A DNA stretch of 32,144 nt. It comes from Cryobacterium sp. (GTDB lineage Bacteria; Actinomycetota; Actinomycetes; Actinomycetales; Microbacteriaceae). Both the position numbers and the translations under genes were made by a program. The notes under the pieces were generated by a model that did no database searches, had not been told where the DNA came from, and saw nothing but the letters and a program-made list of their open reading frames with translations. This document shows, piece after piece, positions 1-32,144 of this stretch (its first letter is position 1; each line of letters opens with the position of its first letter). Where the stretch lies: positions 1 through 32,144 of the forward strand of contig NZ_JAODBG010000107.1 in NCBI RefSeq assembly GCF_025463825.1, read 5' to 3'.

Positions 1-522
1 GAACGTGGCGACCGATCCCCCGAAGTCGCCGCGCTGGAATCGCGCACGACCCATCGCCTCCAGCAGCTGCACCGACCGGCTCACGTCGACTGACACCCCG
101 AGCGCACGCTCGATCCATGCGTCGGCCTGCGCCGAGCCCAGCCGCGGGCGGCGCAGCATGGCGTCGATGCGGGCGCGCAGCTCGCGCGGCCGGAACGGCT
201 TGGTGAGGTAGTCATCCGCGCCGGCTTCGAGCCCCTGCAGGGTGTCGATCTCCTCGTCGCGGGCGGTGAGCATCACGAGATACGTGGAGCTGAACTCCCG
301 GATTCGCTTGGCGGTCTCGAAACCGTCCATGCCCGGCATGCTCACATCGAGCGTCGTCACGATCGGGTCGTACGCGCGCACCGCGCGCACCCCGTCGAGG
401 CCATTGCTCGTCGCGATGGCGTCGAATCCTGCCTGTGTGAGCACTGCTTCGAGCAGATGACGGATGTCCGCATCATCTTCGATGATCACCGCGACCCTAC
501 GTGTTTCCCCAGACGACGACAT
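1..522 (-). CDS. Response regulator, receiver domain (3' end off window)
   Basis: This is a two-component receiver protein of which 174 codons are visible. The receiver fold spans about residues 9-122. It has the acidic pocket E15/D16/D17, the phospho-acceptor D59 in the run TTLDVSMPGMDG, T86, and K108 in LTKPF, so it should be phosphorylatable. The family usually passes the signal to an output domain. After residue about 122 the visible 50 residues do not read as the usual OmpR/PhoB winged helix, so the output type is left open. The ATG at 522 is chosen because a TATGAT -10 hexamer lies 8 bases upstream and no Shine-Dalgarno is seen, which suggests a leaderless message. The GH6 gene lies 50 bases upstream in the same direction. 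The cognate kinase is not visible. Confidence 0.8.
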   Translation of the reverse strand, partial: MSSSGETRRVAVIIEDDADIRHLLEAVLTQAGFDAIATSNGLDGVRAVRAYDPIVTTLDVSMPGMDGFETAKRIREFSSTYLVMLTARDEEIDTLQGLEAGADDYLTKPFRPRELRARIDAMLRRPRLGSAQADAWIERALGVSVDVSRSVQLLEAMGRARFQRGDFGGSVATF

Positions 523-530
523 ACCTGAGA

Positions 531-536
531 ATCATA
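531..536 (-). promoter_or_regulatory. -10 element (TATGAT) of the response regulator gene
   Basis: On the minus strand TATGAT ends 8 bases before the ATG at 522. A weak -35 (TTCCCT, 18 bases further up) is possible. The spacing puts the transcription start at or next to the ATG, as in leaderless actinobacterial genes. This is an inference from one hexamer. Confidence 0.4.
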
Positions 537-572
537 CGCGTTCCGGCGCTCGTCAGGGAAAATGGGGGACGG

Positions 573-1571
573 TTACCATCCGGCGGCGTCGGCGAGCTGC
601 AACGCGCGCTCGTTCCACCACTCGCCGGCGGCGGGGCCGTTGTTGCAGGTGCCGTCGCTTTCCCCGGGCAGCTTCACCCAGAGGTAGGCGTCGCGGAGGC
701 CCTCGTCGGTGCTGACCTCCGGGGTGACCCCGATGGCGCGCCCGGTGGGATTGCACCACTCGCCGTTGGTGCCCTTGCCGTTGCGGGAGGTGTCGACGAT
801 GAAGTGCGCATCGTTGGTGAGCGCGGAGACGGCTTCGCCGAACTTCTGCTCGGCGGCGTTGGAGTTGTAGTTGGAGACGTTGGTGGCGAAGCCGCGCACC
901 TGCTGCACGCCGGCCCGGTTGAGCAGGTCGGCCATGGTGGCCGCGTCGACCCAGTCGGAGTGGCCCGCGTCGAGGTACACGGTGGCGATGGTGCTGGCGA
1001 AGGTGGCCACGCCCTGCTGGATCTGCTCCACCCGCTGGGGCACATTGCCGCACTCCGTGGCCAGCGCGAGCGCATCCGGTTCGAGGATGACCACGGCCGG
1101 GCTGGTCGTGAGGGCCGCCGCGATCGCGGACACCCAGATGGGATAGTCGGTCTCCGACAGGCCACCGGTGGAGTGGTTGCCGCAGTCGCGGTCGGGAATA
1201 CCGTAGATGACGAAGACGGGCTCCTCGCCGGCCGTGGCCGCGGCGGCCGCGAACTTGGCGACGTCGGCCTGCACGGTCTCGAGCGGGAACTTCTCCGGCA
1301 GCAGCCAGATCGCGGCCGGCTGCTCGGCGATCTTGGCCAGGGTGGCGGCCTCTGCCGAGTCCGGGTCGGTCTCCGCGGCGGCCGCGGCGGCGATGGCGGC
1401 GGTGGACTTCGGGTTCGAGTAGAACGACAGCCCGGTGAGCGGGTTGGGATCGGCCGCCGGGTTGACCGACGCGGCCGCGAATGTGCCGATGAACAGGCCC
1501 AGCGCCACGATGGGGGCGGCAAGGGCGATCATGCCAAGGGACAGTCCTAAGCGGCTTCCGGTCGAGTGCAT
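573..1571 (-). CDS. Glycoside hydrolase family 6 (endoglucanase/cellobiohydrolase type)
   Basis: The 332-residue protein should cleave beta-1,4-glucan (cellulose) with inversion, outside the membrane. Residues 8-34 are a signal peptide or membrane anchor. The GH6 motifs come in order: IPDRDCG (125-131), ILEPDAL (162-168, with D166 matching the family's catalytic acid), YLDAGHSDW (199-207), FATNVSNY (228-235), FIVDTSRNG (257-265), WCNPTGRAIG (272-281) and LWVKLPGESDG (297-307). Length equals a bare GH6 catalytic domain. No carbohydrate-binding module or linker is present, so it may act on soluble or short glucans. No other cellulase gene is nearby. The ATG at 1571 is supported by TAAGGT 6 bases upstream; no ribosome site is seen. 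The family call is firm, endo versus exo action is not. Confidence 0.93.
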   Translation of the reverse strand: MHSTGSRLGLSLGMIALAAPIVALGLFIGTFAAASVNPAADPNPLTGLSFYSNPKSTAAIAAAAAAETDPDSAEAATLAKIAEQPAAIWLLPEKFPLETVQADVAKFAAAAATAGEEPVFVIYGIPDRDCGNHSTGGLSETDYPIWVSAIAAALTTSPAVVILEPDALALATECGNVPQRVEQIQQGVATFASTIATVYLDAGHSDWVDAATMADLLNRAGVQQVRGFATNVSNYNSNAAEQKFGEAVSALTNDAHFIVDTSRNGKGTNGEWCNPTGRAIGVTPEVSTDEGLRDAYLWVKLPGESDGTCNNGPAAGEWWNERALQLADAAGW

Positions 1572-1577
1572 TTGGCA

Positions 1578-1583
1578 ACCTTA
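1578..1583 (-). promoter_or_regulatory. -10 element (TAAGGT) of the GH6 gene
   Basis: TAAGGT on the minus strand lies 6 bases before the ATG at 1571. It fits the actinobacterial TAnnnT -10 and a leaderless start. No convincing -35 is seen in the GC-rich upstream sequence. Confidence 0.35.
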
Positions 1584-1636
1584 TCCTGCGCGCCGTGGCC
1601 GCCGCCCGGCCCGGCAAGAGCCCCGGTGACGCGAGA

Positions 1637-1642
1637 TAGAGT
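1637..1642 (+). promoter_or_regulatory. -10 element (TAGAGT) of mqo
   Basis: TAGAGT is followed by 6 bases and then the GTG start of mqo at 1649. As with the two genes to the left, there is no Shine-Dalgarno, so the transcript is probably leaderless. Confidence 0.35.
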
Positions 1643-1648
1643 TAGATC

Positions 1649-3124
1649 GTGAATTCAGACAAGGTCGATGTTGCCCTGATTGGCGGGGGCATAATGAGCG
1701 CCACTCTCGCCACACTGCTCAGCGAACTGCAGCCGGACTGGAACATTCAGGTCTTTGAGCGTCTCGGCGAGCTCGCTCAGGAGAGCTCCAACCCGTGGAA
1801 CAACGCCGGTACCGGCCACGCGGCGTTGTGCGAACTGAATTACATGCCGCAGGCGCCGGATGGCTCGGTGACGGCCGAGAAGGCCGTCGTCATCAACGAG
1901 CAGTTCCAGATCAGCCGTCAGCTCTGGGCGCATCTCGTGGAAACCGGTGTGCTGCCCGAGCCGGAGAAGTTCATCAACTCCACCCCGCACATGACCTTCG
2001 TGCACGGCGCTTCCAACGTGGACTACCTGCGCAAGCGCCGGGACGCACTTGCCGGCGAGCCCCTCTTCGCGGGCATGGAGTACAGCGAGGACCCGGCTGT
2101 GATCGGGAAGTGGACCCCACTGATCACCAAGAAGCGCACGCCCAGGCAGAAGATCGCCGCCACCCGGATGGTGTCGGGCACCGACGTGGACTTCGGCGCC
2201 CTCACCGGTTACCTCTTCGACTCGCTGAAGGAACGCGGCGTCAAGGTGCACGTCAACCAGCAGGTCACCAACCTCAAGCAGCAGGACGACGGCAGCTGGA
2301 AGATCAAGCTGCTCAGCCTGGTCGGCCGGTACGTCAACACTGTTGAGGCCCGTTTCGTGTTCGTCGGCGCAGGCGGGGGAGCGCTTGCGCTGCTGCAGAA
2401 GAGCGGCATCCCCGAGATCAAGGGCTTCGGCGGCTTCCCGATCAGCGGCCAGTTCCTGCGCACGTCCAACCCGGCGGTCGTGGCCCAGCACCAGGCCAAG
2501 GTCTACGGCAAGGCCGCCGTGGGCGCCCCGCCGATGTCGGTGCCGCACCTGGACACCCGGGTGGTGGATGGCGAAACCTCGCTGTTGTTCGGCCCGTTCG
2601 CCGGCTTCAACCCCAAGTTCCTCAAGCGCAGCACCTGGTTCGACCTGCCGTTCTCGGTGCGGCCGCACAACCTGGTGCCGATGCTCGCCGTGGCCAAGAA
2701 CAACTTCGGCCTGATGAAGTACCTGATCGGTGAGGTCTTCGCCTCCCGTGCGGCCAAGATCGAGGCGCTGCGGGAGTTCATGCCCACCGCGCAGGGCAAG
2801 GACTGGGAGTTGATCACCGCCGGCCAGCGCGTGCAGGTGATGAAGAAGGATGCCAAGCTTGGCGGCATCCTGCAGTTCGGCACCGAGGTCATCACCTCCG
2901 CCGACGGCAGCATCGCGGGCCTGCTCGGGGCGTCGCCCGGAGCATCCACCGCGGCGCCGATCATGGTCGACCTGCTCAAGCTCTGCTTCCCGGGGGAGTA
3001 CTCCCGTTGGGAGCCGCAGCTGCGCGAGATGATCCCGAGCCTGGGCACCAAGCTCTCCGAGGACCCCGCCGCAGCGGCCGCCTCCCTCGCCCGAACCGCC
3101 GCGACCCTGCACCTGACCGCCTAA
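1649..3124 (+). CDS. mqo: Malate:quinone oxidoreductase
   Basis: This FAD enzyme at the inner face of the membrane oxidises malate to oxaloacetate and passes electrons to the quinone pool. It can replace or complement NAD-malate dehydrogenase in the citric acid cycle. The 491 residues match the usual family length. The N-terminus carries the FAD Rossmann motif (GGGIMSATL, residues 12-20), followed by the family signature NAGTGHAALCELNY (52-65). A second nucleotide-binding-like segment VFVGAGGGAL lies near residue 240, and the C-terminal part is rich in conserved Gly and Pro as expected. The GTG at 1649 gives the standard N-terminus. The gene stands alone, divergent from the GH6 gene, and is followed by a perfect 38-bp palindrome. 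Confidence 0.96.
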   Translation: MNSDKVDVALIGGGIMSATLATLLSELQPDWNIQVFERLGELAQESSNPWNNAGTGHAALCELNYMPQAPDGSVTAEKAVVINEQFQISRQLWAHLVETGVLPEPEKFINSTPHMTFVHGASNVDYLRKRRDALAGEPLFAGMEYSEDPAVIGKWTPLITKKRTPRQKIAATRMVSGTDVDFGALTGYLFDSLKERGVKVHVNQQVTNLKQQDDGSWKIKLLSLVGRYVNTVEARFVFVGAGGGALALLQKSGIPEIKGFGGFPISGQFLRTSNPAVVAQHQAKVYGKAAVGAPPMSVPHLDTRVVDGETSLLFGPFAGFNPKFLKRSTWFDLPFSVRPHNLVPMLAVAKNNFGLMKYLIGEVFASRAAKIEALREFMPTAQGKDWELITAGQRVQVMKKDAKLGGILQFGTEVITSADGSIAGLLGASPGASTAAPIMVDLLKLCFPGEYSRWEPQLREMIPSLGTKLSEDPAAAAASLARTAATLHLTA

Positions 3125-3202
3125 GTCACGCGCCCGCTTCCGCGAACGTAGAGGCGCGGATCCCACGCCGCAACGCAGCCGAGGCGCCTCGCGCGGGTCC
3201 CA

Positions 3203-3240
3203 CGCCGTTACGCGGGTGGCGCGCCACCCGCGTAACGGCG
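3203..3240. repeat. Perfect 38-bp palindrome after mqo (dispersed repeat copy 1)
   Basis: Two 19-base arms pair without a mismatch or loop around the core GGTGGCGCGCCACC. A related copy with the same core, also preceded by GCGCGGGTC, lies at 7141-7184 after another gene's stop. It could be a terminator-like hairpin for mqo, but no T-run follows, or a REP-type dispersed palindrome. A degenerate partial copy of the left flank lies at 3156-3179. Confidence 0.7.
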
Positions 3241-3264
3241 CCCCACCCGCGTACCCCGGCCCCC

Positions 3265-3348
3265 GGCACCTCGCCCCCCCGGCACCTCGCCCCCCGGAAC
3301 CTCGCCCCCCGGTACCTCAGCCCCGGTACCTCAGCCCCCAGCACCTCG
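3265..3348. repeat. Imperfect 14-16 bp tandem repeat (GGnACCTCgCCCCC)
   Basis: About six units of the form GGCACCTCGCCCCCC drift to GGTACCTCAGCCCC and lie end to end between mqo and marR. No gene is credible here. It is probably a slippage-prone non-coding repeat. Confidence 0.65.
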
Positions 3349-3369
3349 GGCCGGCCCCGCGGCGCGGCG

Positions 3370-3828
3370 TCACGCCGACGCATCCTCGTCCCGCAATGAC
3401 CGCGCGCACCGGTGCAGCAGGTCGCGCAACACGGTCTCCTCCTGGGCGCTCAGCGACCCCTTCATCCGGTCCTCGACGGCCTTGACCGCGGCGCTGGCCA
3501 GCCGGAGGCGCTCCCGCCCAGCCGGGGTCAACTCGGTGGGCAGCACCCGCCCGGAGATCGGCCGGTCGAGCCGGGTGACCAGCCCGTCGCTCTCCAGGCT
3601 CTGCAGCACGATGTTCATCGACTGCCGGGTGACGAACGTGCCGCGCGCCAGATCGGAGTTCGACAGCCCCGGCCGCTGGAGCAACAACTCCAGGCAGGAG
3701 TAGTGCGTGATCGTCATGCCGAGGGGGCGAAGGGCGGCTTCCATCTCCGAGCGCAGCACGCTCGAGACCTGTTTCACCAGGTAGCCCAGAGACGTCTTCA
3801 ACTGGATTCCCGAACCGTCTTGACTCAT
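3370..3828 (-). CDS. MarR-family transcriptional regulator
   Basis: The 152-residue protein is a dimeric winged-helix DNA-binding regulator. Helical dimerisation segments lie at both ends (residues 8-35 and 115-150). The winged helix sits at about 42-105, with recognition helix region LARGTFVTRQSMNIVLQSLE and wing LVTRLDRPISGRVLPTELT. Length is typical. It is divergent from the VOC-family gene at 3886. The 57-bp gap holds two identical-type inverted repeats, one of which overlaps its own start codon, so it very probably represses both itself and the VOC gene until a ligand binds. No ligand can be named. Confidence 0.9.
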   Translation of the reverse strand: MSQDGSGIQLKTSLGYLVKQVSSVLRSEMEAALRPLGMTITHYSCLELLLQRPGLSNSDLARGTFVTRQSMNIVLQSLESDGLVTRLDRPISGRVLPTELTPAGRERLRLASAAVKAVEDRMKGSLSAQEETVLRDLLHRCARSLRDEDASA

Positions 3829-3843
3829 GTCAGTATTCTGACA
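3828..3843. promoter_or_regulatory. MarR operator, copy 1 (TGTCAG-n4-CTGACA)
   Basis: The 16-bp inverted repeat TGTCAGTATTCTGACA overlaps the first base of the marR start codon. Its arms are identical to copy 2 and the two centres are 28 bp apart. Binding here would block marR itself, which is autoregulation. Confidence 0.75.
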
Positions 3844-3855
3844 TACACTTGACCA

Positions 3856-3871
3856 TGTCAGCTATCTGACA
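3856..3871. promoter_or_regulatory. MarR operator, copy 2 (TGTCAG-n4-CTGACA)
   Basis: TGTCAGCTATCTGACA shares both 6-base arms with copy 1 and differs only in the 4-base spacer. It lies just before the AAGGAG ribosome site (3874-3879) of the VOC gene, so a bound dimer could block that transcript. Confidence 0.75.
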
Positions 3872-3885
3872 CCAAGGAGCATCCC

Positions 3886-4251
3886 ATGACGTCATCCGGC
3901 CCCGGCTTCATCTCCCTGCAGGTCCGCGACCTGCCGCCATCGGCCGCGTTTTACGAGAAGTACCTCGGGTTCACCCGCCAGGCCGGCCCGCCCCACGCGG
4001 TCGACTTCCGCACCACGCCGGCGGCATTCGCCCTGCGCTCGCCGCTGCCCGGCGTCGACCTGGACTCGGTGCCCCAACTCGGCCTCGGCATCGGCGTCTG
4101 GCTGCACACCCCCGATGCGCAGGCGGTCCACGACACCCTCCTCGCCGATGGCGTCACCATCACGTCCGACCCGATCGACGGCCCGTTCGGCCGCACGTTC
4201 ACCTTCGCCGACCCCGACGGCTACCAGATCACCCTGCACAGTCGGGCCTAG
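3886..4251 (+). CDS. VOC (glyoxalase/bleomycin-resistance/dioxygenase) family protein
   Basis: The single-unit 121-residue protein of the vicinal oxygen chelate fold starts with the typical strand FISLQVRDLPPSAAFYEKYLGF (split here as residues 7-28) and ends with the usual FADPDGYQITLH. Family members bind metal and act as glyoxalases, dioxygenases or drug-binding resistance proteins, and the sequence does not decide among them. The ATG at 3886 has a good AAGGAG site 6 bases before it. Divergence from marR with paired operators points to induction by a small toxic or aromatic molecule, as is common for MarR-linked VOC genes. That last point is inference. Confidence 0.85.
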   Translation: MTSSGPGFISLQVRDLPPSAAFYEKYLGFTRQAGPPHAVDFRTTPAAFALRSPLPGVDLDSVPQLGLGIGVWLHTPDAQAVHDTLLADGVTITSDPIDGPFGRTFTFADPDGYQITLHSRA

Positions 4252-4274
4252 CCCGTCACCGGCCGGCTCACCCC

Positions 4275-4634
4275 CTAGTACGGTTCAGGAACCGCGATCA
4301 GACCCATCGGATCTTCGTCGATGACCGGTGCGTTCGCCGCGATGTCGGCGCTGTCGATCGGGCTGGCTTGACCGCCAACCGGCGGCAGCGCCGGCACGGG
4401 GAACCGCTCGCTCTCCTCCGCGCCCGTGACGCCGTCGACGCCGGCCACTTCGAGCTGGGTCGCTGCGCTCAGGAGCAGCGTGTGCGGAACCACCGTGTTG
4501 TTCGGCTCCAGGACGGGGATATCGATCGCCACCGCGGCGGCCATCGCTGCCACATGGGCTACGTAGTTCACCAATGCGTCAGAGACTCCGGTGCCGGTGA
4601 TCAGGGACTGGCCGTTGTAGGTGATGCGTTTCAT
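4275..4634 (-). CDS. Small conserved-looking protein of unknown function
   Basis: The protein is 119 residues from the ATG at 4634. A GTG at 4670 would add 12 residues and has AAGGGA directly against it, so that start is possible but poorly spaced. The N-terminus MKRITYNGQSLITGTGVSDAL looks natural for an actinobacterial protein. Residues 20-45 (VNYVAHVAAMAAAVAIDIPV) are hydrophobic and Ala-rich but too broken to call a membrane helix with confidence. The C-terminal third is acidic and Pro-rich. I do not recognise a domain. It converges with the VOC gene and leaves 23 bp between the stops. Confidence 0.6.
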   Translation of the reverse strand: MKRITYNGQSLITGTGVSDALVNYVAHVAAMAAAVAIDIPVLEPNNTVVPHTLLLSAATQLEVAGVDGVTGAEESERFPVPALPPVGGQASPIDSADIAANAPVIDEDPMGLIAVPEPY

Positions 4635-4837
4635 TCCCCGACCATATGGTGAGACGCGATTTTCGGTCACTCCCTTGACGGATGTGCCTGCATCAGGGCA
4701 TTCGTCCCGCGCCGACCGTTGATAAGCACGAGGGCCTCAGCTGGAATAATCCTGAGCGAATCTCAGCAGCAAGCTCGCTCGCCCGAGGGGAAGCCGGCTA
4801 TGAAGGTGCTCAGTTGTCACGACCGAGGGGGCAGCCG

Positions 4838-5342
4838 ATGACGCTCGCCTCGAACGAATCCGTTTCGATCATCGACTTCGTGGACTCGCTATTGGGCGGT
4901 GAATGGCCCGCGTCCGAGGAGGAGGCCGCCGCCTATTTGAGGGAGCACGGCTGTGAGGTCCTGGTTGCGCATCAGGCACGGGAGCGGATGGTGCGAGTCG
5001 GCCGCTGGCGCACGGCCCAGCTGGACCTGTGGGGCACGTGGACGTCCGACCCACGCAGCGGCACGGCCGTGCGTTTCTGCGTGCTGGAAGCCTCAAGCAC
5101 GCGACCAGACGTTCCCGCCCGGGTACGCCTCCCTGACCGCGGAGCTGCGCGAGCGCTTCGGTGCGCCGGCGATCGTCGACCGGAACCCGCTCAGCCCGCA
5201 CAGCCTCTGGTGCTGCGGCCAGTTGACGGTCGGGGTGGATGCCTACAGCCGCGAGCTGGGACAAACCCTCATCCAGGTGACGATCCAGCGCGCGAGAACC
5301 AACCTTCCGGCCCGATCGGGTCCCCCGCTCCGGAGCAGTTGA
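4838..5342 (+). pseudogene. Unknown gene with one frameshift near 5090-5115
   Basis: Reading from the ATG at 4838 (ribosome site GAGGGGG at 4824-4830) gives a protein-like sequence with IIDFVDSLLGG, EEEAAAYLREHGCEV and GRWRTAQLDLWGTW, up to FCVLEAS. That frame then turns into Arg/Pro-rich noise. The next frame takes over with FPPGYASLTAELRERFGAP and LWCCGQLTVGVDAYSREL and stops at 5342. A single-base change between about 5090 and 5115 joins the two halves into roughly 165 residues. I do not recognise the family. It is either a recent pseudogene or a sequencing indel. The CTGAGCGC repeat starts 2 bases after its stop. Confidence 0.6.
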
Positions 5343-5344
5343 CC

Positions 5345-5399
5345 CTGAGCGCCTGAGCGCCTGAGCGCCTGAGCGCCTAGCGCCTGAGCGCCTGAGCGC
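5345..5399 (+). repeat. Octanucleotide tandem repeat (CTGAGCGC)x7
   Basis: Seven head-to-tail units of CTGAGCGC are present, the fifth having lost one base (CTAGCGC, 5377-5383). The array is nearly perfect, so it is young or actively slipping. It is intergenic, just after the frameshifted gene. It has no spacers and is not a CRISPR. Confidence 0.85.
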
Positions 5400-5642
5400 T
5401 TGGCCCGGCCAAGCTCGACATCACGGTGCGAGGAGGTCATGCCCATGACTATAGAAGTCGGACTCCACAACAGTCAGGGGTTGCGCAGATGTCACGCCAC
5501 TGCAAGCACCCCCGCGGGCCGGCGGATGCCCGCCCGCCGCCAAGGGCCCAGGTGAATCGCGAAAAATCCGGAATAGTCGGCGGCGCGCAGGACTTGGGAC
5601 CAAAGTGACCTTCCAAAACGACACCCGGGCAATGTCCATCCG
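5400..5642. other. Intergenic stretch before the MFS gene, no gene seen
   Basis: About 240 bases hold no credible gene. Short readable stretches lack protein-like composition. A 4-codon frame ATG-TCC-ATC-CGA-TGA (5632-5646) ends in the MFS start as ATGA. This could be a tiny leader peptide or a coincidence. Confidence 0.4.
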
Positions 5643-7076
5643 ATGAGTGTCGAGAGAAGGGACGTCGGCTTCCGATCCGAACGCGGGCCCATCCTCATCG
5701 CCCTCATGCTGACGACCGGTCTCGTCGCCATCGAGTCGACGATCCTCGCCACCGCGGTGCCCTCCATCGTGAAGGACATCGGCGGCTTCTCGCAGTTCCC
5801 GTGGCTGTTCTCGATCTACCTGCTCGCGCAGGCCGTGTCGGTGCCGGTGTACGCGAAGCTGTCCGATGTCATCGGGCGCAAGCCCATCCTCCTGTTCGGC
5901 ATCGGGATCTTCCTGCTCGGCTCCATCCTGTGCGGCTTCGCCTGGAGCATGCCCGCGCTGATCGCCTTCCGGGCCGTCCAGGGCCTGGGCGCCGGCGCGA
6001 TCCTGCCGATGTCGGTCACCATCGCCGGCGACATCTACACCGTGGCCGAGCGCGCGAAGACCCAGGGTTACCTCGCCAGCGTCTGGGCGGTGTCCTCCGT
6101 GGTCGGGCCGACCCTCGGCGGGGTGTTCGCCGAATTCTCGTCGTGGCGCTGGATCTTCTTCATCAACATCCCCCTCTGCCTTTTGGCGGCCTGGATGCTG
6201 ATGCGCACCTTCCACGAGACCGTCGAGCACCGCACCCACAAGGTGGACTACCTCGGCGCGACCCTGCTGATGCTCGCGTTGAGCGCCCTGCTCCTGGCGG
6301 TGCTCGAGGGCGGACAGGCCTGGGCGTGGGCCTCCCCGCAGAGCATCGGCGTCTTCACCATCGGCGCGCTGCTGCTGGTCGCCTTCGTCTTCGCCGAGCG
6401 CCGCGCGGCTGAACCGGTGCTGCCGATGTGGGTGTTCTCGCGCCGGGTGGTGCTCACGAGTTCGCTGATCGGTCTGGGCGTGGGCGCCATCATGCTGGGG
6501 CTGTCGTCGTTCGTGCCGACCTACCTGGAGGGTTCGCTGGGCGTCACTCCCATCCTCGGCGGGCTCGCCGTCGCGGCCCTGACGATCGGCTGGCCCATTG
6601 CCGCGTCGCAGTCCGGCCGGCTCTACCTGCGGATCGGATTCCGCACCACGGTGCTGATCGGCATGGCCATCACCGTGATCGGCACCGCGACCCTGGCGCT
6701 CACCGCCGCCACGCCCGCCGTCGCCACCGTTGCCCTGTCCTGCTTCGTGATCGGCCTCGGACTGGGCCTGGTGGCGACCCCGTCGATGATCGCCGCCCAG
6801 TCCAGCGTCGGCTGGGACGAACGTGGAGTCGTCACGGGAACCAACATGTTCTCCCGATCCATCGGCAGCGCCGTCGGAGTGGCCATCTTCGGCGCCGTCG
6901 CCAACGCCATCTACGCGCTGCCCGGCAACGCCGGCCACGACCCCGAGGCGATCACGGCCGCCTCGTCCGCCGTGTTCCTGGCGCTCGCGATCACCGCGGT
7001 CGCCACCGTTGCCGCGGCCTTCTACATGCCCCGCACCAAGCCCCTCGGCCTGGAGTCCGCCCCGCCCACCCCCTAG
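5643..7076 (+). CDS. MFS drug exporter, DHA2 (EmrB/QacA-like) family
   Basis: The 477-residue membrane protein has about 14 hydrophobic segments, as in the DHA2 branch of proton-coupled drug antiporters. Visible family marks are the first-helix acidic motif LVAIESTILATAVPSI (residues 22-37), motif A KLSDVIGRKPILL (near 72-84), motif B FRAVQGLGAGAILP, and antiporter motif C GPTLGGVFAEFSSWRWIFFINIP in the fifth helix region. It should export hydrophobic compounds using the proton gradient. The substrate is unknown. No clear ribosome site precedes the ATG at 5643, so the exact start is less certain. It stands alone with no adjacent regulator, and a long palindrome follows the stop. Confidence 0.93.
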   Translation: MSVERRDVGFRSERGPILIALMLTTGLVAIESTILATAVPSIVKDIGGFSQFPWLFSIYLLAQAVSVPVYAKLSDVIGRKPILLFGIGIFLLGSILCGFAWSMPALIAFRAVQGLGAGAILPMSVTIAGDIYTVAERAKTQGYLASVWAVSSVVGPTLGGVFAEFSSWRWIFFINIPLCLLAAWMLMRTFHETVEHRTHKVDYLGATLLMLALSALLLAVLEGGQAWAWASPQSIGVFTIGALLLVAFVFAERRAAEPVLPMWVFSRRVVLTSSLIGLGVGAIMLGLSSFVPTYLEGSLGVTPILGGLAVAALTIGWPIAASQSGRLYLRIGFRTTVLIGMAITVIGTATLALTAATPAVATVALSCFVIGLGLGLVATPSMIAAQSSVGWDERGVVTGTNMFSRSIGSAVGVAIFGAVANAIYALPGNAGHDPEAITAASSAVFLALAITAVATVAAAFYMPRTKPLGLESAPPTP

Positions 7077-7140
7077 CCGCCCGCCCCCTCGGCACGGGCG
7101 ATTCCGGGCCAACCGGCAGCCGCAACGAGCTGCGCGGGTC

Positions 7141-7184
7141 AGGCGCCGCTTCGCGGGTGGCGCGCCACCAGCGGAGCGGCGCCT
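7141..7184. repeat. 44-bp near-perfect palindrome (dispersed repeat copy 2)
   Basis: The 22-base arms carry one mismatch and one G-T pair, centred on the same GGTGGCGCGCCACC core as the element at 3203-3240 and preceded by the same GCGCGGGTC. It sits between the MFS stop and the LexA box of the radical SAM gene. It may end MFS transcription or be a mobile REP-like element. Confidence 0.7.
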
Positions 7185-7235
7185 TGCCCGCGCGTCACCT
7201 CAGCGGATGCCGACCGCGCCGCGCTTGCATCCGAC

Positions 7236-7251
7236 TCGAACATGTGTTCGA
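7236..7251. promoter_or_regulatory. LexA (SOS) box upstream of the radical SAM gene
   Basis: TCGAACATGTGTTCGA is a perfect 16-bp palindrome that matches the Gram-positive/actinobacterial LexA consensus (GAAC-n4-GTTC with TC/GA flanks). It ends 8 bases before the ATG at 7260, a position that would block transcription until DNA damage inactivates LexA. The match and position are seen; regulation is inferred. Confidence 0.85.
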
Positions 7252-7259
7252 CTTGACGC

Positions 7260-9401
7260 ATGCGCTGGAGTGGACAGGAACTGACAACCGAGCAGGCCGG
7301 GGCGCTCCCGGGACTGGCACGGCTGAACAACCTCGTGCGCAGCGTGCGCACCCCCGAGTTCGACGGCATCACCTTCCACGAGGTACTCGCCAAGTCAGCC
7401 CTCAACCGGGTGCCCGGCCAAAGCGCCATGCCCTTCGGCTGGACCATCAACCCCTACCGGGGCTGCTCCCATGCGTGCACCTACTGCCTGAGCCCGGAAA
7501 CCCTCATCCTGATGGCGGACGGCCGGCAGAAGCCGCTCTGGGAAGTGCGTGTAGGCGAGGCCATCATCGGTACCCGCACCGAGGGCGTCTACCGACGTTA
7601 TATAGAGACCACCGTTCTCGCCGCCTGGAACACCCGCAAGCGCGGCTATCGGATCACCCTCGGCGACGGCACCGAGATCGTCGCCAGCGGCGACCACCGC
7701 TTCCTTACTGAGCGTGGCTGGAAGTACGTCACCGGCGCCATGAGCGGCGCGGACCAGCGTCCCTACCTGACGCCGAACAACAAGCTGACTGGTTTCGGAC
7801 TCAACGGGCTGACGGAAACTACGCAGCCCCAATACTTCAAACCCGACTACCGCCGCGGGTATCTCACCGGAATGATCCGAGGCGACGGGATGATGATCTC
7901 CCGGGATTACCCAAGGCGATCCGGTGGCGGAAGTAAAGTGCGGTTGTTCAGGCTTGCGCTGGCCGATGTGGAAGCCCTCAACCGGTCGCGCCTATTTCTT
8001 GAGCAGGAGGGTGTGCTGACGCAGACTCGCCCGTTCGCTGTAGCTTCCGGAACCCGACGGGCCATGGCCTCGATCTATTCGGGCAAGGCTGCCAACTACG
8101 AACGGATCACAAAACTCATCCAATGGCCTGAAGCACCCGACGCCGATTGGCATGCGGGCTATCTCTCCGGGGTCTTCGACGCGGAGGGATCGTGCTCCCA
8201 AGGGGTACTGCGCATCAGCAACATGAACGTTGAAATCCTTGACAACATTCAGACGTCTATGGCGGCTTTGGGTATCGACCATGTGCTGGAAGCGGCGAGG
8301 CGGAATGGGGTTCGCTGTGTTCGAGTCACCGGTGGCCTTCCGATGCGATCGCGGTTCTTCAACTTGGTGGGCCCAGCCATCGACCGCAAGCTGTCCATCG
8401 CGGGCCGCGCCGTGAAGTCCGACGCCAAGCTGCAAATCGTCTCCATCGAAGACCTCGGCGCCACCATGGACATGATCGACATCACCACCGGCACCGGGGA
8501 CTTCGTCGCCAACGGCGTTGTCAGTCACAATTGCTTTGCCCGCCCCACCCACAACTACCTCGACCTCGACGCCGGCAAGGACTTCGACAACGAGATCATC
8601 GTCAAGGTCAACGTCGCCGAGATCCTCCGCAAAGAACTCGCCAAGCCCACCTGGGGCAAGCATCCGGTGGCGCTCGGCACCAACACCGACCCGTACCAGC
8701 GCGCCGAGGGCCGCTACCGGTTGATGCCCGGCATCATCGCCGCGCTCGCCGACTCCGGCACCCCGTTCTCGATCCTCACCAAAGGCACCCTGCTGCGCCG
8801 CGACCTCGACCTGCTCCGGGAGGCCAGCCGCCAGGTACCCGTCGACCTGGCCATGTCCATCGCCATCTACGACGACGAGCTGCAGCAGGCCGTCGAACCG
8901 GGCACCCCGTCCACCAAGGCCCGGCTCGCCACGGTCAGCGCCATCCGCAACCTCGGCATGGACTGCTCGGTGTTCCTGATGCCGATCCTCCCGTTCCTCA
9001 CCGACACCCGCGCACACCTCGACGAGGCCATGCGCCAAGCCAAGGCCGCCGGCGCTACCGGGGTTCTCTACAGCGCGCTCTACCTCAAGCCCGGGGTCAA
9101 GGAGTGGTACTTCCAGTGGCTCGAGCGTGACCACCCCGAGCTGCTGCCCCGCTATCGGGAGATGTTCAAACGCGGCAGCTACGCCCCCAAGGAGTACCGC
9201 CAGTGGCTGGCCGGCCGCATCCAGCCGCTGATGCGCGCGCACGGCCTCAGCCACCGCCGCGAAGACCCCGCCACCGGCGGCATCCTCTCGACCGCCCTCA
9301 CCGGCGCGCCCGTCGGCCCCACCACCGGGGCGGATGGGCCGCCCGCCGGCTCCCTGATCGCAGCCGAACTGCCCCCCGAAATCTCGCCCACCCTGTTTTG
9401 A
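7260..9401 (+). CDS. Rv2578c-family radical SAM protein containing an intein
   Basis: The 713-residue precursor has exteins of 364 residues, the size of Rv2578c-type proteins. The N-extein has the radical SAM iron-sulfur motif CSHACTY followed by a cysteine (C69, C73, third Cys), and the C-extein goes on with FARPTHNYLDLDAGKDFD. The family is related by annotation to spore photoproduct lyase-like enzymes, and its reaction is not established to my knowledge. The intein occupies residues 76-424 and splits the motif right before the third cluster cysteine, which is also the +1 splice nucleophile (C425). The start MRWSGQEL resembles the known family N-terminus. The ribosome site is weak. A perfect LexA box lies 8 bases upstream, so a DNA-damage role is likely. 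That role is inference. Confidence 0.93.
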   Translation: MRWSGQELTTEQAGALPGLARLNNLVRSVRTPEFDGITFHEVLAKSALNRVPGQSAMPFGWTINPYRGCSHACTYCLSPETLILMADGRQKPLWEVRVGEAIIGTRTEGVYRRYIETTVLAAWNTRKRGYRITLGDGTEIVASGDHRFLTERGWKYVTGAMSGADQRPYLTPNNKLTGFGLNGLTETTQPQYFKPDYRRGYLTGMIRGDGMMISRDYPRRSGGGSKVRLFRLALADVEALNRSRLFLEQEGVLTQTRPFAVASGTRRAMASIYSGKAANYERITKLIQWPEAPDADWHAGYLSGVFDAEGSCSQGVLRISNMNVEILDNIQTSMAALGIDHVLEAARRNGVRCVRVTGGLPMRSRFFNLVGPAIDRKLSIAGRAVKSDAKLQIVSIEDLGATMDMIDITTGTGDFVANGVVSHNCFARPTHNYLDLDAGKDFDNEIIVKVNVAEILRKELAKPTWGKHPVALGTNTDPYQRAEGRYRLMPGIIAALADSGTPFSILTKGTLLRRDLDLLREASRQVPVDLAMSIAIYDDELQQAVEPGTPSTKARLATVSAIRNLGMDCSVFLMPILPFLTDTRAHLDEAMRQAKAAGATGVLYSALYLKPGVKEWYFQWLERDHPELLPRYREMFKRGSYAPKEYRQWLAGRIQPLMRAHGLSHRREDPATGGILSTALTGAPVGPTTGADGPPAGSLIAAELPPEISPTLF
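7485..8531 (+). mobile_element. LAGLIDADG intein (349 aa) inside the radical SAM gene
   Basis: The element is in frame and begins at Cys76 (CLSPETLILMADG, block A). It has a block B-like stretch ASGDHRFLTERGW with H146, two LAGLIDADG motifs GYLTGMIRGDG (200-210) and GYLSGVFDAEG (300-310) about 100 residues apart, and ends VVSHN (H423, N424) before C425. All splice residues are present. The endonuclease keeps both acidic motif residues (D209, E309), so it may still be able to home. Base composition and codon use are visibly more AT-rich than the exteins (for example the run near 7600 and the 7870-8350 stretch), which supports later transfer. Confidence 0.95.
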
Positions 9402-9545
9402 GTTGCCCGACCTTGCGCGGCCCCGGCGCGAGCGCCACCGCCCCGCCTGACCATTCCCTCCACCCGCGCTGAAGACTACCTGACCCCCACCCGGGTGATC
9501 GCCGAATCCCGCACACCTGAGATAATCGGAGGCGGAGAGGGCGCA

Positions 9546-10928
9546 ATGTCACTTGGGTTACCTGGGCACCTGGTTGAGGCAACACTGAGCCGAGCCCTGG
9601 CCCGCGCATCCCACTGGTTCGGCGTCATCTGCCTGGCCGGCGCGCTCGCCTCGGTGCTCGCGCTGAGCATGGCCCCGGTCACTGACCGGCTGCTGGCCAC
9701 CATCGCCGCGATCGTCGGCATGGGCGCCCTGCTCGCCGTCCTCGCCAAGTGGCGCACGGTGCCGCTCACTATCGCCTACCTGGTGCTCGGCGCCGCCTGC
9801 ACCTACCTGTTCACCGGCGCGGTGCTGGGCATGCCCGGTGTGTTCTCCTCGTCAGACCTGTTCCTCATCTCCCTGCCCAAGATGGCCCTGATCATGGTCG
9901 GCGGCGCCGGCTCCGGCGCTCTCGTCGGCGTGCTCTGGAGCACGGTCGGCTTCCTGTTCGCGGAGGTCGCCGCCACCCTCGCCGTGTCGCAGACCCCGGT
10001 GCCCGACCGGCCCGACGTGTTCACCATCGTCACCTACCTGATGCTGGTGGGTGTGATGCTGCTCGACGGCCTTACCCGCCGCACCGGTCGCGCCGCGCAG
10101 CCGGCCATCCACCGGGCCGTGCAGGACGACGAGGCCCGCACCCTCCGGCACGACTTCGACGTGCGCGCGATCGCGCTGATGCACGACACCACCCTCAACC
10201 AGCTCGTGTCGGTGGCCCGCGCCAAGCCCGGCCCGCTCAGCCGCGGCCTCGAGGCCGGCATCCGGGAGACCCTGCACACCCTCGCCGACCGGGACTGGCT
10301 CACCCACGTCGACGAGCGCACCGCGGCGGCGCCCGCCGGCAGCGACGGATGGCTGGCCAGCGCCGTGTACCGAGCCATCGACCGCAGCCGGGACCGCGGC
10401 CTCGTCGTCGACATCACCGGCGAGAAGGATGCCCTCGGGCGCCTCGACGCCGAACAGGACCGCGAGCTCGGCCTCGCCGTGCAGCAATGCCTCGTGAACG
10501 TGCTGCAGCACGCCGGCATCGCCGCCGCCGAAGTGGTCATCGACGCCGACGACGAGAACGTGTCGGTGATGGTGCTCGACGCCGGCAGCGGTTTCATGGA
10601 AGCCGAAACCGGCAACGACCGGCTGGGCCTGCGCCAGTCGGTGCGCAAACGCATCGAACGCCTCGGCGGCACCGTCGTGATCTGGTCCCGCCCCGGCGCC
10701 GGCACCTCCGTGCTGCTCACCCTCCCCGCCCCCGTTCCCGCCCCCGTTCCCGCCACCCTCTCCGCCGACTTGCCCCCCTCCGGACCACTTGCCCCGTCAC
10801 AGCAGGGCAACTCGTCCGCAACCGGGCAACTCGCGAATGCCCCCGCACCCACCCCCACCCCCGCGCCGGCCGCTCCCGCACCAACACCGGCACTCGCGGA
10901 CACTCCTGCCGATCAGGCCACCCCGTGA
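9546..10928 (+). CDS. Membrane sensor with histidine-kinase-like ATPase domain
   Basis: The protein is 460 residues from the ATG at 9546, which follows a good purine-rich site (GGAGAGG). Five to six membrane helices fill residues 22-175. A soluble part follows with LMHDTTLNQL (H213), in the place of the NarL-type phospho-acceptor helix. The ATP site has N-box QCLVNVLQHA (N318), G1 LDAGSGF (345-350) and G2-like PGAGTSV (383-389). The last 60 residues are a Pro/Ala-rich tail. It therefore looks able to bind ATP and perhaps to phosphorylate. Its stop overlaps the next gene's GTG by 4 bases, so the two are co-translated. The likely partner regulator lies at 13201, after tdk. Confidence 0.85.
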   Translation: MSLGLPGHLVEATLSRALARASHWFGVICLAGALASVLALSMAPVTDRLLATIAAIVGMGALLAVLAKWRTVPLTIAYLVLGAACTYLFTGAVLGMPGVFSSSDLFLISLPKMALIMVGGAGSGALVGVLWSTVGFLFAEVAATLAVSQTPVPDRPDVFTIVTYLMLVGVMLLDGLTRRTGRAAQPAIHRAVQDDEARTLRHDFDVRAIALMHDTTLNQLVSVARAKPGPLSRGLEAGIRETLHTLADRDWLTHVDERTAAAPAGSDGWLASAVYRAIDRSRDRGLVVDITGEKDALGRLDAEQDRELGLAVQQCLVNVLQHAGIAAAEVVIDADDENVSVMVLDAGSGFMEAETGNDRLGLRQSVRKRIERLGGTVVIWSRPGAGTSVLLTLPAPVPAPVPATLSADLPPSGPLAPSQQGNSSATGQLANAPAPTPTPAPAAPAPTPALADTPADQATP

Positions 10929-12301
10929 CCCGCCGCAGCCCCACCCAGCAGCGCCTCGACCCGCTGGGCACCCTCGCCGCGTGGCCGCTGGCCCCCGCCA
11001 TCGGCGCGGTCGTGCTCTGTTACTCGGTGATCGCCACCGTCCTGCAGTCCGACCAGGTGCACACCCCCCTCCTGGCCACCCTCGCCGTGATCGCCATGGC
11101 CTCCGCCGCCGCGACCTTGGTCATCGCCACCCGCCCGGCGCACTCCCCGTTCGGCGCCCGGATGCACCTGGTCATGGTCAGCCTCGCCGTGCTCGGCTAC
11201 CTCCTCGAAACGGCCAGCCGCTGGGGCGGCAACCAGGTCGTGCAAGACGACTTCGGCCCCATCGGCGTCGGCCTGCTGCTTCTCGCCCTGGCACCCTACC
11301 GGCCCTGGCGGGAGATCGCCCTCTCCGGCGCCATCGCCAGCGTCATCGCCATCGCCATCACCCTTCCGCAGTCCGGCAGCTACCGCACCGACGTGCCCGC
11401 CGCGGTGTACGCGATCGTCGCGGTCACCCAGATCCTGGCGCCGGCCGCGGCCGGCGCCGCGTATTCCCGCCGCATCGTCAGGTCCATCAAGCTCTATCAA
11501 ACGGATGCCCGCCGCGCCATCGTCGCCCGCACCGAGGAGGCCCGCGGCCAGCTGGCCCGCGCCGTGGTGGAGCAGCAGGTCACCGCCCTGAAGTCCGGCG
11601 TGATCCCGTTCCTCACCGATCTGCTCGACACGGGCACCGTCACCGCCCTCGACATCGCCCAGGCCGGCCAGCTCGCCGCGGACGTGCGCCGCACCCTCGT
11701 GGCCGAAGTCGACCGCACCTGGCTGGACTCGGTCGTCGCTCGGGAACGCGCCGCCCTGGCCGAACGCGGCACCCCCGGCCTGCTCGTCGTCGCCGACCCG
11801 GAGCACCGGGCCACCGTCTTCGCCGCCGAACAACGCGCCGCCACCGCGGCGCTGCTCGGCGCCCTCTGCGCCGCCACCGGTTTCGACCCGCACAGCCTGG
11901 TCGTGCAGATCACGGGCACCCCCCGCCGCACCCAGACCCGCACCCAGCCCGGCACCCCGACGAACCCCCGCGCCGCCGCCATCCGCCCCGACCTCGGCCA
12001 GAGCCCCCGCGGCCTCCGCGCCGGCCTTCCCGCCGCGGCCCCGGCGCACATCGACACCATCACCATCCAGGCCGCCCTGGACCTGCCGCCCCGCAAGGTG
12101 CGCGCGCTGCTGCGGCCCTACCTCGGCGTGATCCGGGTGGTGTTCGGCGCCGTGCGGGTCACCGTGCGCCGGCCTTCGCTCACCATCGAACTCGACGGCG
12201 TGCGCCCTGTCGACCCGGCCGCCGACACCCTGCCCGCCACCGCGACCCCGGCCACCCCGCTCGGGGTGCGCGCGCAGCGCCCTCCCCGCCAAGTACGCTG
12301 A
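10925..12301 (+). CDS. Membrane protein with degenerate kinase-like cytoplasmic part
   Basis: The 458-residue protein starts at GTG 10925 inside the previous gene's stop codon. About six membrane helices (residues 22-180) are followed by a helical segment (190-265) and a region that has the layout of a kinase catalytic half but lacks an N-box, a DxGxG and the glycine-rich lid. No phospho-acceptor histidine motif is seen. The part PFLTDLLDTGTVTALDIAQ to LLVVADPEH (229-294) lines up by eye with residues 721-783 of the fused sensor at 13848. An Arg/Pro-rich insert lies at about 331-370. It is probably a non-catalytic partner of the upstream protein. The function is inferred. Confidence 0.7.
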   Translation: MTRRSPTQQRLDPLGTLAAWPLAPAIGAVVLCYSVIATVLQSDQVHTPLLATLAVIAMASAAATLVIATRPAHSPFGARMHLVMVSLAVLGYLLETASRWGGNQVVQDDFGPIGVGLLLLALAPYRPWREIALSGAIASVIAIAITLPQSGSYRTDVPAAVYAIVAVTQILAPAAAGAAYSRRIVRSIKLYQTDARRAIVARTEEARGQLARAVVEQQVTALKSGVIPFLTDLLDTGTVTALDIAQAGQLAADVRRTLVAEVDRTWLDSVVARERAALAERGTPGLLVVADPEHRATVFAAEQRAATAALLGALCAATGFDPHSLVVQITGTPRRTQTRTQPGTPTNPRAAAIRPDLGQSPRGLRAGLPAAAPAHIDTITIQAALDLPPRKVRALLRPYLGVIRVVFGAVRVTVRRPSLTIELDGVRPVDPAADTLPATATPATPLGVRAQRPPRQVR

Positions 12302-12350
12302 ATCCGGCAGCAGCAGGCGCCACACGAACGCAGAGGCGGTACCGGCGGTA

Positions 12351-12986
12351 ATGGCGAAACTGTATTTTCGATACGGCGCGATGAACAGCGGCAAGAGCAC
12401 GTCCATGCTCCAGGCCGCCTACAACTATGAGGAGCGCGGCCACCGGGTGCTGCTGGCCAAACCGTCCATCGACACCAAGGGCGACCGCGGCATCCTCTCC
12501 CGCCTGGGCGTCACCCGCGGCGTCGACTTCCTGCTCATCCCCGAGGCGGATGCGTACGCCCTGTTCCAGGAGCACCGCGCCGACACCCTCGCCGGGAGCG
12601 GCCTGGACGTCAGCGCCCTCCTCGTCGACGAGGCCCAGTTCCTCACCGAAACCCAGGTCGACGACCTGCTGCGCATCGCGATCATCGAGAACGTTCCGGT
12701 GCTGGCGTACGGCATCCGCACCGACTTTCAGACCGTCGCGTTCCCCGGCAGTCGCCGGCTGCTCGAGGTGGCGCACAGCCTGGAGGAGCTCAAGACCATC
12801 TGCCGCTGCGGCCGGAAGGCCGTGTTCAACGGCCGTCAGGTCAACGGGGTCTTCGTCTTCGACGGCGACCAGGTTGCCATCGACGGCGTCGAGGTGACCT
12901 ACGAGTCGCTCTGCGGCTCCTGCTACCTCGAGGAGAGCCACGGCGTGCTGAACAACCGTCGCCGCGGACCGGTGCAGCCGATATGA
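12351..12986 (+). CDS. tdk: Thymidine kinase
   Basis: The 211-residue type II thymidine kinase phosphorylates thymidine to dTMP in the salvage pathway. The Walker A motif GAMNSGKST is at residues 9-17, the Walker B-like LLVDEAQFL is near 90-98, and the lasso/zinc site has CRCG and CGSC pairs that form the structural Zn knuckle. Length and order fit the bacterial family. The ATG at 12351 has a GGCGG site close by. It lies between the two sensor genes and the response regulator, 49 bp after the former. No functional tie to the signalling genes is evident. Confidence 0.96.
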   Translation: MAKLYFRYGAMNSGKSTSMLQAAYNYEERGHRVLLAKPSIDTKGDRGILSRLGVTRGVDFLLIPEADAYALFQEHRADTLAGSGLDVSALLVDEAQFLTETQVDDLLRIAIIENVPVLAYGIRTDFQTVAFPGSRRLLEVAHSLEELKTICRCGRKAVFNGRQVNGVFVFDGDQVAIDGVEVTYESLCGSCYLEESHGVLNNRRRGPVQPI

Positions 12987-13013
12987 CCGGCGAAAGCCCG
13001 GCCCGGCGGAGCG

Positions 13014-13047
13014 GGGGCGCTCAATCGAGAACCGTCGAGAGCGCCCC
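13014..13047 (+). terminator. Possible hairpin terminator after tdk
   Basis: GGGGCGCT (13014-13021) pairs with AGCGCCCC (13040-13047) around an 18-base loop, 28 bases after the tdk stop. No T-run follows, so intrinsic termination is uncertain. A smaller hairpin, GGGCcgaaaGCCC-like, lies near 13098. Confidence 0.35.
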
Positions 13048-13200
13048 ACGCCAGCCCCCCGGCTGTTCCCCACACTCAGAGTAGGGAAGCGCCGACCGGG
13101 CCGAAAGCCCTTACTTATCAGGGCACCCACTCCGGGGGACAGGTGCCACCCACGCAGCACCCCCGTCCGCACTCCGACCAGCTCCATGAAAGAGCACCGC

Positions 13201-13851
13201 ATGCACCGCTACCGGGTCGCCCTGATCGACGATCATGAGATCGTGGCGCGCGGTTTCGCCGGGCTCTTCGCCACCATCCCCGACATCGAGGTGGTGGCCA
13301 CCGTCGCCACCGTCGCAGAGCTGCGGGCGCTGGTGCCCGGCGGCCGGGTCGACCTGGTCATCCTCGACCTGCGGCTCTCCGACGGCTCCACCGTCAGCGA
13401 CAACGTCGAGGGCCTGCGCGCCACCGGCGCCCAGGTGCTCGCGTTCACCGGCGGCGACGACGCCGTGCTGATGCGGGCGGCCGCGCGCGGCGGCGTGCTC
13501 GGCGTGGTGCGCAAGTCCGAACCCACCGAGGTGCTCCTCGACGCCGTGACCCGCGCGGCGGCGGGGGAGACCATCGCCTCCACCGAGTGGGCCGCGGCAC
13601 TGGATGGCGACCCAGACCTGGCCGACGCCGGCCTCAGCCCGCGCGAGCGGGAGGTGCTCTCCCTCTACGCCGCCGGCGCGAAGGCGCCGCTGGTGGCCTC
13701 GCACACGGGCCTGTCCGAGCTCACCGTCGTCGACTACATCCGCCGGGTGCGCTCCAAGTACGAAAAGGTCGGCCGGCCGGCGAACACCAAGATCGACCTC
13801 TACAAGCGGGCGCTGGAAGACGGCATCCTGCCCATCCCCGGCCGGTCATGA
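13201..13851 (+). CDS. LuxR/NarL-type response regulator
   Basis: The protein is 216 residues from the ATG at 13201, which has AAAGAG 6 bases upstream. An in-frame ATG at 13186 would add MKEHR. The N-terminal receiver has LIDDHE as the acidic pocket, the phospho-acceptor Asp in LVILDLRLSDGS, and K in VVRKSEPTE. The C-terminal part has LSPREREVLSLYAAGAK and the LuxR-type helix-turn-helix with TVVDYIRRVRSKYEKVGR, so it should bind DNA when phosphorylated. The stop overlaps the ATG of the fused sensor by 4 bases (ATGA), the usual layout of a two-component pair. It may also serve the sensors at 9546 and 10925. Confidence 0.92.
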   Translation: MHRYRVALIDDHEIVARGFAGLFATIPDIEVVATVATVAELRALVPGGRVDLVILDLRLSDGSTVSDNVEGLRATGAQVLAFTGGDDAVLMRAAARGGVLGVVRKSEPTEVLLDAVTRAAAGETIASTEWAAALDGDPDLADAGLSPREREVLSLYAAGAKAPLVASHTGLSELTVVDYIRRVRSKYEKVGRPANTKIDLYKRALEDGILPIPGRS

Positions 13852-16379
13852 TCACGCCGGCGCCGACCGAGCCGACCGTTCCGACCGACCCCGGCGGCCC
13901 GGCCGCGCCCGCCGACCCCACCAACTCCGCCGACCCCGCCGACCCGGCCAGGCCGACCCCGTTGGCGACCGCCAATCTCACCCGCGTGCTCTGCATCGCC
14001 CTCGCAGCGGCCAGCGTTATCTTCGGCGCACTCTCCCTCGGCTCCTTCCTCGCGCAGGGCTGGTACCCCACTCCCATGCTGGCCGGGACGGCGTGGCTGT
14101 TCGCATTCGGTCTGCCCGTTCTCCTGGGCCTCGGCAGCCGGGTCGCACCGCTGTGGATGCTGCAGGGCAACGTCGCGCTCCAGGCCGCGAGCTACATTCT
14201 GATCTGCCTATTCCTTCTGCTGGCCGGCGCCGGCCCGCTGCCCGAAGGTGCCGAGATTCCCTGGGTGATCACCTACACCGGGGTGCCGTGCGTGGCGGTG
14301 GCCGCGTTCGCCGGCCGCAGAACGGCCTGGGCGTTCACGGTGATGGCCACCGGGCTCAGCGGCGCGATCCGCTTCGCGACCACCACCGAGCACCTGCCGG
14401 TGCTGGTCGGCCTGGCCGACGGCCTCTACTCGCTTCTTCTGGTGAGCGTGTTCGTGGCCCTCACCCTGGCCGCCCGCCGCGCGGCCGCGCGGGTGGACGA
14501 CACCACCCTGCTCACCCGGCAAGCCGAAGCCCGCCGGGCCGCCCGGGTGGCGCGCCGGCAGGAGCGCCTGCGCATCGACGCCCTTGTGCACGACAGCGTG
14601 ATCTCCACCCTGCTCATGGCCGGCCTCGGCCGCAGCCCGCTCCCGGTGGTGTCCGAACACGCCGCGAAAACCCTGCGGCAGCTCGACGCGCTCCGCGAAC
14701 CGCCGGTGCAACCGGTGGTGCTGGTCTCCGACCTCCTCCGCCGGCTCAGCCGGCTGGCCGCGCAGATCGCCCCGGATGCGGTCGTGCGGGTCGACGATTC
14801 GGCCCGCCCCGGCGACGGTGCGGTCATCGAACGCACCGTGCCGGCTGTGGCCGTGGCGGCGATGCTGGGCGCCGCGGGGGAGGCGCTGCGCAACTCAGTG
14901 AACGCCGCCGCCGGCCCGCGCGCCGCCTCCGGCCCGGCCCGCCGGGTTCGCCGCAGCGTCACGCTGCTCTCCACCACCGACGGCTGCCAGATCACCGTCA
15001 GTGACGACGGCGTGGGCTTCGACCCGGCCGCGGTGCCGCCGGAACGCCTCGGCATCACCCAGAGCATCCTCGGCCGGATGCAGCAGGTGCCCGGTGGCGC
15101 CGCGAACCTGCGCTCAGCCCCGGGCCACGGCACCGACGTCATCATCGTGTGGGCGCCGGAACGACTGTTCGTGGGTACCGCCCCGGCCGCGGCCGAGCCG
15201 TCTCCCGCCGTCCACCGCGGCTCGGCCGCGCACCAGAACCCCGCTGATCGCCACCCCGCCGAGCGCCGCGACCCCGGCGACCCCGGCGACCCCGGCGACA
15301 CCGGCAGCGCTCCCGGCTTCATCGACCGCCGGTCGGTGCCCCGGCGAGTTGTCGACGCGGCCCTGGACCCCGTCGAGCCGCCCTCCCTCGCCCAGACCCT
15401 CGGCCTGTCCGCCGTCACCACGCGCAGCATCCTGGCCCTGTTCGTACTCGTGCACGGCCTGCTCGCCGTGATCGACCTCGAGCCCGGCCGGCCCACCCAG
15501 CTGGTGCTCGGTGCCTTCCTGCCGATTGTGGTGGCGGCGTGGGTGGCGCTGGTGCGTGGCTTCGACGAACCCTTCCCGCGCCCGCGGGCGGCCCTGATCC
15601 TCGGCCTCTGCGCCGTCGGCGCGATCCTGATGTTCGCCTACCTGCCGCCGAACAGCGCCGCCCCGTTCGCGCACTGGCACCTCGGTGCGATCACCCTGAT
15701 TCTCGTGGTGCTCGGCATCCGCGGGCAGATCGGCTGGGCCTGGCTCGGTTACCTGGGCCTCGCCGCCCTCGCCGTGGGCTGGGCCATGGCCACCGCCCAG
15801 TCGCCGCTGGCCGCGGTCAACCTGATCAGCCGGCATGCCGGCACGCTGCTCGCCGGCACTCTGTTCGTGGTGGGCCTGCACCGCACCGAACGCACCCTCT
15901 GGGTGCTCACCGCCAATGACATCGCCCGGGCCACCCGCGACGCCACCCTGGTCGCCGCCATCGAGGAACGTGAGGCCGAGCTGAGGCGGGTCAACGCTCT
16001 CGCCCAGCCCACCCTGCACCGCCTCGCCGAGCCGCGCCCCCTCACCGACGCCGAACGCGCCGAGTGCCTCCTCATCGAGGCGGGCCTCCGCGACGCCATC
16101 CGCGGCCGGGTGCTGTTCCTCGAACCGGTGATCACCGCCGTGGCCAACGCCCGGCAGCGCGGCGTGGAGGTCACCGTGCTCGACGACAGCGGCGACACCC
16201 CGCCCGACGCCCTGCCCGCCTTGGCCCGCACCGTCGCCGACGTGCTCGACACCGTCGACGCCGGCCGGGTCACCATCCGCGTCCTCCCCGCCGGCCGAGC
16301 GGATGTGGCCACCCTGGTCATCGAGTCCGGCACCAACCGCATCCTTTCGGTCGGCCCGGCCGGAGCCCTGACCACTTAG
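13848..16379 (+). CDS. Tandem sensor: histidine kinase fused to a degenerate kinase-like half
   Basis: The 843-residue protein starts at ATG 13848 inside the regulator's stop. After a Pro/Asp/Ala-rich N-terminal tail, residues 45-210 hold about six membrane helices. The catalytic half has LVHDSVISTL (H249), N-box EALRNSVNAA (345-354) and G1 DDGVGFD (386-392) with a GHGTDV lid. A low-complexity linker with (DPG)3 at about 475-486 follows, then a second set of about six helices (522-678) and a cytoplasmic part (690-843) with no histidine motif, N-box or G-boxes. The two halves mirror, in order, the separate genes at 9546 and 10925. Kinase activity of the first half is likely. The role of the second is inferred to be regulatory. 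Confidence 0.85.
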   Translation: MITPAPTEPTVPTDPGGPAAPADPTNSADPADPARPTPLATANLTRVLCIALAAASVIFGALSLGSFLAQGWYPTPMLAGTAWLFAFGLPVLLGLGSRVAPLWMLQGNVALQAASYILICLFLLLAGAGPLPEGAEIPWVITYTGVPCVAVAAFAGRRTAWAFTVMATGLSGAIRFATTTEHLPVLVGLADGLYSLLLVSVFVALTLAARRAAARVDDTTLLTRQAEARRAARVARRQERLRIDALVHDSVISTLLMAGLGRSPLPVVSEHAAKTLRQLDALREPPVQPVVLVSDLLRRLSRLAAQIAPDAVVRVDDSARPGDGAVIERTVPAVAVAAMLGAAGEALRNSVNAAAGPRAASGPARRVRRSVTLLSTTDGCQITVSDDGVGFDPAAVPPERLGITQSILGRMQQVPGGAANLRSAPGHGTDVIIVWAPERLFVGTAPAAAEPSPAVHRGSAAHQNPADRHPAERRDPGDPGDPGDTGSAPGFIDRRSVPRRVVDAALDPVEPPSLAQTLGLSAVTTRSILALFVLVHGLLAVIDLEPGRPTQLVLGAFLPIVVAAWVALVRGFDEPFPRPRAALILGLCAVGAILMFAYLPPNSAAPFAHWHLGAITLILVVLGIRGQIGWAWLGYLGLAALAVGWAMATAQSPLAAVNLISRHAGTLLAGTLFVVGLHRTERTLWVLTANDIARATRDATLVAAIEEREAELRRVNALAQPTLHRLAEPRPLTDAERAECLLIEAGLRDAIRGRVLFLEPVITAVANARQRGVEVTVLDDSGDTPPDALPALARTVADVLDTVDAGRVTIRVLPAGRADVATLVIESGTNRILSVGPAGALTT
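15270..15305 (+). repeat. 9-bp tandem repeat (GACCCCGGC)x4 coding DPG linker
   Basis: Three exact GACCCCGGC units and one GACACCGGC encode (Asp-Pro-Gly)3-Asp-Thr-Gly in the linker between the two halves of the fused sensor. The length could vary by slippage without breaking the frame. Confidence 0.8.
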
Positions 16380-16720
16380 CCCCAATCGAGCGCCCCGCTG
16401 GCAGGGGCCCCGATGCGCAACTCCTGCAAAATCTCCACAAGTGTCCGAAACAGCTGAATACAGGCCGTTTCGACGGATGCAGCAGGAGTTCTGCATCGGT
16501 CCGCATGCCGTCCACCACCGGTTGAGCCGGTCGAGATCTCGCGCGCCGCCCCTAAGCCAATAGTGAAGCGTCTGCCTGACCACGGTGAGTTCACAAGACG
16601 GCGGCGTCACCTCGACGGCCTAGCACCGGCTGGGCTGCCTCAGGTCGATGCGGCGCCGCCGGTGCAGCCGGGAAGCACCGTGTCAGCGCTCTTCGAAAAG
16701 TAGGCCAGTAACGCTCGGGT
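16380..16720. other. Intergenic stretch with a long inverted repeat, no gene seen
   Basis: About 340 bases lie between the sensor gene and the IS30 remnant. GATGCGCAACTCCTGCA (16412-16428) is nearly the reverse complement of GCAGGAGTTCTGCATC (16482-16497), so the RNA could fold into a long stem with about a 53-base loop. It may end the sensor operon or be a small non-autonomous repeat. The rest shows nothing recognisable. Confidence 0.4.
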
Positions 16721-16745
16721 GGTTTCAAGCCGTCATTGCAACACC
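16721..16745 (+). repeat. Probable left terminal inverted repeat of the IS30-family element
   Basis: GGTTTCAAGCCGTCATTGCA (16721-16740) followed by ACACC resembles ends of actinobacterial IS30 elements as I remember them, and lies 10 bases before the transposase start, as expected. The right end is missing. Confidence 0.45.
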
Positions 16746-16754
16746 TCCACAAGG

Positions 16755-17691
16755 ATGGAGGGCATGTCGTCATCGTCATCGCGGCGTGTGAAGAAGGGGC
16801 CGGGGCGTCGTCCGCAGTCGGCCAAACGTGAGAAGTTCATGGAGCTCAGGGCGCGCGGATGGAGCATCCGAGCGGCAGCGCGGGAGGTGGGGGTGTCCCG
16901 GTCTTCTGCGACGAACTGGGCCAGCGGGCAGAAGAAGTATCGCAACGGGGTGCTTGTGGGGTTTGTGCCTCCGCTGGACCGGTTGACGGTGCGAACGATC
17001 AGTACCCGGTTCCTTTCGCAGGACGAACGCATCAGCATCGCTGATTTGCACCAGAGCGGGGTGAGCATTCGGCAGATTGCCCAGACGCTTGGGCGAGCAC
17101 CGTCAACAATCTCCCGTGAGCTGCGACGGAACACCACGGCCGGTCACGGCTACCGTCCCTTCGACGCCCACCAGCGGGCGACTGCGCGCCGTGCCCGCCA
17201 CCACCGCCGACGCGCTCTAACAACCAGGATCAGCGCTCATGCGCCCATCCCGGCTGGCACCGTTCCGGCGGTCACCGCTACGGACCGGACGCGACCACCG
17301 GCGCGCTCACCAGCGTGGAGAGCGCCACCGTCCACGATTCCAGCAGCCCATGCTGACCATTCACCAGCGCCCATTTCCTCCTGAAGATCGATCTCAGGCG
17401 GGCAACTGGGAGGGTGATCTCATTACCGGTCGCGATCAGGGTTCGGCCATTGGAACTCTGGTCGAACGACAGACCCGACTCGTTCGCCTTCTCCACCCGC
17501 CGCTGCGCGACAGCGACGCACTCCACGCAGCGTTGAAAGCGAGGATGGAGGATCTACCACCCGGGCTGATGCGCTCCATCACCTGGGATCAGGGCACGGA
17601 GATGGCTCGGCACCTCGAGATCGCGAAGACGCTGAACACACGAGTGTATTTCTGCGACTCTCATTCGCCTTGGCAGCGGGGCTCCAATGAA
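16755..17691 (+). pseudogene. IS30-family transposase, internally deleted and truncated
   Basis: The N-terminal part has a first helix-turn-helix (SIRAAAREVGVSRSSATNWA) and the IS30 helix-turn-helix ISIADLHQSGVSIRQIAQTLGRA-type segment ending STISRELRRN. After RRALTT (about 17220) the frame changes and roughly 50 expected residues are missing. It resumes at 17239 with MRPSRLAPFRRSPLRTGR, then the DDE core GNWEGDLITG, WDQGTEMARH and DSHSPWQRGSNE. It is cut just after the catalytic Glu, where IS481-type sequence begins at 17692. The element cannot move by itself. Confidence 0.88.
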
Positions 17692-17855
17692 CCGGCTGCG
17701 CCACATTCTCGGTAGCGGCGCACCCAGCGGTGGGCGCATGGGCGTGAGATGCCGAGCTCTTTGGCGACGTGGGCGACGGGGCGCTTATCCAAAACCACAC
17801 GTTGGCTGAGGATAAGTTTCCCGCGCATGGTCAACGGCGGATTAGGGTGACCCAT
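17692..17855 (-). pseudogene. IS481-family transposase, N-terminal fragment
   Basis: From the ATG at 17855 the fragment reads MGHPNPPLTMRGKLILSQRV, then VAHVAKELGISRPCAHRWVR as a helix-turn-helix, and RYRECGAAGS. This is the normal N-terminus of actinobacterial IS481 transposases. The rest, including the whole DDE domain, is replaced by reversed IS30 sequence (LEPRCQGE then stop). Confidence 0.85.
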
Positions 17856-17958
17856 GGGAACCTCCGGTGCTTGTGACGGCGTTAGACCCCTCCACTGAGC
17901 CCGGAGGTTCTCCCATTGCACAAGCCCAGAAGTGTCACCCAGGTTATGGCCCAGTACA
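17692..17958 (-). mobile_element. IS481-family remnant (5' end) joined to the IS30 remnant
   Basis: On the minus strand the element starts with a probable terminal repeat TGTACTGGGCCATAACCTGG (17958 to 17939), continues through about 100 bases of leader, and holds the first 54 codons of a transposase before it stops at the IS30 junction (17691/17692). The outer end lies one base from the stop codon of the GntR gene. Confidence 0.6.
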
Positions 17959-17959
17959 G

Positions 17960-18664
17960 CTAGCTTCGCCGCACCGAATGGAACGTGAAACGATCACCCC
18001 GGGCCCATCCGACCGCCCACTCCGCCGCGCGACCATCCTCCAGGATGGATAGGCGCTCGTGACGGAGTATCGGCGCCCCTTCCACTGTGCGCAACACCTC
18101 GGCGATCGGTTGCGTGGCGATTCCGGCGCTCATGGAGTACCGAACCTCCACCACTTCGCTTTCTGCCACTGCACCTATCACCACGTGCAGGGAATCCGTC
18201 GGACCTAGCCGATGCATGACGTCCTCGAGATCCGGAGGAAGGTAGGACGTCCAGTAGCTCGCCGACTCGCCGTCGGCGAGCGTGAGTCGTTCGATCATCA
18301 CCGCTTGCGCACCTTCAGCGAGGCCGAGCATCGATCGCACGATCGGTGCCGCCTCGACTAAAGCGAACTCGACAGGCTCGCGAGCAAGCTCCACACCGCT
18401 ATCTGTCGGGTTGAAACCCTCGATCTTGTCGACCCGATGTCCGAAGCGTTGACCGACTACGAAAGTGCCCGTGCCTTGGTGCCGCTCGACGAACCCCTCG
18501 CTTCGCAGTGCCGACAATGCATCACGGATGACGTTGCGGCTCGCACCGTAGCTCGCTTGCAATTCGTACTCCGACGGCAAAAGACCGGGCATCGCGCCCG
18601 CCAAGATCGCGGCGCGCATAAGGTCGGTGACCCGGCGCAGAACGCTGTTACGTTCGCCCTTCAT
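17960..18664 (-). CDS. GntR-family (HutC/UTRA type) regulator
   Basis: The protein has 234 residues. The N-terminal winged helix (about 8-72) carries the GntR pattern LPSEYELQASYGASRNVIRDALSAL (split around residue 40) and the wing FVERHQGTGTFV. The UTRA ligand-binding domain follows (about 90-230). Such proteins repress a catabolic operon until a pathway metabolite binds. It is the last gene of the nine-gene minus-strand operon and its start overlaps the MFS gene by 17 bases. An inverted repeat ahead of the first gene (26100-26112) is a possible target. The C-terminus ends right at the IS481 remnant, so the final residue or two may be IS-derived, but the domain looks complete. Confidence 0.9.
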   Translation of the reverse strand: MKGERNSVLRRVTDLMRAAILAGAMPGLLPSEYELQASYGASRNVIRDALSALRSEGFVERHQGTGTFVVGQRFGHRVDKIEGFNPTDSGVELAREPVEFALVEAAPIVRSMLGLAEGAQAVMIERLTLADGESASYWTSYLPPDLEDVMHRLGPTDSLHVVIGAVAESEVVEVRYSMSAGIATQPIAEVLRTVEGAPILRHERLSILEDGRAAEWAVGWARGDRFTFHSVRRS

Positions 18665-19940
18665 TGGTCGCGCGCTTTCGTGAGGATCGCTTCGCTCGCC
18701 ATCCGACTCCCCCCTTTTGTCGCTGCGAAAGTGTCACCGTCTCGCGAGCAAGCAGTGCGAAGACGAGTGCGGCGATGAAGGCGACGACCGAGGACACCAC
18801 GATAGCAACCGTGAATCCGAATAGATGGATGACTAAACCGATCACGATCGGACCGACGATTCCCGCCAAGTCACCGAACGTGCGGTAGATACCGATGGCG
18901 GGTCCCCGCCGCGATCCCGCCGCGATCTCCGCCACGTAGGCCGCCGGCACCGGCCCTCCGATACTCGTCGCTAGACCGAACGCGAGCATGAGACCGATGA
19001 AGAGCACGGGCTGCATAGGCAACGCGAACGCCACGGTAGCGGCTCCCGCCGCGACGAGGGTACCGACGATCACACGCTTGCGCCCGACCCGATCGGACAA
19101 TCCCCCGAGGAAGATCGCGCAAACGATGTTGAGCACTGCCATGCCACTGAACAGGACGCCTAGCGTGCCAACCGAGAAGCCCAGGGCTTGATAGGCGATC
19201 AACGGCAAGAGTGTCTGCTGCACTCCGAAGCGACTGAAGAACACGGAGAAGCCGACGGCACATACCGCCACGAAACTCGTGCTTCGTCGAGGCCCTCCTA
19301 CCGGCGCGGCTGGTTCGGCGACTGCGATCACTTCCGAGAGCGAGCGCCACAGCCGCCGTCGCAGAACGATCCAACAGAGGAAGGCGAAGCACACGGCGCC
19401 GGAGACGAAGAACGGAGCGCGCATCCCGAACGTCGTAGCGACGAGGCCGCCAAGCGCTGGCCCTACCGCTCCTCCGGCGAGTTGCAGACCTTGGAGCAGC
19501 GCCATGGCCCGCGCAAGAGAGGTTCTCTCGACGCTATCGGCGAGGAGTGTTTGCCCAGAGGTGATCGCGATGCCGCCCGCGACACCCGTGAGCACTCGCA
19601 ATGCGAGCAGCAGTTCGAAGGAACCCACGAGCCCGCTGAGCGCGGAGAACACGACCACTCCAAGGGCGCCGATCACGAGCAGGCTCGCGCGATTAACCCG
19701 CCTTCCCAGCAACCCCGCGGGGATGTTGGCGAGCACGCGGCCGATGCCGAAACCGGCTACGAGCATGCCGATAAGATCTGCGCTGATCCCCATCTCACTC
19801 GCGAAGGCAGGGAGGATCGGCACGAGGATGCCCCACACCATCTGGGTCGCGGCGATGAGACATGTGATGGCGAGAATCTGCTCGCCGTTCGGGCCACGCA
19901 GCAACGTGAACGCGCTGGGACTGCGGAAATTTCGGTTCAC
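18648..19940 (-). CDS. MFS transporter (12-helix) in the catabolic operon
   Basis: The 430-residue protein has about 12 hydrophobic helices in two halves joined by a loop near residue 205-220. Motif A-like sequences lie in the second half (GGLSDRVGRKRVIVG) and a weaker one in the first (PAGLLGRRVNRASLL). GPALGGLVATTFGMRAPFFV is a motif C-like fifth helix, which is typical of exporters. The GTG at 19940 is a weak start with only 8 bp from the SDR stop. The substrate is unknown. It could export a toxic intermediate or import the substrate beside the ABC system. The C-terminal tail is very basic. Confidence 0.88.
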   Translation of the reverse strand: MNRNFRSPSAFTLLRGPNGEQILAITCLIAATQMVWGILVPILPAFASEMGISADLIGMLVAGFGIGRVLANIPAGLLGRRVNRASLLVIGALGVVVFSALSGLVGSFELLLALRVLTGVAGGIAITSGQTLLADSVERTSLARAMALLQGLQLAGGAVGPALGGLVATTFGMRAPFFVSGAVCFAFLCWIVLRRRLWRSLSEVIAVAEPAAPVGGPRRSTSFVAVCAVGFSVFFSRFGVQQTLLPLIAYQALGFSVGTLGVLFSGMAVLNIVCAIFLGGLSDRVGRKRVIVGTLVAAGAATVAFALPMQPVLFIGLMLAFGLATSIGGPVPAAYVAEIAAGSRRGPAIGIYRTFGDLAGIVGPIVIGLVIHLFGFTVAIVVSSVVAFIAALVFALLARETVTLSQRQKGGVGWRAKRSSRKRATNEGRT

Positions 19941-19948
19941 ACTAGCGC

Positions 19949-20686
19949 CTAGAGCATCATCGCGCCGCCGTTGACGGCGAGCTGTTGGCCGGTGATGAAC
20001 GCGGCACGCGGGGAAAGTAGGAAGGCGACGGCGGCGGCGATGTCGTCGGGCATGGCGAGTCGTCGTAGCGGGTTGTTGCGAGCGTGCGCGGCCAAGTCGT
20101 CGTCAGTCATGACGGCCCGCGGTTGCGCGGTGTCGACCACGCCGGGCACGACGGTGTTCACCCTGATGCCCTCTGGTCCCCATTCCGCGGCGAGCGCCCG
20201 CACCAGGTTCACGACGCCCGCTTTGGAAGCGGCGTAGTGGGCTCCGAGCGCGGCCGGTCGGAATGCCTGGCCCGACGCGATGTGCACGATGGCTCCCGAT
20301 TTTGAACCGAGGCGACGCGCGAAGGCCTGGTCCATGAGGAAGCCGCCGGTCAGGTTCACGGCGAGCACGCGATTCCAGTCGTGCACCGTGATTTCCCTTG
20401 CTGCTGACCGGGGAAAGATGCCAGCGTTGTTGACGAGGCCTGTCGCGACGACGGATGCGGCATCGAGCTGAGCCCAGATGTCCGCGATCGAATCGGGGTC
20501 AGCGAGGTCGCATCCCACCGCCGTCGCCGATCCGCCCGACGCGGCGATCGCATCGGCGACCGCACGAGCGTTGCTGACGTCGATATCGACGCACCACACG
20601 TGCCAGCCTTCGTCGGCGAGCGTCGCCGCTATCCCGGCGCCGATGCCTTGACCGCTACCGGTGACGACCGCATGCGGGGTCGTCAC
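19949..20686 (-). CDS. SDR-family NAD(P)-dependent dehydrogenase
   Basis: The 245-residue classical short-chain dehydrogenase has cofactor motif TGSGQGIG (9-16), NNAG (86-89) and the catalytic set S138, Y151, K155. WCVDID around residue 35 has Asp after the second strand, which favours NAD over NADP. The C-terminal VNGGAMML is typical. It would oxidise an alcohol or reduce a ketone in the pathway encoded by the operon. Its ATG overlaps the stop of the LLM gene by 4 bases. Confidence 0.93.
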   Translation of the reverse strand: MTTPHAVVTGSGQGIGAGIAATLADEGWHVWCVDIDVSNARAVADAIAASGGSATAVGCDLADPDSIADIWAQLDAASVVATGLVNNAGIFPRSAAREITVHDWNRVLAVNLTGGFLMDQAFARRLGSKSGAIVHIASGQAFRPAALGAHYAASKAGVVNLVRALAAEWGPEGIRVNTVVPGVVDTAQPRAVMTDDDLAAHARNNPLRRLAMPDDIAAAVAFLLSPRAAFITGQQLAVNGGAMML

Positions 20687-21705
20687 GACACCACGGCGAT
20701 CGGCGAGACAATGTCTGCGAGCTCATCGAGGGCGTCGACATCGGGAACGTACTTGCACAGCAAGAATTCGACACCCAGTTCGCGGAAACGGTCGATGCGA
20801 TCGCGGATGAGGCTCGGCGGCCCGACGAGTCGCGCACCCATAGCGCCGAGTTGCGGCCCGACGAGGTGAGGTGTCGTGCTGCGCGTACGCGCCTGCAACT
20901 CGTCGACTCGCTGCCAGCCTTCCTCCTCGGTAGCAGCGGGCAGCACGAACGCGCTGACGCAGAGTCCGACCTCCCGGCCATAGTGCGCGGCGCGTTCCCG
21001 CATCTGATCGATCGAAACGCGCGCCGACTCGAGAACCTCGTCGAAGGTGCGGTCAAACCCGGAGCCCCAATCGACGAACCAGTGATCGGCGCTCTTGGCC
21101 ACCATGTCCAGACCACGTTCCGATCGGCTCACAGCGTAGATGGGCGGAAATTCGCCGGCCGTCGCAAGCGGTAGCGCTGCCGGATAGAATTCGGCGCCCT
21201 CCACCACCTCGACGGGAGTGTCGCGGTCGGCCGACCAGGTCGCCCGCATCGTGTCGATGAAGGCCTCGGCTCGAGAGTAGCGCGCTTCGTCACTGTCATG
21301 CCGCACAGAACTGAAGTAGCTCTGCTCGTCTCTGCTCCATCCGGTGACAAAGTTGATGGCACTACGGCCAGGCGCGATGCGATCCAGCGTCGCGGCCATC
21401 TTGGCGAGCATGTTCGGATGCCAGAAGTCCGGATTGGATGCCGGCATGATCTGGATGCGCGACGTGTGCGACGCGACCGCCGCCCCGAGCACCCACGCCT
21501 CGAGGTCCGGTCCGAGATGACGTTCGGCGAAGAGCGCCAGATCGAACCCGAGCCGCTCAGCCTCAAGCACGCTGTCGCGTGCGAGAGTGAACGCTGGGTC
21601 GACCTCTAGGGGCGCGAGCGGCCGTTGAGCTGCCGCAGTCGCGGCGGCGAGTCGTGGCGAATGGGCCGTGACGTGCGGGATGGGAACGTAGATACCGGTC
21701 TTCAC
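20683..21705 (-). CDS. LLM-class flavin-dependent monooxygenase (SsuD/RutA-like)
   Basis: The protein has 340 residues from the GTG at 21705, with AGAGGAG 7-8 bases ahead. An upstream in-frame start at 21759 would lie inside the deacetylase gene and has no ribosome site. MKTGIYVPIP, ERLGFDLALFAERHLG, SRIQIMPASNPDFWHP, LDRIAPGRSAINFVTGW and GEFPPIYAVSRSERGL follow the bacterial-luciferase barrel as in alkanesulfonate monooxygenase SsuD and uracil monooxygenase RutA. It needs reduced FMN, yet no flavin reductase is in the operon. It probably performs an oxygen-dependent C-N, C-S or ring cleavage. GTGA and ATGA overlaps on both sides show tight coupling. Confidence 0.92.
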   Translation of the reverse strand: MKTGIYVPIPHVTAHSPRLAAATAAAQRPLAPLEVDPAFTLARDSVLEAERLGFDLALFAERHLGPDLEAWVLGAAVASHTSRIQIMPASNPDFWHPNMLAKMAATLDRIAPGRSAINFVTGWSRDEQSYFSSVRHDSDEARYSRAEAFIDTMRATWSADRDTPVEVVEGAEFYPAALPLATAGEFPPIYAVSRSERGLDMVAKSADHWFVDWGSGFDRTFDEVLESARVSIDQMRERAAHYGREVGLCVSAFVLPAATEEEGWQRVDELQARTRSTTPHLVGPQLGAMGARLVGPPSLIRDRIDRFRELGVEFLLCKYVPDVDALDELADIVSPIAVVS

Positions 21706-22577
21706 CGTCCGGTCTCCTCTCGATACCGTGACGCGATCTCGCCGCCCGTCGTCCACCACACGCCTTCTGCTTCGCGCATGTGCCCCAGCAGCCGGCGCAA
21801 GGATTCGATGCGGTGTGGTGCGCCGATGAGGTACGGGTGCAAGGCGATTGCCATGACCCTCGGCTCGTCGGCGCTCTCGCGCAGGAGTACATCGAACGTG
21901 CGAATGGCGGTACCGGCGAACTCGTCCGGCGTCATCAACCGCGAGTCGAATGCGGGCTTGTCGTTGACCTCGAGCGGGTAGGGCACGGTCACAAGCGCTC
22001 CGTCGAGCGCGGTGTTCGGCCGGTCGTCGAGCGCCCAGTCAGCGACGTACGAGTAGCCGTTCTCCACGAGGCGGTCGAGCGTCGTCCAGCGTTCGGTGAG
22101 GCCAGCTCCGAGCCAACCCGCTGGCGCTCGTCCGAAAGCATCCGTGAGCGTCTGGGTAACTTCAGCGATCTCGAGCCCTTCTTCTTCTTCGCTCAGTTCG
22201 CTCAAGCGGCGGGAATTGGTGATGGAGTGTCCCATGACCTCCCATGAGGCCTCGCTCATGGCCTGCACCAACTCGGGGTACGCCTCGACGACCGACGAGT
22301 TGACAGTCGCCGTTCCGAGTGCCCCGATTTCCTGGATCGCGTCGAGCACGCGATAGAAACCTACGCGTGCCCCGTACTCCCTCGACGAGAAGCTCATCAC
22401 ATCGGGTACTTTGCCCGTGCCGCCGGGGATCGGCATGTCGAGGGGGAAGAACTCGATGTTGGGGATGATCCAGAGAGCCAAGCGTGCGTCGCCGGGTAGC
22501 GTCCACCCGGCTGGCGTGCGCGCACTGCGATACGGGATCGGCCCGGTTCTGGCCCAAGCCGGTACTTCTGATGTCAT
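21702..22577 (-). CDS. Polysaccharide deacetylase (NodB)-family hydrolase, PuuE-like
   Basis: The protein has 291 residues from the ATG at 22577, which has GAGGGAG ahead and overlaps the hydrolase stop (ATGA). No signal peptide is seen, so it is cytoplasmic and not a cell-wall enzyme. It has the layout of the NodB barrel used by cytoplasmic allantoinase/PuuE-like members: FSSREYGARVGFYRVLDAI, then WEVMGHSITNSRRLSELS in the metal-site region (GHS), then ALHPYLIGAPHRIESL near the end. In this subfamily the enzyme opens a cyclic amide or removes an N-acyl group. With the neighbours this fits attack on a nitrogen compound. The exact reaction is unknown. Confidence 0.85.
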   Translation of the reverse strand: MTSEVPAWARTGPIPYRSARTPAGWTLPGDARLALWIIPNIEFFPLDMPIPGGTGKVPDVMSFSSREYGARVGFYRVLDAIQEIGALGTATVNSSVVEAYPELVQAMSEASWEVMGHSITNSRRLSELSEEEEGLEIAEVTQTLTDAFGRAPAGWLGAGLTERWTTLDRLVENGYSYVADWALDDRPNTALDGALVTVPYPLEVNDKPAFDSRLMTPDEFAGTAIRTFDVLLRESADEPRVMAIALHPYLIGAPHRIESLRRLLGHMREAEGVWWTTGGEIASRYREETGR

Positions 22578-23299
22578 GCCAGCTCCCTCGTGTGAACTGC
22601 TGCACGCATCATGGGCACAAGATCGCTCGAGTCGATGACATCCGCGTACTTGTGGTGCAGATCGAACAGGTTGACCTGGTGGTTGAGCCACGACCGATCG
22701 AACACGCCGTCCTCGACGACAGTCATGTGGAACCCGTTCGAGTAGCCGTCGACGACCGAGGCTCGTACGCATCCAGAGGTGCTCTCACCGACCACGATCA
22801 ACGAGTCCACTCCCCGCATGACCAGTTCGGCGAGGAGCTGGGTGCCGTAGAAGGCGCTCGCGCGCTCCTTCTGCACGACGACCTCGCCGGCAACGGGGGC
22901 GAGCCGGCGATGGAACTCCCACGGGTCGCCCTCGCGAGCTTCATCCCGACCGGTCTGCCTGTTCGTTGCGACGGCGTCCGAACCCGACCGACTCGCGGTT
23001 AGATGGATGACGGGGAGGTCGAGCTCTCGCGCGGTCGTCAGGATGCGGTAGATCGGTTCTACCGCGGCATGAGCGAACGCGCCGCAGCTCGAAGGGAACC
23101 GGTCTTGGAGTGAGTGCGGAGGCAGGTCGCCTCCTGCGAACACCTTGTTGTACAAGTCGATCGCGAGAACAGCGGGGCGAGCGGTGATCCCCAGCGGCCG
23201 TTGGTAGGCCGAGTAGATCGCACGCATCGGCTCATCGACGATTTCGTCCCACACGTGGGTCGACGTGTTCCACTCGATCGATGCAGCTAGTTCAGTCAT
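22574..23299 (-). CDS. Isochorismatase-family cysteine hydrolase
   Basis: The 241-residue protein of the cysteine hydrolase fold has the catalytic triad D48 (VLAIDLYN), K144 (VVQKERASAFYGT) and C177 (GESTSGCVRASVVDGYSNGF). Relatives are N-carbamoylsarcosine amidase, RutB and nicotinamidase; they release ammonia or carbamate from amides and ureas. The 40-residue N-terminal extension before the first strand is like N-carbamoylsarcosine amidase and RutB types. It lies between the substrate-binding lipoprotein (6 bp) and the deacetylase. It probably cleaves an amide or carbamoyl group formed in the pathway. Confidence 0.92.
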   Translation of the reverse strand: MTELAASIEWNTSTHVWDEIVDEPMRAIYSAYQRPLGITARPAVLAIDLYNKVFAGGDLPPHSLQDRFPSSCGAFAHAAVEPIYRILTTARELDLPVIHLTASRSGSDAVATNRQTGRDEAREGDPWEFHRRLAPVAGEVVVQKERASAFYGTQLLAELVMRGVDSLIVVGESTSGCVRASVVDGYSNGFHMTVVEDGVFDRSWLNHQVNLFDLHHKYADVIDSSDLVPMMRAAVHTRELA

Positions 23300-23305
23300 C
23301 GCCGG

Positions 23306-24310
23306 TCACCGTCCCAACGCTGACTCGGCCACATCATCCTTCATGGCGTCGATGAAGATGTCGTCGAGATCCTGCGTTTCCGGAAGTGCTTCCATAGCGA
23401 CGAGGATCTCGATGTTCTTCTCCCACGCAGGCTCGTCGACGTTGTACGACCAGTTGTTGAGCGGCATCTCGGCGACCAGAGCCGGGTCGAGGCCCGTGAA
23501 CTCGGCGACCGTCTCACGCGCGCGGTCCTCTTCTTCGTAGAGCCAGTCGATCGAGGCCTTGAGCGAGTCGCGGAACATCTTGACGAGGTCAGGGTTTTCA
23601 TCGATCCACTCCCCCGGTGCCCACCATGCCGAGAGCGGCTGACCGGGGTTAGACATCAGGTACGGGTAGTCGAGCACTCGTCCCACTCCCGACTGCAAGA
23701 TGCTCGTGGTGAACGGATCGATTGTGATCACTGCGTCGACTTGCTTCGACTTGAGCATGTCGAGGTGTGTCGGGAACGGCGCGTCGACGAACGTCATCGA
23801 CGCGGTATCGATGCCGTCTTCCTGCATGGCCCACATTGCTCCCGCCGTCAGCTGGCCTTTGACGCCGCCGGCGATGCCGATCGTGGCACCTTCGAGATCG
23901 TCGAGCGTCTCTATGGTGCTGTCCTCCTGAACGATGATCGTGCCCGAGTCGGGTGCCTCGTACTTCGCCGCCTCGTTCTGGATGACGGCCTTCAAGTCGA
24001 ATCCGGCTCCGCGTGCGGCAAGGGGGCCACCGGGGATGGTCGAGATCATGTCAACGTCACCGCGTTCGAGCGCGGCGATCATCGAGGTCGCGTCTTGGAA
24101 CTCGACGCGCTCGACGTCGAGTCCATTCTCCTCGAAGATGCCCTCTTCCGTGGCGACGTAGGGAGGCGTCTGGCCTCCGTTGGTCTGGAAGCCGATCTTC
24201 AGTCCCAGGGGTTCTGCTGGCGCGTTGTCGGATTCTGCTGCTGGGGTGGAGCATCCGGCGAGAAGCAAGGCGGTCGCGACTGCTGTCGCGCCGAAGAGTA
24301 TCCTTTTCAT
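23306..24310 (-). CDS. ABC transporter substrate-binding lipoprotein (NMT1/SsuA/THI5-like)
   Basis: The protein has 334 residues from the ATG at 24310, with AAGGAG 10 bases ahead. An upstream in-frame start at 24379 has no ribosome site and would bury the signal. The signal peptide ends with lipobox LLAGC (C20), so it is a lipid-anchored receptor. The mature part begins LKIGFQTNGGQTPPYVATEEGIFEE-like (split at residue 50) and continues with the SsuA/NMT1 pattern MISTIPGGPLAARGAGFDLKAV. The family binds nitrate, sulfonates, taurine, pyrimidine precursors or other small organic compounds. It is 117 bp from the permease gene, the only sizeable gap in the operon. Confidence 0.93.
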   Translation of the reverse strand: MKRILFGATAVATALLLAGCSTPAAESDNAPAEPLGLKIGFQTNGGQTPPYVATEEGIFEENGLDVERVEFQDATSMIAALERGDVDMISTIPGGPLAARGAGFDLKAVIQNEAAKYEAPDSGTIIVQEDSTIETLDDLEGATIGIAGGVKGQLTAGAMWAMQEDGIDTASMTFVDAPFPTHLDMLKSKQVDAVITIDPFTTSILQSGVGRVLDYPYLMSNPGQPLSAWWAPGEWIDENPDLVKMFRDSLKASIDWLYEEEDRARETVAEFTGLDPALVAEMPLNNWSYNVDEPAWEKNIEILVAMEALPETQDLDDIFIDAMKDDVAESALGR

Positions 24311-24427
24311 GGGTCGAACTCCTTTTGGCTGTGCGTGGGTGCTTGTGTGCGAGTGGAGCGGATCGTGGACGCGCGCCATTGACTGTTCGCGCGGTCGGCG
24401 GGAACGTGGCGGAGTTTGCGTAGGTCG

Positions 24428-25192
24428 TCAGCTTCCGGCGGCGGTTCTCCAGCGGAGGAAGTAGGCCTCGAGGCGAACGAAGATGAAGTTCATGAAGTAG
24501 CCGACGATCGCAAGCGTGATGATTCCGGCAAACATGAGCGGCACCTGGAAGATGCGCTGGCTGTCGAGAATGAGATAACCGATGCCGTTGTTGCCCGCGA
24601 GCATCTCCGACACGATTCCGACGATGAGAGCGATGCCGAGGGCGACACGCATTCCTGTCAGGATCTCGGGCAGAGCGCTCGGCAACACGATCTTGATGAG
24701 GCGAGCGAACGGCTTGTAGCCGAATGTGCGACCCGTATCGACAAGGATCGGGTCGACCGACCGCACGCCGCCGTACGTATTAAGCAACACGGGGAAGAAG
24801 CAAGCCACCGCGACGACCGTTATTTTCATCTCGTTGCCGACGCCGAGTAGCAGAATGGCGATCGGAACGTAGGCTGCGGTCGGTATCGGCCGCAGCAGCT
24901 CGGTCAGCGGCTCCAGGAGGTAGAAGACGAACCGGCTCGTGCCCATGAGTGCGCCTAAGGCGACCGCGAGCACAACGGCGATCGCGTACCCGATCAGAAT
25001 GCGCCCGAGCGTCTCGCCGAGCGCCGTGAGCATCTCGCCATTGGCGATCGATTTGCCCAGCGCATCCACCGATTCGGTGACGGTCGGCACGCTGGGCGAG
25101 TCGACTAGATTGAACTGCACCGTGAGTTGCCACAGCACGAGCAGACCCACTATCAGCGCCAGGCCGGGAAGCCGTTTTTTCGCAGCTTTCAC
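24428..25192 (-). CDS. ABC transporter permease (NitT/TauT, SsuC-like)
   Basis: The 254-residue membrane protein has about six helices and the permease EAA loop in VDTGRTFGYKPFARLIKIVL followed by PSALPEILTGMRVALGIA, which docks on the ATPase. LRPIPTAAYVPIAILLLGVG matches the SsuC/TauC subfamily. Its ATG overlaps the ATPase stop by 4 bases. It forms the importer together with the genes on both sides. Confidence 0.94.
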   Translation of the reverse strand: MKAAKKRLPGLALIVGLLVLWQLTVQFNLVDSPSVPTVTESVDALGKSIANGEMLTALGETLGRILIGYAIAVVLAVALGALMGTSRFVFYLLEPLTELLRPIPTAAYVPIAILLLGVGNEMKITVVAVACFFPVLLNTYGGVRSVDPILVDTGRTFGYKPFARLIKIVLPSALPEILTGMRVALGIALIVGIVSEMLAGNNGIGYLILDSQRIFQVPLMFAGIITLAIVGYFMNFIFVRLEAYFLRWRTAAGS

Positions 25193-26040
25193 ATCACACC
25201 CCCGTCGTACTCGATGCCTTCTTGTCGGTAGATGCTGCTGAGCAGCGTGCGCCGCTTCGCGAGGAACTCTGAATCCTCACCGAGCGTGAGCGGATTGCGC
25301 GGATGAGGAAAGTCGATTGCGAGATCGATATCGATGTTCGCGGGTGACTTGTGCAGCGCGATCACTCGCGTTGACAGCAGAAGCGCCTCTTCGATGTCGT
25401 GCGTGACGAACACGACTGTGATGCCGAGCTTCTGCCAGATGTCGAGCACGAGCTTCTGCAGCTTGGCGCGAGTGAGCGCGTCCAGCGCGCTGAACGGCTC
25501 ATCCATCAACAGCATTCGCGGGCCAGGCGCGAGAGCGCGGGCGATCGCGAGACGCTGCTGCATGCCGCCCGAGAGCTGGGAGGGGTAGTGGTGCTCGAAA
25601 CCGGCGAGGCCGACGAGAGCGAGCTGATCGCGGGCGATTCCCTCGCGCTTCGCCTTCGACAGACCCTTGCCCTCCAGTCCGAAGCACACGTTGCCGAGCA
25701 CGGTGCGCCAGGGGAAGACCGACTTGCCGTACTGCTGGAACACGTACACGGCACCTGCTGGCGGCACGACGATGTCCACACCGTCGAATGCGATTGAGCC
25801 GGCGGTCATCGGCTGCAGTCCGGCGATGAGTTGCAGGAAGGTGGTCTTGCCACATCCGGACGGGCCGACGATGGTGACGAAATCGCCCTCGTTGATGTCG
25901 AGGGTGATCCCGTCGAGGATTACGGACTCCTTACCGCGAGTGGTGAAGGACTTCACTACAGAGCGCGCCGCGATGATGGGTGCGGGCGCGCGGGGGGACT
26001 CCAGTGTTCGCTCTCGTGGCTGCGACTCGGTCATCGACAT
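25189..26040 (-). CDS. ABC transporter ATP-binding protein (NitT/TauT, SsuB-like)
   Basis: The protein has 283 residues. It has Walker A GPSGCGKTT (59-67), Q-loop FQQ (101-103), signature LSGGMQQ (156-162), Walker B MLLMDEP (176-182) and H-loop H214, so it is a complete ATPase of the nitrate/taurine/sulfonate import class. The ATG at 26040 has GGAGG 5-9 bases ahead. A second ATG two codons in is possible. It is the first gene of the operon. Confidence 0.95.
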   Translation of the reverse strand: MSMTESQPRERTLESPRAPAPIIAARSVVKSFTTRGKESVILDGITLDINEGDFVTIVGPSGCGKTTFLQLIAGLQPMTAGSIAFDGVDIVVPPAGAVYVFQQYGKSVFPWRTVLGNVCFGLEGKGLSKAKREGIARDQLALVGLAGFEHHYPSQLSGGMQQRLAIARALAPGPRMLLMDEPFSALDALTRAKLQKLVLDIWQKLGITVVFVTHDIEEALLLSTRVIALHKSPANIDIDLAIDFPHPRNPLTLGEDSEFLAKRRTLLSSIYRQEGIEYDGGVM

Positions 26041-26099
26041 GGGGCCTCCGTTTGACGTTGGGGCGACGGCGGTCGCTCACAAAGGCCACGATATGTGCG

Positions 26100-26112
26100 G
26101 GTCGTTTCGACC
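26100..26112. promoter_or_regulatory. Inverted repeat GGTCG-TTT-CGACC, possible operator of the catabolic operon
   Basis: A perfect 5+3+5 repeat lies 59 bases before the ATPase start, where a promoter is expected. The GntR protein of the operon is the natural candidate to bind it. The half-sites are not the common HutC GT-n-TA-n-AC form, so the link is tentative. Confidence 0.35.
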
Positions 26113-26456
26113 AAAGTGCGCCGCGGTTTCCATCAAGTTACGCTGATTCCGGCTCGGGAATCTTGCGTTTGACCCGCATTTTCTTTGCAGGCCATGATCG
26201 TTCCGCCGGAATCGCCTCAACGCGGCCCTGCAAGAGAGCCGTCAAGGCGTGCCCGCCAACTCACGAGGCGCCATTCCCCCCTTCGGGTGACGACATATTC
26301 GGGTGACGCCATATTCACCGGAACTCGTGGTGCGCGCGATGCGGTCCGGTTGGCGGGCTCTCGTCGAGGCCGGCAAGAAGCGCCGCGACATAGTCGGAGT
26401 ACCAGCGGCTGCGCGGAACAACAGTTATTTCCGGTGCCACCGCCCCCACGGACAAG
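26113..26456. other. Intergenic stretch upstream of the ABC operon, no gene seen
   Basis: About 340 bases hold no credible gene. The first 60 bases should contain the promoter of the minus-strand operon (an ACTTTGGTCG to CATATC arrangement is suggestive only). The remainder, with ACGACATATTCGGGTGACGCCATATTC at 26289-26315 (a short direct repeat of ATATTC), looks like decayed coding sequence. Confidence 0.35.
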
Positions 26457-26731
26457 TTGGTGACGGCAGATGCCGGTGCCAAGCTCACGCTCACGCTCAC
26501 GCTCACGCTCACGCTCACGCTCACGGCCACGGGATCGAGGTCGGACTTGGTGCCGGTCATCAAGACCAGCACCGCCGCCCGTGGTCACCGGCGGAGTCCT
26601 CACCGACAAAACCAGGCCCCTGAGCGCCACAGCCAACATCTACAAGCCGGTCGCGGCGGATGCCGGCGCCACCCTCACGGTGAAGGTCACCGGCTCCAAG
26701 GCCGGGTACGTCACCGTGGCCAAAGCCCAGC
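26457..26731 (+). pseudogene. Decayed Ig-like repeat protein (two repeat fragments in different frames)
   Basis: The first fragment has ADAGAKLTLT, then an expanded LT run, then ATGSRSDLVPVIKTS. The second, one frame over from about 26581, has VVTGGVLTDKTRP then YKPVAADAGATLTVKVTG and SKAGYVTVAK. Both match the bacterial Ig-like unit ADAGxxLTVxVTGSKxGY common in actinobacterial surface proteins. The middle of the unit is missing between TRPLSATA and NIYKP. No start or signal peptide remains, so it is a relic of a longer surface protein. Confidence 0.65.
26483..26524 (+). repeat. Hexanucleotide repeat (GCTCAC)x7
   Basis: Seven exact GCTCAC units expand a Leu-Thr dipeptide inside the first Ig-like fragment. 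A normal unit has only LTxxxTG at this point, so the expansion arose after or during decay. Confidence 0.85.
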
Positions 26732-26895
26732 GCCGCGACGGTGAAGGTGGTCAAGTAACCGCTGTTCAACCCCCAGAATGTGCCCTGAACCGGGGTGTCG
26801 AATCCCTTGTCCTCACCGCCTCCGCGAATAGGCTGGTGCGACTGGGCTCGATGGGGTGCTCTTCAGCACACCAGTCGGAATCAGGAGGAAACGTC

Positions 26896-28521
26896 ATGCC
26901 ACGTCGTTCCCCAAACCGACCTGACCGTACCCGGCTGGCCATCCGGGCCAGTATCGGGGTCTCGGCCCTCATCGGCACACTCTTGATCGTGGTGCCCACA
27001 GCCACGGCCGTCGCTGCCCGCCCGGCCCCCGAGCTCACCGCCAGCACCGAGACGCCCGCCCCGACGGACCCGCCGGTTAGCACCCCGTTGCCGACCGCCA
27101 GCCCCACCGCGACCAGCGCGCCCACCTCCGCGGCGACTGAAACGCCGGCTCCCACTGCGACAGCCACCCCCACGCCGACCGCGAACCACACGGCAACCCC
27201 GACGCCCACGGCCACCGCGACCCCAACCGGAACGCCCACCCCATCGGCGACCGCGACCCCCACCCAGCCCACCACCGGCGCCATCAACTCCACCAGCCTC
27301 ACCGGCCGGGTCACCGACCAGGTCACCGGAGCACCGCTGCCCGGCGTCACCGTGTACATCTACACGGAGGCCGGCGGGTACGGCACCGCGATTCCCGTCA
27401 CCACCACCGACGCCGACGGCGGCTACACCTTCTACAGCCTGGACGTGCGCAGCTACACCCTCAACTTCGTCAGCAGCGACCACCGCAGCGAATGGTGGGG
27501 CGGCAACACCGAGCAGAGCAACGCCGCCACCTTCCCCGTCGGCCTGGGCGAGGCTGTCACCGGCATCGACGCCTCCCTCCTGCCCCTGCACTCGATCAGC
27601 GGCACCGTCACCGGCGCCGGAACAACCACCGACGCCCTCGCCGGCGCCACCGTCACCGCGTACGCCCCCGACGGCTCCGCCCGTGGCTCGACCGTCACGA
27701 GCGCCGACGGCGGCTACACCCTCACCGACCTCATCCCCGGCAGCTACACCCTCCGCATCACCCCGCCGGCGGGCAGCACCTTCCTCGCGCAGTGGTGGCA
27801 CACCAAGTCCCGCCCGAGCGCCGCCGCACCGATCAAACTCGCGATCGACACCGCCGTCACCGGCAAGAACGTCGCCCTCGCCGCCGGCGCCTCGGTGACC
27901 GGCCGGATCACCACCAGCACCTCCGGCGCCGCCATCCCCGGCGCTTGGGTGTACGCGTACGCCACCGACGAAAGCACCGGAGTGGCTGGCGGCAGCATCG
28001 CCGCCGCGACCACCAACGCCAACGGCGACTACACGCTCACCGGCCTCACCGCAGGCAGCTACACCCTGCAGTTCTCCGGCGGCAGCGCCAACGGCAGCGC
28101 CGGCTACCTGCGCGAGTGGTGGGGCAACGAGGCCCGGCCCGCCGCCGACACGTTCACTCTCACGGCCGGCGAGACCATCGCCGGCGCGGATGCGGCGCTC
28201 GTGCCGACAGCGTCAATCAGCGGCACCGTCTACGCGGCCGGCGCCCGCAATGTGGGCTTGAACGCGGCAACGGTGTCCGCGATCGGCGCCGACGGGGGAG
28301 TGGCCGCGACGGCCACCACCAACGGCAGCGGCGACTACACCCTGACCGGCCTCAAGCCGGGCAAGGATACCCTGCGCTTCGCCGCACCTGCCGGCACCAG
28401 CTTCGGCACCGCCTGGTGGCACGACGCGACGAGCGACAAGGCTGCGGGCGTCATCCGCGTCACAGCCGGCGAGGCCGTCACCGGCAAAACGGCGGAACTG
28501 GCCACCGACACCGCCAACTAG
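26896..28521 (+). CDS. Secreted protein with four carboxypeptidase-regulatory-like repeats
   Basis: The protein has 541 residues from the ATG at 26896, with AGGAGG 7 bases ahead. Residues 15-42 are a signal peptide ending in AVAA. A Pro/Thr/Ala-rich spacer (45-130) is of the kind that crosses the cell wall. Four beta-sandwich repeats of about 100 residues follow. Each has a SGTVT-like start, a TxADGGYTLTxLxPGSYTLRF-type core and a WW motif (EWWGG, QWWHT, EWWGN, AWWHD), then xTAGExVTGxxAxL. No LPXTG or anchor is seen, so it is secreted or held non-covalently. Such repeats serve in adhesion or as accessory domains, and the ligand is unknown. DNA of the spacer is low complexity. Confidence 0.88.
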   Translation: MPRRSPNRPDRTRLAIRASIGVSALIGTLLIVVPTATAVAARPAPELTASTETPAPTDPPVSTPLPTASPTATSAPTSAATETPAPTATATPTPTANHTATPTPTATATPTGTPTPSATATPTQPTTGAINSTSLTGRVTDQVTGAPLPGVTVYIYTEAGGYGTAIPVTTTDADGGYTFYSLDVRSYTLNFVSSDHRSEWWGGNTEQSNAATFPVGLGEAVTGIDASLLPLHSISGTVTGAGTTTDALAGATVTAYAPDGSARGSTVTSADGGYTLTDLIPGSYTLRITPPAGSTFLAQWWHTKSRPSAAAPIKLAIDTAVTGKNVALAAGASVTGRITTSTSGAAIPGAWVYAYATDESTGVAGGSIAAATTNANGDYTLTGLTAGSYTLQFSGGSANGSAGYLREWWGNEARPAADTFTLTAGETIAGADAALVPTASISGTVYAAGARNVGLNAATVSAIGADGGVAATATTNGSGDYTLTGLKPGKDTLRFAAPAGTSFGTAWWHDATSDKAAGVIRVTAGEAVTGKTAELATDTAN

Positions 28522-28527
28522 CCGCGT

Positions 28528-29256
28528 CTACCCCAGGGCTGCCGGCAGCACGACCAGTGTGTTGAACACCACGTGCGCCACCATCGCCCCGCCCAAGCGC
28601 CCAGTCACTGCGGCCAGCGCCCCGGCGCCGAGCCCGAACAAGAACGTGGACAGCCCGATCACCAGCGCGGCGGTGGGGGAACCGGCGTTGATCAGGTGAA
28701 TGAGCGCGAAGGTGCTGGCGCTCACCCCCACGGCGATGCCGAGCGCCCACCGCCGTGTGGCACCGTTATCGGTGGCGGCCCGGCTCACCGCGCGCAGCAC
28801 CAGACCACGAAAGAACATCTCCTCTATAAGAGGAGAGACAAGCACGGGCGCCAATATCACCGCAAACACCCACCACAGGTCGTGGGCCGGTTCGTCGAGG
28901 ATCGCCCCGGCCGAGCCCATCTGCCCGTAGCCGGCGATCTCCAGGATGGTCGCGATCACCCGCGCGATAACCCCCAGGGTGAGCCCCCACAGCAGGTCCA
29001 ACGGTCGAAAACGCAGCCCGATGTCGCGCCCCAGAGAACGAGACCCGAGCATGAAACAAGAAATTAACACGGCCGCCAACAGGGGCAACCACACCACGAG
29101 GTAACTCAGCAACTCGCCCAGCTGCGGGTCACGAATCGCGCCGAGTATGAAGAGCTCGTTCAGCAGCATGACCAGTACAACGGCCACCACGACCCCGACA
29201 GCGGCAACGTTGAGCCCGGTGTGCTGCCCCGAGATGCGGTCGTCGGCTGATGTCAT
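28528..29256 (-). CDS. CPBP-family intramembrane metalloprotease
   Basis: The protein has 242 residues from the ATG at 29256 (a TTG three codons up is less likely). It has about seven to eight hydrophobic helices. The family motifs are EEMFFRGLVLR (the EExxxR motif), FALIHLIN and HVVFNTLVV, which together form the CAAX/Abi protease active site. Members cleave membrane proteins or process small peptides in bacteria; the substrate here is unknown. It converges with the surface-repeat gene (6 bp between stops) and is divergent from the tyrosine kinase gene. Confidence 0.92.
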   Translation of the reverse strand: MTSADDRISGQHTGLNVAAVGVVVAVVLVMLLNELFILGAIRDPQLGELLSYLVVWLPLLAAVLISCFMLGSRSLGRDIGLRFRPLDLLWGLTLGVIARVIATILEIAGYGQMGSAGAILDEPAHDLWWVFAVILAPVLVSPLIEEMFFRGLVLRAVSRAATDNGATRRWALGIAVGVSASTFALIHLINAGSPTAALVIGLSTFLFGLGAGALAAVTGRLGGAMVAHVVFNTLVVLPAALG

Positions 29257-29394
29257 GAAGCCCAAACTAGCGGTTCACAGGGGTTGCGCATTGCTGCATT
29301 CGGTGGATGAGCCCCGGCCGAAATGTGGGAGCATATCTTGGGGGTGCAGCATCCGGCCTCGAACCTGGCACCAGCACCAAGGAAAGGCCGCTTA

Positions 29395-30837
29395 GTGGAA
29401 CTTCGCGACTACATTCGCATCCTGCGCAAGAGCTGGGTTCTGATCGTCCTCCTCACGCTTGTCGGGGTTGGCGCGGCCGCCGCGTTCTCTCTCACGCAGA
29501 CGGCGAAGTACAGTGCCACGGCCAAGGTCTTCGTCTCCACGCAGTCGACGGGAACAACGTCTGATCTTGTGCAGGGAAACAGCTTCACCGTGCAGAGGGT
29601 CAAGACCTACTCCGACCTTGTTGCTACACCGATCGTGCTGCTGCCGGTAATCGGCAAGTTGGAACTCGGCGTCACCTCCGACCAACTCGCTGCCCGCGTG
29701 TCGGCGTCGGCGCCGCTGGACACATCCATCATCGACATCACCGTCACAGACGTCGATCCCGTCCGCGCGGCAGAGACCGCAAACGCGATTTCGGAAAGCC
29801 TCACTGCAGTCGTTGAAGAGATCGAAACTCCGATGACGGATGACGCCATTTCCCCGGTGAAGCTCACCCGGGCGCAGGAAGCCACTGTGCCGTCGGTACC
29901 GGTGAGCCCGAATGTTCCGCTCAACATCGCCCTCGGTGGCTTGGTCGGACTCGCGCTCGGCATCGGTCTTGCAGTACTGCGGGAGACGCTGGAGACCCGT
30001 ATCCGCAATGAGCACGACGTGGAAAGCGTCACCGACGTCGCCATCCTCGGTGGCATCGTTTTCGACCCGAAGGCTCAGGATCGCCCGCTCATCGTGCACG
30101 TCGACCCGCGCAGCCCCCGCGCCGAGTCGTTCCGCACGCTGCGCACCAACTTGCAGTTCCTCGACGTGGGCCGTACCGACCGCAGCTTCGTCATTACCTC
30201 GTCCATCGAGAGTGAGGGCAAGAGCACCACGGGCGCCAACCTCGCTATCGCTCTCGCCGACGCGGGCTCCAAGGTACTGCTGATTGACGCGGACCTGCGC
30301 CGGCCGAAGGTGGCCGACTACATGGGCATCGAGGGCGCCGTCGGCCTCACCGACGTTCTCATCGGCCGGGCGGAGCTCGACGACGTCATCCAGCCCTGGG
30401 GCAGGGCCCAGCTGTTTGTCCTGCCCGCCGGACACGTGCCGCCGAACCCGAGTGAATTGCTGGGTTCAGCGCGAATGAGCCACTTCATCGGCGAGTTCAA
30501 CCGGATGTTCGACGTCGTCATCTACGACACCCCGCCGCTCCTTCCCGTGACCGACGCGGCGATCCTGGCCAAGAACGTCGGCGGCGCGATCATCGTGGTG
30601 GCCGCGGGCCGCACCCAGAAGAACCAGCTCAAGGGTGCCATCGCCTCCCTTGCGAATGTGGGTGCACCGGTGTCCGGCCTCGTCCTCACGATGCTGCCCA
30701 CCAAGGGGCCGGACGCCTACGGCTACAACCGCTACGGCTACGGGTATGGGTACGGGTATGGCGACGAGGTCATCACCGAGGAACCCACCCGCCGTGAGCG
30801 TGCTCAGCAGGCGAAACGGGCCAGGATCAAGAAATGA
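29395..30837 (+). CDS. Polysaccharide biosynthesis tyrosine autokinase (Wzz/BY-kinase)
   Basis: The 480-residue protein has one Wzz chain-length domain between two membrane helices (about 14-33 and 176-195). A fused bacterial tyrosine kinase follows, with Walker A SSIESEGKSTTG (269-280), Walker A' LLIDADLRRP (295-304) and Walker B VVIYDTPP (374-381). The tail carries a cluster of seven tyrosines between 442 and 455 (GYNRYGYGYGYGYGD) that are autophosphorylation sites in this family. It should control exopolysaccharide chain length and export. The GTG at 29395 gives the usual LRDYIRILRK start and has AAGGAAAGG ahead. The tail overlaps the phosphatase gene by 4 bases (ATGA). Confidence 0.95.
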   Translation: MELRDYIRILRKSWVLIVLLTLVGVGAAAAFSLTQTAKYSATAKVFVSTQSTGTTSDLVQGNSFTVQRVKTYSDLVATPIVLLPVIGKLELGVTSDQLAARVSASAPLDTSIIDITVTDVDPVRAAETANAISESLTAVVEEIETPMTDDAISPVKLTRAQEATVPSVPVSPNVPLNIALGGLVGLALGIGLAVLRETLETRIRNEHDVESVTDVAILGGIVFDPKAQDRPLIVHVDPRSPRAESFRTLRTNLQFLDVGRTDRSFVITSSIESEGKSTTGANLAIALADAGSKVLLIDADLRRPKVADYMGIEGAVGLTDVLIGRAELDDVIQPWGRAQLFVLPAGHVPPNPSELLGSARMSHFIGEFNRMFDVVIYDTPPLLPVTDAAILAKNVGGAIIVVAAGRTQKNQLKGAIASLANVGAPVSGLVLTMLPTKGPDAYGYNRYGYGYGYGYGDEVITEEPTRRERAQQAKRARIKK

Positions 30838-31478
30838 CTAACGGGGGCGACGCACCGTTCACGGTGCTGATGGTGTGCACCGGCAATATCTGTCGCTCGC
30901 CTATCGCGGAGCGACTCCTGCGCGTCCAATCAGCTGCCCTCGCACTGCCAGTGATGGTGCACAGCGCCGGGACCCAATCCATGGTCGGCCACGACATGAC
31001 CCCTGAGGCCGCTCACCTCGCTGCTCACTACGGTGCCGACCCGGCCGACCACATCTCGAAGCAGCTCACCGAGCAACAAATCCAGGACGCGGATCTCATC
31101 CTCACGGCCACTCGCGAGCATCGCAGCAAAGTGGTCTCCCTCTACCCGCGCGCTGCCCGCTACACCTACACCCTCAACCAGTTCGCAAGGCTCCTGCCAA
31201 CCGCGGTCGATTCCTTCGTCGACCCCGCCAACGCGCCCCCTACGTCGGTCGAGCTTGTCGAGGCCCCGCGACCCGACCTCGCCACGCAACTCCGCGCCCT
31301 AGTACGCGAAGTCGCCGCCACGAGAGGCTTCTCCCCACCTCCACCCCACCCCGACGATGACGACATCGAAGACCCGTACCGCCAGTCAACGGCGGTGTAC
31401 GCCCGGGTGGGTACCATCCTCAACGCCACCGTGACCCAGATCGCGCAGTCCTTGGCCGCTGCAACGAGGACTCGCTAA
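30834..31478 (+). CDS. Low-molecular-weight protein-tyrosine phosphatase
   Basis: The 214-residue protein has the P-loop CTGNICRS, with nucleophile C15 and R21 (C-x5-R). EDPYRQS near residue 180 is the probable DP general-acid region of the family, although a long acidic insert precedes it. The family is usually about 150-200 residues, so this one is slightly long. Next to a BY-kinase it most likely removes phosphate from that kinase's tyrosine tail and so cycles polysaccharide assembly. Start and stop overlaps with the kinase show co-translation. Confidence 0.92.
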   Translation: MTNGGDAPFTVLMVCTGNICRSPIAERLLRVQSAALALPVMVHSAGTQSMVGHDMTPEAAHLAAHYGADPADHISKQLTEQQIQDADLILTATREHRSKVVSLYPRAARYTYTLNQFARLLPTAVDSFVDPANAPPTSVELVEAPRPDLATQLRALVREVAATRGFSPPPPHPDDDDIEDPYRQSTAVYARVGTILNATVTQIAQSLAAATRTR

Positions 31479-31481
31479 CCA

Positions 31482-32144
31482 ATGCCCCGCCCTCGTCGCT
31501 ATACGCCCCGCGACTCCTCGCGCCGCCGCCTGTGGATCTACCTCGCCGTAATAACTTTCGTGCTTGTCGACCTCCTTCTGATTTCCTGGGCGCTGGGCGC
31601 ACGTACCACCGGTTCTCCGGCCACCGTGACCGGACCGATCCCAACTTTCACCCCCGATTCAACCGCCACCCCGAGCCCAACAGCCGATGCCACGTCGACG
31701 GTGGCTATCCCCCCAACTCGCATCCTGTCCGCTCTCGACGGCACAACGGCCTGGCGAGCCACGACGGGGGAGTGCCCCAGTGCAGGTGCCCTGCCCGAAA
31801 TCACCACTGATGCAGGCGGAACATGGCGAGAGACAAACGCAACGGCTGAGGTGGAAATCACAGCGCTCCAAAGACTCACGGTAGTTTCCGAACGCCAGAT
31901 CGAGCTCGTCGGCCTCAACGCCGGTGACTGCGCTCCGCAATTCGCCCGATCATTCGTCGCCGGCGAGGACTACTCGAACGCGCCGAATCTTCTCGATGAC
32001 CAGTGGTATGTCGACCCGGCAGATCGCGCTGTTGTGCACACGCCTCGCGGTTCCGTCGCAGCCCCTTGCGCATCGGTCGTCGACCTAGCGCCCCGGCCGG
32101 ATGACGACGGAGCGGCGGCTATCACCTGTTCCGACATGAACGTT
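31482..32144 (+). CDS. Membrane-anchored protein with an Asp-box motif (3' end off window)
   Basis: 221 codons are visible. A basic start MPRPRRYTPRDSSRRR is followed by one membrane helix (about 18-38), then a Thr/Pro-rich spacer (about 40-75) and an extracellular part. TTDAGGTW (about residue 108-115) matches the Asp-box SxDxGxTW of sialidase-type and YCF48-like beta-propellers, so a propeller may continue beyond the window. Cys residues near 98, 147, 194 and 216 suggest disulfides. It starts 3 bases after the phosphatase stop, so it belongs to the same exopolysaccharide-type operon. The function is unknown. Confidence 0.75.
   Translation, partial: MPRPRRYTPRDSSRRRLWIYLAVITFVLVDLLLISWALGARTTGSPATVTGPIPTFTPDSTATPSPTADATSTVAIPPTRILSALDGTTAWRATTGECPSAGALPEITTDAGGTWRETNATAEVEITALQRLTVVSERQIELVGLNAGDCAPQFARSFVAGEDYSNAPNLLDDQWYVDPADRAVVHTPRGSVAAPCASVVDLAPRPDDDGAAAITCSDMNV

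Follow-up and report, generated by a model that had tools for sequence, protein, structure and literature searches.

Two copies of a histidine kinase–degenerate kinase pair at a Cryobacterium locus, one of them a probable phosphotransfer-free signaling module in most of the genus

One unit, composed of a membrane sensor histidine kinase (A) and a degenerate kinase-like partner (B), is encoded twice on the forward strand of the window, that is, the whole 32,144-nucleotide stretch of Cryobacterium sp. DNA analyzed here. In pair 1, the kinase A1 (9546..10928, 460 aa), whose ATG at 9546 is backed by the conserved N-terminus MsLGLP, matches the Pfam model HATPase_c over residues 306–396 (9e-7) and carries H213, N318, D345, G347, and G349, with the codon of the phospho-acceptor H213 at 10182..10184 as computed from the residue number. 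Its partner B1 (10925..12301, 458 aa), assigned by a profile match to B2 and an AF2 model, starts with GTG and overlaps the A1 stop by 4 bp. Downstream lie TDK (12351..12986; Pfam TK, 5.2e-32), a thymidine kinase gene and constant neighbor of the locus, and RR2 (13201..13851), the LuxR/NarL-type response regulator of pair 2 (Response_reg 3.7e-10, GerE 1e-6), in whose translation D10, D11, D56, T83, and K105 were read by eye. Pair 2 is a single fused protein, A2B2 (13848..16379, 843 aa). Its kinase half A2 (residues 1–460; 13848..15227) contains H248, N349, D386, G388, and G390, and the HATPase_c match is confined to this half (residues 344–437, 2.4e-5; 25.2 bits versus a Pfam cutoff of 26.4). 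The degenerate half B2, placed by profile comparison and model, occupies about residues 507–843 (15366..16379), and in the predicted model of the fused protein (pLDDT 85, pTM 0.75) the A2–B2 linker comprises residues 440–506, with pLDDT under 50. An earlier note on this DNA had described the same order of parts in the gene pair and in the two halves of the fused protein, and the distribution of HATPase_c, in A1 and the first fused half, bears this out.

In the A proteins, which we take to be sensor histidine kinases of the NarL/DesK type, the N, G1, and G2 motifs are conserved, with DxGxG present in 174 of 178, and in the window an Asp directly follows the acceptor His in the DHp helix of both A1 (H213–D214) and A2 (H248–D249). 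A kinase of this type would be expected to autophosphorylate and to transfer the phosphate to a regulator. The top-scoring named family for A1 is the MacS family sensor kinase (NCBIfam NF047322), at 53.9 bits over residues 16–394, a score far below the family cutoff of 300 bits. The phosphatase motif DxxxQ has a Gln four residues after the Asp; such a Gln follows the DHp Asp in just 2 of the 178 A proteins, with one gap, and DxxxQ is thus not a feature of the group.

Full-length profiles of B1 and B2 were aligned by hhalign over 297 columns with P 1.2e-12 (reversed control, 2.5e-3), and the cytoplasmic parts alone over 121 columns with P 2.7e-5 (reversed control, 0.56). The alignment matches PFLTDLLDTGTVTALDIAQ...VRR to PTLHRLAEPRPLTDAERAE...LRD, the stretches previously spotted by eye. 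Homology of the second parts, which had been proposed from these stretches and was to be given up if a profile comparison of the gene at 10925 with the fused second half detected none, is therefore upheld. Between A and B, full-length comparisons gave P 5.9e-10 for A1–B2 (reversed control, 9e-5), 3.3e-9 for A2–B2 (2e-5), and a weak 2.3e-4 for A1–B1 (4.7e-3), and the cytoplasmic parts alone gave 2e-4 for A1–B2 (0.21), 0.003 for A2–B2, and 0.083 for A1–B1. Since reversed profiles reached P 2e-5 among full-length pairs, weaker values were not counted as proof; and because the direct A1–B1 and the cytoplasmic-only A–B comparisons are weak, the support for A–B kinship comes from B2 and the structural model. 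On these grounds, B appears to be a distant relative (paralogue) of A. Iterative profile searches draw A into B within one or two rounds, and the A and B labels were therefore taken from single-sequence searches without overlap between A2 and B2.

The DxGxG motif was found in 1 of 99 B1-type and 7 of 61 B2-type proteins, against its near-universal presence in A, and none of the seven occurrences located among these eight is at the G1 position. No conserved His was found in the DHp-like helix of B, and Pro228 is invariant in B1-type proteins (99/99). B1 matched no Pfam or NCBIfam model at E up to 1, and no DHp or CA domain was recognized in B by Pfam; these two databases gave scattered matches at 0.001 or worse for 20 members of the B set A3, in one or two members each and none credible, and a search of solved structures with two B profiles returned unrelated proteins, at a best E of 0.05. 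The inactive twin thus has no Pfam or NCBIfam model in the database copies searched. The AF2 model of B1 (pLDDT 79) predicts, across 10925..12301, a TM bundle, a kinase-like (DHp-like) dimerization hairpin containing Pro228, and a lid-less ATPase-like (CA-like) sandwich. Foldseek matches of this model are mainly histidine kinases, all weak and none under 1e-3, the best being the VanSA CA domain (0.05) and DesK (0.17); designed helical proteins rank between these two and below them. The earlier description of the second parts as devoid of kinase motifs therefore stands, no clear catalytic motif of the kind that would have told against it having appeared, but these parts are not featureless, given the modeled hairpin and sandwich. 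Spo0B is a phosphotransferase consisting of a DHp plus a degenerate CA domain. A phosphotransferase role for B like that of ChpT or Spo0B, as the presence of ChpT among the weak Foldseek matches might suggest, is already disfavored and highly improbable: in the DHp-like helix of B the Pro is almost invariant and a conserved His is missing.

The association of A with B is systematic. A lies directly upstream of, or is fused to, all 42 B domains recognized in 35 named loci (the broken L063 B1, in two pieces, being taken once), and A adjoins B in 64 of 64 loci (62 from a B-only query plus two extra regions). The proposal of duplicated kinase–pseudokinase pairs, in one case split and in the other fused, is supported. 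A B1-type partner was found in at least 161 of 299 genomes of Microbacteriaceae, and a B2-type profile in at least 31 of 394 genomes and at least 9 of 137 genera of the class, misses being likely in both surveys because no more than 5 candidates per genome were scored. The loci outside Cryobacterium are the best-ranked matches of the family survey plus about one listed match per genus, and are not a random sample. From the 64 loci, L308 and L314 (repeats of G481 and G495), nine lower-scoring pairs with no TDK in the examined stretch (L302, L303, L305–L307, and L310–L313), L301 (cut by a contig end), and the extra sets L315 and L316 were left out of the outside count; the remaining 50, every one with TDK, were counted. 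Within Cryobacterium, TDK accompanies B1 in 51 of 52 loci. The 4-bp A1/B1 overlap is possible in 51 of 52 loci of the genus and in 46 of the 50 outside it. In many genomes B is covalently fused to A; a pure B profile gives a weak match or none to the second half of the Mycobacterium fusions and of some others, and for L082, L084, L086, L090, and L115 the B label rests on a mixed A+B profile. A kinase with an inactive twin is the regular arrangement in a large group of actinobacteria, and no published description of the family was found in the literature searched (mostly non-subscription papers).

Sensor kinases are usually regarded as homodimers. We consider it rather probable that A and B form heterodimeric sensors in which B switches A and A2 signals to RR2, with pair 1 in most Cryobacterium having moved past phosphotransfer. 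In this reading, A is a membrane histidine kinase with full acceptor-His and ATP motifs, and B its permanent partner, a paralogue that has retained the membrane bundle and the DHp-like dimerization hairpin but no longer has an acceptor His or ATP-binding motifs. An A:B heterodimer would be the most likely assembly—with fused A2B2 as one intramolecular pseudo-dimer—in which B would serve as an allosteric or sensory subunit switching A, and A2 would phosphorylate RR2. We infer that this heterodimer is obligate and that modulation runs from B to A. Consistent with such a mode, A and B are co-encoded, overlapping, and fused, and their covariation is suggestive, DHp × DHp making up 14 of the top 40 pairs versus 1.8 expected in a shallow set (Neff 63) in which the control pairings with TDK have a DHp bias as well (A–TDK, 15 of 40 versus 7.3 expected) and a higher top z. 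Alternatively, A could act by itself as a homodimeric kinase of the usual kind, and B, from the same transcript, could be a membrane sensor or scaffold without DHp dimerization with A. Because A-like kinases without a recognized B exist (L144, L155, and L156), the A fold is in principle independent of B, and the weak cytoplasmic B–A homology and the lack of a Pfam DHp or CA match in B also fit this alternative; however, the modeled hairpin and sandwich of B1, a whole-length B2–A homology exceeding reversed controls, the DHp × DHp enrichment, and the many A–B fusions make it unlikely. The heterodimer idea is directly testable with the split and fused forms.

To our knowledge, RetS/GacS of Pseudomonas is not encoded together as a pair in which one member lacks the motifs. 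The likeness lies in one kinase regulating another by hetero-oligomerization (as cited in PMC12675982 and PMC9491836). For FasB/FasC-FasA of group A Streptococcus, a two-hybrid interaction is reported between FasB and FasC, and of neither with itself; both are membrane proteins resembling sensor kinases, are co-transcribed, and share one regulator, but with the jobs divided, the kinase domain being in FasB and the likely acceptor, H246, in FasC (PMC12675982). Here, in contrast, all of the motifs are in A and B has none, and A and B often form one fused protein. According to a study of Corynebacterium glutamicum, a pseudokinase variant of ChrS promotes signaling by the paralogous kinase HrrS, and native ChrS and HrrS heterodimerize in two-hybrid tests (PMC9491836). 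These, too, are actinobacterial sensor kinases in which a pseudokinase version aids a kinase paralogue, but the ChrS variant is described there as a laboratory-evolved frameshift mutant, and the two belong to separate systems, whereas B here is old and adjacent or fused.

At the window locus, RR2 is the only regulator, as the earlier note had stated, but its reading of one regulator for two pairs is wrong in part, and that of both pairs with it as one sensory unit is not supported. A response regulator separates B1 from TDK in 50 of 50 TDK-bearing loci outside the genus and in 0 of 51 in Cryobacterium. In genus g212 (two genomes), the same locus reads A1-B1-RR1-TDK-RR2-A2-B2; therefore, each pair has its own regulator there, and pair 2, mostly fused in Cryobacterium, is split. 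Furthermore, the two systems are lost independently of one another: 10 Cryobacterium species, all with an Asn-form A1, keep A1B1 without RR2/A2B2 (about 5 losses on the tree), and G001, G021, and G027 have RR2/A2B2 without detected A1B1. Both observations also weigh against a rewiring of pair 1 to the neighboring A2B2/RR2, with one regulator common to both pairs; although pair 1 adjoins RR2/A2B2, and A1 position 242, Asp in 96% of outgroup rows, is mainly Thr in Cryobacterium, which could mean altered regulator specificity, this remains a doubtful reading. The cognate regulator of pair 1 would have been lost in the Cryobacterium ancestor.

Among 52 Cryobacterium species, the A1 acceptor is His in 14, Gln in 15, and Asn in 23, and is thus replaced in 38, whereas 53 of 53 outgroup rows carry His (52 aligned plus L287 read directly). 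The window's species belongs to the His group, its A1 keeping His213 with no adjacent regulator of its own. The tree shows two changes, His to Asn once and His to Gln once, both inside a clade with 15.4% of the tree length, and whole clades are distinguished by the Asn or the Gln state. N318, D345, G347, and G349 are intact in 54 of 54 aligned rows, an invariance that is modest over the CA background (hypergeometric P 0.015). In one Gln species G361 had seemed to be lost, but the glycine is present in the 14 readable of 15 Gln sequences (that of G032 is split). Mostly purifying selection on pair 1 persists, with median dN/dS of 0.17 (A1) and 0.20 (B1) in the Asn species without RR2 and higher medians of 0.43 and 0.52, respectively, in the Gln clade. 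With the acceptor His replaced, the ATP motifs retained, and selection still mostly purifying, pair 1 is apparently unable to phosphorylate in most Cryobacterium, and is probably a phosphotransfer-free signaling module; that the Asn and Gln forms of A1 work in this way is suggested by conservation and selection.

After the loss of the regulator, phosphotransfer would have become dispensable and the acceptor His been replaced twice. With B1 and the ATP motifs retained meanwhile, the output of pair 1 in most of the genus would probably depend on ATP-dependent conformation and protein contact rather than on phosphotransfer. A decaying two-component relic is distinctly unlikely: RR1 is missing, the acceptor is gone in most species, dN/dS is raised in the Gln clade, and G030, G032, and G062 have A1 or B1 divided between two open frames (possibly by sequencing error), but A1 is kept in 52 of 57 genomes, the ATP motifs and 4-bp overlap are preserved, the replaced states characterize entire clades, and the Asn-clade median dN/dS stays at about 0.2 even without RR2. 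We hold tentatively, as a nearly balanced judgment, that pair 1 in most Cryobacterium may be a transmembrane device of two-component descent that has abandoned phosphotransfer, with an A1 lacking the acceptor His but intact in its ATP motifs, joined permanently to B1, and selected without a cognate regulator and, in ten species, without the neighboring system. The locus is a natural experiment, the regulator having been lost once and the acceptor His twice afterwards with the ATP motifs retained, and poses the question of how a histidine kinase uses ATP without passing on phosphate. DivL of Caulobacter has Tyr for the acceptor His, keeps the remaining boxes, and functions without kinase activity (PMC4211667). 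The Asn and Gln forms of A1 show this same pattern of a replaced acceptor with the other boxes kept in a histidine-kinase fold; DivL, however, is described there as reading phosphorylated DivK and acting on the CckA pathway (PMC4211667), whereas A1 adjoins a second pseudokinase and has lost its own regulator.

A tree of the regulators separates RR1 both from RR2 and from the L243 regulator, on long branches that make the placement unsure. A close copy of RR1 (57–65% identity) occurs at a separate site in 3 of 57 genomes of the genus (G004, G023, and G030), and in G004 and G023 that site has the order A-B-RR (read in L315 and L316).

The gene order in the window is A1, B1, TDK, RR2, A2B2: A1 (9546-10928), a membrane sensor histidine kinase with an HATPase_c domain; B1 (10925-12301), its degenerate kinase-like partner; the thymidine kinase gene TDK (12351-12986; Pfam TK, 5.2e-32); the response regulator RR2 (13201-13851); and A2B2 (13848-16379), a fused protein with HATPase_c in its first half. 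Neither B1 nor the second half of A2B2 (B2) has a credible match among known families (Pfam, NCBIfam). In RR2, D10, D11, D56, T83, and K105 were all found when the sequence was read by eye. The genome is assigned to Cryobacterium, the genus of its closest named loci.

Profiles were made from single-sequence search matches, with the B1 profile widened by family loci. At full length, B1 and B2 matched with P 1.2e-12 over 297 columns (reversed control, 2.5e-3), and their cytoplasmic parts with P 2.7e-5 over 121 columns (reversed control, 0.56); these profile comparisons show that B1 and B2 form a single family. By the same approach, B2 also turns out to be distantly related to the A kinases, as judged from the full-length comparisons A1–B2 (P 5.9e-10; reversed control, 9e-5) and A2–B2 (P 3.3e-9; reversed control, 2e-5). 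Because the direct full-length A1–B1 match is weak (P 2.3e-4; reversed control, 4.7e-3), as are the matches of the cytoplasmic part by itself (2e-4 for A1–B2 and 0.003 for A2–B2, with no homology signal in the A1–B1 profile comparison, 0.083), the link from B to A is carried mainly by whole-length order via B2 and by structure. The predicted B1 structure (pLDDT 79) comprises a membrane bundle, two helices (159-236, the long one, and 241-264), and an alpha/beta sandwich, within which a disordered stretch lies at the expected place of an ATP lid; its top Foldseek matches, none below 1e-3, include histidine-kinase CA and DesK structures and some designed helical proteins. For the fused A2B2 model (pLDDT 85, pTM 0.75), the best PDB match was HK853 (5e-6), the PDB matches not being assignable to either half.

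The DHp-like helix of B contains a nearly invariant proline (99/99 B1-type and 59/61 B2-type proteins) and no conserved His. DxGxG occurs in 1 of 99 B1-type and 7 of 61 B2-type proteins, versus 109/110 and 65/68 of the respective A proteins; among the seven of these eight stray motifs that were located, four lie in a strand loop well ahead of a G1 position, one lies in the DHp-like helix, and the other two are in the membrane part. In fused proteins from the named loci, the first half has HD and DxGxG in 19/19, and the second half is without DxGxG in 18/19. The earlier note was correct in observing duplicated pairs of a kinase and a degenerate kinase, one split and one fused. Just 2 of 178 A proteins have Gln four residues past the Asp of the HD motif, the Gln of the DxxxQ phosphatase motif; therefore, phosphatase activity may be missing or otherwise supplied.

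Pairing of A with B is general. In 35 named loci, A is fused to or directly upstream of the recognised B domain in 42/42 cases, a sample that favours pairs since it was fetched using the fused protein as query. In an independent search by a B-only profile across 299 genomes of the window's family, Microbacteriaceae to judge by its named relatives, matches were found in 161 genomes and 47 of 85 genera, and A adjoins B in 64/64 loci (62 from this search, plus L315 and L316). The converse fails: three loci from other families (L144, L155, L156) contain an A-like kinase and a regulator without a recognised B. Among the named carriers of pairs are Gordonia, Rhodococcus, Williamsia, Nocardia, Tsukamurella, Propionicicella, Herbiconiux, Frigoribacterium and, recognised more weakly, Mycobacterium. 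A 4-bp stop/start overlap of A1 and B1 is possible in 51/52 Cryobacterium loci and 46/50 others. The window's own genome contains two more such pairs, each with its own regulator, in the orders RR-A-B (L141, contig C115, 6605-9655) and A-B-RR (L243, contig C38, 4015-7223; partner recognised weakly). Tandem A-B-A-B arrays occur in Gordonia (L068, L076, L077), with no response regulator recognised within the stretch examined, up to about 10 kb each side. In six Mycobacteriales loci (L066, L069, L070, L073, L074, L075), a short regulator-like match (scores 66-87) just after B is possibly a DNA-binding-only protein.

Two genomes of a different genus (g212) carry the locus as A1-B1-RR1-TDK-RR2-A2-B2; there, pair 2 is split and RR1 serves as pair 1's own regulator. 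A regulator lies between B1 and TDK in 50/50 counted loci outside Cryobacterium, all selected for having TDK, and in three named loci (L085, L092, L100), versus 0/51 loci in Cryobacterium, where the B1–TDK gap has a median of 34 bases and in one case reaches 792. The two adjacent systems and this contrast suggest that the ancestral state was probably two complete systems side by side, with RR1 lost in the Cryobacterium ancestor; such a loss explains why the earlier note found only a single regulator beside the two pairs. In most Cryobacterium, pair 2 is fused; it is split in G006, G071, and G021. RR2 and A2B2 are missing from ten Asn species (named for the A1 acceptor residue) that keep A1 and B1, as judged from the locus, RR2 searches, and whole-genome searches with the fused protein in all ten, including G074 and G077; the tree places about five losses, at least three on well-supported branches, all inside the Asn clade. 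In G075, the A1 contig ends early and RR2 and A2B2 are on a separate contig. Conversely, RR2 and A2B2 are present with A1B1 not detected in G001, G021, and G027, and neither system was found in G020. Each system being found without the other, the two are separable; with independent losses and a regulator for each pair in g212, the proposal that both pairs and one regulator form a single sensory unit is unsupported. An extra A-B-RR1-like set with the acceptor His kept, and without TDK in the stretch examined, occurs in G004 (L315) and G023 (L316), and an RR1-like gene is likewise present in G030.

Most unexpected is pair 1 in the other Cryobacterium species. A1 is present in 52 of 57 Cryobacterium genomes, that of the window included (in G026, the contig begins at B1), and its acceptor position (H213) is His in 14, Gln in 15, and Asn in 23; the A2 acceptor His is kept at this locus wherever A2 is present in the genus. 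A tree made without the acceptor column has a single change to Asn and a single change to Gln, as does a more careful tree, and when 53 outgroup rows are included in a joint tree, both changes fall inside the Cryobacterium clade, which accounts for 15.4% of total branch length; the outgroup acceptor is His in the 52 rows with a readable state and, by direct reading, in the fifty-third (L287). N318, D345, G347, and G349 are unchanged in 54/54 aligned rows, G384 varies in a few, and DxGxG and RLG are kept in 14 of 15 Gln sequences, the 14 that could be read. Median dN/dS values, from pairs with dS 0.1-1.0, are as follows for A1 and B1, respectively: Asn clade, 0.20 and 0.21; the ten Asn species without RR2 and A2B2, 0.17 and 0.20; His clade, 0.19 and 0.35; and Gln clade, higher at 0.43 and 0.52. 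Since the absence of RR1 is common to the whole genus, pair 1 lost its regulator first and the acceptor His later. Position 242 of A1, Asp in 96% of outgroup rows, is Thr throughout the His clade, in 91% of the rows with Asn, and in 47% of those with Gln, a change that may, as a guess, mark altered partner specificity. DivL keeps the other kinase boxes, lacks the acceptor His, and functions without kinase activity (PMC4211667); pair 1 with an Asn or Gln A1, in 38/52 Cryobacterium species, resembles it in having lost the His and kept the other boxes.

It is plausible that the pseudokinase B modulates the kinase A. The two would most likely dimerise via their DHp hairpins, with B as the input or allosteric half and A providing catalysis; fusion as in A2B2 would make the heterodimer obligatory, and A2 would pass phosphate to RR2. 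Such a heterodimer has an experimental precedent in FasB/FasC of Streptococcus (PMC12675982). In A1–B1 covariation, DHp x DHp accounts for 14 of the top 40 pairs versus 1.8 expected (6/40 in outgroup rows plus the window; 8/40 within the genus). With TDK as control partner, however, a DHp bias is also seen (15/40 versus 7.3 expected with A; 15/40 versus 9.9 with B) and single z-scores exceed those of A1–B1, so that the A–B covariation is suggestive at most.

Elsewhere in the window, a radical-SAM protein (7260-9401; Pfam, 5.2e-15) is broken up by an intein-like insert, with matches to Intein_splicing (4.1e-6 over residues 115-424, short of Pfam's cutoff) and LAGLIDADG_3 (1.6e-5); by eye, its start follows a CSHACTYC motif. 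Transposase-like fragments at 16719-17921, 3′ of the A2B2 gene, match HTH_38 (16719-17381; 9.7e-21), the integrase core rve (17239-17712; 9e-9), and HTH_23 (17661-17921, minus strand; 6e-7), and presumably represent an IS30-type element.
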